Shown here: one piece after another, positions 1 through 39,667 of the stretch
Numbering within the stretch: position 1 is the stretch's first letter
How the letters are laid out: every line of letters starts with the position of its first letter
Source of the DNA: Planctomycetota bacterium
GTDB taxonomy: Bacteria > Planctomycetota > Planctomycetia > Pirellulales > PLA5
Length of the DNA: 39,667 bases
Assembly: GCA_003576845.1 (NCBI GenBank)
Contig: QEVJ01000046.1
Location: 1,565-41,231 of the forward strand
Direction of reading: 5' to 3'
Program-made: the position numbers and the translations under genes
The notes under the pieces: generated by a model
What the model was told of the DNA's origin: nothing
Database searches by the model: none
What the model saw: the letters and a program-made list of their open reading frames with translations, nothing else

Positions 1-147
1 GTGGCGGTGGACGGCGATACCTTCTGCATCGGCGACTCCGTAGTCGTGGAATATGGCGAGGCCACGATCGCCGGAACGGTGCGCCGGATCGACGAGCAAG
101 GTGACGGCTCGTGGATTCTCGTGGTGCGTTGGAGAAAGCAACAGTAA
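1..147 (+). CDS. C-terminal part of a small hypothetical protein (5' end outside window)
   Basis: The frame is open from the first base and stops with TAA at 145-147. The 48 residues visible read as a beta-rich domain (GDSVVVEYGEATIAGTVRRI, then GSWILVVRW). This matches the C-terminal half of the gene at 436-738 (EADYGGATIPATVRRV, then GKWIVVLRWGK), so the two are tandem paralogues on the same strand. I do not recognise a named family; a small SH3-like or PilZ-like barrel is possible but unproven. It lies left of the mobile elements and is probably host DNA. Confidence 0.6.
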   Translation: MAVDGDTFCIGDSVVVEYGEATIAGTVRRIDEQGDGSWILVVRWRKQQ

Positions 148-435
148 ACGCGATTATCGTCTCAGCCGATCACGCGCCCATCCCGAACGGCGCTGAATTG
201 GCAAGGGACTCGCCGTTCGCGGAGATTGCGGTGGCGCGGCGAATGCGTCGATCCCAAGACTTGGCATTCGCGGTCCAACGATTTCTGAGGCGTCGATGCA
301 TTCCGACTCTACGCGGGCGTCGCATGACACGTCAAAGCGACGCGACGATTTCCCGCGATCTGCACGTTTTTGAGGTTGGGCCGACCTATCGTTGAGTCGG
401 CTAACACGATTACTTACGAAAGGGGCAGGTGTGAG

Positions 436-738
436 ATGGTCGCGGCCAAAAATGCGTCTGGCGGTGTTTCCACGACGGTCCTCCTCTCCGGTAAACTCGA
501 TCACGCGGAGCCCTCGGACGAAGAGGTTACTTTGCGCGACGCGAGTGGCGTCGAGTACGTCGGCAAAGTGACCTGCGGAACGTTCTCCTCGCTCGCCGTC
601 GTCGTCGAACGCGGCGGGCTCTCTCCGGCCGAAGCCATCGAAGCGGATTACGGCGGCGCGACGATTCCCGCGACGGTCCGCCGCGTCTATAAACGGCCCG
701 ACGGCAAGTGGATCGTCGTGCTCCGGTGGGGCAAGTAG
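436..738 (+). CDS. Small hypothetical protein, paralogue of the gene at the left edge
   Basis: A 100-residue protein. ATG 436 is chosen because a purine-rich AGGGGCAGG lies about 8 bases upstream; the frame is open further upstream to 370 without a better start. The third codon position is G/C-rich as in a real gene of this genome. The protein has alternating hydrophobic strands, ends in a Trp-containing strand (WIVVLRWGK), and its last 40 residues match the partial gene at 1-147. No catalytic motif or membrane segment is seen. Function is unknown. Confidence 0.65.
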   Translation: MVAAKNASGGVSTTVLLSGKLDHAEPSDEEVTLRDASGVEYVGKVTCGTFSSLAVVVERGGLSPAEAIEADYGGATIPATVRRVYKRPDGKWIVVLRWGK

Positions 739-758
739 CCCGACAAGATTCGGCAAAG

Positions 759-831
759 TGGTCAGGGCCGGGATCGAACCGGCGACACATGGATTTTCAG
801 TCCATTGCTCTACCAACTGAGCTACCTGACC
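759..831 (-). tRNA. tRNA-Phe (anticodon GAA)
   Basis: On the minus strand the sequence folds as a 73-nt cloverleaf: acceptor GGTCAGG pairs with CCTGACC, the D arm starts TAGCTCAGTTGGTAGAGC, the anticodon loop is CTGAAAA (anticodon GAA, Phe), and the T arm carries GGTTCGATCC. The discriminator is A and no CCA is encoded. The gene appears intact and is not used as an attachment site here. Confidence 0.95.
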
Positions 832-1479
832 GAACGATATTTCCTATAACCGTGTTCCGCAGTCACCTCATCATTTAGGACGGGCGTTGCCGTATGCTGG
901 CCAACCGCTGACGCTGTTTCGGCTGACTTCCTCGCTAAAGCGACAATAGCCGGCGGTCTCCAGCGGTTGTCCGACGCATCGTCAACTCGTATCGCGAACA
1001 ATGAGGCCAGAGCCAGTCTAGCATCCCCTTGCCGTCTGCCAAGGTCCGCAAGCCAGGACTACTAGCCCGCGAAGCCGCTGGCTGCCAGCCGCGCCGCAAC
1101 CTTACGGTACGTGGTGCAAGATGGAGCGGGCGAGGGCCATCTCCTTTAGACCGGGGCACGACTTCGCCGAGGATGCGTTTTCGCGGCTGGTGGATACCGG
1201 CGAACGGCGCGCGGCGAATTACAGCAATGGCGGCGACCAGCGGCAGGCGAGTCGACGCCACGCGCCGCCGCGCTGGATGTCCCAACGTGACGGAAGCGGC
1301 CAAAAAGTCTATTTCAATCGTACGCGAAAGTCCCGCAAAGAACACATCACGACTCGCCGGTGCGTTGCTTTACGTTTCGACAACCGCAAAGGCGAAGGGC
1401 TGAGCCTGGCGGCGCTGGCGGACAGATGGAGTACACGACGAAAAACACCGTCGCCGAAAATTGCCATAAATCAATCGAA
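832..1479. other. Intergenic stretch without a convincing gene
   Basis: About 650 bases between tRNA-Phe and the left attachment core. Frames are open on both strands (for example 935-1345 minus and 1029-1403 plus), but their translations are Arg-rich, have no recognisable motif and overlap each other, as chance frames do in G+C-rich DNA. I see no RNA gene. It could be decayed host or older element DNA. Confidence 0.4.
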
Positions 1480-1534
1480 TAGCCGAGGCGGGGATCGAAC
1501 CCGCACGGGGATTTACTCCCCACAGGATTTTAAG
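1480..1534 (-). repeat. Left attachment core: 3' fragment of tRNA-Leu(UAA)
   Basis: These 55 bases match 16747-16801 with one difference (T against A at 1514). On the minus strand they read as the tRNA-Leu anticodon-loop region (CTTAAAA), the long variable arm, the T arm GCGGGTTCGATCCCCGC and the acceptor 3' strand CTCGGCTA. The 5' half (D arm and 5' acceptor strand) is absent: the sequence after 1534 is unrelated. This is the usual relic of a tyrosine integrase acting at a tRNA 3' end and marks the left end of element 1. A small hairpin (8-bp stem) follows at 1539-1557. Confidence 0.85.
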
Positions 1535-1620
1535 GCGCGCGCCCGATCTTCGGGCGCTTCGACGCAACGCGAAACGGGCCAACCACTTCTGGAAAATCTG
1601 CCCGATTCAGACACGCCGCC

Positions 1621-1629
1621 ACTAGACCA
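1621..1629 (+). other. Candidate integrase arm-type site, left end
   Basis: The 9-mer ACTAGACCA stands 86 bp inside the left core. The same word occurs three times just inside the right core (16565, 16576, 16631), all in the same orientation. A second shared word, TGTCCAC, follows at 1647 and recurs at 16665 and 16721. Repeats in both flanks of the core are what arm sites of a lambda-type integrase look like. Binding is inferred. Confidence 0.45.
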
Positions 1630-1630
1630 C

Positions 1631-1951
1631 GTGCTGCACCAAGACGTGTCCACCAAGTTCCGCGAAGCGGATGAGACGGCGATCGCGACCGTCGAACTGC
1701 CCGCGGCCATCGTTACCGTCGAAGCCGACGCGACGCCGTGCCAAAGGCCCCAGGATGGCCCGTGTTGCGAGTTCGATCCTTACGACGCCGACGTATGGTC
1801 CGACGTCGATCCCGCCGTCGAATTGGCTCTCCGCGTGCTGGATGCCCAGCCCGCCGCCATTCGTCATCGTGCTGCAGCGCATCTCTCACGCGATGCCCAA
1901 GCCGACGCACCCGATCACGACGCGGCAGCGTTGCCGCGGAAGCCCCGCTAG
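1631..1951 (+). CDS. Possible small acidic protein at the left end of element 1
   Basis: An open frame with G/C-rich third positions and an acidic, Ala-rich translation, ending TAG at 1949-1951, 26 bp before the next gene. The start is uncertain: GTG 1631 is used, no clear ribosome site is seen, and the frame stays open leftwards through the attachment core. In an excised circle this same frame would be the in-frame continuation of the integrase (15242-16822), so it may be an integrase tail rather than a separate gene. No known domain recognised. Confidence 0.4.
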   Translation: MLHQDVSTKFREADETAIATVELPAAIVTVEADATPCQRPQDGPCCEFDPYDADVWSDVDPAVELALRVLDAQPAAIRHRAAAHLSRDAQADAPDHDAAALPRKPR

Positions 1952-1977
1952 CACTTCGACTTCCCCGAGAGGAAACC

Positions 1978-2556
1978 ATGCCCGTCGAACTGTTGCCCCA
2001 ATTGGAAGAGCCGTTTGAGTTGGACAAGCCGAGCCGCGCGCTGCAGAAGCGGCTCAATACGATGATCGCCGAGTTCAACGTGAAACTGCGGCGATACGAT
2101 GAGGCCGTGGCCGCGGCCACGCAGAGCGACGATCCCGGAGCGATCGGCAGCCTGGCCGATGCCGTCGACAACCTAGTGCGCGAGAAAGGCGACCTGTTGG
2201 TCGAAGAGCGGCGGATCCGCCTGGTGATGAAGGAATACTTCGCGGTCCGGAATCAGGCCCACGGCAAAGCGTGCGACGCGCAGCGGGCGACGTTGGAGGA
2301 AGTGACGAAGCGCCTGAAGGATGGGTTGCTCGCATTGGGCTACGTCGACGGGATGATCCCCGGGACCAACGTCATTTCAATCATTCCCGATTTGTACTTC
2401 CGGCACCCCGAGCACAAGGCGGCCAAGACGACGCTGGACGCGATCGCCGGCGCCTTCCGGTCGCCGTATGAAGTGCCGAATGCCGAGCGGCTCGAATACA
2501 TCGACGGCGAGATTCGAGCCGAACGCGAACGGCTGTTGCGATCGGCGCGGCGTTAG
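1978..2556 (+). CDS. Hypothetical alpha-helical protein, possible phage protein
   Basis: 192 residues. ATG 1978 has GAGAGGA 7-8 bases upstream and is preferred over the longer frame from 1738, whose added N-terminus is Arg/Ser-rich nonsense. The middle (about residues 15-140) is charged and strongly helical with coiled-coil character (RALQKRLNTMIAEFNVKLRR, later NLVREKGDLLVEERRIR); a less helical part contains NVISIIPDLYF. No motif identifies a function. It sits upstream of the tape-measure gene in the same direction, so a structural or assembly role is possible. Confidence 0.7.
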   Translation: MPVELLPQLEEPFELDKPSRALQKRLNTMIAEFNVKLRRYDEAVAAATQSDDPGAIGSLADAVDNLVREKGDLLVEERRIRLVMKEYFAVRNQAHGKACDAQRATLEEVTKRLKDGLLALGYVDGMIPGTNVISIIPDLYFRHPEHKAAKTTLDAIAGAFRSPYEVPNAERLEYIDGEIRAERERLLRSARR

Positions 2557-3165
2557 AAAAATCTCGGGCGAGTGGGGCCGCCTGGCTCGCGCGGCGCCGC
2601 AAAGCCGCGGCCCGGCGCGAGTAGGTACTACTTTTCATTTCGCGCCAGGCCCGCCCCGCGGGAACAGCCGATAATATGGGCACAGTTGGTTGCCCGCGCG
2701 CGAGTTTCCGTTTCGACCCGTGTTTTCCCGGCCATTTCGCGCGTCGCCGGCGAAGCGGCCGCGCGATCGCGCCCGGCGCATCGCGCCGCGTTTCGTCCGC
2801 GCCGACTTGCAACCGCCGCGGCTCGCCGCCCGCGCGGTCCGACTTTCGCCCGAAAGCTGCAAACTTTCGGTACGCGCCTTCGCGGCCCGCGCCGTGGAAT
2901 TTCTGCGCCCCGCAAAAACCCGTTGCCCGCCAACGGCTTCGGTCGCGATCCGGCCCGCATTTCCGAGGAAATGGCGGACCGTCTGGTAAGGTGAAAGATG
3001 CGAAATGTCCACGGCCCACACGCGGCCGCGCGGTGTCTTCATCCGCCGCGCGGCCGTCGCCGTGAACTTTCGCCGTTCGGTGGTTGGACCCCATCGGGCG
3101 CATTTCGCACAGAGAATTCGAGGCCCAACATTTCCGCCCCGCCGCAACTCCGCGCCGCGCGGCCG
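2557..3165. other. Long G+C-rich intergenic region
   Basis: About 600 bases with overlapping open frames on both strands whose translations are Arg/Ala/Pro-rich and motif-free. I do not support a gene here. It ends in a heptamer array running into the tape-measure start. Confidence 0.5.
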
Positions 3166-3200
3166 CTGACCCCCGACCCCTGAACCCCGGCCCCCAACCC
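3166..3200 (+). repeat. Five C-rich heptamers abutting a start codon
   Basis: CTGACCC, CCGACCC, CTGAACC, CCGGCCC, CCAACCC in perfect 7-base phase, the last ending at the base before ATG 3201. Similar arrays lie at 6117-6144 (ending at ATG 6145) and 35001-35035 (one base before ATG 35037). No purine-rich ribosome site lies between the array and the start. Confidence 0.85.
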
Positions 3201-4883
3201 ATGTCCGCTTCCGCCATCCGCGCCGGCCGCGCCTTCGTGGAACTGTTCACGAAAGACGACGAACTGCGCAAGGGCCTCAGCCGCGCCCAGACAATGATCG
3301 CCGGCTTCGCCAAACGGGTCGACGCCGTGGGCACGAAGCTGTTGCAACTCGGCACGTTCGCCGCGGCCCCGTTCGCATTCGCGATCAAAGCCGCCAGCGA
3401 TCTCGAAGAGACGATGAACAAGTTCAACGTCGTCTTCGGCCGATCGGCCGACGTGGTGAAGGAATGGAGCGACACGTTCGCCGGCGAGATTGGCCGCTCG
3501 AAACAGCAAATCGCCGACTTCCTCGCGTCGAGTGCGGACTTGTTCAAGCCGCTCGGCTTCGCCGTCGCGGACGCGACGGAAATGTCGAAGCAAGTCACGA
3601 AGCTCGCGATCGACCTGGCCAGTTTCAATAACAAAGCCGACGACGAACCGCTCCGCGACTTGCACGCGGCCCTCACCGGATCGGGCGAGGTGATGAAGAA
3701 ATACGGCGTCATCGTCAGCGAAGCGGCCGTCAAGCAAGAGCTGCTCAACCGTGCGATTGATCCCAAGAACGCCACGGAAATGGAAAAAGTGATGGCCCGG
3801 TGGAACATCATCTTGGCCGGCACCAAGGATGCCCAAGGCGACGCCGCGCGGAGTGCCGAAAGCTTCGCAAACAAGGCCAAGACCTTGCAAGGCGAGCTCT
3901 CGAATACGGCGGCCGCGATTGGCAAAGAATTGTTGCCCGTCGTGACGCCGTTGCTCGCACAAGTTACGGCCGCCGTGAAACAGTTCGCCGACTGGGCCGC
4001 CGTCAACAAAGAGACCGTGCAGGTCGTCGCGGAGCTTACGGCCGGGGCGATCGCTTTGGCGGCCGCCCTGAAACTCGTTGCCGCCGCGCTTTCCGCAGTC
4101 GCCGTGGCGCAAAAAGGGTTCAATTTGACGATCCTCGCGTCGCGGGCGCTGGGGCCGTGGGCGGCGGTCGGCGCGGCGATTGCCGGCGTCGCGACCTACG
4201 TCGCCGAATTGGTCGACCAGACAAACAAATGGAATCGCGCCCTCGATACGCTGCGAAAGAAAAACAAGGGCTGGGACGACTTTTCGGCGCACATGGATCG
4301 GGTGCTCGCCGAGCAAGCCGCCGAACGCGAACGCCGCCGCGCCGCCCGGGCGGCCCAAGCTGCGGACGACAAAGCTCGCGGGGGCATCCCGAAAGATGAA
4401 TGGGAACGGCGGAAGGCGGGCGGCCCGGATGCTTTTTCGAGAAACCGCGAGCTCGAACGGCAATGGGGCGCCCAGCGCGGGTTCACGCCGGACGACATTG
4501 CCGGCCAGCAAGCGACCGTCCGCGACTTGGAACGGCGACAGAAACAGATGGAACAGGAGAAGGAGCGCGACCTGGAGCAGGGCCTGTTGCGCGCCGTCGA
4601 AGAGTGGCTGGCCGCCGAGAAAGAGCGGGCGGACATACTCGATGAACAGAGGCGCGAAACGCAGCGGCTGCTCGAGCGCAACGCCACGACGCTGGTTGCC
4701 GGCAGCGAAGAGGCGGCCAAGGTGCTTTTGGACCATTTCAACCCGCAGAAGAACCCGGCCCTCGACGTCGCCGAAAAGCAACTCGCCGTCGCCGAGCGCC
4801 AGGACCAAAAACTCGGCGCGATCGAACGCAAGCTCGATGGCCCCGAGCGCGAATGGCAAGGCATCCCGATTACGGCCCTATGA
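3201..4883 (+). CDS. Phage tail tape-measure protein (element 1)
   Basis: 560 residues. It opens with SASAIRAGRAFVELF, shared almost exactly with the tape measure of element 2 at 35037, which argues for a common phage origin. Residues about 60-235 resemble phage tape-measure cores (ASDLEETMNKFNVVFG; later FANKAKTLQGELSNTAAAIG). A hydrophobic Ala-rich stretch at about 285-340 could be membrane-active. The C-terminal 190 residues are charged coiled coil. Tape measures set tail length and line the tail lumen; at 560 residues this one is shorter than the 746-residue homologue. Starting at ATG 3201 excludes an unlikely Pro/Arg-rich leader. The stop overlaps the next start. Confidence 0.85.
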   Translation: MSASAIRAGRAFVELFTKDDELRKGLSRAQTMIAGFAKRVDAVGTKLLQLGTFAAAPFAFAIKAASDLEETMNKFNVVFGRSADVVKEWSDTFAGEIGRSKQQIADFLASSADLFKPLGFAVADATEMSKQVTKLAIDLASFNNKADDEPLRDLHAALTGSGEVMKKYGVIVSEAAVKQELLNRAIDPKNATEMEKVMARWNIILAGTKDAQGDAARSAESFANKAKTLQGELSNTAAAIGKELLPVVTPLLAQVTAAVKQFADWAAVNKETVQVVAELTAGAIALAAALKLVAAALSAVAVAQKGFNLTILASRALGPWAAVGAAIAGVATYVAELVDQTNKWNRALDTLRKKNKGWDDFSAHMDRVLAEQAAERERRRAARAAQAADDKARGGIPKDEWERRKAGGPDAFSRNRELERQWGAQRGFTPDDIAGQQATVRDLERRQKQMEQEKERDLEQGLLRAVEEWLAAEKERADILDEQRRETQRLLERNATTLVAGSEEAAKVLLDHFNPQKNPALDVAEKQLAVAERQDQKLGAIERKLDGPEREWQGIPITAL

Positions 4884-5233
4884 TGAACAAACCAGCCGAC
4901 CTGCCGACCGTCGATGCGCTCTTGCGGCAAGTCTGGGAGTCGTTTTTCGGCCCGGACGATGGCCCCGCCTGGTACGCCGCCGGGCTGACGTGGGAGGAAG
5001 CCCGCGACCGACAACGCGCGCAATTCGTCGCCCAGTTCGGCGAGGGGCAGGGCAACGCACTCGCCGACGCGAGGATTCCCACGCCGTCCGCCGCGTTCAT
5101 GCACCACGTGTGCGCGGAAGCCATGCAGCAAGTCGCCGCGGCGGAAGTCCGCGCCGAGCAAGCGGAAGCCGCCCTCGCCCAACGCATCGCCCGCGACCGC
5201 CGAGCCGCGGACGAACGCCACCGAATCAATTGA
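4880..5233 (+). CDS. Hypothetical protein translationally coupled to the tape measure
   Basis: 117 residues. ATG 4880 (or 4883) overlaps the tape-measure stop in ATGATGA, so coupling is likely. N-terminal half: Trp-rich globular part (LLRQVWESFFGPDDGPAWYA); C-terminal half: Ala/Arg/Glu-rich helix ending in RRAADERHRIN. The last ~50 bases and the bases after the stop are duplicated at 5523-5590. No known family recognised; the position after a tape measure suggests a tail-associated role. Confidence 0.65.
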   Translation: MMNKPADLPTVDALLRQVWESFFGPDDGPAWYAAGLTWEEARDRQRAQFVAQFGEGQGNALADARIPTPSAAFMHHVCAEAMQQVAAAEVRAEQAEAALAQRIARDRRAADERHRIN

Positions 5234-5250
5234 CCGTCTCCAGCCCGGGC
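5183..5250 (+). repeat. 68-bp direct repeat, copy 1
   Basis: Spans the 3' end of the gene at 4880-5233 and the bases after its stop. Copy 2 at 5523-5590 aligns without gaps with roughly eight differences. The two copies bracket the small gene at 5293-5517. Confidence 0.8.
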
Positions 5251-5292
5251 GAGTCTGTCTCGGCTCAAGCCATCCGCACGAAAGGTCAGAAT

Positions 5293-5517
5293 ATGAAACG
5301 CCAGAAGCCCACGACGAAGCGTCGCAAGCAAGCGAGGCGGTTCAAAGCCATTGGCTATCTGCGATGGCGACCGGATTGCATGGTGCTCGTCCGCGACGAA
5401 GAGGTACATATCGAGCAACGGCGCAGCATGGACACGCCAGTGAGCGAAGCGGAACGGATTATCTTGCACCGCGACCAACTTCCGGAGTTGATCGCATTGC
5501 TGAAAAAAGCCGCGTAA
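5293..5517 (+). CDS. Small basic hypothetical protein between direct repeats
   Basis: 74 residues from ATG 5293, with AAAGG 8 bases upstream. The N-terminus is very basic (MKRQKPTTKRRKQARRFKAI), followed by YLRWRPDCMVLVRDEEVHI and an amphipathic C-terminus ending LPELIALLKKAA. A nucleic-acid-binding role would fit the charge but nothing proves it. The gene lies exactly between the two 68-bp repeats, so it may have entered as a cassette. Confidence 0.6.
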   Translation: MKRQKPTTKRRKQARRFKAIGYLRWRPDCMVLVRDEEVHIEQRRSMDTPVSEAERIILHRDQLPELIALLKKAA

Positions 5518-5522
5518 CTCCG

Positions 5523-5590
5523 CGCATCGCCCGCGACCGCCGCGCCGCGGACGAACGCCCACGAATCAACTGAACGTCTCCGACCCGGGC
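5523..5590 (+). repeat. 68-bp direct repeat, copy 2
   Basis: Degenerate copy of 5183-5250. Here the reading frame for RRAADER.RIN is kept but has lost its gene, so this is the orphan copy. Confidence 0.8.
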
Positions 5591-5667
5591 CGGCCGGCCG
5601 TTACATCGCGGTGCGGCTGCCGGCTCGGGACGATTCGCCCCAACCGCCAAGCGCAAGGAATCGAACG

Positions 5668-6018
5668 ATGACGCAACCCTTAGCTTTTGCGATGCCCGGC
5701 AATGCCGTCGGCATCGGCGCCGATCCACGCGGACCGCGGCTCGTTGTCGGTGCGGACGTGCCCGCCGACGGCCAGGCCGGCTACCCCCGCGGCGGCCTCT
5801 TCCTTCGCGATCGCAACGCCGCGGCGAGCGAAGTCTACGTCAACACGGGCACGGCCGAATCGTGCGCGTTCGCGCCGGCGACCTTCATTGCCGCGATGAC
5901 GGAAACCGCGCGCGACGCCCTCACGTCGCCGCCGGCGGGCCTGGTCATCTACAACACGACAACCAACAAACTCAACGTCCGCGCCGCGTCGGCGTGGGAA
6001 GCGGTCACCAGCTCGTAG
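5668..6018 (+). CDS. Phage structural protein, tail-fibre or decoration type
   Basis: 116 residues; ATG 5668 has AAGGA about 8 bases upstream. The C-terminal part SPPAGLVIYNTTTNKLNVR, then WEAV, is the pattern common near the ends of phage tail fibres and decoration proteins (PxGxxVYNTTTxxLxxxxGxxW). The N-terminal half is Gly/Pro-rich beta-type sequence. Placed between tape measure and protease genes in element 1. A distal tail or surface role is inferred. Confidence 0.6.
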   Translation: MTQPLAFAMPGNAVGIGADPRGPRLVVGADVPADGQAGYPRGGLFLRDRNAAASEVYVNTGTAESCAFAPATFIAAMTETARDALTSPPAGLVIYNTTTNKLNVRAASAWEAVTSS

Positions 6019-6116
6019 CGCGGCCGCCAGCCGTTTGAGCGCGAAGAGGCCGGCGGCCGGCGGCGCGGTTTCGTACCCTCGTCCGCGTCCGCCGGTCGCC
6101 GTGCTTTGAGTTTTTT

Positions 6117-6144
6117 CCCCGACCCCCGAACCACGGTCCCTGCC
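6117..6144 (+). repeat. Four C-rich heptamers abutting a start codon
   Basis: CCCCGAC, CCCCGAA, CCACGGT, CCCTGCC in 7-base phase, ending at the base before ATG 6145. Same arrangement as at 3166-3200. Confidence 0.75.
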
Positions 6145-6966
6145 ATGTCCGCTGCGACGATGAATCCACCGCTGAAGCAAGTCCCCAAGCAAGCGCTCCA
6201 CGTCCCCGCGGGCCGGGCGATCGTCCAGTTCGCCGCCGGCGGCAGTCCGAACGAGCTCGCGATCACCATGTTCGCGCGCAGCCCGGAAGCGATCGACCAT
6301 TGGTACTGGGGCCGCCTGGCTCACGACATGACGGGAATGCGGTTGCGGAAGGATCGCATTCCGCTCGATTGGTGTCACGACTACGAAACGGCCGTCGGCT
6401 TCGCGGAGCGTTTCGAGGCCAGCGAACAGCGCGGGCTCACCGTGTGGGGCAAGCTCGTGAGCATCGGTAACGACAAGGCCGCCGACGTGATTGCCCGGTT
6501 GCAAGCCGGCATCCCGATGGAAGCATCGATCGACTTTGAAGGCCCGATGCGGTTGGAGGAAGTCGGGCAGGGCATGACGGCCCGTTGCAACGGCCGCACG
6601 ATCGAAGGCCCGGCCACGATCGTCCGCGAGTGGCGGTTGAACGCCGTCGCCGTCTGCCCTTTCGGCGCGGACCCTGCGACCCGCACGCAGTTCTCCGCCT
6701 CGCGGCCAGGCGGCATGGTCAGCATCCCGATCGAATCGACCGACGCTCGGATCGCCGAGCTGCAGCGCAAGGGCTACAGCCGGCTGACAGCCAAGGCGAT
6801 CGCGGCGCTGAAGATGCCGGCGAGCGTGCGCCCGGACGAGCCGACCGCGGAAGACCGGGCGGCGACCGCGGCAAGGTTCGCCGAGTTGAAGCGCAAGGGC
6901 TACAGCGACAACATGGCGAAGTACATCGCCGGGATCAAAGTCCCCGCCAGTTTTAAGCGCTCCTGA
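6145..6966 (+). CDS. Prohead (head maturation) protease-like protein with C-terminal repeats
   Basis: 273 residues. The core has the prohead protease layout: strand, IPLDWCHDYE with candidate catalytic His78, then IPMEASIDFEG with candidate Ser128, then EWRLNAVAVCPFGADP. In element 2 the same order appears with His80 and Ser130 (LLDH, WQSSIGA). Such proteases trim scaffold and capsid during head assembly. After the core come two copies of a ~30-residue unit (AELQRKGYS..AKAIAALKMPAS and AELKRKGYS..AKYIAGIKVPAS). No capsid gene lies nearby, which is odd. ATG 6145 is chosen over 6106 because the extra residues encode the heptamer array. Confidence 0.7.
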   Translation: MSAATMNPPLKQVPKQALHVPAGRAIVQFAAGGSPNELAITMFARSPEAIDHWYWGRLAHDMTGMRLRKDRIPLDWCHDYETAVGFAERFEASEQRGLTVWGKLVSIGNDKAADVIARLQAGIPMEASIDFEGPMRLEEVGQGMTARCNGRTIEGPATIVREWRLNAVAVCPFGADPATRTQFSASRPGGMVSIPIESTDARIAELQRKGYSRLTAKAIAALKMPASVRPDEPTAEDRAATAARFAELKRKGYSDNMAKYIAGIKVPASFKRS

Positions 6967-6976
6967 CGCGGCCGCG

Positions 6977-7078
6977 GCCGCGCGTTTCCCGGGAAGCGCG
7001 GGCGAACGCACGAAACGGAACAGCGTGTTCCGGTCAGTGGACGCCGCGCGTTTCCCGGGAAGCGCGGGCGAACGCACG
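6977..7078. repeat. Pair of 36-bp direct repeats with parS-like palindromes
   Basis: Identical 36-bp copies at 6977-7012 and 7043-7078. Each contains the near-palindrome CGCGTTTCCCGGGAAGCGCG (6981-7000 and 7047-7066). Between them lies a further inverted repeat, CGGAACA-GCG-TGTTCCG (7016-7032). The core GTTTCCCGGGAA also forms a perfect 18-bp palindrome at 9956-9973 inside the ParB-like gene. The layout resembles a partition or regulatory site. Confidence 0.7.
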
Positions 7079-7086
7079 CAATTCGC

Positions 7087-7159
7087 GCTTTCGTGCTTTC
7101 GTGTTTTCGCGATCGAACGCTTGGATCGCGAAACCGCGAAAGGGCGAAATCGCGAAAGG
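7087..7159. repeat. Octamer arrays around a hairpin
   Basis: GCTTTCGT, GCTTTCGT, GTTTTCGC (7087-7110) are followed by GCGAAACC, GCGAAAGG, GCGAAATC, GCGAAAGG (7128-7159), the second array being roughly the inverse of the first. Between them TTTCGCGATC (7105-7114) pairs with GATCGCGAAA (7124-7133). It lies in the gap after the protease gene and may end transcription. Confidence 0.7.
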
Positions 7160-7184
7160 ATGTCGGCTCATTGCTCACTGCCCG

Positions 7185-7226
7185 CGTCCCTAGTCCCGCG
7201 CCCCGCGCCCCGCGTCCCGCTCCCCG
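7185..7226. repeat. Six GC-rich heptamers
   Basis: CGTCCCT, AGTCCCG, CGCCCCG, CGCCCCG, CGTCCCG, CTCCCCG in register. The array overlaps the 3' end of the minus-strand gene at 7190-7525 and encodes its Asp/Ala/Gly/Arg tail. Confidence 0.75.
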
Positions 7227-7525
7227 TCGCACCGCACGCACCGCTCGAGCGTCAGCTTGGCCCCGCACGTCGGGCACCGCCACGCCTTCGCCGGCCGCGG
7301 CGGGAGCACGTCGCCGTCGACGAGGGACCGCACCTGGTGCAACGTCAGCCGAAACGCTTTGGCGATCTTCCGCAGGCCCAGCCACGGCGCCTTGGCCCGC
7401 AGCTCGCGGATTCGCGCGGCCGTCCGTTTGCCGACGCGAGCGCGATGCCGACCCCGCGGCGAAGCCTGCCCAGGCAGGCCCGCGCCGGCATCCTTGCGCC
7501 GAGAATCTTCGGGACGGTCGGTCAC
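7190..7525 (-). CDS. Small HTH and zinc-ribbon protein
   Basis: About 111 residues on the minus strand. The middle (RTAARIRELRAKAPWLGLRKIAKAFRL..HQVRSLV) looks like a helix-turn-helix of the resolvase or sigma type; the C-terminus has a four-Cys zinc ribbon (CPTCGAKL, then CVRC). A DNA-binding regulator is the likely role. The start is uncertain: GTG 7525 is used because upstream residues are poorly structured, but the frame is open to 7783 and an upstream CPHCKHG could belong to a longer protein. It points away from the recombinase at 7885, so the two may share a regulatory region. Confidence 0.5.
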   Translation of the reverse strand: MTDRPEDSRRKDAGAGLPGQASPRGRHRARVGKRTAARIRELRAKAPWLGLRKIAKAFRLTLHQVRSLVDGDVLPPRPAKAWRCPTCGAKLTLERCVRCDGERDAGRGARD

Positions 7526-7720
7526 TAAAGCCCGATTATCGCCCGAAATCGGCCCAACCGGCACGGTCGAACGCCCAACCTGGCCGCTCCCGCCGCAAAT
7601 TCGGCCCGCGATAGCTTGCGTTGCCGGCCGGCCATGCTTGCAATGCGGGCAGTCCGTCTCTACACTCGACAGCCTCAAAAGCCTTTCCCGAGGCGCCGAA
7701 ATGCTGACGATCCATTCAAC

Positions 7721-7836
7721 AGGCCATAGGCCCACTAACTTCTGCGCGGACTCCAAGCTGCGATCCGGATTGCCGGGGAGCAAGGGCCGCCGGGCTTTTT
7801 CGGAAGCCTTGAGGGGAGCTAGTGGGCCTATGGCCT
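7721..7836. repeat. 17-bp perfect inverted repeat upstream of the recombinase
   Basis: AGGCCATAGGCCCACTA (7721-7737) is exactly inverted at 7820-7836, with 82 bases between. It lies in the gap between the minus-strand zinc-ribbon gene and the plus-strand recombinase gene. It could be a recombination site, an operator pair or a large RNA hairpin. Confidence 0.75.
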
Positions 7837-7884
7837 TTTGCTTGCGCCGCGACCCGTTCGCGGCCGGCAGATTGGATGGCAGTC

Positions 7885-9852
7885 ATGGCCACCGTCACTC
7901 TTGCCGCGCGTGAACCCGACCCGCGCGACGTTCCGCTGCTCGAATTCGTGGAGCGCGTCTTCATCCCGCAGCGGCTTGGGAGCCGCTCGCAACGGTATGC
8001 GGATCAATACCGCGGCGCAACCACCTGGCTCGCGCGGCTCCTGGACCGCGTGCCCGTGCTGGACGACTTGCGGAAGCAAGTTCTCTGGCAGGTTCAATCG
8101 TTCATCGTGCAACAGGGCTTCAGCACGTGGCGGGCGCTGAACGTCAAGAAGCAACTCTCCGCCATCGCCCGCTGTGCCTGGCGGTTGGGCTGGCTCCCCG
8201 CGTGGGAACCGACCCGGAACATCCGCCACGTCGACCCGCCGGCGACGTTCCTGGACGCACCGCCGGCCGATGGCACGCTCGCCGCATGTTATCGCGACGT
8301 CGTGCTCCCGAAGCTCGCGGCCAGGCAGGCCGAACGCGGACGGAGGCGGTATAGCGTCTCGAATCGCGCCAACTCGATCGCCGCCGCCGTCGAAGCGTTC
8401 GACCGAATGCTCGGCAGGTACGGCGCGCCGGAAGATCTGACACCCGACAACGAAGCGGCCTTCCGCGACCGGATGGTCTCTCGCGGCCTATCGGAGGCGA
8501 CTTTTTACAACTATGCCAGCGACCTCAGGCTCGTGGCCCGCGTGCTCGATCCGGCGCTGCCCGATCGCCGCCGACACGTCGCACCGCTCCCGCCGCCGGC
8601 GGAAGGCACGGTCCGCCACTTTTGCGAGCACGTGTATAAGCCGACGCAGCTCATCGGGTCCGCGGACCTGGTGCTTTCGGATTACAGCCGCTTGATGCGG
8701 TGGCTGCATGGGTATGCGGGGCGCGACGTGCGGCTGGACGAGCTATCCGCCGTCTTCGTGGGAGGCTTCCTGCATTGGCTGTTGGCTTCGGGCACCCGCA
8801 ACGCCGCGACGGTGAACAAGTATCGCGGGATGCTGATGGCCGTGTGGCGTAGCGCGGCCGAACGGCATCTCGCGCCGCCAGTGCAACGAGTTCGCAAGCT
8901 CAAACAGGCGTTCGACGCGCCCGATTCACTCTCCCGCGACGAACTGCAACGGCTCATCGAAGCGCCGGCGGCGATCGCCTGGCGGAAAACGATCGCCGGC
9001 GTCTGCCCGATCGCCTGGTGGCGAGCCTACTTCCTGGTCGCGTTCTATACGGGGATGCGCCGCCGCAGTTTGCTCTCGCTGCGGACCGCCGACGTGAACC
9101 TCGAAACGGGCGTGGTCGACGCGGCCGGCGAGACCTTCAAGACCGGCAAGGGCCAGCGCTATATCTTGCCGCCCGAGGCGATCGTCGCCGTCGCGGAAAT
9201 CATCCAGCCGCCGCGGGAACTGCTGTTCGCCCGGCCGGACGACAGGCAGAACTTCCACAAAGAACTGGGCAAGATTTTCGCCGCGGCCGACATCCGGCCA
9301 TCGACCCGGCGGAGCATGAACAAGGGCCATCGGATTCGCCGCACGATCGCCACGGAGATTGCCGCCGAGCACGGCGTCGAAGCCGCGGCGCGGCTGCTCG
9401 GCAACACGCCCGATGTTTGCCGCAAGCACTACATCGACCCGACCCGCTCGGGTTACAGCACGGTCGCCGCGTCGCTCCCGCCGCTTTTGGCCACGCCGCC
9501 AGCGACGCCGGCGGAGCAACTCTTCGACGATCCGCGGCGGGCGATCGACGAAGCCCACAAGCTGTATCGCGCGGGGCACCTGGCCGCGGCCGCGGTCACG
9601 GCCCGCGTCGCGCTCCACGCGCACCTGCAAACGCTCGCCCGCCGGCATCGCCTGCACGCGCCGAACATCGGGCAACTGGCGACGGCCCTCTCGGCGAACG
9701 AAGTCATCGGCCGCGGCACGCGCGACGATATTCACCGCGTCCTCAAAACGGCGAACCGGGCAGCCCACGGCCGGATCGTCAGCCCCGTCGACGTGATTGA
9801 CTTGGTGCACGTCGTCCAAGCGATCGTCGCCGGCGACGCCGGTGGGCAGTGA
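7885..9852 (+). CDS. Large tyrosine recombinase with extra C-terminal helical domain
   Basis: 655 residues from ATG 7885 (ATG 7876 and 7822 are also in frame). Catalytic residues of the tyrosine recombinase family are all visible: Arg392 (YTGMRRRSLLSL), Lys422 (KTGKGQRY), His482 and Arg485 (GHRIRRT) and Tyr516 (CRKHYIDP). Two SAM-like arm/core-binding segments precede the catalytic domain (around 20-110 and 245-330). Beyond Tyr516 about 110 residues form a helical domain (AHKLYRAGHLAAAAVTARVA, later KTANRAAHG) that resembles DUF4145/HEPN-type helical domains but lacks the RX4-6H motif. It is one of two tyrosine recombinases in element 1; a role in multimer resolution or a second mobility step is possible. 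Confidence 0.85.
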   Translation: MATVTLAAREPDPRDVPLLEFVERVFIPQRLGSRSQRYADQYRGATTWLARLLDRVPVLDDLRKQVLWQVQSFIVQQGFSTWRALNVKKQLSAIARCAWRLGWLPAWEPTRNIRHVDPPATFLDAPPADGTLAACYRDVVLPKLAARQAERGRRRYSVSNRANSIAAAVEAFDRMLGRYGAPEDLTPDNEAAFRDRMVSRGLSEATFYNYASDLRLVARVLDPALPDRRRHVAPLPPPAEGTVRHFCEHVYKPTQLIGSADLVLSDYSRLMRWLHGYAGRDVRLDELSAVFVGGFLHWLLASGTRNAATVNKYRGMLMAVWRSAAERHLAPPVQRVRKLKQAFDAPDSLSRDELQRLIEAPAAIAWRKTIAGVCPIAWWRAYFLVAFYTGMRRRSLLSLRTADVNLETGVVDAAGETFKTGKGQRYILPPEAIVAVAEIIQPPRELLFARPDDRQNFHKELGKIFAAADIRPSTRRSMNKGHRIRRTIATEIAAEHGVEAAARLLGNTPDVCRKHYIDPTRSGYSTVAASLPPLLATPPATPAEQLFDDPRRAIDEAHKLYRAGHLAAAAVTARVALHAHLQTLARRHRLHAPNIGQLATALSANEVIGRGTRDDIHRVLKTANRAAHGRIVSPVDVIDLVHVVQAIVAGDAGGQ

Positions 9853-9903
9853 ACGGTGGGCAGTGGGCAGACGCGAATCCTCAATCCTCAATCCTCAATC
9901 CCG
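9842..9903 (+). repeat. Two heptamer arrays before the ParB-like gene
   Basis: GTGGGCA, GTGAACG, GTGGGCA, GTGGGCA (9842-9869) overlap the recombinase stop codon. AATCCTC three times plus AATCCCG follow (9876-9903), ending just before the AAAAGGTG ribosome site of the next gene. Confidence 0.85.
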
Positions 9904-9915
9904 AAAAGGTGAAAC

Positions 9916-10944
9916 ATGATGGTCACAGCCAACCCCAAAGCCGCCAAGTCCGCATCCGTTTCCCGGGAAACGGCGCTGGTCGAAGTGCCCCTCGACAAGC
10001 TCGACCCCGCGCCGTTCAACGCCCGGGCCGACGCGGCTGCGGGCGTCGATGAGCTGGTGCCCAGCGTCCGCGAGCTCGGCTTGTTGCAACCGATGCTCTG
10101 TCGCCCGAAGCCCGGCGGCCGTTACGAACTGGTCGCCGGCGAGCGGCGTTATTGCGCCGCCAAAGCCGCGGGCCTCTCCGCGGCGCCGGCCGTCGTCCGC
10201 GAACTGAGCGACGCGGAAGCGTTGATCGCGGGCCTGGCGGAGAATCTTGCGCGGCGAAACCTGAACCCGATCGAACGTGCCCGCGGCCTGGATCGGCTCG
10301 TCGCGCCGATCGACGCCGGCGGCGCGGGCCTCACGACGAAGGCGGCGGGAAAGCTGTTTGGGCGATCGCAAGAATGGTGCTCGAATCACACGCGGCTGTT
10401 GCGGCTGCCGGAAATCTGGCAACAACGCCTGGCCGCCGGCGAAGTCACGGAACGCATGGCCCGTTCGCTCGTGCCGTTCGTCGACATGCCCGACGTGCTG
10501 GCCGCCATCGAACGCGACCGCGAGCAAAACCCGTGGGCTTGGAGAACGTCGACCGATTTCGAGCGGTCCGCCAAACGGATCGCCGTCGGCGAAATCCGCC
10601 CGCCGCAATCCTCGACCCCTGACCCCCGGCCCCTGACCCCTGCCGTCAAGCCGCCCCGCGCCGCGCCGTCGACGTTCGCCCGCGCCACCCCAGCCCCCAG
10701 TCCCCAGTCCCCAGCCCCGGCCGCTCGCGATTACCGCCTGACCGCGGACCAAGCCGCCGAGCGCGACAGCGACGAAGCCTTCGTGCCGATCCGCAGCGGT
10801 TCAACGTTGGAAGCCGACGCCGAGAGCGATCACGACTTGGATACGATCCTCTGGCTCGTGCCCCGGCTCCGCGAAGCGTGGCAGTTGGACGAAGTAGCGC
10901 AAGCGATCGCCAAGCACCGCGCAAAGCTCGCGGCCGCAAAATGA
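9916..10944 (+). CDS. ParB/RepB/Spo0J-family DNA-binding protein
   Basis: 342 residues; start ATG 9916 (or 9919), AAAGGTG five bases upstream. N-terminal ParB domain: VEVPLDKLDPAPFNAR, GLLQPMLCRP, GERR at 75-78 (CTP-binding ParB motif) and ENLARRNLNPIE at 109-120. A helix-turn-helix follows at about 135-165. The rest is a Pro-rich linker and a charged tail. ParB proteins bind parS palindromes and spread on DNA; no ParA gene is seen nearby. The palindrome at 9956-9973 lies within this gene. Pro-rich segments are encoded by two heptamer arrays (10612-10643 and 10688-10724). Confidence 0.85.
   Translation: MMVTANPKAAKSASVSRETALVEVPLDKLDPAPFNARADAAAGVDELVPSVRELGLLQPMLCRPKPGGRYELVAGERRYCAAKAAGLSAAPAVVRELSDAEALIAGLAENLARRNLNPIERARGLDRLVAPIDAGGAGLTTKAAGKLFGRSQEWCSNHTRLLRLPEIWQQRLAAGEVTERMARSLVPFVDMPDVLAAIERDREQNPWAWRTSTDFERSAKRIAVGEIRPPQSSTPDPRPLTPAVKPPRAAPSTFARATPAPSPQSPAPAARDYRLTADQAAERDSDEAFVPIRSGSTLEADAESDHDLDTILWLVPRLREAWQLDEVAQAIAKHRAKLAAAK
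9956..9973. promoter_or_regulatory. parS-like perfect palindrome
   Basis: CCGTTTCCCGGGAAACGG, perfect over 18 bp, inside the 5' end of the ParB-like gene. The canonical bacterial parS is TGTTTCACGTGAAACA; the outer GTTTC/GAAAC are the same and the centre differs (CCGG for ACGT). B. subtilis also has a parS inside its spo0J gene. Binding is inferred. Confidence 0.5.
10612..10724 (+). repeat. Two in-gene C-rich heptamer arrays
   Basis: CTGACCC/CCGGCCC/CTGACCC units at about 10612-10643 and CCCCAGC/CCCCAGT/CCCCAGT/CCCCAGC units at 10688-10724, within the ParB-like gene. They encode the Pro-rich linkers (SSTPDPRPLTPAV and PAPSPQSPAPAA). Confidence 0.75.
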
Positions 10945-10966
10945 AGTTGCTACATTGCTCGTGTTC

Positions 10967-11035
10967 CACGCCGGCCTGAACAACCGGCGTGCGTGGTCAG
11001 GGTGGCGTCGGCTTTTCATCCGTTTTGCCGACGCC
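10967..11035. terminator. Two hairpins after the ParB-like gene
   Basis: CACGCCGG (10967-10974) pairs with CCGGCGTG (10984-10991). GGCGTCGG (11004-11011) pairs with CCGACGCC (11028-11035). There is no T-run, so a simple intrinsic terminator is doubtful; they may attenuate or process the transcript between 10944 and the gene at 11071. Confidence 0.4.
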
Positions 11036-11070
11036 GCCCGGCCACAACTTGAAAACGGAGATTCTCACGC

Positions 11071-12129
11071 ATGGCACGCGCCAAGCGAAACGCAGCGGCT
11101 ACCGCGTTGCGTCCATTCACGCTAGGGCAATTCGACCGAGCCCGTCGCCGACAGGGAACGAACGTCGACCGCATTCTCGCGTCGATCCAGTCGCGGCAGA
11201 ATCCGGGCGACGAGCAAGAGCTATTGCCGCTCTTGCCAGGGCCAGACTTCATTTGCGCGTCGTGTTTTTCGACAGAGCGAACGGACGTCGTATACACCCA
11301 GACGGTCGCGTGGCGGAGCGCGAACGCAGCGGGACCAATGACGCATCGCTGCTACAAGTTGGCCGAGTGCACGAACTGCGGGAAGACTGGAATTCTCAAC
11401 CACTGGATCGACAACCGTGACGAACGGCCGGACGCACATCGTAGGCTTCGCATCGGCGATCTTTCGGCCGCTTTCTCCAACGTTGCTTCCGCGGAGTTGG
11501 TCGCGGAGCAGTGCGGTTTGGGCCAACCACCCAGCGACGAACTATTGGTCGACCTGCAAATCGCGCTCGATTGCTATGAAGCGTTTTTTGGCTACCGCGT
11601 CGAGCACCTTTCAGCGGCCGACGTGCTCAAGCTCGTTGAGTTGGGTCAAACGCTGGACAACGCTTTCTACGCGATCGCCGCCGTCACGGCGCTCGACGCG
11701 GGCCGCTTACGTGCCGAGTTGTATGAATTCGAGCGGCCGACATGGAACCATTTGGAAGCGTGGCTCATCATGCGGCGAACGCAATCCAACCGTGCAACGC
11801 CGTTGAATGCACCCGCCCCAGCGTCCGTGTCGACGCCTGATGGTCCCCTTGATCCCAACGAATTCATTTGGCAGGGAGCATCCTATGCGGGCTTCCCTCG
11901 AATGTCCTGGCGGCTTCTTAAGGAACTGTGGGATGCCCCGCGTCGCCGCCTTGACTTTGCGGAAGTAGGAGAAAAGGTGTTCGGGGCTGACCTCACAAAA
12001 GACGCGACGATCCGCAGTCGGGTGTGCCGGTTGAATGAGGAACTGCTAACGCGAGGGCTCCCATTAACCGTGCGAACACAGAACGAGCATGTCGTCCTCG
12101 AACAAAGCGGGGAACGCGGAGGCTCCTGA
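11071..12129 (+). CDS. Hypothetical protein with zinc-binding Cys pairs and C-terminal winged helix
   Basis: 352 residues from ATG 11071 (AACGGAGA upstream). Cys pairs at CASC (about 63-66) and CTNCGK (about 100-104) suggest a zinc site. A helical middle follows (LQIALDCYEAFFGYRVEHLS). The last 85 residues (MSWRLLKELWDAP..FAEVGEKVFG..ATIRSRVCRLNEEL) have the pattern of a winged-helix DNA-binding domain. Base composition is somewhat less G+C-rich at third positions than in neighbours. I know no named family. Its place after the ParB-like gene suggests a DNA-linked function. Confidence 0.7.
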   Translation: MARAKRNAAATALRPFTLGQFDRARRRQGTNVDRILASIQSRQNPGDEQELLPLLPGPDFICASCFSTERTDVVYTQTVAWRSANAAGPMTHRCYKLAECTNCGKTGILNHWIDNRDERPDAHRRLRIGDLSAAFSNVASAELVAEQCGLGQPPSDELLVDLQIALDCYEAFFGYRVEHLSAADVLKLVELGQTLDNAFYAIAAVTALDAGRLRAELYEFERPTWNHLEAWLIMRRTQSNRATPLNAPAPASVSTPDGPLDPNEFIWQGASYAGFPRMSWRLLKELWDAPRRRLDFAEVGEKVFGADLTKDATIRSRVCRLNEELLTRGLPLTVRTQNEHVVLEQSGERGGS

Positions 12130-12184
12130 TTGTTCCGCATTTGTTCCGGTTCTCTGCAACGAATTCGGAACAAGCCCCGCGACA

Positions 12185-12379
12185 ATGGACGGCATGAAGA
12201 CCGCACGCCGCCTATCGCCGCTGACGAAGGTCCCGCCGCCCGAACAGATTCGCGAGCGGCTCGCCGACCTCATCCGCGAGACGAAATCGCTGCGTAAGCT
12301 GCTGCGCGTCGCGGAACAAATGCAGCGCGAGCAACAGCGCGATGCGGGCAAGCCCAAACGCGGCGGCGACGCCGCTTGA
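12185..12379 (+). CDS. Small basic helical hypothetical protein
   Basis: 64 residues from ATG 12185; ATG 12194 is an alternative, and the frame also extends to 12089, overlapping the previous gene. The sequence is one long charged helix (EQIRERLADLIRETKSLRKL, then AEQMQREQQR). Function unknown. Confidence 0.5.
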   Translation: MDGMKTARRLSPLTKVPPPEQIRERLADLIRETKSLRKLLRVAEQMQREQQRDAGKPKRGGDAA

Positions 12380-12412
12380 TTCCTTTTCCCGTTTCAAACG
12401 GAGATTCAACGA

Positions 12413-12643
12413 ATGGCCGCGATTGACTGGGTTCTGGTCGCGCAAGAATGCCGGCGCCGGAGAAAGATGGCCGTGAACGACGCCGAGCGCGATCTGTGGC
12501 GCCAGCGCGGCGCCGTAGCTCGCTGCAATGCTCGGTTGTGCCGCGCAATAAGGATGACCCGAGAAGCGATCGCAGAGCATGAGCGCCCGCGCCTACGCGA
12601 GTTGGCCGCAAAGGATCAACTGGAAGCGAAGGCTTTCGGCTAG
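12413..12643 (+). CDS. Small helical hypothetical protein
   Basis: 76 residues; ATG 12413 follows AACGGAGA at a good distance. It is Arg/Ala-rich and helical (QECRRRRKMAVNDAERDLWR). No family recognised. It lies in the same direction as its neighbours, probably one operon. Confidence 0.55.
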   Translation: MAAIDWVLVAQECRRRRKMAVNDAERDLWRQRGAVARCNARLCRAIRMTREAIAEHERPRLRELAAKDQLEAKAFG

Positions 12644-12652
12644 CAGCAACAC

Positions 12653-12716
12653 GCGCGGCCCCGGGCCGCGCCGCTTGAACATTGCGACGTGGCAAGACTT
12701 GGTGTATCGCCCAAGT
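12653..12716. promoter_or_regulatory. Two inverted repeats before the replication-protein-like gene
   Basis: GCGCGGCCC (12653-12661) and GGGCCGCGC (12663-12671) form a perfect GC palindrome just after the previous stop. ACTTGG (12697-12702) and CCAAGT (12711-12716) flank 8 bases and end 14 bases before ATG 12731, where an operator or translational hairpin would sit. Role inferred. Confidence 0.4.
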
Positions 12717-12730
12717 AAAACGGAAAGTCC

Positions 12731-13951
12731 ATGCCCTCCCAAGGAAGCGGAAGCCACCTACGCCTGGCCGTGCCGAGCACGCCACGCGCTCCCAGCGAAA
12801 TCGCTCGCGACGAAGCGGCCGAAATCGCCCGCCAAGCACACGTGCTGGCGCTGGAGAAGTGCCGCGAGCTCGAATCGGCGGAAGTGCTGATGCGCGACAA
12901 TGGGTTCACGCTGGCCGACTGTGCGGCCTGGCGATGGGGCTTCGTCCGGCAGGGCCTGACCGTTCGCCAGACCGAATTGCCGCTCAGGCAGTTCGCCCGC
13001 GCGCACAGCAACGGCGACAAGTCGAACGCCCGCAAGCTGCTGAAGCGGCTCGAATCGCGCGGGATCGCGAGTTACGACGGCGAGAGCGGCACGGCCACGT
13101 TTTTTTGGCCGGCCGACGTGTTCGCCGCGCTGCGGGCCGGACCGTCCACCGACGTCGTATACCCGCCGGCCCAAGACGTCTTCGACTTCGCGGCGCCCGT
13201 TCACCCCGAGGCCGTCGCCGATGAGGCGGGGTATCCAGTACCACGGCTCGTACCACAGGAAGCGCCGGAGTCGCCCGCCGACGCCCAAGAGAGCGCTGGG
13301 GAGTGGTATTCCACACCCCGATCCGTACCACACCCCGCGCCGCCGGCGCCTGTGACGCCGTTGACGCCGCAAGCCCAGGAGTTCATCGCAAGTGCAGGTG
13401 GCGAAAAGCGTTTCGATCGAATCCTCAATGCGCCCAACCGCTCCGTGGTACGAAACGAGGTACGCAGTACCACACCCCGCACTACTAACAACGTTTGTGT
13501 GGAAGAGTCTCTCAAAGACTCTTCCACACAAACGAACGAACAACCGCCATGCGGCGGCGGCCCGGGGAAGGGGCCGCCGCCGATGGCGGACGAACGACAG
13601 ACCGCAAGCGGCGAGCACACCGTCATCCGCCGCGCGGAGGAAATCTACGCGGCGATCGGCGACCCGACGCTCGTGTTTTGGGCCGCGATCGCGATGGCTG
13701 TGCAAGAGCGCGACGGCAAGCGCGCCGAAGTCGCGGCCGCGATCAACGCCGCGCGGCATGAATGCTGTTTTGACGCCCCGACGAAACGATTCCGCACGGC
13801 GAAGCTCGAATGGTGGTCTGCTGCGCGGGCCAAAGGCACCCTGGACAAGCGGTTCGGCGTCACGTGGAACGCGGCTTGGTCGGGCAACCGCGACTCAAAC
13901 AGCGCGGAGCGTTCGCGCGGGCATCGTCGCCCGCGCTCGCCTCCGAAGTGA
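12731..13951 (+). CDS. Putative replication protein with winged helix and internal DNA repeats
   Basis: 406 residues; ATG 12731 has GGAAAG 5 bases upstream. The N-terminal domain (about 15-135) contains a winged-helix-like segment (FARAHSNGDKSNARKLLKRL, then SRGIASYD). A Pro-rich linker covers about 140-225, and the C-terminal domain (about 295-385) is helical and Trp-rich (IYAAIGDPTLVFWAAIAMAV). No helicase or primase motifs. The linker region carries repeated GTACCAC-type sites and a long hairpin (13238-13534), an arrangement like lambda O, where the origin lies inside the initiator gene. The initiator role is inferred from this layout and not from a known motif. Confidence 0.6.
   Translation: MPSQGSGSHLRLAVPSTPRAPSEIARDEAAEIARQAHVLALEKCRELESAEVLMRDNGFTLADCAAWRWGFVRQGLTVRQTELPLRQFARAHSNGDKSNARKLLKRLESRGIASYDGESGTATFFWPADVFAALRAGPSTDVVYPPAQDVFDFAAPVHPEAVADEAGYPVPRLVPQEAPESPADAQESAGEWYSTPRSVPHPAPPAPVTPLTPQAQEFIASAGGEKRFDRILNAPNRSVVRNEVRSTTPRTTNNVCVEESLKDSSTQTNEQPPCGGGPGKGPPPMADERQTASGEHTVIRRAEEIYAAIGDPTLVFWAAIAMAVQERDGKRAEVAAAINAARHECCFDAPTKRFRTAKLEWWSAARAKGTLDKRFGVTWNAAWSGNRDSNSAERSRGHRRPRSPPK
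13238..13480. other. Iteron-like sites inside the putative replication gene
   Basis: GTACCAC at 13238 and 13250; GTGGTATTCCACACCCCG at 13303; the 14-mer GTACCACACCCCGC at 13325-13338 and again at 13467-13480; inverted GTGGTAC at 13445-13451. The two 14-mers are read in different codon frames (VPHP against STTPR), so protein sequence does not explain their identity. Confidence 0.55.
13492..13534. other. Perfect 19-bp-stem hairpin inside a coding sequence
   Basis: CGTTTGTGTGGAAGAGTCT (13492-13510), loop CTCAA, then the exact inverse (13516-13534). The A+T content is higher than in the surroundings. It lies just right of the iteron-like sites. It could serve as part of an origin, a primer or nick site, or a premature terminator. 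Confidence 0.85.
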
Positions 13952-13970
13952 AGTAGCGGCGGGGGATACG

Positions 13971-14086
13971 TCGCCCAACTCGCCGACGTCGGCGGAAAGT
14001 TTCTGCCGCGGTCGGCGAGACGCGATCGCGAGCGCTTGGCTGTAGGCCCGCCTCAAGATCGTCGCCGGCGTCGGCGAGTTGGGCGA
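13971..14086. repeat. Long inverted repeat between genes
   Basis: TCGCCCAACTCGCCGACG (13971-13988) is exactly inverted at 14069-14086; the match extends to 24 bp (13971-13994 with 14063-14086) with one mismatch. The 68-base interior contains a CGCGATCGCG palindrome. It fills the gap between the genes ending at 13951 and starting at 14117. Confidence 0.85.
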
Positions 14087-14116
14087 TCCCAATAATGGAT
14101 GCAGGAGCATTGAACC

Positions 14117-14476
14117 ATGAACGGCCAAGCAAAACCACAACCGGCGTCGTTCGACCGTTCGCTCGCGCGAATGGTCGAAGACACGCTCGGCGAATCGAGC
14201 CACGTCGGCTGGCGAATCCGCCACACTCCCACCGGCGACGGCCGCCAGGCGCTCGTTTCGGTTTGCGGCCGCTTCCGCGTGCTGGCCGAGAAAAGCCGCC
14301 ACGCCCGCCACGGCGTCATGTTCCGCGCCGAGCGGCGAATCGAAAGCCCGCCCGGCAACTGGACGTGGCGACACCTTTCGAGCCACCGCACCGAAGCCGC
14401 GGCCAAAGCCGCCTGCGAACGCGCCGCGCGACCCCCGAGCAACAAACGCAAACCCAGCAGCCGCCCGGCCCCGTAG
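14117..14476 (+). CDS. Hypothetical basic protein
   Basis: 119 residues from ATG 14117. His/Arg-rich, with a beta-type centre (VGWRIRHTP, QALVSVCGRFRVLAEK) and a basic tail (PPSNKRKPSSRPAP). No recognised family. Third positions are strongly G/C, supporting a real gene. Confidence 0.6.
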   Translation: MNGQAKPQPASFDRSLARMVEDTLGESSHVGWRIRHTPTGDGRQALVSVCGRFRVLAEKSRHARHGVMFRAERRIESPPGNWTWRHLSSHRTEAAAKAACERAARPPSNKRKPSSRPAP

Positions 14477-14563
14477 GCCGCGCAGCTTGTCCAATTTGAG
14501 AGCAACGGACTCTGTGTCCGTTGCTCACCGCCCGATCGACCCCCAACGCCAGAGGCCCCAGCC

Positions 14564-14809
14564 ATGCGAATGCGCGACGCGAGGTACACGATGGAGCGCG
14601 ACCCGAATTTGATCCCGTTCGACCGACTCGCCGACTTGCTCGGAATCAGCCAGCACGAATTGGCCCGGCTGGTCGCCACGCCCGAGTTCCCCGGCCGCGT
14701 TCACGACGACCGCCGCGGCTACTGGCGCCGCCAAGACGTCGAACGCTACATCGCCGGCACCGGTCCCCGCCAACTCCAACAACAACCCCGTGGCAAATCG
14801 GCCGCGTAA
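14564..14809 (+). CDS. Small helix-turn-helix protein (AlpA/excisionase-like)
   Basis: 81 residues from ATG 14564; ATG 14591, with GCGAGG 6 bases upstream, is equally possible. The core FDRLADLLGISQHELARLVA, then GYWRRQDVERYIAGTG, has the winged-HTH pattern of MerR/AlpA-type excisionases and regulators. It precedes another HTH gene and the integrase, as regulatory genes in integration modules do. Confidence 0.6.
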   Translation: MRMRDARYTMERDPNLIPFDRLADLLGISQHELARLVATPEFPGRVHDDRRGYWRRQDVERYIAGTGPRQLQQQPRGKSAA

Positions 14810-14823
14810 CTCACGGACGAACG

Positions 14824-15123
14824 ATGATTGCTCCCCGATTCGATGCAGCGTGCGAGCCAGCGCCGGCGACGCGCCGCGCCGGGCTGTTGAACGTCGAACA
14901 AGTCGCCGAGTTGCTCGGCGTTTGCACGAAGACGGTCCGCCGGATGATGAAGGCCGACAAGCTGCCCCGGCATATCGAGTTGGGCCGGCTGTTCAAGTGG
15001 AAGGCCGACGAAATCCACCGCTGGATCGAGGCCGGTTGTCCCGATCGCGAAGAGTGGGAAGCCCGCGAGAAATGGAACCCGCTCGATGCGCTGCACGGCT
15101 TGCGGAGCGACAAGAATGCCTGA
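14824..15123 (+). CDS. Excisionase-like MerR/HTH_17 protein
   Basis: 99 residues from ATG 14824. The core GLLNVEQVAELLGVCTKTVR, then LPRHIELGRLFKWKADEIHRWIEAG, is a classic excisionase-family helix-turn-helix (HTH_17). It lies directly upstream of the integrase gene in the same direction. Such proteins bend attachment-site DNA and favour excision. An alternative is a transcription regulator of the integrase. Confidence 0.75.
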   Translation: MIAPRFDAACEPAPATRRAGLLNVEQVAELLGVCTKTVRRMMKADKLPRHIELGRLFKWKADEIHRWIEAGCPDREEWEAREKWNPLDALHGLRSDKNA

Positions 15124-15241
15124 CCGCTCCCACCTGGCCGGCATCGTGGTAGGATGCCACCTCGAAAGCCTTTGCTGGCTGCGCGGGCGACGGTCTTGCA
15201 CCCGTCGCTCGCGTGGCCGGCGTGCAAGAAAGGTCGAAGCC

Positions 15242-16822
15242 ATGTCCGTGTTCAAAATCAAGTTCAAGTGCCGCCGCACGGGCGAAACGAAGCTTTCGAG
15301 CCGCTACTACGGCAAAGCGGCCGACGCCGACGGCAAGGTGAGACGGCACAAACTCGCCGAGACGCGGCGGGCGAGCGAAGACCAACTCGCGGACCTCAAG
15401 TATCAGGCCAAGCTCGCCCGCTCGGCGAAAGACAACCCGATCGAAGCCGCGGCCCGGCGTCCACTGACCGAACACGTCATCGACTTCCGCCGCTATCTCG
15501 AATCGAAGCGCGTCACATCCGGCCACGTCGCCGGCTCGATCGGTCGGCTCGTGAAGCTTCTCGATGGGTGCGGCTTCCGGCTCATCGGCGACATTGCGCC
15601 GCAGGCGGTACGCGACTGGCTCAAGGCGCAGCTCGATCGCGGTTGGATCGACCCGCTGCCGGGAACCGTCGACGTTAGGCCGCGGCCCTTCGGTCTGGGC
15701 GCGGCGAATCACTATCTCACCGCGGCGAAGGCGTTTTGCCGCTGGGCGTACAATGACCACCGCCTGGCCCGCAACCCGCTCGCCGGGATCGCGAAGTTCA
15801 ATGAGCAAGAGGATCGGCGCCGGTCGCGGCGGGCGATGCTCGCCGATGAGTTGGAATGGTTGGTGAGCACCACGAAGGCCAGCGTAGACGACCGCAAGGC
15901 GCTGGCCGGGACGGATCGGGCGATGATCTATCAGGTTGCCGCGTTCACCGGTTTGCGGGCGAACGAAGTCGCCAGCTTGACGCCGGCCAGCTTCGACTTG
16001 GGCGCCGTGCGGCCGTACCTCATCGTCGAATCGACCATCTCGAAACGCCGGCGTCAGGACGTGCTCCCGATCGCCGACGGCCTGGCCGCGAGCCTTCGCG
16101 AGTTCCTCGACGCCCGCGAGTTGCTGCCGATCGAACGCCAAGCGCGGCTCTGGCCGGGCAAATGGTATCGGCGGGCCGCCGAGATTTTGCGCGACGACAT
16201 GGCGCAGGCCCGCGCGGGGTGGATCGAAGCCGCTCCGGAAGCGGACCGCGGCGAGCGTGAGGCGAGCGATTTCCTGTTGCCAGAGGACGCGAGCGGCGAC
16301 GTGCTGGACTTTCACGCGCTCCGCCACACGTTTTGCACGAACCTGGCCGCGTCGAACGCATCGCCCAAGATGCTCATGGAATTGGCCCGGCATTCGACAC
16401 CCGCGCTGACCTTGGGCCGCTATGCCCACATGCGATTGAGCGACGCCCACAACGCCGTCAACGCCCTGCCGACGCTCGGCGACCCGCGGCAACGCGAGGC
16501 CCTGAAGGCCACGGGAACGGACGGCAGAGCGGCCCAGGAGGCGCGCGAGAATCGGCCCCCGGCGACTAGACCAAAACTAGACCAAAACGGCGCCGAAACG
16601 GCCGAAAAACCCCACCTTCGCTGCACCGCGACTAGACCACGGCGGAAGCGTGAAAGTCCACAAATGTCCACGGACGCCGGCGAGCAAACCGGCGAGAATG
16701 CCGGGAAAGATGGTGAAGCGTGTCCACAAAAATCCTCAATAGTCAGTAGCCGAGGCGGGGATCGAACCCGCACGGGGATTAACTCCCCACAGGATTTTAA
16801 GTCCTGTGCGCCGTTCGCGTAA
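15242..16822 (+). CDS. int: Tyrosine integrase reading through its attachment site
   Basis: 526 residues; ATG 15242 with GAAAGG upstream is preferred to the longer frame. Catalytic set: Arg239 (FTGLRANEVASL), Lys268 (ISKRRRQ), His358 and Arg361 (FHALRHTF), His384 (LARHST), Tyr394 (LGRYAHM). An N-terminal arm-binding region (FKIKFKCRRTG..LSSRYYGKA) and a SAM-like core-binding domain (about 75-180) precede the catalytic domain. The low-complexity tail from about 410 covers the candidate arm sites and then the 55-bp core (SRGGDRTRTGINSPQDFK), stopping 21 bases beyond it. The gene lies at the end of element 1, next to its attachment site, so it is the likely enzyme for integration. Confidence 0.92.
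   Translation: MSVFKIKFKCRRTGETKLSSRYYGKAADADGKVRRHKLAETRRASEDQLADLKYQAKLARSAKDNPIEAAARRPLTEHVIDFRRYLESKRVTSGHVAGSIGRLVKLLDGCGFRLIGDIAPQAVRDWLKAQLDRGWIDPLPGTVDVRPRPFGLGAANHYLTAAKAFCRWAYNDHRLARNPLAGIAKFNEQEDRRRSRRAMLADELEWLVSTTKASVDDRKALAGTDRAMIYQVAAFTGLRANEVASLTPASFDLGAVRPYLIVESTISKRRRQDVLPIADGLAASLREFLDARELLPIERQARLWPGKWYRRAAEILRDDMAQARAGWIEAAPEADRGEREASDFLLPEDASGDVLDFHALRHTFCTNLAASNASPKMLMELARHSTPALTLGRYAHMRLSDAHNAVNALPTLGDPRQREALKATGTDGRAAQEARENRPPATRPKLDQNGAETAEKPHLRCTATRPRRKRESPQMSTDAGEQTGENAGKDGEACPQKSSIVSSRGGDRTRTGINSPQDFKSCAPFA
16565..16639 (+). other. Candidate integrase arm-type sites, right end
   Basis: ACTAGACCA at 16565-16573, 16576-16584 (11 bp apart, one helical turn) and 16631-16639, same orientation as the copy at 1621-1629. 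(T)GTCCAC words follow at 16656, 16665 and 16721. All lie within 185 bp of the right core. Confidence 0.5.
16747..16801 (-). repeat. Right attachment core: 3' fragment of tRNA-Leu(UAA)
   Basis: Second copy of the 55-bp core. Here the anticodon stem is complete (CAGGA-CTTAAAA-TCCTG, minus strand), with the tRNA match reaching about 16810, but the D arm and 5' acceptor strand are missing. It is therefore not a working tRNA in this window. Confidence 0.85.
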
Positions 16823-17048
16823 ACCCGTAACGGGTCAAGAGATACGCGAACCGGTATCCCGCGAGGTGCCCATATTGGTGCCGTCTCCGCCGGGTGCCGA
16901 TTCTGGCCCTGATTTTCGGCCCGATCTTGCCCGCGTCGTGGCCGCATGGCCCTATCTTCCCGACGCGATAAAAGCAGGCATCCTTGCGCTGGTCCACGCC
17001 GGCGCTGGCGGCAACCGCTCTGCACCGAACGGTGAAACAGGAGATTGA
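16806..17048 (+). CDS. Small ORF next to the attachment core, possible integrase-tail relic
   Basis: 80 residues from GTG 16806, overlapping the integrase end in another frame. The C-terminal part PDLARVVAAWPYLPDAIKAG resembles, from memory, short peptides found after integrase genes at tRNA sites in planctomycetes. It may be the end of a former integrase tail and not an independent gene. Confidence 0.35.
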   Translation: MRRSRKPVTGQEIREPVSREVPILVPSPPGADSGPDFRPDLARVVAAWPYLPDAIKAGILALVHAGAGGNRSAPNGETGD

Positions 17049-17360
17049 ATTCCTTTGTTCAAGATAGCGCGAAACAGAGCAACCAGACCAACCAGAGCAA
17101 CCCCACGAATCCCGCACCACGCCGCCTACGTTCGCGCCTGGCGCGTTTCCGTGGGAACGGGCGCTAACTGGCCCACGAGCGAACGGACGCGGCACGGTTC
17201 CTTCCTGGCGACGACGCTCAGGTGATGGCGACGGGAACAATCGCCAGTAGAGACACAGTTTGTTTTGCTTGTCCGGTTTTTTGATCTAGGGCCATTCGTG
17301 GGTATTTCGGCTTGAATCAGTGTGTCCCTGCTTTTGTGCGGCTCTTATGGAGACGAGGCG
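17049..17360. other. Intergenic region with a short nonamer repeat
   Basis: About 310 bases without a gene I can support. CAGAGCAAC, CAGACCAAC, CAGAGCAAC repeat in tandem at 17075-17101. Nothing else is recognised. Confidence 0.45.
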
Positions 17361-17603
17361 ATGGAGAAGAACGTCAAGTCGGACGTGCGCGGGCGGGAGA
17401 ACAAGCCGACCAGCACGTGCGTCGACTGGTACAACGAAGGAGAATCCCGCACCGTCGAGATCAACGGAGTGTGCGTCGTCGTGCGGTTCGTTGGGCGGAA
17501 AGGACGGCGGGGACGGATCATGATCGAAGCTCCTGCGGGCGCAGTTTTCCAGTCTTTCGGTACGGGCGCGAAGCAAACTTTGCTGACGAGTAGTACCGGA
17601 TAG
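17361..17603 (+). CDS. Small hypothetical protein, possibly CsrA-like
   Basis: 80 residues from ATG 17361 (GACGAGG upstream). Hydrophobic strands (TVEINGVCVVVRFVGRKG, RIMIEAPAGAVF) recall the CsrA pattern of strands ending in IEAP, but the usual CsrA N-terminus is missing, so this is tentative. Lower G+C than element 1. Confidence 0.5.
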   Translation: MEKNVKSDVRGRENKPTSTCVDWYNEGESRTVEINGVCVVVRFVGRKGRRGRIMIEAPAGAVFQSFGTGAKQTLLTSSTG

Positions 17604-17803
17604 TGTCGAACGATATGATCGAGCAGCAGACATCACATCCGGAGCCTGCGGAAGTCAATGTGCCCTTCGTGAATAGATTCCGTATGCCAGCGTCAGCGGT
17701 TGTGCGGCCAAACCATCTGACCAGGTGTTCGCGGTATTTGGGATCAGTGCGACGGGCCCGATAGATCTGCTTGCGCGCAGTATTCCCCGACAAGGAGCAT
17801 CCA

Positions 17804-19045
17804 ATGTCAACGCTCGACGGCATATCGCTCTTCGCCAGCGGCGGCTTGCCTACCTGCGGCGGGGCGTTCCTGCTCAACGGTGAATCCAAGACCACCGAGA
17901 CCTTGAATTGCCCCGGCAATTGGCAGGTGCAGGTTCAGAATGGAACCAAATATGTCGTTGCACGCAACCCTGGCTTCATGGGCGACTATGCGCAGAGTCG
18001 AGATGCTGCGTTCCTTGCGGCCCAACAGGGGCTCGATCTGCTATCTATTGCTCGCGCAGCCGACATGGGAATCCGTAACGCCGAAACTGAACACATGGTG
18101 TGGTGGCATGAGGCCACGGGCCAAGTGCTGCGCACAGTGCATGTTTCTACCATCACCGTGAATTTTCAAGTGACGGCCGTCGTGGTGGGATCGGATGGGC
18201 AGCCAAAACCTGATCCTCCAGTTCCGCCTGTCACTTGGCACGAGAGCCTGCGTTATTTCCGCCTCTCTCAAGCGACGGACGACCTGTTTGACTCGTATCG
18301 TAATTTATTTCTGGCGGTGGAGTCGATTCTTGACAGAATCGCACCGCAGAAGGTGAAGGCTTCCGGGAAACCGGATGAAGGCGAAGGGCAATGGTTCAAG
18401 CGTGCGCTATCCGTGGCGCACGCGACGGTTGACCTAGGACCGTATGCGCCTATCGGCTCAACTAATCCTGTGGATGACCTGTACAATGACCTCTATGTGA
18501 ACACGCGCACGGCTTTATTTCACGCGAAGACCAGCCGCCCGAGCCTGCTGCCGCAGGGGGCGCGACAGGGGCAAGAGAACGTTACCACTGTTGTCCAACG
18601 GCTTGGCAACCTTTTCATGAAGTTGGCGGAGGGCGAACTCAACACTCGCTCCAAAGGGGGCGGCCTGGTTTCCGGAGGATTCGACCACATGACCAAGCAC
18701 CTCAAGACAAGAGCGAGATTACACGCGACTGACGATCTCGAAGTAGCTAATCCTGACAACACTGTGATCAACCCGTCAGGCGGCACCGTGATTGACTTAG
18801 AAACACGGCACGCGCCGGAGTTGGAGAAGCCATTCTTACGCACGCTATTGGGCCACGTTACAGGCGATCAAATGGAGAAGTTGACTCGTATTTCCGGTGT
18901 TGTAACGGGGTTGGACAATGGCATGCCCATGACTTGCGGCACAATCGAGGGTGTACTAAAGCTGAGCGACCTCGCTCGCTTCGAGTGTCAAATGTCAATT
19001 AGGCACCGGAATTTGCAGCAACCACGGGGCCATTTCGCGAGTTGA
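17804..19045 (+). CDS. Hypothetical protein with HEPN-like RX4H motif
   Basis: 413 residues; ATG 17804 follows AAGGAG 6 bases upstream. The N-terminal 140 residues are beta-type. The central part (about 145-245) is helical: LRYFRLSQATDDLFDSYRNL, LAVESILDRIAP, then VNTRTALFHAK with Arg235-x4-His240, matching the RX4-6H motif of HEPN ribonucleases. The C-terminal third is beta-type again. HEPN proteins often act in toxin or phage-defence systems; here that is inferred. Codon use and G+C differ from the phage structural genes, as expected for a cargo gene. It stands alone, with gaps of about 200 bp on both sides. Confidence 0.6.
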   Translation: MSTLDGISLFASGGLPTCGGAFLLNGESKTTETLNCPGNWQVQVQNGTKYVVARNPGFMGDYAQSRDAAFLAAQQGLDLLSIARAADMGIRNAETEHMVWWHEATGQVLRTVHVSTITVNFQVTAVVVGSDGQPKPDPPVPPVTWHESLRYFRLSQATDDLFDSYRNLFLAVESILDRIAPQKVKASGKPDEGEGQWFKRALSVAHATVDLGPYAPIGSTNPVDDLYNDLYVNTRTALFHAKTSRPSLLPQGARQGQENVTTVVQRLGNLFMKLAEGELNTRSKGGGLVSGGFDHMTKHLKTRARLHATDDLEVANPDNTVINPSGGTVIDLETRHAPELEKPFLRTLLGHVTGDQMEKLTRISGVVTGLDNGMPMTCGTIEGVLKLSDLARFECQMSIRHRNLQQPRGHFAS

Positions 19046-19256
19046 CTCAAACCTCTTACAGTTGTCCTCGTCCCGCATGCCAACACCACGCGGGGAATAT
19101 GCCTCTTTGCGAGACTCCCAAGCGATATAATAGAAGAAAGTTTGCTCGCTAAGTGACCGACGCGAATCTGGTCCGCCGGTCCGCCGCCCAGGTTACCCGG
19201 GCCGCGCTCCGCATCTCGGAGCCACCAGCACAATTACGTGCTTGAGGTGCGCTCCG

Positions 19257-20573
19257 ATGCAGATAGAACTGTGGACGCTGTCGCGGGTCAAACCATATCT
19301 GAACAACCCGCGGGTCAACGACAATGCAGTCGAACCCGTCGCGGCGTCGCTCAAGGAGTTCGGCTTCCGCCAACCGATCGTCGTCGACGCCGACGGCGTC
19401 ATCATCTGCGGTCACACTCGCTACAAGGCGGCGCAGAAGCTGGGCCTGGAGAAGGTGCCGGTCCACGTGGCGACCGACCTGACGCCGGAGCAGATCAAGG
19501 CCTATCGCATCGCCGACAACCAGACGGCGTCGTTGGCCGAATGGAACTACGATCTGCTGCCGATCGAGATTGGCGATTTGCAAGCAGCGAACTACGACCT
19601 CGGCTTGCTGGGGTTCGACCAGGACGAGCTTGCCAAATTGCTCGGCGGCGATTTGCAGGAGGGGCTGACCGACCCCGATGACGTGCCGGCCCCGCCTGAC
19701 GAAGCGATCACGCAGCCGGGCGACCTGTGGATTCTCGGTGACCACCGTCTGCTATGCGGCGACAGCAGCAAGCCGGAAGACCTCGACCGATTGCTCGACG
19801 GCGCGGTGATCCATCTGGTGAACACGGACCCGCCCTACAACGTCAAAGTCGAACCGCGATCGAACAATGCCATCGCAGCCGGCAATAGCAGCTTCGCCAA
19901 TCCGAACAAGCATCATCAGAAGTTCGACCTCGAACGTCACCCGGAAAAGGCGAAGGCAACGCACAAGAAGATGCGAGCGAAAGATCGACCGCTCGCGAAC
20001 GACTTCGTGACCGACGAAGCGTTCGATGGTTTGCTCGATGCATGGTTCGGCAACATGGCCCGCGTGCTGGAGGCCGGACGTGCGTTCTATATCTGGGGCG
20101 GGTACGCGAACCTCGGAAACTATCCACCGTTCCTCAAGAAGCATGATCTGTACTTCAGCCAAGGCATCGTGTGGGACAAGCGACATCCTGTTCTCACGCG
20201 AAAAGATTTTATGGGTGCGTTCGAGATTTGCTTTTATGGTTGGCGACTCGGCGCTGGGCACAAGTTCTTCGGTCCGAACAACGCCACTGACTTGTGGCAC
20301 GTCAAGAAGGTGAACCCGCAGTCGATGGTTCATCTTACGGAGAAGCCCGTCGAACTCGCGGTGCGGGCAATGCAATACTCGTCGCGCATCGGCGAGAACG
20401 TCCTCGACCTGTTCGGCGGCAGCGGTTCCACATTGATCGCGTGCGAGCAGACGAACCGGAAAGCGTTCTTGATGGAACTCGATCCGCCCTATTGCGACGT
20501 GATCGTCCAGCGTTGGGAGAAGTTCACCGGACGAAAGGCAGAGCGGCGGGCGGCCGCGGAGGTAGCCGCTTGA
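19257..20573 (+). CDS. ParB-domain DNA methyltransferase (phage type)
   Basis: 438 residues; ATG 19257 has GAGGTG 7 bases upstream. The N-terminal ParB-like domain (about 1-90: VKPYLNNPRV, FGFRQPIVVDADGVIICGHT, RIADNQTA) is followed by an N6-adenine/N4-cytosine methyltransferase domain with DPPY at 191-194 and the SAM-binding FGGSGSTLIACE near 400, the beta-class order. Such fusions are common in prophages and protect phage DNA or act as orphan methylases. It stands upstream of the packaging genes. No restriction enzyme partner is seen. Confidence 0.88.
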   Translation: MQIELWTLSRVKPYLNNPRVNDNAVEPVAASLKEFGFRQPIVVDADGVIICGHTRYKAAQKLGLEKVPVHVATDLTPEQIKAYRIADNQTASLAEWNYDLLPIEIGDLQAANYDLGLLGFDQDELAKLLGGDLQEGLTDPDDVPAPPDEAITQPGDLWILGDHRLLCGDSSKPEDLDRLLDGAVIHLVNTDPPYNVKVEPRSNNAIAAGNSSFANPNKHHQKFDLERHPEKAKATHKKMRAKDRPLANDFVTDEAFDGLLDAWFGNMARVLEAGRAFYIWGGYANLGNYPPFLKKHDLYFSQGIVWDKRHPVLTRKDFMGAFEICFYGWRLGAGHKFFGPNNATDLWHVKKVNPQSMVHLTEKPVELAVRAMQYSSRIGENVLDLFGGSGSTLIACEQTNRKAFLMELDPPYCDVIVQRWEKFTGRKAERRAAAEVAA

Positions 20574-20636
20574 ACGCCACGTTTACGCCGTGTCGGGGCC
20601 AGCCCGACGGGTTGGCCACCGCGCCTACCAACGACA

Positions 20637-20668
20637 AAACGCCCCGACGTGGCGAACGTGGGGCGTTT
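20637..20668. terminator. Bidirectional terminator-like hairpin
   Basis: AAACGCCCC (20637-20645) pairs with GGGGCGTTT (20660-20668), with A and T runs at the stem base. It lies between two convergent genes, the methyltransferase (+) and the HARE-HTH gene (-), where a shared terminator is expected. Confidence 0.7.
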
Positions 20669-20689
20669 GGGCGGCGCTCGGGGCGAGCG

Positions 20690-21055
20690 CTACTTCTTGG
20701 CGGAGAATTGACCGCGATCAACCTTCACGAATCGGGCGTCCGCGCCCTTCTCGTTGATCTCCCTTGTAATTGCCGAATAAAGCGTGGCCCACGGGGTCGC
20801 GCCTCCGGGGCTCGTCCACAAGTTTTTCGCGGCCATCGCCTCGATCATGGCCTTCGTGTTCATCGCTTCGCCGGCGTCAACCAGCACCTTCGCCGCCGCA
20901 TCGAGGGCGCTCATCTTGCCGTCGGCCTTGGCCTTTTTGGTCTTCGTCGCCTTGGCCGGCGCTGCGGCCTTGGACGCCTTCGCATTCGCGGGTTTGGCCT
21001 TCGCGGTCCTGGTCGACTTCGCGGCGGCGGGCTTCGTAGTCTTCTTTGCGGACAT
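20690..21055 (-). CDS. Lys/Ala-rich DNA-binding protein with HARE-HTH domain
   Basis: 121 residues; ATG 21055 (minus strand) has AGGAG 8 bases upstream. Residues 1-47 are a histone-H1-like Lys/Ala/Pro tail (KKTTKPAAAKSTRTAKAKPA). Residues 48-121 (ALDAAAKVLVDAGEAMNTKA, PWATLYSAITREINEKGADA, FVKVDRGQF) match the HARE-HTH winged-helix family. Such proteins are frequent in planctomycetes. It runs against the phage genes, so it may be a moron or a nucleoid-type regulator. Confidence 0.8.
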   Translation of the reverse strand: MSAKKTTKPAAAKSTRTAKAKPANAKASKAAAPAKATKTKKAKADGKMSALDAAAKVLVDAGEAMNTKAMIEAMAAKNLWTSPGGATPWATLYSAITREINEKGADARFVKVDRGQFSAKK

Positions 21056-21209
21056 GGTTCGTTCTCCTGCGGTTCGGCTTCGCGTCGCGGACATCGCTTC
21101 GCACGACACACACAGAGCCATGCGGGCCAAACGTCATCAAGCGCTGTTAGCGCCACATGGCAGAGAATTCCGAGAATCTTTTTCCGGGCGTTTTAGGGCC
21201 ACCGAAACC

Positions 21210-21419
21210 ATGTCGAATTCACCGCGATTACCGCTGAATCCCACGGCCTTGCCTTTAGCAGACGCGGCCCGCGCGCTGGCACAGGTTGGCGGTGAACCGG
21301 TCACCGAAGAGATGCTCCGCACCGATGTCGACGCCGGCGCACCGACGAATGCGAACGGCACTTTGAATCTCGTTCACTATGCGGCGTGGCTCGCCAAGGA
21401 GATGGGGCGTGGCGACTGA
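21210..21419 (+). CDS. Small phage protein before the terminase, candidate small-subunit-type protein
   Basis: 69 residues from ATG 21210. Pattern: short Pro-rich leader, helix, GGEPVTEEMLRTDVDAGAPT, then LVHYAAWLAKEMG. It overlaps the terminase start by 11 bases. Its fold pattern is similar to the N-terminal 60 residues of the terminase itself. A DNA-recognition role in packaging is inferred. Confidence 0.55.
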   Translation: MSNSPRLPLNPTALPLADAARALAQVGGEPVTEEMLRTDVDAGAPTNANGTLNLVHYAAWLAKEMGRGD

Positions 21420-23679
21420 TCCGCGACAACTTCGACCGACCGAACTATGCCGGTTGCTCAACAGCACGCCCCTGGGCGAGGTGATCAACGAACGGCAGTT
21501 GCATCGCCACCGCACGCGCGCCGGCCTGCGGATCGGCGACGCGCGGCATGTCGATCTATTGCGGTACGTCGCGTGGATGGTCCACGAGCGCCATACGCCG
21601 CGACCGCAAGCCGATGGCGATCCCTACGAGCGATTAAAGGACCGCGCACGCGCTCGGAATATCGCGCTCGCCATCGCGGGGCGCGACATCGGCGACTTGC
21701 CGGAAGTCGTGAATCCGGAGCGAAAGGCTAAGGCCGCGTCGGACTTCCGTTACTTCTGCGAATCATACTTCCCGCTAACGTTTCACCTACCGTGGTCGCC
21801 CGACCATTTGAAAGTGATTGAGAAAATCGAACGCGCCGTTTTGCACGGTGGTCTGTTTGCAATGGCGATGCCCCGCGGGTCAGGCAAGACGACGATCTGT
21901 GAATGCGCCTGCATCTGGGCAGTGCTGTACGGGCACCGCGAGTTCGTCTGTCTGATCGGCTCCGACGAAGGCCACGCGATGGACATGCTCGATTCGATCA
22001 AGATGGAACTCGACGGCAGCGATTACTTACTCGACGACTTCCCGGAGGTCGTCTATCCGATCCAAGCCCTCGACGGGATCGCCAACCGGGCCAATGGCCA
22101 GCTCTACAAGGGCGAACGCACGCACATTGGTTGGACCGCCCGCGAAATCGTCCTGCCGACCATGCCCGGCAGCGTGGCCAGTGGCGCGATCATCAAGGTT
22201 GCCGGTATCACGGGGCGGATTCGGGGCATGAAATACAAGCGGGCCGACGGCCAGACGGTTCGCCCAACTCTCGTTGTACTGGACGATCCGCAGACCGACG
22301 AATCAGCACGCAGCCTGTCACAGTGCGCCACGCGCGAAGGTATCCTCGCCGGCGCGGTCCTTGGCCTGGGTGGACCGGGCAAGAAGATCTCCGGCATCAT
22401 GCCCTGCACGGTGATCCGGCCCGGCGACATGGCGGACAACATCCTCAGCCGCGACAAGCATCCGGAATGGAACGGCGAACGAACCAAGATGGTTTACTCG
22501 TTCCCGACCGACGAGAAGAAGTGGGAACGGTACGGCGAACTCCGCGCCGAAAGCCTCCGCAGCCACGGTGATATTCATGCGGCGACCGAGTTCTACGTCG
22601 CCGACCGCGTCGCAATGGACGAGGGAGCGTTGATCGCGTGGCCCGAACGGTTCAATCACGACGAGGCGTCGGCCATCCAGCACGCGATGAACCTGAAGTT
22701 ACAAGACGAAGCAGCGTTCTTCGCTGAGTACCAGAACGAACCGCTCCCGGTCGACGCTGGCACCGACGATGAACTGACCGCCGATCAGATCGCCGGCAAG
22801 GTGAACCGCATGCAGCGCTACGAGGTTCCAATCGGCAGCAACCACTTGACCATGTTCGTCGACGTCCAGGCATCGCTCCTGTTCTACGTCGTCGCCGCCT
22901 GGGAGGATGACTTTACCGGCTACGTGATCGACTACGGAACGTTCCCCGATCAACACCGGCCCTACTTCACGCTCCGCGACGCCCGACAGACGCTTACCAT
23001 CGCGACGAAGGCCAGCGGCCTCGAAGGGGCGATCTACGCCGGTCTCGAGGCACTGACCGCGATGTTCCTCGGCCGCGAATGGCGGCGCGATGACGGCGCG
23101 ATGCTGCGGATCGAGCGGTGCCTGATCGACGCGAACTGGGGATCGTCGACGGACGTGGTCTATCAGTTCTGCCGGCAATCCGCGAGCGCCGGAATCGTCA
23201 TTCCCAGCCACGGTCGGTTCGTCGGCGCTTCGAGTCAACCATTCACTGAATACAAGCGAAAACCCGGCGACCGCATTGGCCACAACTGGCGAATGCCGAA
23301 CGTTAACGGCAAGCGCGCGGTGCGGCACGTCGTGTTCGATACGAACTTCTGGAAGTCGTTCACGCACGCCCGGCTTGCCGTGCCGATGGGTGACCGGGGG
23401 TGCCTATCGCTGTTCGGCGACGGCCCCGACCAGCATCGACTCCTCGCCGACCATCTGACCGCCGAGTACCGCGTGAAGACCGAAGGCCGCGGTCGGACGG
23501 TTGACGAATGGAAGTTGCGGCCGGAGCGGAGCGACAATCACTGGCTCGATTGCGTCGTCGGCAGCGCAGTCGCGGCGTCAATTCAAGGGGCATCACTTGC
23601 GGGAACCGGCGGAAGTGTCGCACCGCCGAAGCGGGAGCGTGTGAGTTTTGCCGAACTACAGAGGAGACGACGGGAATGA
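21409..23679 (+). CDS. terL: Terminase large subunit
   Basis: 756 residues. GTG 21409 is chosen because AAGGAG stands 7 bases upstream; ATG 21379 has no such site. Walker A AMPRGSGKTT at about 153-162, Walker B LVVLDDPQ near 289-295 and a nuclease-type domain starting at TMFVDVQASLLFYVVAAWED. The protein packages DNA into proheads using ATP and cuts the concatemer. It is longer than many TerL proteins owing to an N-terminal extension of about 60 residues that resembles the upstream small protein. The stop overlaps the next ATG (ATGA). Confidence 0.93.
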   Translation: MATDPRQLRPTELCRLLNSTPLGEVINERQLHRHRTRAGLRIGDARHVDLLRYVAWMVHERHTPRPQADGDPYERLKDRARARNIALAIAGRDIGDLPEVVNPERKAKAASDFRYFCESYFPLTFHLPWSPDHLKVIEKIERAVLHGGLFAMAMPRGSGKTTICECACIWAVLYGHREFVCLIGSDEGHAMDMLDSIKMELDGSDYLLDDFPEVVYPIQALDGIANRANGQLYKGERTHIGWTAREIVLPTMPGSVASGAIIKVAGITGRIRGMKYKRADGQTVRPTLVVLDDPQTDESARSLSQCATREGILAGAVLGLGGPGKKISGIMPCTVIRPGDMADNILSRDKHPEWNGERTKMVYSFPTDEKKWERYGELRAESLRSHGDIHAATEFYVADRVAMDEGALIAWPERFNHDEASAIQHAMNLKLQDEAAFFAEYQNEPLPVDAGTDDELTADQIAGKVNRMQRYEVPIGSNHLTMFVDVQASLLFYVVAAWEDDFTGYVIDYGTFPDQHRPYFTLRDARQTLTIATKASGLEGAIYAGLEALTAMFLGREWRRDDGAMLRIERCLIDANWGSSTDVVYQFCRQSASAGIVIPSHGRFVGASSQPFTEYKRKPGDRIGHNWRMPNVNGKRAVRHVVFDTNFWKSFTHARLAVPMGDRGCLSLFGDGPDQHRLLADHLTAEYRVKTEGRGRTVDEWKLRPERSDNHWLDCVVGSAVAASIQGASLAGTGGSVAPPKRERVSFAELQRRRRE

Positions 23680-23885
23680 AAGGCGGCGAATCGACGCAGG
23701 CCGAGCTTGGCATTCGTTGCCCACAGTGCGGCTGCCGGCATTTCGATACAACGAACACCGAACCATTACGGGATGGTCGAATCCGGCGACGAAAGACTTG
23801 CCGCGGATGCGGACGCCGCATCGTTACGTATGAATCCCGTCAAAGTGCAATTGGGAAGCCCACAGACTGTTGTGAAACTCTATAA
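23676..23885 (+). CDS. Zinc-ribbon protein resembling the NrdR N-terminus
   Basis: 69 residues; ATG 23676 overlaps the terminase stop (ATGA), with GAGGAG about 10 bases upstream. Four-Cys ribbon: CPQCGCRHFDTTNTEPLRDG, then RRRKTCRGCGRRIVTYES, very like the NrdR zinc ribbon (CPxC..RRRRxCxxCxxRFTTYE) without the ATP-cone domain. A small phage DNA-binding or regulatory protein is likely. Confidence 0.75.
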   Translation: MKGGESTQAELGIRCPQCGCRHFDTTNTEPLRDGRIRRRKTCRGCGRRIVTYESRQSAIGKPTDCCETL

Positions 23886-23906
23886 AGAAGGCTGCAAAGC
23901 CCGCGA

Positions 23907-23928
23907 GCAGGCGGCAATTGCCTGCCCA
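23907..23928. terminator. Hairpin between convergent genes
   Basis: GCAGGC and GCCTGC flank an inner GGCAATTGCC palindrome. It separates the plus-strand packaging genes from the minus-strand cassette that begins at 27241 and ends at 23931. Confidence 0.4.
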
Positions 23929-23930
23929 GA

Positions 23931-24512
23931 TCAAGGGACTTCAGGCGGATGGGGCAACTTCTCAGAATCTCGTCCGGCTCGGGATTCGCCATCTTTCTCG
24001 ACCTTGGTTCGACTGCCCTTACTAGATTGCGTCGCAGCACATCTCTTCGCCTTCCTCATATAAACGAGCGGTTCTCCGTAGTCGGCATGGTTCACGTGCT
24101 CGGGCTGCTCGTGCTGAATATCCACCCAATTCCCAAGCTTGCTGGACCACATCCCATTAGGCATCAATTTGGCAGCGTGCTGCCACTCGTGGCCAGATCC
24201 CGTCTGAACTCCGTAGAGGACAACCTTATCGAAAGACTGGTCGTACTCCAGGGGAGCTTCATCGCAGATCTCGAATCCTTTGGTCTGATACGCCGCAATC
24301 AGCGATGTGAGGCATCCAGTTCTAGGCACGCCGTCTGGCCAGTACCCACGAAGGAGATCCCAAGGGCGGTGTTTTTCGCCGACGGCCCAGGCGATGCAAT
24401 TGTAACGTGGCGTTTGCTTACTCGTGAGACGCCATTTAGTTCCGCGCAAGCCATCAAACTCCAACTCTACTTCGCTGCGGATTCGTTGTTGCTCGCGGCG
24501 TCGCGCTTTCAT
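23931..24512 (-). CDS. DUF7689-type protein
   Basis: 193 residues. The pattern YNCIAWAVGEKHRPWD, GYWPDGVPRTG, CLTSLIAAYQTKGFEICD, FDKVVLYG, HAAKLMPNGMWSSKLGNWVD, IQHEQPEHV, YGEPLVYMRKAKR fits the DUF7689 family, whose biochemical function I do not know; a Cys/His-containing papain-like fold is conceivable. Its ATG overlaps the stop of the upstream methylase gene by 4 bases, so the two are co-translated. Members of this family commonly lie beside genes for a small HPxYxxI domain, which here is fused to the methylase. Confidence 0.75.
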   Translation of the reverse strand: MKARRREQQRIRSEVELEFDGLRGTKWRLTSKQTPRYNCIAWAVGEKHRPWDLLRGYWPDGVPRTGCLTSLIAAYQTKGFEICDEAPLEYDQSFDKVVLYGVQTGSGHEWQHAAKLMPNGMWSSKLGNWVDIQHEQPEHVNHADYGEPLVYMRKAKRCAATQSSKGSRTKVEKDGESRAGRDSEKLPHPPEVP

Positions 24513-27241
24513 ATCTCGTATCCGTTATCTCGCCCCCAATTGAACCAAGCGATCGAAACTTGCTTTGCGGACATTTGCGCGGGATTAGCTGGCGAACTCC
24601 CAGTCAACTCGCGCAATGCAGTGTCCCAGTGTACTTCCCCGTCGCGAATTTCGCGCAGCAAATAGGGTATGATGGAAGTGCCTAGATCGACAATTCTCTT
24701 GTAAAGCGGATGGGCGATTCTCCTGTCTTCACGCGACATAATTAGCGTCGCTTCCTCCCATTGTTGGGAAAGAAGCTTGAATTCTCGATAAAGCCGCTCA
24801 GACGCCAAGTCTGGGCGGTTAATTGCTTTGCCGTTTCGATCAAGCCCATAGGCTCTCATTACGAGCGACTCATGCTCGCCAGCATCAACAGACTTTCCAG
24901 TCGCGAGTCGTCGCCCAATCGCAGCCAGTGAATTGCGAAGTGCGTTATCCGAGAGCGATGGCAATGGCACCCGCTCAACGAAATGTCGCCGTAGAGTGAA
25001 TTGCCCGCCGCGAATCTGTGGGCAGTATGCGGGCAGAATTCTCTCAAACAGCGAACTGTTCAAGATTGCTAGGTATGCAAGCAGCCGTGAAGTGTGAGGT
25101 TTGCCCCGCTTCCAGCACCAACCGAAGCCTTGCACAACGGCGTAGACGCCCAATGGGTCTATTGCGAAGTCTCCAGCCTTGCCAAACTCTTTTGAGACGA
25201 TTCGCGGAACTCTTTTCGCCAGCCAAGTCGCAACCGGTCGACTAACCTCCCACCAATTCCGATAGAGACTTTTTCGGTCACTCAGTTCGCGTTTCGCTGG
25301 GCGTAAACGCTCTTCAAAAAAAACTGGCAAAGTAGTCCTGACCTCCTGCTCGGTCTTCAAGAGGAGGCCTCCAGACTCGTCATACGGATAGAAAATGTAG
25401 CCCGACGGTTGAATGATTCCATTTTCAATCCGATCGGCAATTGGCCGAAACAACCTCTGCTCTCTACGGCGGGTGCAAAAGCGACGAAATTCACCTTCAT
25501 CAAGGATAAAGACTGGTTTGTTACCAACGCGCACGCCCAGTTTTGGAACAAAGAAATCGGCAACCGTTGTCAGCGTGTTGTGAAGAATCTCTCGAATGAA
25601 TGCTGCACTAGCCGCCGATTGTGGGGACCAATTCTCGTTCGCCAGCTCTAATTGTTCGATGTTGCGTAACTCAAACCCGCTACCGACTATCTCCGTAGTC
25701 CATTCTGTTGAGCGCAAGAGTCGAATTGCCTGTTCAGCACTCTTGTCGTCGGCGATAACCACTCTGATAGGCGTCGTAGAGTCGGCTGAACGTGAAATCA
25801 CCAGGAACGCTGGTTGGACTGTCGCATCGAAGTACCCGAAATGAAGTTGACCGATCAAATGAATTCGGAACTTTCCACTTCGCGAGAAGTATCGCCGGAT
25901 CAATTCGGCGGATCTTGAGTCGAGAAATGAGGACGGCATTACAGTCGCCAGCACGCCGCCAGGAGCTAACGACTCCGCTGCCTTGAAGATAAATGCAAGC
26001 GCAATGTCGGGACGGTCTGAATACGCTGGACCGAGGGTGGATTTGACAAGTTGCCTATCGCCCGGGGGGAGCTCATTCCATGCAACAAATGGCGGATTCA
26101 TTAAAACGATATTTGGCTTCCCCCAGTTCTTAATCGCGAGCGAATCATGCTCGACAATCCGAAGTGAGTACCGAGAATCTTCGGATTCGGAAATTGCGTA
26201 CCGAACGGGGTGTTCGGCCATCGTCACGGCGATTTTCGATTTATCAATTCCAACGAACTGGACAGAAGTCGGTGGCTCGGACGCGATCAACTCTCGAAAT
26301 GCTTCAATCAAAAAGACCCCTGATCCACATGCTGGGTCCAAGATCGAAAAAGGCCCTTCATTCGGCCACTGAACGAACTTAAGTGCGACCTCGATTAGCG
26401 CCCGCGCGAGCGACTCTGGAGTATGATGGATGTAGCTTGGCGCAGCATCACGTCGACCACCATGATCGACCACCATGAACTCTGGAAACAGTTCTCGTTG
26501 GGATGAGATAATTCCAGGCGATCGCAGCTCTTTGTGTGCCTCTTGGTACAGAGTGCCACTTGCGTGGCGCACTAAGAGATCGGCGTCTAATAAGTATCCA
26601 GAGCTGCCGCCGTCGCGCAGCAAGCTGACAAGTTCACCTAACGGGAAATCGCGAAGGTTATCGCTGACATTAGCTTCCGAAATCCACGGCGCTCCAACAC
26701 GACGAAGTGCTCGTGCCGCTTGGAAAAGAGTTAGGCTTGTGTCATCGCCGGTAACGGTTGCAACCCAGGCAATTAGGATATTGAAAGAAAACGCCACATC
26801 GACAGAGTTGCCGCCGCGTTTTTCTACCGCGGCCCTAACTGCGCCAAAAGTTTCCAGCGCTCGATCGATTACTGTGTTTTCAGACGGACTTGGCGTCTGC
26901 TGAAACTGGTCGAAAATGGCCGCAACATCATCTTCGGTTTCGACCCGTTGTTGACTTTCTAAGTCAGGGGCATCCCAACGGCGAAGCGTCGCCATCGAGC
27001 CTTGGTTGAGTTCCACTGACCAGCGAACATTCGCTGACCATGCGCGCTGATTGGCCGTCGCGCGCGGCACTCTGGATTCGGAATCGACAATTGACAAAGC
27101 GAAGCTGCCGTCGCGCCCGTCGAGCATGATGGCATGTGTGCCAGACTCGTTACGCGCGCGCGCGGCACCAAACATGGGCACAGAAACTAAGCCCAAGGCA
27201 TGCGCCCAGCATTCTGGTAATCGTGGATTCCAAGCAGACAT
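24509..27241 (-). CDS. N6-adenine DNA methylase-like protein fused to an HPxYxxI-type domain
   Basis: About 910 residues; ATG 27241 is used, GTG 27250 adds three residues. SAM-binding motif DPACGSGVFL near 302-311 and catalytic NPPF near 382-385 mark an N6-adenine methylase of the HsdM/type IIG kind. The following 400 residues look like a target-recognition region. I see no PD-(D/E)xK nuclease motif. The last 90 residues (WEEATLIMSREDRRIAHPLY, KRIVDLGTSIIPYLLREI, VHWDTALRELTG, AWFNWGRDNGY) match a small domain usually encoded as a separate gene next to DUF7689. G+C is visibly lower than in flanking phage genes. Lies between terminase and portal on the opposite strand. Confidence 0.8.
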   Translation of the reverse strand: MSAWNPRLPECWAHALGLVSVPMFGAARARNESGTHAIMLDGRDGSFALSIVDSESRVPRATANQRAWSANVRWSVELNQGSMATLRRWDAPDLESQQRVETEDDVAAIFDQFQQTPSPSENTVIDRALETFGAVRAAVEKRGGNSVDVAFSFNILIAWVATVTGDDTSLTLFQAARALRRVGAPWISEANVSDNLRDFPLGELVSLLRDGGSSGYLLDADLLVRHASGTLYQEAHKELRSPGIISSQRELFPEFMVVDHGGRRDAAPSYIHHTPESLARALIEVALKFVQWPNEGPFSILDPACGSGVFLIEAFRELIASEPPTSVQFVGIDKSKIAVTMAEHPVRYAISESEDSRYSLRIVEHDSLAIKNWGKPNIVLMNPPFVAWNELPPGDRQLVKSTLGPAYSDRPDIALAFIFKAAESLAPGGVLATVMPSSFLDSRSAELIRRYFSRSGKFRIHLIGQLHFGYFDATVQPAFLVISRSADSTTPIRVVIADDKSAEQAIRLLRSTEWTTEIVGSGFELRNIEQLELANENWSPQSAASAAFIREILHNTLTTVADFFVPKLGVRVGNKPVFILDEGEFRRFCTRRREQRLFRPIADRIENGIIQPSGYIFYPYDESGGLLLKTEQEVRTTLPVFFEERLRPAKRELSDRKSLYRNWWEVSRPVATWLAKRVPRIVSKEFGKAGDFAIDPLGVYAVVQGFGWCWKRGKPHTSRLLAYLAILNSSLFERILPAYCPQIRGGQFTLRRHFVERVPLPSLSDNALRNSLAAIGRRLATGKSVDAGEHESLVMRAYGLDRNGKAINRPDLASERLYREFKLLSQQWEEATLIMSREDRRIAHPLYKRIVDLGTSIIPYLLREIRDGEVHWDTALRELTGSSPANPAQMSAKQVSIAWFNWGRDNGYEI

Positions 27242-27352
27242 GGAAGACACCGCAGAGGGGTATCTTTGGAATTATCCACGAATCCAAGCGGTACTACAAT
27301 AGCGGTCATTTGGCGGCGGGACAACCTTCGCGGCCATCGCCAGCGCGACCGG

Positions 27353-27589
27353 TTAACGGCATTCAGGCCAGTTGCCCTCCATTCCATTGATCGCAGGCAC
27401 TATCCGCTCGCCACCGGTCAGCGTGCGACTGTTCCAACGGAATGCGAACTCGTTCGTGTATCGCGGCAAATGGCGTCTCAAGAGCTGATGCAAAATGCCG
27501 TTGTGACGGCGCTCCAGCCAGGCGAAAGACGATTCGGCCGTGTTCTTGCGGGCGAGCCATCCGCCTATTCGCGATATCCTGAAAAACAC
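27353..27589 (-). pseudogene. Remnant of an ISXO2/IS1595-type transposase (3' end)
   Basis: About 78 residues with KNTAESSFAWLERRHNGILH, then RYTNEFAFRWNSR and GGERIV, matching the end of the DDE domain of ISXO2-like transposases (NTaEs.fsLLKRGi.GtyHhvs..hL.RYl.EFaFR.N.R). The conserved Glu of the DDE triad would be the one in NTAES. The rest of the gene is missing, so it is a fragment. It lies upstream of the methylase gene in the same direction. Confidence 0.75.
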
Positions 27590-27867
27590 CTTCGCGTTGT
27601 GATTGATCGCATGATGCCCGCCATCGTAGCCGCTGTCTTATCCTCGATTCTTGATCGCTTATTCGGTATAGATTGCCCAGTGCAGCAGCCCTTCACCTGC
27701 ACTGATTCGATCTAACCGAACTGACGAATGTTGCCAAATGTAGCACATTTTTTCAACGCTACGTGAAAAAGGATTGACCGATCCTTCACCGCTCTCTAGG
27801 AATTAGAGACGACACTAGCACGGGCGACGCCGGTGACTGATCCTCATCGCCGAACCCAGTCAGCGCC

Positions 27868-27908
27868 AAAGGCCATGCGGGGCCGCAATCCTCGCGTGGC
27901 CTTTTTTC
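27868..27908 (+). terminator. Rho-independent terminator
   Basis: AAAGGCCATGCG, a loop of about 11 bases, then CGCGTGGCC followed by TTTTTT. It closes the cassette region on the left of the head gene operon, which starts at 27949. Confidence 0.8.
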
Positions 27909-27948
27909 GTTGGCTCGCCCGGCTGGTTGTCGTTTCGGAGTACGCGCG

Positions 27949-28143
27949 ATGGCTGAACTAGACGAGACGATCCGCGAAAACGCTCAAGGGCCTGCCAAGG
28001 CGTCGGGCGACACCGGCTCAGTCGAACAGCACAAGCTGCCGGACCAGATCGCGGCGGATCGGTATCTCGCGTCGAAGGATGCGGCCAAGTCGAAATCGCG
28101 CGGCCTCGTCCTGAACAAGTTCGTTCCACCGGGAACTTCGTAG
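27949..28143 (+). CDS. Small head-tail joining-type phage protein
   Basis: 64 residues from ATG 27949 with GGAG about 9 bases upstream. LDETIRENAQGPAKASGDTG, then SVEQHKLPDQIAADRYLASK and a C-terminus ending FVPPGTS, typical of the small phage protein encoded just before lambda-type portals. It overlaps the portal start by one base. Confidence 0.8.
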   Translation: MAELDETIRENAQGPAKASGDTGSVEQHKLPDQIAADRYLASKDAAKSKSRGLVLNKFVPPGTS

Positions 28144-29627
28144 TGCTAACGCGGCTTATCAACGCGATGAAACGCGCCAAGCCGGCAGCGATGCCGACGC
28201 GAGGAATGCGAATCATTCGTGCCCGCTACGACGCCGCATCGACGAACGACGACAACCGCCGCCATTGGGCCAACGCCGACGGGCTTTCGGCAAACGCGGC
28301 GAACAGCCCTGACGTCCGAAGCAGATTGCGGAACCGCGCCCGCTATGAGGTCGCCAACAACAGCTACGCTCGCGGGATCGTGGATACGCTTGCGAATGAC
28401 GTTATCGGCACCGGGCCTCGCCTGCAAATGCTCACCGAAAACGCCGATGCTAACCGCCGCATTGAACGCGAGTTCATGGCCTGGGCGAAAGCAGTCGGCC
28501 TTGCCGAGAAGCTCCGAACGATGCGAAAGGCACGAGCCGAGGACGGCGAGGGATTCGGAGTGTTGACCAGCAATCCGCGCTTGCCAACGGCGATCCAACT
28601 CGATCTGCACCTCATCGAAGCCGACCAAGTTTGCACGCCCGATCTTAAGCTGCTCGTCCCCAACGCTATCGACGGCATCGTGTTCGACGCCTGGGGAAAC
28701 CCAGTCGAATACCACGTGCTGAAGGCACACCCTGGCGATATGTCGGCGCTCGCCTTGCGTGACTACGAACGCGTCCCCGCAAGCGCCGTCGTCCATTGGT
28801 TCCGTGCTGATCGACCGGGCCAAGCTCGCGGCATTCCCGACATCATGCCGGCGCTGCCGCTGTTCGCGCAGCTTCGTCGCTTTACGCTGGCGGTCTTGGC
28901 CGCCGCCGAAACGGCCGCCGACTTCGCAGGCATCTTGTACACCGACGCGCCTGCCAATGGCGAAGCCGACGCCGCCGAACCGTTCGAGCCAATCGAACTC
29001 GAAAAGCGCGCGCTGCTCACCATGCCGGGCGGTTGGAAAATGAGCCAAATGGAAGCCGAACAACCTTCGACTTCCTACGCGGAGTTTAAGCACGAGTTGC
29101 TCAACGAAATCGCCCGCTGTTTGAACATGCCGTTCAACATCGCAGCGGGCAATTCCTCCGGATACAACTACGCATCGGGTCGGCTCGATCATCAGACGTA
29201 TTTCAAATCGCTTCGAGTCGAGCAGGCCCATCTCGAATGCGTGATTCTCGACCGCATTCTCGCCGCGTGGTTCGACGAGGCCGTATTGATTCCCGGCCTC
29301 CTGCCCGCGGGTCTCGGACTCATCGCCGACTGGCCACACCAGTGGTTTTGGGACGGCCACGAACACGTTGACCCCGCCAAAGAAGCGTCGGCGCAAACGA
29401 TGCGTCTAGCGAATCACACCACCACGCTCGCGGACGAATACGCGCGGCGCGGGCTCGATTGGGAAACTCAGCTTCGCCAACGTGCGAAGGAGTTGTCGCT
29501 CATGGCGGAACTTGGTCTGACCACGGCGCAAGCCATCGCCATGCCGGCAGCGCCTGCGCCCGAAGAGGACGACGAAGAAGAGGACGAGGATGTCGAAGAA
29601 GAAACCACAACTCGAAAAGCCGCCTGA
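28143..29627 (+). CDS. Phage portal protein, lambda family
   Basis: 494 residues from GTG 28143, coupled to the previous stop (TAGTG). Features of lambda-type portals: RYDAASTNDDNRRHWANADG, then RNRARYEVANNSYARGIVDT, GTGPRLQ, DLHLIEADQVCTP, VVHWFRADRPGQARGIPDIM and a very acidic C-terminus (EEDDEEEDEDVEEE). The portal forms the dodecameric ring through which DNA enters the head. The 3' end overlaps the next gene by 38 bases. Confidence 0.93.
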   Translation: MLTRLINAMKRAKPAAMPTRGMRIIRARYDAASTNDDNRRHWANADGLSANAANSPDVRSRLRNRARYEVANNSYARGIVDTLANDVIGTGPRLQMLTENADANRRIEREFMAWAKAVGLAEKLRTMRKARAEDGEGFGVLTSNPRLPTAIQLDLHLIEADQVCTPDLKLLVPNAIDGIVFDAWGNPVEYHVLKAHPGDMSALALRDYERVPASAVVHWFRADRPGQARGIPDIMPALPLFAQLRRFTLAVLAAAETAADFAGILYTDAPANGEADAAEPFEPIELEKRALLTMPGGWKMSQMEAEQPSTSYAEFKHELLNEIARCLNMPFNIAAGNSSGYNYASGRLDHQTYFKSLRVEQAHLECVILDRILAAWFDEAVLIPGLLPAGLGLIADWPHQWFWDGHEHVDPAKEASAQTMRLANHTTTLADEYARRGLDWETQLRQRAKELSLMAELGLTTAQAIAMPAAPAPEEDDEEEDEDVEEETTTRKAA

Positions 29628-31614
29628 GCCGCGCGAGCTGAACTTGCTCGCGTCGGCTGTCGAGCTTGAAGCGGCAGCGCCGGAGAGCGAGCCGAACAAG
29701 CTGCGTCGGTTCTCGATGACGGCGTACACCGGCGGGCCGATGCAGCTTGCCGGCTGGCGATATCCCGTTGTCGTTGATCTGCAGGGATTGCAGGTCGGCG
29801 GACAACGTCGGCCGATTCTGCTCGACCACACCCGCGACGTCGACTTCGTGATGGGACAGACGGACAACGTGGGCGTGGTGAACAACCAACTCGTCGTCGC
29901 CGGCCACGTGATGGGCGAATCGACGAAGGCGAAACAGGTCATCGCCCTGAACGACAAAGGCTTTGCGTGGCAGTCGTCGATTGGCGCTCGGGCTGATCAG
30001 GTCGAGTTCGTCCCCGAGGGAAAAACGTCGCAAGCCAACGGCCGGGAGTTCGCCGGCCCTGTGAACATCGCTCGGCGGGCCACGCTCGGCGAGATCAGTT
30101 TCGTCGTGCTCGGCGCGGACGACAACTCGTCCGCTCAGATCGCCGCCTCCGCTCAACCGAAAAAGGAGCTTGATATGGAATTCGCCACCTGGATCGAAGC
30201 CCAAGGGTTCACGCCCGACGCGCTCAACGACTCCCAAACCAAGAACCTGCGGGCACTCTATGACGTCCAGGCCGCAAAGCCGACGACGCCAGTCGAGCCG
30301 CCGCCTAATCCCACGGTGCAGATTCGCGCCGAGGCGATCGCCGAACTCGAACGGATCAACGCCATCCGCAAGGCGTGCGATAGCAAGCATCCGGAGATCG
30401 AGGCGCAAGCCATCAAAGAAGGCTGGGATGTCACGAAAACCGAACTCGCCGTACTCCGCGCCAGCCGGCCATCGGGACCGGCCATCCACATTGGCGGCAA
30501 TGGCGGCAACCCCATCGCGTCGCAGGTGATCGAAGCGGCGCTCTGCTTGCAAGCCGGCGTTCCCTGCGAGCAGCAATACGCCGCCCAGACTCTCGAGGCC
30601 GCCAACAAGTATCGTCGCCGAGGACTCCGCTGGTGCGCCGAGCAGATTTGTGCCGCCCACGGCCGCGTCATCGACGCCGACCCCGGCACGCGCGAGTGGA
30701 TTCAGGCGGCGTTCTCAACCAGCGAACTGTCCGGTATCGTCGGCAACGTCGCCAACAAGGCGCTCCAAGCGGCCTTCCAGGCGGCACCGTCGGTCGCCGA
30801 TCGGATTACCGCCGCCAAGTCTCATACGAATTTCCACGCCCATACCGTCTATTCGATGGTACTCAACGGCGATCTTCAGCCGGTCGGGCCGGACGGCGAA
30901 CTTAAGCACCTGTCACTGTCGGAAGAGTCTCGCACGCGGCAACTCGACACTCGCGGAGCGGTCCTTTCCATCACGCGCAAGGACATCATCAACGATTCGC
31001 TGAACGCCTTCGCCGAAAACGCGATCGGCATGGGACGCAAGGCGGTCATGTCGCGCGAGAAGGCGCTCTTCACGTCGCTCAACGCGACCGGCAACGGGGC
31101 GAGCTTCTTCACCACCGCCCGCGCCAACTACTTCGAGGGCGCTCCGAGCGCGCTGTCGCTTTCCAGCATCTCGACCGCCGTGCAGATGTTCCGCGACCTC
31201 AAAGGTCCGGACGGCGACCCGATCATGATCGAGCCGCGTCTGCTGTTGGTGCCGACGGCGCTGGAGACGACCGCCCGTGAGGCGATGACGTCGCAGTTTG
31301 TCCTCGGCCCGACCACGGGCAAGACGCCGAACGTGAACATCTGGCAGAACGCCTTCACGCCGATCACCTCGCCGTGGCTCTCCAACACGAACCTGTCGGG
31401 CGCGAGCAGCACCGCTTGGTATCTGCTGGCCGACCCAGCGGACATGGCCGCGATCGAGATCGCCTACCTCAACGGTCAGCAGACGCCGACCGTCGAGTTC
31501 TTCGGTCTCGACTCGGACCCGAACGTCCTCGGCGTCACGTGGCGCGTTTTTTGGGACTTCGGCGTCGCGCTCGGCGAGTTCCGGGCTGGGGTCAAGAGCA
31601 AGGGCACTGCGTAG
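29590..31614 (+). CDS. Prohead protease / major capsid fusion protein
   Basis: 674 residues from ATG 29590. Residues 1-190 are a prohead protease with candidate His80 (RRPILLDH) and Ser130 (WQSSIGA), followed by GEISFVVLGADDNSS. Residues about 196-674 are a capsid domain: a charged helical delta-like region, then SVADRITAAKSHTNFHAHTV and FGLDSDPNVLGVTWRVFWDF near the C-terminus. Protease/major capsid fusions are a known phage architecture. Met196 (ATG 30175) has AAGGAG 6 bases upstream, so a free capsid protein may also be made. Confidence 0.9.
   Translation: MSKKKPQLEKPPEPRELNLLASAVELEAAAPESEPNKLRRFSMTAYTGGPMQLAGWRYPVVVDLQGLQVGGQRRPILLDHTRDVDFVMGQTDNVGVVNNQLVVAGHVMGESTKAKQVIALNDKGFAWQSSIGARADQVEFVPEGKTSQANGREFAGPVNIARRATLGEISFVVLGADDNSSAQIAASAQPKKELDMEFATWIEAQGFTPDALNDSQTKNLRALYDVQAAKPTTPVEPPPNPTVQIRAEAIAELERINAIRKACDSKHPEIEAQAIKEGWDVTKTELAVLRASRPSGPAIHIGGNGGNPIASQVIEAALCLQAGVPCEQQYAAQTLEAANKYRRRGLRWCAEQICAAHGRVIDADPGTREWIQAAFSTSELSGIVGNVANKALQAAFQAAPSVADRITAAKSHTNFHAHTVYSMVLNGDLQPVGPDGELKHLSLSEESRTRQLDTRGAVLSITRKDIINDSLNAFAENAIGMGRKAVMSREKALFTSLNATGNGASFFTTARANYFEGAPSALSLSSISTAVQMFRDLKGPDGDPIMIEPRLLLVPTALETTAREAMTSQFVLGPTTGKTPNVNIWQNAFTPITSPWLSNTNLSGASSTAWYLLADPADMAAIEIAYLNGQQTPTVEFFGLDSDPNVLGVTWRVFWDFGVALGEFRAGVKSKGTA
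30163..30177 (+). promoter_or_regulatory. Internal ribosome binding site and start for the capsid part
   Basis: AAGGAG at 30163-30168, spacer CTTGAT, ATG at 30175, in frame within the fusion gene and exactly at the junction of protease and capsid domains. A 479-residue capsid protein would result. Confidence 0.6.
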
Positions 31615-31653
31615 CCATCCGTCAATCAACACAACGCATTCGGAGCATCCATC

Positions 31654-31983
31654 ATGCCACAAGCAACCTTCGTTCAAGTCGGCCAAGCAATCGACTACAC
31701 ACCCGGCAGCGCCGTTGCTGCGGGCGATGTCGTTGTGCAAGGCGACCTCGTCGGCGTCGCCAAACTGCCGATTGCCGCCAACAAGCTCGGTGCGCTGCAC
31801 GTCGACGGCGTGTTCGACTTCGCCAAGGCGAACGGCGTGTCGTTCACGGTCGGCCAAATCCTCTACTGGGACGACACGGCCAATCAAGCAACGACGACCT
31901 CGGCCGGAAACAAGCAGATCGGCAAATGCGTCCGCGCCGCGGGCACGAGCGATACCACGGTCCGTATTCGCATGAGCCAATAG
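31654..31983 (+). CDS. DUF2190-type capsid decoration protein
   Basis: 109 residues. ATFVQVGQAIDYTPGSAVAA, GDVVVQGDLVGVA, DGVFDFAKA, GQILYWDD and the end SDTTVRIRM are the features of DUF2190 capsid cement proteins. Lies directly after the capsid gene, as usual. Confidence 0.9.
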   Translation: MPQATFVQVGQAIDYTPGSAVAAGDVVVQGDLVGVAKLPIAANKLGALHVDGVFDFAKANGVSFTVGQILYWDDTANQATTTSAGNKQIGKCVRAAGTSDTTVRIRMSQ

Positions 31984-31985
31984 CA

Positions 31986-32363
31986 ATGCCCAACCTTCTC
32001 GATACCGGAGCCGCCTGGCTCGCCGATCAGCGCCACAAGCACCTCGCGACATCCGTGGTCTACCGCCACGGCGACGCGGGCGTGGTGCTCTCGGCGACGA
32101 TCGGTCGCACGGAGTTCGCTAGCAATGTGGCCGACCCGACGATCGAGACGTGGGAGAGCCGCGACTACATCGTCCGCACGGCCGACATCACGTTCGGCGG
32201 GCAGGTGATGTTGCCGGTGCGCGGTGACCAGATCGAGGAGACAGAAGGCGGCGTGACCTTCACCTACGAGGTCATGGCCCCCGCGGGCCAGACACCGTGG
32301 CGGTACGCCGACGACTTCCGCCGCGAACTGCGCATCCACACGAAACACGTGAAGACCAAGTAG
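31986..32363 (+). CDS. Head-tail connector / head completion protein
   Basis: 125 residues from ATG 31986, two bases after the previous stop. LLDTGAAWLADQRHKHLATS, then VVYRHGD, FGGQVMLPVRGDQIEE and WRYADDFRRELRIHTKHV, a pattern seen in phage proteins located between capsid and tail genes. Function inferred from position and pattern. Confidence 0.7.
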   Translation: MPNLLDTGAAWLADQRHKHLATSVVYRHGDAGVVLSATIGRTEFASNVADPTIETWESRDYIVRTADITFGGQVMLPVRGDQIEETEGGVTFTYEVMAPAGQTPWRYADDFRRELRIHTKHVKTK

Positions 32364-32371
32364 AGGCCGCG

Positions 32372-32911
32372 ATGCCGTCCATTCATTCCGACATTACCTG
32401 CGAAGCGACGCTTGGCGCGAAACTCACCGATACGTCGGAGGGCATCGGCCTCTCGGCGCTGTTCCATTTACAGGCGGCGCTGTCGCTCACTGAAGGGGTC
32501 GGCGCGAACCAGATCAACGCCATCGCCGTCGAACGCGATCGTTCTATGACCGGCCCGACCAGCTTCGAGCTCGATCTCGTCACGCTGGCCGGGTTCGAGC
32601 AAGGCGTCGATCCGCTCCGCAATTCGGCGATCTTCAACAGCATTCTCGCGATCCTCATCCGCAATCAGGCGACTTCCAGCGGCGACCTGATCGTCGGGGG
32701 CGCTTCGGCGAATCCGTGGACCGCGCCGTTCGCGGCCAGCGGCGCGCCGACGACTGCCAAGCTCACGCTCAAGCCGGGCGGGTTCATTCTGCTCACCGCG
32801 CCGACCGTCGCAGGGTACGCCCTTTCCGGCACCAACAAAATGCTCCGTCTCGAAACGACCAGCGGCAGTACCAAGGCCGACATCATCCTCTTCGGCCGCC
32901 AGACGCCGTAA
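32372..32911 (+). CDS. Phage virion-type hypothetical protein
   Basis: 179 residues from ATG 32372 (TAGAGG upstream). Beta-rich, Thr/Ser/Ala-rich (GDLIVGGASANPWTAPFAAS, GGFILLTAPTVAGYALSGTN), similar in style to small virion proteins. No specific family recognised. Located between head completion and tail terminator genes. Confidence 0.65.
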   Translation: MPSIHSDITCEATLGAKLTDTSEGIGLSALFHLQAALSLTEGVGANQINAIAVERDRSMTGPTSFELDLVTLAGFEQGVDPLRNSAIFNSILAILIRNQATSSGDLIVGGASANPWTAPFAASGAPTTAKLTLKPGGFILLTAPTVAGYALSGTNKMLRLETTSGSTKADIILFGRQTP

Positions 32912-32917
32912 TCGACC

Positions 32918-33346
32918 ATGCCCACGCCCGTCAGCGTTCAAATCGCCGATGCCGTCGTCGCGGAACTCCGCACGGGGCAGTTCACGCCCGCGTTCGCACC
33001 CGTGCGGCGGTTGCTGCCGGTCCGCGAGCTTGCCGAACTCGACGAGCTGCGCGTAACCGTGATTCCGCGGGCGATGGAGAGCGTCCCGTTGGCGCGAACG
33101 ACCGAACGGCGAACGTACACGATCGACATCGGCGTGCAGCAGCGGGTCAAACAGGACGTCGAACACGACGCGGCCTTGGTGATGGGTGTGGCCGAGGAAA
33201 TCGCTGCGTTCCTGTTCAATCGGTCGCTCTCGGAAAAGAAGGAAGCGAGCTACGTCGGGCACGGCATCGACCCGATCTACTCGCCCGAACATCTGGAAGA
33301 GCTGCGCGTGGCGACGAGCGTCGTCACCGTGCGGTACACGCTGTGA
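32918..33346 (+). CDS. Tail terminator / minor tail protein
   Basis: 142 residues. SVQIADAVVAELRTGQF, then RRTYTIDIGVQQRV, AEEIAAFLF and RVATSVVTVRYTL fit phage tail-terminator proteins (alpha/beta, ~130-150 residues). Position before the HK97-gp10-like gene and tail tube supports it. Confidence 0.65.
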   Translation: MPTPVSVQIADAVVAELRTGQFTPAFAPVRRLLPVRELAELDELRVTVIPRAMESVPLARTTERRTYTIDIGVQQRVKQDVEHDAALVMGVAEEIAAFLFNRSLSEKKEASYVGHGIDPIYSPEHLEELRVATSVVTVRYTL

Positions 33347-33353
33347 GGCAACT

Positions 33354-33806
33354 GTGGCGACAAGCGGATTCACCATCGGACTACGCGAGGCGAAGGCCGG
33401 GTTCTTCGACCGGCCCGCCGTGCAGAATGCCACCGACCGGGCGACCAATCGCAACTTGTCGCGGTTCGGCGCGTTCGTCCGCACGCGGTCCCGTTCCAGC
33501 ATCCGCAAACGAAAGGGTGTCAGCGAGCCGGGCCAGCCGCCCAGTTCGCACGTCGGCACGCTCAAGAAGTTCATCTTCTTCAGCTTCGAGCTAACCAACA
33601 AGTCGGTCGTCATCGGTCCCACGCGAACATCCGGTGCCGGCACTGCGCCCGAACTGCTTGAACACGGCGGCAACTCAAGGTTCGTTCCGCCGCGCCAGCG
33701 CCGGCCGGTTGCTGCCCGATATCGCCCGCGCCCGTTCATGACGCCCGCGTTCGTGGAAGAACAGAAACGCCTGCCGGACCTGTGGCGCAATTCGGTCCGT
33801 GCTTAA
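33354..33806 (+). CDS. HK97 gp10-like tail protein
   Basis: 150 residues from GTG 33354. TIGLREAKAGFFDRPAVQNA, NLSRFGAFVRTRSRSSIRKR, PELLEHGG, then RPFMTPAFVEEQKRLPDLWR is the layout of HK97 gp10-type proteins (N-terminal helix, basic loop, RPFM.PA). Likely a tail-assembly or completion protein. Confidence 0.7.
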   Translation: MATSGFTIGLREAKAGFFDRPAVQNATDRATNRNLSRFGAFVRTRSRSSIRKRKGVSEPGQPPSSHVGTLKKFIFFSFELTNKSVVIGPTRTSGAGTAPELLEHGGNSRFVPPRQRRPVAARYRPRPFMTPAFVEEQKRLPDLWRNSVRA

Positions 33807-33818
33807 AGGAGCTATGAC

Positions 33819-34259
33819 ATGGCCTTCGTCCTCGGCAAAGACTGCAAGCTGTACCGCAACACGGGTTCGTTCGGCACGCCCGCGTGGAACGAGATTCCCA
33901 ACGTCAAAGACCTGGCGAAGAACTTCGAGACCAGCGAAGCCGACGTCACAACCCGCGGCAACAACGGTTGGGAAGCGACCGTGCCCGCGCTCAACCGCGG
34001 CTCGATCGACTTCCAGATGGTTTACGACACGGCCGATGCCGGGTTCGTCGCCATCCGCGACGCCTATCTGAACAAGACGCCCGTCGAGTACGCGGTGATG
34101 GACGGTGATATCACGGTCAGCGGCAAGCAGGGCCTGCGGGCAACCTGCATGGTGATCAACTTCTCGATGACGCAGAACCTCGAAGAGGCGGTCACCGTCG
34201 ACGTGTCAATCAAGCCGACTTATGCCGCCAACGCACCGTTCTGGTACACGGTCCCATAG
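33819..34259 (+). CDS. Phage tail tube protein
   Basis: 146 residues; AAAGGAG upstream of ATG 33819. FVLGKDCKLYRNTG, NVKDLAKNFETSEADVTTRG, ATVPALNRGSIDFQMVYD and EYAVMDGDITVSGKQGLRAT fit tail tube proteins of long-tailed phages. It precedes the assembly chaperones and tape measure. Confidence 0.85.
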   Translation: MAFVLGKDCKLYRNTGSFGTPAWNEIPNVKDLAKNFETSEADVTTRGNNGWEATVPALNRGSIDFQMVYDTADAGFVAIRDAYLNKTPVEYAVMDGDITVSGKQGLRATCMVINFSMTQNLEEAVTVDVSIKPTYAANAPFWYTVP

Positions 34260-34288
34260 TGAACCGATCTGTAATCGAGTGAGTCATC

Positions 34289-34744
34289 ATGCCCAGCTTC
34301 AAAGATACCAACGGCCGCGAGTGGCTCGTCACGCTCAACGTAGCGCAGGTCAAGCGCGTCCGCGAGCGACTCGGAATCAATCTGGCCGATTTGCAGGAAG
34401 GGAACCTGCTAGCGCGGTTGGCCGATCCGGTCACGCTCGTTGACGTACTGTTCGTGCTGGTGCTGCCGCAGGCCGACGAAACAAACATCTCGGATGAGCA
34501 ATTCGCCTCCGCGCTTGGCGGCGACACATTGACCGAAGCCTCGACAGCGCTGTTGGAGGCGCTGTGCGATTTTTTCCACGAGCCGCAGCGAACGCTGCTG
34601 CGGAAAGTGCTGGCGGCAACGACCGCCAAACGTCACGAGGCGATGGCGCTGCTCGAAACCGAGGGGGACAACCTGATCCGCACGGCGCTCGATCGGGCGA
34701 TGAACATCAAGACGATTCAAGCGGGGAGCCCAACTGGCGATTGA
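34289..34744 (+). CDS. Tail assembly chaperone, first ORF
   Basis: 151 residues. SFKDTNGREWLVTLNVAQVK and a helical remainder (LLEALCDFFHEPQRTLLRKV) fit the G-type chaperone that binds the tape measure during tail assembly. It overlaps the next ORF, as in the G/GT system. Confidence 0.75.
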   Translation: MPSFKDTNGREWLVTLNVAQVKRVRERLGINLADLQEGNLLARLADPVTLVDVLFVLVLPQADETNISDEQFASALGGDTLTEASTALLEALCDFFHEPQRTLLRKVLAATTAKRHEAMALLETEGDNLIRTALDRAMNIKTIQAGSPTGD

Positions 34745-35004
34745 TTCTCTCGCTGGCCGGTCGCCTCGGCATCGATCCCGGTCCGTGGACGCTGCGAGAC
34801 CTGCTCGTGATGGACGAGGCCCGACAGACCGACCGCTGGAATCATACCGCCATGACGTGTGCCCTGATGGCGAACATCCACCGCGATAAGAAGAAACGCT
34901 CAAAACCGTTCCTACCCGACGATTTTCATCCGCTAGCCAAACCGAAGCCGAACATCGTCGTCGGCATCGAAGCCCTCAAAGATTTCGTTCCTGCCAGTCC
35001 CTGA
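34741..35004 (+). CDS. Tail assembly chaperone, second ORF (T-like)
   Basis: 87 residues if started at TTG 34741, which overlaps the previous stop. TLRDLLVMDEARQTDRWNHT, then ALMANIHRDKKKRSKPFLPD is typical of the C-terminal part of frameshifted chaperones. The frame is -1 relative to the first ORF and is open well upstream of 34741, so a programmed -1 shift is possible; no perfect slippery heptamer was found (closest GAG-GGG-GAC). Confidence 0.65.
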   Translation: MILSLAGRLGIDPGPWTLRDLLVMDEARQTDRWNHTAMTCALMANIHRDKKKRSKPFLPDDFHPLAKPKPNIVVGIEALKDFVPASP

Positions 35005-35036
35005 TCCGCGACCCCTGACCCCCGATCCCTGTTCTC
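35001..35036 (+). repeat. C-rich heptamers before the element 2 tape measure
   Basis: CTGATCC, GCGACCC, CTGACCC, CCGATCC, CTGTTCT in register, ending one base before ATG 35037; the first unit contains the previous stop codon. Same kind of array as in element 1 at 3166-3200. Confidence 0.8.
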
Positions 35037-37277
35037 ATGCCTGCATCCGCTTCCGCCATCCGTGCCGGTCGTGCGTTCGTCGAACTATTCGCCGACGACT
35101 CGCAGATGGTCCGCGTGCTGAAATCGGCCGAGAAGCGGCTCAAGAACTTCGGCGCGGCGATTCGCAACGTCGGCTTGAGCCTGGCCGGCATCGGCAGCGC
35201 CATTACCGCACCGCTCGCGCTCGCGGCCAAGACGTTCTCCGACACAGGCGATGTGTTCGACAAGATGAGCCAGCGAACGGGCTTGGCCGTCGAGTCGCTC
35301 TCGCAACTGGCGTTCGTGTTCTCGCAATCGGGTTCGAGCCTCGAAGATTTTGAGAAGGGGTTTCGCAAGCTCCAGCAGAACATGGGCGAGGCGGTCGCCG
35401 GCTCGAAGACAGCGCAGGATGCCTTCGCCGCCATCGGCGTCGATTTTCAGAAACTGCTGGCTCTCTCGCCGGAAGAGCAGTTCCTCGCCGTCGCCGAAGC
35501 GATCTCCCGAATCAAAGACCCCGCGTTGCAAACGTCCGCCGCGATGGACCTGCTCGGTCGCGGTGGTGCGGCGCTGTTGCCAACGATGCAAATGGGCGCG
35601 AGCGGCATCCGCGAGATGATGCAGCAGGCTGACCAACTAGGCCTCACCATGTCCGGCCAGACGGCGAAGAGCGCCGCGGCATTGAACGACGCGCTCGATG
35701 CCCTCAACCGGGTTTGGGAAGTGATCGTGCTGACGGTCGGCTCGGCGGTTGCGCCGGCGATCACCCAATTCTCCACGCAAGCCACAGCGGTCGCTGCCCA
35801 GGTGCGGGCGTGGATCGCCGATAACCAGCAACTCGTCACGACACTCGGCGCAGTCGGCCTGGGACTGACTGCCGCGGGCACGGCACTGGCCGGTGTCGGC
35901 GTGTCCGTCTCGGCGCTCGGTTCTGGCATCGGTCTCGTCGCCAAGGCGTTCACCAGTTTCAATGTGCTGCTCACCGGTGCTGGCGCACTGCTCGGCGTGT
36001 TGACTTCTCCGATCGGTCTGCTCGTTGCCGGGCTGGCGGCGCTTGCGGCGGCGACCGTCGACTGGTCGGGCGCGTGGGCGTCGATCAAAGACTTCGGCGC
36101 GAACGCCCTCGAAACGCTTGCCGGCGGATTCTCGGCCGTGCAGGCCGCGGCGCAACCTGTGTTCGCATCGATCGCGGCCTACGCCGCCGCCCTCTGGCAG
36201 CGTTTGCAACCCGTCGTCCAACTCGTCACCGGCGCGCTTACTTCGGCGTGGCAATCGGTAGCCGACGCCGCCACGGCCGTGTTCGGCTGGATCGGCCAGC
36301 AAATCGACGCCAACCGCGCCGCCATTCAGGAATGGGGCACGCTATTCGTCGAAGTCTGGCGAAACGCAGCCGAAGGCGTGATCGCCTTGTGGGGCGGCAT
36401 CGTCGACGCCGCCAGCACCGCACTCGGCTGGATCAACGAACAGTGGCAGAGCCTGTTCGGGCAGACCTTCACGCAAAGTCTCTCCACCGCGTTCGGCTGG
36501 TTCGCTGGGTTCGTCCGCGACGTGCTCGACATGCTCAGCCTGCTGACGACGAACTGGTCGCTCACTTGGGAACTGGCCAAGAACGCGGCGGGCACGGCGC
36601 TGTTCTTCGTCCTCGACCTCGTCCCCAAAACTGCCCACGCAATCATCGGTGTGATTCGCGGCGCTGCGGATGCGATCGGCGAACTGATCGCGGCCATCGC
36701 CACGGGCGACTTCGATGCCATCGGTGCGCGGATGGCAACGCTGTTCGCCGAAGCGTTCCAGGACCAGATGTCGCAAGAGACGCCGTTCACGGGCATCCTC
36801 GAAGATTTCAAACGCGAACGGGACGCGCTGATCGCCCAAATGCAGGCCGAGCGTGACCGCGTGCGCGCCGATCGGGCTGCGCAGGATGCCGCCTCGCGAC
36901 CAGCGACCGCGCCCGGCGTCGGCGCACCTCCGACACTACCCGGCTTGCCGCCGCCCATTCCACAACCGCCCGCCGGCGACGAGCAGTCGGCCAAGCTGCA
37001 AGAGATCATCAGCCAACTCGACACACTCAACGGCGCAACCCGCGACGTGGAAGCGGCCGCCAAACGATCGGCGAACGACGCCGCTGATTTACTGGCGATC
37101 GGCACGCGCGAAGCAGCCGAAGCGATCTTGCGTCACGAAGCAGGTCGCGACCGCGACCGGCAAGACCGTGTGCAGCGCGACCAACTGGCCGAACAGCGCA
37201 AAGCCACCCGTGCCCTCGAAGACATCGACCGCAGTCTCCGCAACACCGCCACGCTCGCCGTAGCGAACCTCGCCTAA
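35037..37277 (+). CDS. Phage tail tape-measure protein (element 2)
   Basis: 746 residues. The N-terminus ASASAIRAGRAFVELFADDS is almost the same as in the element 1 homologue. Then SLAGIGSAITAPLALAAKTF, FDKMSQRTGLAVESLSQLAF and EEQFLAVAEAISRIKDP form a tape-measure core. Hydrophobic Ala/Gly/Leu segments at about 265-345 could be membrane segments used in DNA injection. The C-terminal 170 residues are charged coiled coil with a Pro-rich spacer. Its length sets the tail length. Confidence 0.9.
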   Translation: MPASASAIRAGRAFVELFADDSQMVRVLKSAEKRLKNFGAAIRNVGLSLAGIGSAITAPLALAAKTFSDTGDVFDKMSQRTGLAVESLSQLAFVFSQSGSSLEDFEKGFRKLQQNMGEAVAGSKTAQDAFAAIGVDFQKLLALSPEEQFLAVAEAISRIKDPALQTSAAMDLLGRGGAALLPTMQMGASGIREMMQQADQLGLTMSGQTAKSAAALNDALDALNRVWEVIVLTVGSAVAPAITQFSTQATAVAAQVRAWIADNQQLVTTLGAVGLGLTAAGTALAGVGVSVSALGSGIGLVAKAFTSFNVLLTGAGALLGVLTSPIGLLVAGLAALAAATVDWSGAWASIKDFGANALETLAGGFSAVQAAAQPVFASIAAYAAALWQRLQPVVQLVTGALTSAWQSVADAATAVFGWIGQQIDANRAAIQEWGTLFVEVWRNAAEGVIALWGGIVDAASTALGWINEQWQSLFGQTFTQSLSTAFGWFAGFVRDVLDMLSLLTTNWSLTWELAKNAAGTALFFVLDLVPKTAHAIIGVIRGAADAIGELIAAIATGDFDAIGARMATLFAEAFQDQMSQETPFTGILEDFKRERDALIAQMQAERDRVRADRAAQDAASRPATAPGVGAPPTLPGLPPPIPQPPAGDEQSAKLQEIISQLDTLNGATRDVEAAAKRSANDAADLLAIGTREAAEAILRHEAGRDRDRQDRVQRDQLAEQRKATRALEDIDRSLRNTATLAVANLA

Positions 37278-37286
37278 TTCCCGTTC

Positions 37287-38150
37287 ATGGCATTCGTCAT
37301 CCGCGAACAATTCCGCCGCGACGCCACGAAGTCGGCCGACAACGTCGTCTTCGAGCGCGGATGGACTGTTTGGAAAGAGGCGAGCGGTCTGATCGTGGCC
37401 AGCGAAGCGGATGAAGTTTTCACCGCTATGAATGGCACCGTTCAGGTCGGCTCGGCCTATCCGTTGCTCGGCGGTTTGAAATGCGTTGAAGTGCGACCAT
37501 CGTGCCGCGACGACATCGAGATTTGGGATGTGTCGGCGCGGTACGAAGTTCCGAAGGTCGAGACGCCGCCGGATAACTTCAGCGAGTTCATGCAGCAGTC
37601 GCAGAACAACTCGCCTGAGAATCCGTTCGGGCCCGAGTTCTCCGGCGGCGGCCAGACAGTGGAAGAATATCGCGTCCGCGATCTCGACGGCCGGTTGTTC
37701 GTCAACTCGGCGAAGCAGCCCTTCCGCAACCTCGTGCCGATCCCGGTCACGATCCAGGTCGACCGCGTCACAGTCAGCCAAGCGAACCGGGCGAACACGG
37801 CAAATCAAGGGCGCGCCGACGGACGGCGCTTACTGGCCAGCGTTAGCTATCAAAGCGCCGAACACGTCAACAAGCAGACCGGCGTTCGCACCCGTTACTA
37901 CAAGAACACGTTTGAAGTGTGGACGCATCCCGACCGAGATTGGGCCCGTGTCGAGGTCATCGACGCCGGTTTCAAACAGATCAAGAACGGCAAGCTCATC
38001 ACGATCGTCGATCCGGACACGAAGGAACCGTACAGCGAGGAGAGCCTCTTGGACGGCAACGGCCAACTGCTCAGCGCTGGGGGCGACCCGCAGACGATCG
38101 AGTTCCGCATTCGCAACGAAGGACCGCTCGGCGTCCCGTTCCTCAGCTAA
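37287..38150 (+). CDS. Hypothetical distal tail protein
   Basis: 287 residues from ATG 37287. Beta-rich (NVVFERGWTVWKEASGLIVA, NLVPIPVTIQVDRVTVSQAN, YYKNTFEVWTHPDRDWARVE). The position after the tape measure suggests a distal tail or baseplate part. No specific family recognised. Confidence 0.75.
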   Translation: MAFVIREQFRRDATKSADNVVFERGWTVWKEASGLIVASEADEVFTAMNGTVQVGSAYPLLGGLKCVEVRPSCRDDIEIWDVSARYEVPKVETPPDNFSEFMQQSQNNSPENPFGPEFSGGGQTVEEYRVRDLDGRLFVNSAKQPFRNLVPIPVTIQVDRVTVSQANRANTANQGRADGRRLLASVSYQSAEHVNKQTGVRTRYYKNTFEVWTHPDRDWARVEVIDAGFKQIKNGKLITIVDPDTKEPYSEESLLDGNGQLLSAGGDPQTIEFRIRNEGPLGVPFLS

Positions 38151-38152
38151 CG

Positions 38153-38177
38153 GGCGCTGGTAGCGCCTATATATAAG
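38153..38177. promoter_or_regulatory. Hairpin followed by an A+T-rich block
   Basis: GGCGCT-GGT-AGCGCC (38153-38167), then TATATATAAGG leading into the ribosome site of the gene at 38189. The A+T-rich block is unusual in this G+C-rich operon. It could be a -10-like promoter element or a processing site. Confidence 0.35.
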
Positions 38178-38188
38178 GACAACATCTC

Positions 38189-38710
38189 ATGGGCCAACTC
38201 GACGGCAGCATCGTTCTCCAGGGGGACATGAACGCCGCGACGCTCACCGCCCGCGGCGGCAAGCACGGCGAGGACAAGTTCGACGCCAATGGCCGGCGGA
38301 AAGCCGACTCGATCGTCCACGAACAGATCCTCCGCTACGAGCAAGTGTCAGGCACCGCGGTCGTCGCCGAGTCCCGCGTCATCGGATCGCTGTTCGCCGA
38401 TGCGACTGCCGTCGAGATTTCGATCGTCTGCGAGACCAAGCCCGACGGCTCGGGCGGCGATCCGCGCAAGTTCACGGTCGACGTGCTCAAGGGCAATCAG
38501 ACAACGGCCTTCGCTTCGATCCTGGCAGGCGGTACGCCGGTAACAGTCGATGCGTCGATCGCCAATCGACAAGTACAGTTCGTCGTGCCGACCACGACCG
38601 CCGGCGCACGCGGCGATCAGATCAAGATCATCGTCGCCGTCAGCGGCACCACCGGCGCACAAGGACAAGGTCTTCAGGTCGGCGTGAAGTACCGCGAGAA
38701 CCCCGCATAA
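38189..38710 (+). CDS. Phage structural hypothetical protein
   Basis: 173 residues; AAGGAC upstream of ATG 38189. Beta-rich with repeats of hydrophobic strands (TAVVAESRVIGSLFADATAV, PVTVDASIANRQVQFVVPTT) and a Gly-rich N-terminus. No catalytic motif. Lies in the distal tail gene group. Confidence 0.65.
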   Translation: MGQLDGSIVLQGDMNAATLTARGGKHGEDKFDANGRRKADSIVHEQILRYEQVSGTAVVAESRVIGSLFADATAVEISIVCETKPDGSGGDPRKFTVDVLKGNQTTAFASILAGGTPVTVDASIANRQVQFVVPTTTAGARGDQIKIIVAVSGTTGAQGQGLQVGVKYRENPA

Positions 38711-38718
38711 GGTGAACC

Positions 38719-39027
38719 ATGCTTACGATTATCGAACGCGACACCACGAACTCCGTCGATGTCTTTCGCGTGGCCGTCGGCACCACCGCGGCGGCGATCA
38801 CCAGCTCGCCGTATGCGTGTAAGCGCGGTGTCGGTGTGAAAGCATCACCGTCGAACGCCGGGGTGATCTACGTCGGCCCGTCTGATGTGACCGCCGGTGC
38901 GACGCCGGCCACGGACGGCTGGCCGCTCGCTGCTGGCGAAGAGTTGTTCTTGCCGCTCGACGATCCGCGGGTCGTGTATGCCATTGCGTCGGTGGCGAAC
39001 CAACAGTTGTACGTGGTACTCGTCTAA
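38719..39027 (+). CDS. Small phage structural hypothetical protein
   Basis: 102 residues; AAGGTG 5 bases before ATG 38719. Pattern KASPSNAGVIYVGPSDVTAG, then AGEELFLPLDDPRVVYAIAS is typical of small phage proteins with a beta-sandwich, often next to tail-tip or decoration genes. Exact role unknown. Confidence 0.7.
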   Translation: MLTIIERDTTNSVDVFRVAVGTTAAAITSSPYACKRGVGVKASPSNAGVIYVGPSDVTAGATPATDGWPLAAGEELFLPLDDPRVVYAIASVANQQLYVVLV

Positions 39028-39040
39028 CGAGAGATCGCCG

Positions 39041-39667
39041 ATGCTTGCGCTTAGCCCCAGTCGATTTCGCTTCTTCGGTCGTCGCCGCACACGACCCGTT
39101 GCGCCGCTGCCTTATCGCATCACGGGTGTTGCTGCCGACTATGATGCGGCGGTCGGCGTGACGACAACGCCCGCGAAAGTGTCGGCGTGGACCGACGCCA
39201 CGGGCAACGGCAATAACTTGGCCCAGGCTACCGACGGCAACCGTCCGACGTTCGTCGCGGCAAGCGAGCACTTTCGGGGCTGGCCGGCAATTCGGTTTGT
39301 CAAATCGGCGACGACCTATTTGTTCGGCTCGTCCTTGCCGATCTGCACGCCGCTCTCCGGTGCCGACAAGCCATTCACCGTGTTCGCCGTGGTCCGCCGG
39401 GCCACGAAGATCAGCGCCGACGAATATCTGTGGACGCTCGGCAACAGCGCCCAGGCCGGGCAATCGTACATCTCTGGCGGCTACCGCTATCAGAACAATA
39501 ACAGCCAACGGGTCAACAGCGACGTCCGCGACGACGCCGGCACCGCGGCGACGAACTCGACGGGCATGAACGAGATCACCGACTTCGCGCCGCAGATGCT
39601 GTGCTGGAGTTTTTCGGGAACCGTGGCCTCGATCTACGTTCTGGGCGCTTCTCAGAACCTCCGTTAC
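39041..39667 (+). CDS. Lectin-like (concanavalin/LamG-type) tail protein, N-terminal part
   Basis: 209 codons from ATG 39041, still open at the window edge. After a basic start (SRFRFFGRRRTRP) comes YDAAVGVTTTPAKVSAWTDA, then TGNGNNLAQATDGNRPTFV, WPAIRFVKSATTYLFG and KPFTVFAVVRR. This is the concanavalin/LamG-like pattern common in phage tail proteins that bind surface sugars. Likely part of the tail tip. Confidence 0.75.
   Translation, partial: MLALSPSRFRFFGRRRTRPVAPLPYRITGVAADYDAAVGVTTTPAKVSAWTDATGNGNNLAQATDGNRPTFVAASEHFRGWPAIRFVKSATTYLFGSSLPICTPLSGADKPFTVFAVVRRATKISADEYLWTLGNSAQAGQSYISGGYRYQNNNSQRVNSDVRDDAGTAATNSTGMNEITDFAPQMLCWSFSGTVASIYVLGASQNLRY

Follow-up and report, generated by a model that had tools for sequence, protein, structure and literature searches.

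A putative prophage replication initiator gene carries clustered dyads and a long hairpin within the DNA of its Pro-rich linker

The stretch of DNA analysed here, termed the window (39,667 bp; bases 1565–41231 of a 41,231-base contig in a 7.05-Mb bacterial assembly), encodes phage functions (terminase, portal, capsid protease and tail tape measure) alongside integrases, an excisionase-like gene and a ParB-like gene. Two copies of a 55-nt direct repeat (98% identical; 1480–1534 and 16747–16801) enclose 15.3 kb that contains the open reading frame (ORF) under study; an integrase is encoded immediately inward of the right copy. This pair of repeats looks like the attachment sites of an element of satellite size that carries an integrase, an excisionase-like gene and a ParB-like gene of its own; to its right the phage structural genes go on. 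The letters of the repeat resemble what we take to be the 3′ part of a leucine tRNA; ARAGORN reported no complete leucine tRNA at the repeat, and a search of the contig for a terminal repeat found none. Several other features of the window were recorded along the way. Two different tyrosine integrases (7822–9852, with a weak C-terminal DUF4145 match as well, and 15188–16600) lie about 6 kb apart, and two tail tape-measure genes share 90 nt at 73% in their 5′ parts (3168–3257 and 35010–35099), which suggests that the contig contains two related phage modules. Five copies of a short C-rich repeat of the type CCCCTGACCCCCGNCCCCTG occur (3155–3196, 6115–6142, 10608–10635 and 35004–35031), at two places close to tape-measure starts, and a 39-nt repeat (97% identical; 6977–7015 and 7043–7081, 66 bp apart) follows just past the head-protease gene. 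A large minus-strand ORF (24509–27250) with DNA-methylase-like motifs by eye lies in a stretch of low GC and runs opposite to the surrounding phage genes.

The ORF at the centre of this work (Table 1) is single-copy in its genome, and its protein matched nothing in Pfam, PHROGs, NCBIfam or PDB sequences. Specifically, the whole protein had no Pfam match at E ≤ 0.1 and its C-terminal domain alone none at E ≤ 10; no primase-helicase domain was found in the Pfam, PHROGs and NCBIfam searches, and no sequence homology to known phage initiators in Pfam and PHROGs. Between the terminal domains lies the Pro-rich linker already described in an initial annotation of this DNA (26 of 154 residues are Pro, versus 11 of 252 in the rest of the protein). 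That annotation had also called the protein winged-helix-type, for which support is weak: the N-terminal domain, modelled from its single sequence (mean pLDDT 65.6, best block 83), has helices and a beta hairpin that are compatible with a winged helix, but a Pfam search with this domain alone returned HTH_IclR at E 0.31 and nothing else, and Foldseek gave no match with E ≤ 0.001 in PDB and BFVD. The best VIA match of the model was the SHARPIN LTM motif (Z 5.0, rmsd 2.9, 43 aligned); comparison with Zbeta domains gave Z 3.3, and the single replication-initiation entry noticed in the VIA list was a human OCCM chain (Z 2.5). Single-sequence folding of the full-length protein gave a poor model (mean pLDDT 42.9). 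A PHROGs scan of 19 window proteins hit no helicase, primase or initiator family, and in particular no RepA helicase, RepB′ primase or RepC, and the next ORF (14117–14476) had no family match in Pfam or PHROGs.

Table 1 Features of the proposed initiator gene and of the ParB-like gene upstream (window coordinates)
Feature	Position	Strand	Basis	Details
ParB-like gene	9916–10944			ParB_N and HTH_ParB domains; about 2 kb upstream of the ORF
ORF, proposed replication initiator with internal origin	12731–13951	+	ORF call	406 aa
N-terminal domain	12785–13174	+	single-sequence AlphaFold2	helices then beta hairpin; possible winged helix
Site A	13228–13256			half-sites 13228–13234 (−), 13238–13244 (+), 13250–13256 (+); dyad offset 22 bp
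Site B	13303–13331			half-sites 13303–13309 (−), 13325–13331 (+); offset 22 bp
Site C	13445–13473			half-sites 13445–13451 (−), 13457–13463 (−), 13467–13473 (+); outer dyad perfect 7+7
Spacer ACCCCGCACTACTAACAA	13474–13491	+		first 8 bases at the same post-dyad place in the homologue, in another reading frame
Long hairpin	13492–13534		inverted-repeat scan	19-bp perfect stem, 5-nt loop; starts 18 bp past site C
A/C-rich tail past the hairpin	13535–13546	+		(AACC)n at the corresponding place in the homologue
Second hairpin	13552–13582		inverted-repeat scan	GC-rich, 12-bp arms, 7-nt loop; in the same linker
Conserved C-terminal domain	13616–13879	+	33% over 90 aa with the homologue, E 2e-9	residues 296–383

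The DNA that codes for the linker is marked by repeats. Five of the six exact copies of GTACCAC in the window fall inside this one ORF (13238, 13250, 13325 and 13467 on the plus strand and 13445 on the minus strand), and the sixth lies at 39013, in agreement with the clustering noted initially. Also as first reported, an identical 14-mer, GTACCACACCCCGC, is read in two different frames, at codon position 0 at 13325 and at codon position 1 at 13467. The copies belong to three dyads of the form GKGGTAY-N15-GTACCAC (starting at 13228, 13303 and 13445), in all of which the half-site starts are 22 bp apart. The cluster begins at 13228, ten bases before the start at 13238 given initially. Sites A and C each include a third half-site and are mirror images of one another; read outward from the sequence, both follow GTGGTAC-5-GWGGTAC-3-RTACCMC, and a 32-nt inverted repeat is formed between them. 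Across the 7.05-Mb genome the dyad pattern has zero-mismatch places at these three positions only, with one unrelated one-mismatch place elsewhere. The three dyads with one offset, the mirror relation of A and C and this genomic uniqueness are new to the present analysis.

Past the sites stands the perfect hairpin that had been described there. It is the lowest-GC part of the gene (GC 0.42 in the 60-nt segment 13481–13540), the 14-mer of its arm has no other copy in the 7.05-Mb genome, and it alone in the window has arms longer than 12 (loop up to 12), the second hairpin being the only other one that reaches 12-bp arms. As a single DNA strand it is predicted to fold at −22.9 kcal/mol (z −10.6, DNA parameters). 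No A+T-rich unwinding region lies beside the iterons, the lowest-GC 60-nt segment being the hairpin itself, and GC skew is flat at the site, without a switch.

The sole homologue found is a 436-aa protein (L002) encoded in genome G013, which belongs to the same order as the host of the window. The two proteins are 31–33% identical in the C-terminal domain only, and their N-terminal domains have no significant similarity (BLASTP E 0.13). The L002 gene adjoins an integrase gene ending about 1.2 kb from a tRNA-Arg gene, in a prophage-type region whose terminase, capsid and methyltransferase genes fall in PHROG families common to the window; both homologues sit in prophage-type elements near integrase genes. 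In the L002 linker DNA we found two copies of AATGTCGGGGT-N10-ACCCCGACATT, another repeat with 13-bp arms, and a hairpin whose perfect 15-bp core continues in further pairs around a bulge. The four inverted repeats of this gene (arms 15, 13, 13 and 11) rank first to fourth in their 20-kb stretch, and the fifth, also with 11-bp arms, lies outside the gene. No counterpart of the second hairpin was identified in this homologue. The order of parts is common to both genes (inverted-repeat dyad, ACCCCGCA, long hairpin, A/C-rich tail, conserved C-terminal domain), while the letters of dyad and hairpin differ between them. In both genes ACCCCGCA stands at offset zero after the last dyad, in different codon frames; in a set of 20,000 random 20-mer pairs drawn from the two genes, 33 had 8 shared bases whose offsets agreed to within one base, a figure that serves as a guide only, the comparison having been picked after the sequences were seen. 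It had been proposed at the outset that homologues with the protein domains but without the repeats would speak against an origin; in the one homologue checked, the C-terminal domain and the layout are kept together, which does not refute the idea. A single homologue remains thin support for conservation of the layout.

The main rival explanation takes the hairpin to stop antisense transcription arriving from the right, as an intrinsic-type terminator or a roadblock, with the dyads as operators of a regulator and no origin at all. A terminator-like call was indeed obtained on the minus strand (13534–13492, tail TTGTTAGTAG), and GGTTGTTGTTGCGG follows the homologue's hairpin on the same antisense strand, which makes this place T-rich in both genes. 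These T stretches are, however, poor U-tracts, and a scan of the region gave 4 such sites versus 2.3 expected. A 19-bp stem also far exceeds what a terminator usually needs, and both the dyads and their place in the linker are left unexplained; we judge antisense termination unlikely. A second rival reads the dyads as a parS-like centromere that lies in this gene by chance and serves the ParB-like protein, whose ParB_N and HTH_ParB domains are encoded close upstream. Palindromic, clustered sites would suit such a role, yet the layout is kept in the G013 homologue, where no stand-alone ParB was found among the 20 proteins scanned and ParB-type matches are confined to a methyltransferase. A centromere would also leave the hairpin unexplained, and we consider this reading decidedly improbable.

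We used synonymous-codon shuffles of the gene to assess what chance alone would produce. The longest perfect arm (loop 3–12) was 19 versus a shuffle maximum of 13 (0 of 300 shuffles reached 19), and a composition-corrected clustering test of the best 7-mer counted 5 copies of GTACCAC versus 0.057 expected, with none of 1000 shuffles as strong and a clustering score that ranks first of the 190 sliding windows across the 39.7 kb. Unweighted statistics were less selective: 63 of 300 shuffles reached the observed raw count for the commonest 7-mer, 8 of 300 reached the observed equal-offset inverted pairs, and 105 of 1000 contained three similar 7-bp dyads with a common offset, any sequence and any offset being allowed. 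These unweighted repeat tests are weak because shuffles of GC-rich codons easily make such pairs, and the fixed 22-bp offset by itself is statistically not strong; statistics on equal-offset dyads were too weak to serve as main evidence. For the homologue gene, 0 of 300 shuffles matched the arm length, 0 of 300 the number of inverted repeats and 0 of 1000 the repeat arms AATGTCGGGGT, while its 7-mer clustering was unremarkable (88 of 1000). Coincidence, in which GC-rich, Pro-rich coding DNA would yield repeats and stems unaided, agrees with the unremarkable unweighted results; set against the arm lengths of both homologues, the GTACCAC clustering and the location of the longest inverted repeats of both stretches in this same gene, it is highly improbable. 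Selection on the DNA layout rather than on the protein, for which the initial annotation had argued, is well supported: the repeats stand in different frames, the shuffle tests point the same way, and the homologue has this layout in other letters. A layout that persists as letters and frames change points to a function in DNA.

Homologues were sought by protein and profile searches among relatives and in the order, phylum, class and G013 family (97, 396 (order, searched three times), 294, 4 and 297 genomes), and additionally in viral contigs, in phages and plasmids by tblastn, and in genome contigs. Samples of genomes were searched with few candidates scored in each (up to 19, falling to 4 or 5 when the longest queries were run over many genomes), so distant relatives may have escaped detection. 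Besides G000 and G013, the genome searches gave weak matches alone (E 4e-4 to 0.05), which we took as noise. All 15 weak loci of one 396-genome order search were scanned for hairpins without an arm ≥12 appearing; ORFs were inspected at 6 of them, 2 of which had no printed ORF over the match. Of the nine weak loci of another order search over 396 genomes, the one inspected (L058) carried a dihydroorotase-like ORF by eye. The 294-genome search gave 13 weak loci, 9 of them hairpin-scanned, with a 12-bp-arm hairpin at one (L033), and the 297-genome search gave 4. A 19-residue match in genome contigs (L003) yielded no hairpin on scanning. One viral-contig match to the dyad pattern (L065) fell within a tail-type gene, on an AT-rich contig that has no repeat cluster, and was taken as chance; the homologue's own dyad pattern had no match in viral contigs, and neighbouring genes used as search baits returned nothing useful. 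In another element (L047), inverted repeats at 10014–10050 and 10411–10444 (arms 12 and 11) lie outside long ORFs, near the integrase and regulator-like genes of that element.

Taken together, we consider that the gene is probably the replication initiator of a temperate phage or satellite, with its own iteron-plus-hairpin origin embedded in the DNA of the Pro-rich linker. From the repeats, their geometry and genomic rarity, the hairpin and the same part order in a diverged homologue, we infer DNA binding by the protein, melting, a role for the stem-loop, host recruitment and origin function. In the mechanism that we propose, the N-terminal domain would bind the three dyads as dimers, each dyad offering two 7-bp half-sites two helical turns apart, with A and C mirrored around B. 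The bound protein would wrap the DNA and thereby strain the hairpin segment, which is low in GC and starts 18 bp past site C; this segment might then open or extrude as a stem-loop. Host replication proteins, which the conserved C-terminal domain may recruit, could enter or prime at the single-stranded DNA so exposed. An N-terminal domain that possibly binds DNA could instead belong to a regulator whose own gene contains its autoregulatory or silencing sites, with a hairpin that acts in the mRNA, given that the hairpin is stable as a single strand too (DNA parameters). Against a regulator of this kind, the sites lie about 500–740 nt inside the gene, and a full-length frame with a conserved C-terminal domain past the hairpin indicates translation through it; we attach quite a low probability to it.

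If the initiator reading is right, gene and origin would form a compact movable replicon of about 1.2 kb from prophages, with an initiator that matches nothing in the family libraries searched and a coding linker shaped by DNA-level selection. It would also be a clean case in which to ask if origin opening can rely on a stem-loop in place of an A+T-rich tract. A further reading, which we offer tentatively and regard as possible rather than probable, is that the two genes represent a new prophage initiator family in this bacterial order, in which the in-gene origin needs a stem-loop and not an A+T-rich tract, and sites and hairpin have changed with the protein while the geometry was kept. One DNA stretch would then be held by both its reading frame and its folded shape.

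The nearest known layout is that of phage lambda, whose origin lies in the middle of the O gene with inverted-repeat iterons beside an A+T-rich region (PMC5043065, PMC7466680). The resemblance to lambda O and its lambdoid relatives, raised by the initial annotation, holds for layout: inverted-repeat sites occur mid-ORF, between two domains, in the predicted initiator gene of a temperate element. We call the arrangement lambda-like because repeats for a putative DNA-binding protein stand in the linker of an integrase-linked phage gene, beside a low-GC segment. The likeness does not extend to sequence, the protein having given no sequence or structure match to any initiator family, nor to the sites themselves, since lambda has four 19-bp iterons and this gene 7-bp half-sites at a 22-bp offset in mirrored clusters. 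Where lambda has a 40-bp A+T-rich region, a long perfect hairpin takes its place. Lambda O-type genes adjoin the helicase-loader gene P; the ORF that follows here had no family match in Pfam or PHROGs by which to recognise a helicase loader or primase. No GC-skew switch marks the site. Lambdoid iterons can themselves form hairpins, the role of which is discussed as open in PMC7466680. Stem-loops are tied to replication in other replicons as well. In the passage of PMC4234260 that deals with them, pRN1 replication needs a 100-nt stem-loop, and both pRN1 and the Bordetella phage BIP-1 associate a long stem-loop with the gene for a replication protein that includes a winged-helix domain; as described there, their loop lies downstream of the gene, iterons are absent and the proteins are primase-helicases. 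The same passage describes the RSF1010 oriV as iterons plus the stem-loops ssiA and ssiB, where primers start. There, RepC reads the iterons and the RepB′ primase reads the loops, genes of which none was recognised among the 19 window proteins scanned in PHROGs, and the passage (PMC4234260) does not place these sites in the initiator gene. What the RSF1010 oriV, so described, has in common with the present locus is the adjacency of its parts, with putative initiator repeats adjoining a stem-loop.

Follow-up and report, generated by a model that had tools for sequence, protein, structure and literature searches.

The window (the whole stretch of DNA analysed, 39,667 nucleotides) contains a prophage, in which a low-GC insertion of about 4.1 kb splits the terminase from the portal gene. 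The terminase large subunit lies on the left flank (21379-23679, plus strand; GpA_nuclease, E = 2.9e-24) and the portal on the right (28143-29627, plus strand; phrog_21, E = 2.1e-65), with a protease/major head protein beyond it (29590-31614). Two genes, overlapping by 4 bp, are found on the minus strand of the insertion: one encodes a methyltransferase of 913 amino acids (24509-27250), the other a DUF7689 protein of 193 amino acids (23931-24512). The G+C content of both is 0.53-0.56, versus 0.62-0.66 for the terminase, portal, head and tail genes; the corresponding GC3 values are 0.53-0.60 versus 0.71-0.82. Terminase and portal are spaced by 400-690 bp in 60 of 72 related phages, versus 4467 bp in the window, and the gap is about 0.5 kb in sister prophages, one of which, in the same genome and with a terminase 93% identical, has about 510 bp. 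Comparison with sister prophages places the insertion approximately at 23840-27943 (no strand assigned), nucleotide similarity ending at about 23838 and returning at about 27944. An earlier note on this DNA, in which a minus-strand pair of lower G+C, with a 4-base overlap, was said to interrupt the packaging/head operon, is borne out by these data.

Next to the pair, a remnant of an IS1595/ISXO2-like transposase (27353-27589, minus strand) matches the last 39 positions of the PF12762 profile (E = 1.9e-8); the cassette proper is therefore taken to span about 23.9-27.25 kb. At the equivalent site, related phages carry AbiEi/AbiEii, REase-ARP, AAA_14-DUF4143 and M78-peptidase genes.

The methyltransferase and its C-terminal domain

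With 913 open codons and intact motifs, the methyltransferase reading frame cannot be due to chance; comparison with homologues indicates the ATG at 27241, rather than position 27250, as the likelier start. The product matches the N6_Mtase (E = 1.9e-12) and Eco57I (E = 2.4e-7) profiles, and contains motif I, DPACGSG (residues 305-311; 26318-26338, minus strand), and a motif IV of the N6-adenine type, NPPF (residues 385-388; 26087-26098, minus strand), as expected of an N6-adenine methyltransferase. The nearest solved structure is M.BseCI (E = 5e-12). Catalytic core and motifs are shared with M.BseCI/Eco57I-type N6-adenine methylases, to which the window protein adds an N-terminal region of about 270 residues and a C-terminal domain.

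No nuclease was recognised, either within the protein (no profile match, and no PD...E-x-K found in the N-terminus by pattern search) or in the genes adjoining the cassette, which are phage genes and the IS remnant. The cassette was thus rejected as a complete restriction-modification (R-M) system, although a nuclease of an unrecognised type may be present. BREX and MADS were also rejected: the matches of the methyltransferase to PglX and MAD2 fell far under the curated cut-offs, and no companion genes of these systems were recognised in the cassette. No relatives were found with the whole methyltransferase in the scan of genome contigs, or with its alignment in that of viral contigs, and only a weak type IIG match was returned by a search of INPHARED.

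The last 90 or so residues (about 824-913; 24512-24781, minus strand) correspond to the small gene that precedes DUF7689 in other genomes (partner HMM, 109 bits), as the earlier note had proposed. This helical 'HPxYxxI' domain, here called the partner domain, is a candidate antitoxin or adaptor. The window copy has diverged, at 33% to the representative of the family, and sits on a long branch in the tree. Rhizobial and sphingomonad homologues of the methyltransferase stop just short of the domain; in these partner-less forms, located on Sinorhizobium and Sphingomonas plasmids, a different overlapping gene of about 250 amino acids lies where DUF7689 would sit. A recognised antitoxin-family domain was found in only one standalone partner, which is joined to DUF433, predicted to be an antitoxin family (PMC2701414). 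In three loci (L009, L011, L122), the start looked by eye like that of an AF2212/DUF104-like antitoxin, but Pfam did not support this. Some partners from low-GC prophages (L027, L028, L030-L032) bear a hydrophobic N-terminus, which the guard model described below does not account for.

Pairing, decay and predicted fold of DUF7689

The downstream gene belongs to DUF7689 (PF24738), with a score of 111.6 bits versus a cut-off of 22.6 (E = 4.8e-32). In 54 loci, collected by a DUF7689 search alone, a partner gene lies directly upstream of DUF7689 in 51, the exceptions being two fragments and one fused form; in L013, a partner-like helical domain is fused in place of the separate partner. The partner domain is thus a near-obligate upstream companion of DUF7689. 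The two are found in planctomycetes, cyanobacteria, Nitrospirota, Chloroflexota and other taxa. Conserved opposite-strand ORFs over the pair were rejected as genes, being shadow frames.

Decay of the pair is asymmetric. An intact DUF7689 is missing beside 24 of 124 distinct partners, and a clear downstream remnant was found in 10 of these 24, while no intact DUF7689 was seen beside a broken partner among the 54 DUF7689 loci and the 124 partners. A tight two-gene pair, in which the intact toxin never occurs without its antitoxin while the antitoxin may stand alone, is what type II toxin-antitoxin systems present; to judge from gene content, the pattern fits DUF7689 as a candidate toxin and the partner as its candidate antitoxin.

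The same anatomy would result from addiction rather than phage sensing, a DUF7689 toxin and a fused antitoxin making loss of the R-M gene lethal, and thereby stabilising a selfish cassette in prophage or chromosome. R-M systems can themselves be selfish, addictive elements (PMC2701414, PMC12707154), the toxin gene decays ahead of the antitoxin, and the context, with its IS remnant, is mobile. We nevertheless consider addiction unlikely: a standalone antitoxin would suffice for it, whereas the fusion to several R-M classes and the insertion in hsd operons reported below suggest functional coupling, and the prophage site is one common to Abi-type cargo.

In an alignment of 64 DUF7689 sequences, Cys39, within a YNC motif (24396-24398, minus strand), is invariant, and His112 (24177-24179, minus strand) is conserved in at least 90%, and invariant in two further comparisons; they are the candidate nucleophile and catalytic base, respectively. 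In the AF2 model (pLDDT 86.7), C39 starts a helix (39-43) and H112 lies within a strand (107-116), reproducing the cysteine at a helix start and the histidine in the following sheet typical of the papain-like/NlpC-P60 superfamily. The top 50 second-look alignment rows for the DUF7689 part, obtained with two independent models, are essentially all enzymes of the papain/NlpC superfamily. The best fold match has a Z of 6.0-6.2 (VIA), which is below 8 and insecure as a fold match alone; toxin/immunity pairs are also among the matches (9l5u, Tse1/Tae1 and Tae3, Z 4.1-5.9). By sequence conservation, and by fold in the models, DUF7689 resembles a papain/NlpC-like cysteine peptidase. An AF2 model of partner and DUF7689 in a single chain, made by reading through a real stop solely to join the two proteins, reached a pTM of 0.79; this is compatible with contact between them, but is not proof of it. 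DUF7689 had no match in INPHARED and no hit in PADLOC, and neither DUF7689 nor TIGR04255 was mentioned in the literature searched.

Given a peptidase-like fold in the models and a partner always adjoining DUF7689, the partner domain could instead be a substrate, which a non-toxic DUF7689 would cut off the R-M enzyme, switching it on or off. Such a role in maturation or regulation appears very unlikely: most partners occur as short, free-standing proteins and have no enzyme to control, and their persistence beside broken DUF7689 genes fits an antitoxin better than a substrate.

Partner domains on restriction-modification enzymes

All nine of the confident long proteins carrying the partner domain are R-M enzymes, of three classes. 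The window-type methyltransferase fusion is also present in G707, G638 and G049. HSDR-like-N6_Mtase-S single chains are found in G041, L075/G776 and G1053, all three with a PD...E-x-K-type motif, motif I and motif IV; in G014 the MTase-S part is fused to the domain, the upstream half lying in another frame, and in G372 the fused enzyme is of the ResIII type. DUF7689 follows directly in six of the nine. No DUF7689 is visible in the roughly 300 bp before the contig end in G707, while the contigs of G049 and G372 stop within the partner domain. Weak long hits in L129/G325 (a HEAT-repeat-like protein) and in G582/G645/G681 (E of about 1e-3) were not counted as fusions. In addition, two Nitrospirota genomes (L098, L108) contain the series hsdR - TIGR04255 - partner - DUF7689 - hsdS - hsdM, all in one direction.

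The fusions require four changes in the tree, at least two of them forced by well-supported branches, and a single origin is therefore unsupported. Five fused rows from different R-M classes group together, which suggests that partner domains may have passed from one enzyme to another.

These data extend to three R-M classes and two hsd operons the tie between the DUF7689 pair and DNA modification, which the earlier note had drawn from the window fusion. Its suggestion of a defence cassette, perhaps of a self/non-self or toxin-antitoxin kind, likewise gains support from the fusions, the hsd operons, the cargo hotspot and the asymmetric decay, all read from sequence.

Most pairs are in fact standalone, with no recognised defence gene adjoining; around the cyanobacterial ones, in particular, the genes are varied and no conserved defence neighbour was seen. 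These surroundings, and the silence of the literature searched on DUF7689, would suit a mundane pair of genes without any part in defence, carried as chance cargo and only incidentally fused to R-M enzymes. This we regard as extremely improbable, since nine R-M enzymes, of three classes, out of nine confident long fusions are unexpected by chance, all the more so with copies in hsd operons and at a cargo site of phages.

Non-nucleolytic restriction would assign the peptidase the place of the restriction nuclease: the methyltransferase would scan for its unmethylated site, and its binding to foreign DNA, not its failure, would activate DUF7689 through the fused domain. The window-type methyltransferases lack PD-(D/E)xK by pattern search, as well as a recognised nuclease neighbour, and DUF7689 occupies the position held by another gene in the partner-less plasmid homologues. 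This possibility is distinctly unlikely, as other fusions keep the pair although they include a nuclease that is apparently intact, and the type I operon copies include a full hsdR.

A candidate guard and its relation to known systems

We put at even chances that the cassette is a prophage-borne defence module of the toxin-antitoxin type, with its antitoxin built into a DNA-modification enzyme and a guard action set off when that enzyme is disabled. We infer toxicity, neutralisation and trigger as follows. As long as the cell is healthy, DUF7689 would be bound and kept inactive by the partner domain, so that the methyltransferase, or the whole R-M enzyme, would double as antitoxin. Should an invading phage inhibit, titrate or destroy this enzyme, or stop its synthesis, DUF7689 would be freed and might then cleave or otherwise modify an essential host or phage protein; the infected cell would arrest or die ahead of phage multiplication, and the prophage would benefit from the exclusion of competing phages. 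In the window version, with no recognised nuclease, methylation and guard may form the whole system.

The guard reading draws on the fusion of the partner to R-M enzymes of several classes, its place within the hsd operons (comparable to that of prrC in the hsd locus), the near-constant pairing and asymmetric decay, the papain/NlpC-like matches, which include toxin/immunity pairs, the cargo hotspot with AbiE and other genes, and the DUF433 fusion. Counted against it were the Z of about 6, the prevalence of standalone pairs, the divergent window partner, and the presence of DUF7689 after only six of the nine fusions.

A broader proposal, which is possible but which we would sooner doubt than accept, is a class of immunity-suicide modules: R-M enzymes of unrelated types would carry a built-in antitoxin domain silencing a papain-like protease toxin and would themselves be the fuse, the window version would guard methylation alone, without a nuclease, and the two-part module, joined to other upstream proteins (TIGR04255 and others), would act as a general plug-in alarm. 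With a candidate antitoxin fused to three R-M classes beside a candidate toxin, the guard idea is testable with two genes. If true, it would provide a function for DUF7689 and the unnamed partner domain, and place a protease-like toxin within a guard system, which would sound the alarm, by killing the cell or stalling it, once the DNA-defence enzyme is disabled.

Among known systems, PDB 9l5u, Tse1/Tsi1 and Tae3/Tai3, with which the DUF7689 models align, are papain-like cysteine protease toxins, each with a small immunity protein. They are secreted weapons against other cells, whereas the window DUF7689 has no visible delivery domain and its candidate immunity domain forms the C-terminus of a DNA methyltransferase. 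CmdTAC (PMC11618068) shares the three-part logic of the TIGR04255-partner-DUF7689 operons, with one further protein beside toxin and antitoxin, but its toxin is an mRNA ADP-ribosyltransferase and its third part a chaperone; no sequence relation to the cassette is claimed. PARIS (PMC12707154), to which the cassette may be likened, is borne by phages or satellites, detects counter-restriction and triggers abortive infection; it relies on AriA/AriB, a separate sensor complex recognising anti-restriction proteins. PADLOC revealed no sequence relation between DUF7689 and PARIS.

PrrC, a well-studied model, is a suicide effector released upon R-M inhibition, a guard within the hsd locus (PMC3506569, PMC12707154). 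An effector silenced by the R-M enzyme and freed upon its inhibition, as shown for PrrC/EcoPrrI, is the logic that we infer here. The pair lies inside the hsd locus, as prrC does, in L098 and L108, whereas the window copy is tied to a methyltransferase only. PrrC joins an ABC-type NTPase to a tRNA-anticodon nuclease; DUF7689 is peptidase-like, and no such domains were found in the cassette by Pfam, NCBIfam and PADLOC scans. Unlike PrrC, the cassette has a dedicated domain physically fused to the R-M protein. What is new is the presence of the partner domain on R-M enzymes in all nine confident long carriers, and of the pair within an hsdR-hsdS-hsdM operon.

The cassette and its insertion site

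The cassette pairs an N6-adenine methyltransferase that carries an additional domain at its C-terminus (minus strand, 24509-27250, 913 aa) with a DUF7689 gene (minus strand, 23931-24512). The two overlap by 4 bp, as the earlier note had reported. The methylase probably starts at the ATG at 27241, because its homologues begin near the WNPR motif; motif I (DPACGSG) and motif IV (NPPF) are both preserved. The lower G+C content also noticed there was confirmed, GC3 being 0.53 and 0.60 in the pair against 0.71-0.82 in the adjoining phage genes.

The flanking genes encode a terminase, a portal and a fused protease/major head protein. Terminase and portal are separated by 400-690 bp in 60 of the 72 related phages in which both genes could be placed, and by about 510 bp in a sister prophage of the same genome, whose terminase is 93% identical. 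Similarity to this and other sister prophages is lost near 23838 and resumes near 27944; from these breaks and the short gaps in relatives, the cassette is an insertion of about 4.1 kb, in line with the claim that the pair interrupts the packaging/head operon. An IS1595 transposase remnant lies close to its right end.

In 12 related phages, gaps of 0.8-4.5 kb were found at the same point. Cargo recognised there includes AbiEi/AbiEii pairs, a REase-ARP protein, an AAA_14-DUF4143 ATPase, an ImmA-like M78 peptidase and a Beta-protein family member. Phage cargo sites with antiviral systems are known for P2 and P4 (PMC9122126). In this phage group the terminase-portal gap (window 23.7-28.1 kb; loci L210-L289) accommodates cargo, AbiE pairs and further defence-like genes among it; the inserts of L214, L280 and L288 also hold genes without assignment. 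Two integrase-family genes left of the head genes (7822-9852 and 15086-16822) suggest two elements or a composite integration.

The partner domain and its upstream neighbours

Over its final ~90 residues the methylase matches, as proposed, a small protein that other genomes encode immediately before DUF7689; the window copy is divergent. This partner domain had no match in Pfam, NCBIfam, PHROGs or PADLOC scans. Among loci found from DUF7689 alone, the partner is upstream in 51 of 54 distinct cases, the exceptions being two fragments and a single protein to which a helical domain is fused. Starting from the partner, DUF7689 is present for 100 of 124 distinct copies, and 10 of the remaining 24 have a clear DUF7689 remnant downstream of an intact partner frame. 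Such asymmetric decay is the pattern expected from a toxin and its antitoxin, and is taken as evidence, not proof, of that relationship.

An intact partner gene beside a broken DUF7689 is frequent in cyanobacteria (L057, L061, L066, L067, L083, L094, L112 and others). In low-GC prophages (L027, L028, L030, L031, L032), the partner has a hydrophobic, signal-peptide-like N-terminus, and DUF7689 has none.

The neighbourhoods of standalone pairs were examined by clustering. In two Nitrospirota genomes (L098, L108), hsdR (EcoEI_R_C), TIGR04255, partner, DUF7689 and hsdS follow each other on one strand, with hsdM further on. TIGR04255 relatives occur in 27 examined loci, some of which are overlapping views of one place, and in six loci (L022, L052, L091, L109, L110, L189) the gene immediately before the partner belongs to a second family, of ~247 aa. 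One partner carries a fused DUF433, a predicted antitoxin family (PMC2701414). Given these varied upstream genes and fusions, the partner looks like an adaptor attached to interchangeable upstream proteins, restriction-modification (R-M) enzymes included. The three-gene TIGR04255-partner-DUF7689 operon recurs in distant bacteria and low-GC prophages (L098, L108, L031 and others).

Fusions to R-M enzymes

Searches with the partner domain returned nine confident long fusions, a count that depends on the genomes sampled, many being metagenome assemblies; all nine are to R-M enzymes. Four are methylases of the window type (the window and contigs G707, G638 and G049, the latter three 36-37% identical to the window protein). 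Three are single chains, joining an HSDR-like nuclease region, N6_Mtase and a specificity region (G041, L075/G776, G1053), and all retain a PD...E-x-K-type motif and methylase motifs. G014 belongs with the single chains, its upstream half lying in a different frame, and G372 is a ResIII-family enzyme. DUF7689 immediately follows the fusion in the window, G638, G041, G014, L075 and G1053; the contig ends inside the partner domain in G049 and G372, and no DUF7689 was found within the last ~300 bp of the G707 contig.

On the partner-domain tree, the fused state requires four changes, at least two of them forced, and five fused copies of three enzyme classes cluster together. This topology suggests repeated gain of the module as well as its transfer between R-M enzymes. 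On Sinorhizobium and Sphingomonas plasmids, the window methylase has homologues that lack the partner domain; after each of them an overlapping gene of ~250 aa takes the place of DUF7689 (L018 14465-15202, L019 14390-15172).

A candidate effector and known systems

The AF2 model of DUF7689, built from 64 sequences, has a mean pLDDT of 86.7. Foldseek gave no significant match with it; second-look alignments were nearly all to papain-like and NlpC/P60 enzymes, with Z of 6.0 for staphopain and AvrPphB, 5.5 for the papain-like toxin/immunity pair 9l5u and 4.6 for Tse1/Tae1. A second model, from a partner-linked protein of another species, gave the same fold answer (best Z 6.2). Cys39 is conserved without exception and His112 almost as strictly. 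DUF7689 is likely a cysteine peptidase or amidase-type enzyme.

Among the accounts weighed, a guard is best supported: the fused partner domain would keep DUF7689 silent for as long as the methylase or R-M enzyme stays intact; once that enzyme is disabled, DUF7689 would be freed. The rivals of this account are simple addiction, activation of DUF7689 by unmethylated DNA, and proteolytic maturation of the methylase or R-M enzyme. The guard account draws on what was observed of the anatomy of the cassette, the pairing of the two genes and their pattern of decay, the tendency of the fold, the fusions to R-M enzymes, the R-M operons and the cargo site; it presumes binding, toxicity, a trigger and phage protection.

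Identity with BREX or MADS was rejected, as was a recognisable full R-M system in the window. No mention of DUF7689 or TIGR04255 was found in the literature searched, subscription papers and preprints lying outside its scope. As a proposal, the cassette would share its working logic with PrrC and EcoPrrI (PMC12707154, PMC3506569), although the sequences are unrelated, the effector is different and the dedicated fused domain belongs to the cassette. In a proposal by Makarova et al. (PMC3506569), toxins are inhibited by immunity proteins; the authors also remarked that systems of this sort lack typical antitoxins. An antitoxin-like domain fused to the enzyme would give that proposal a concrete example.
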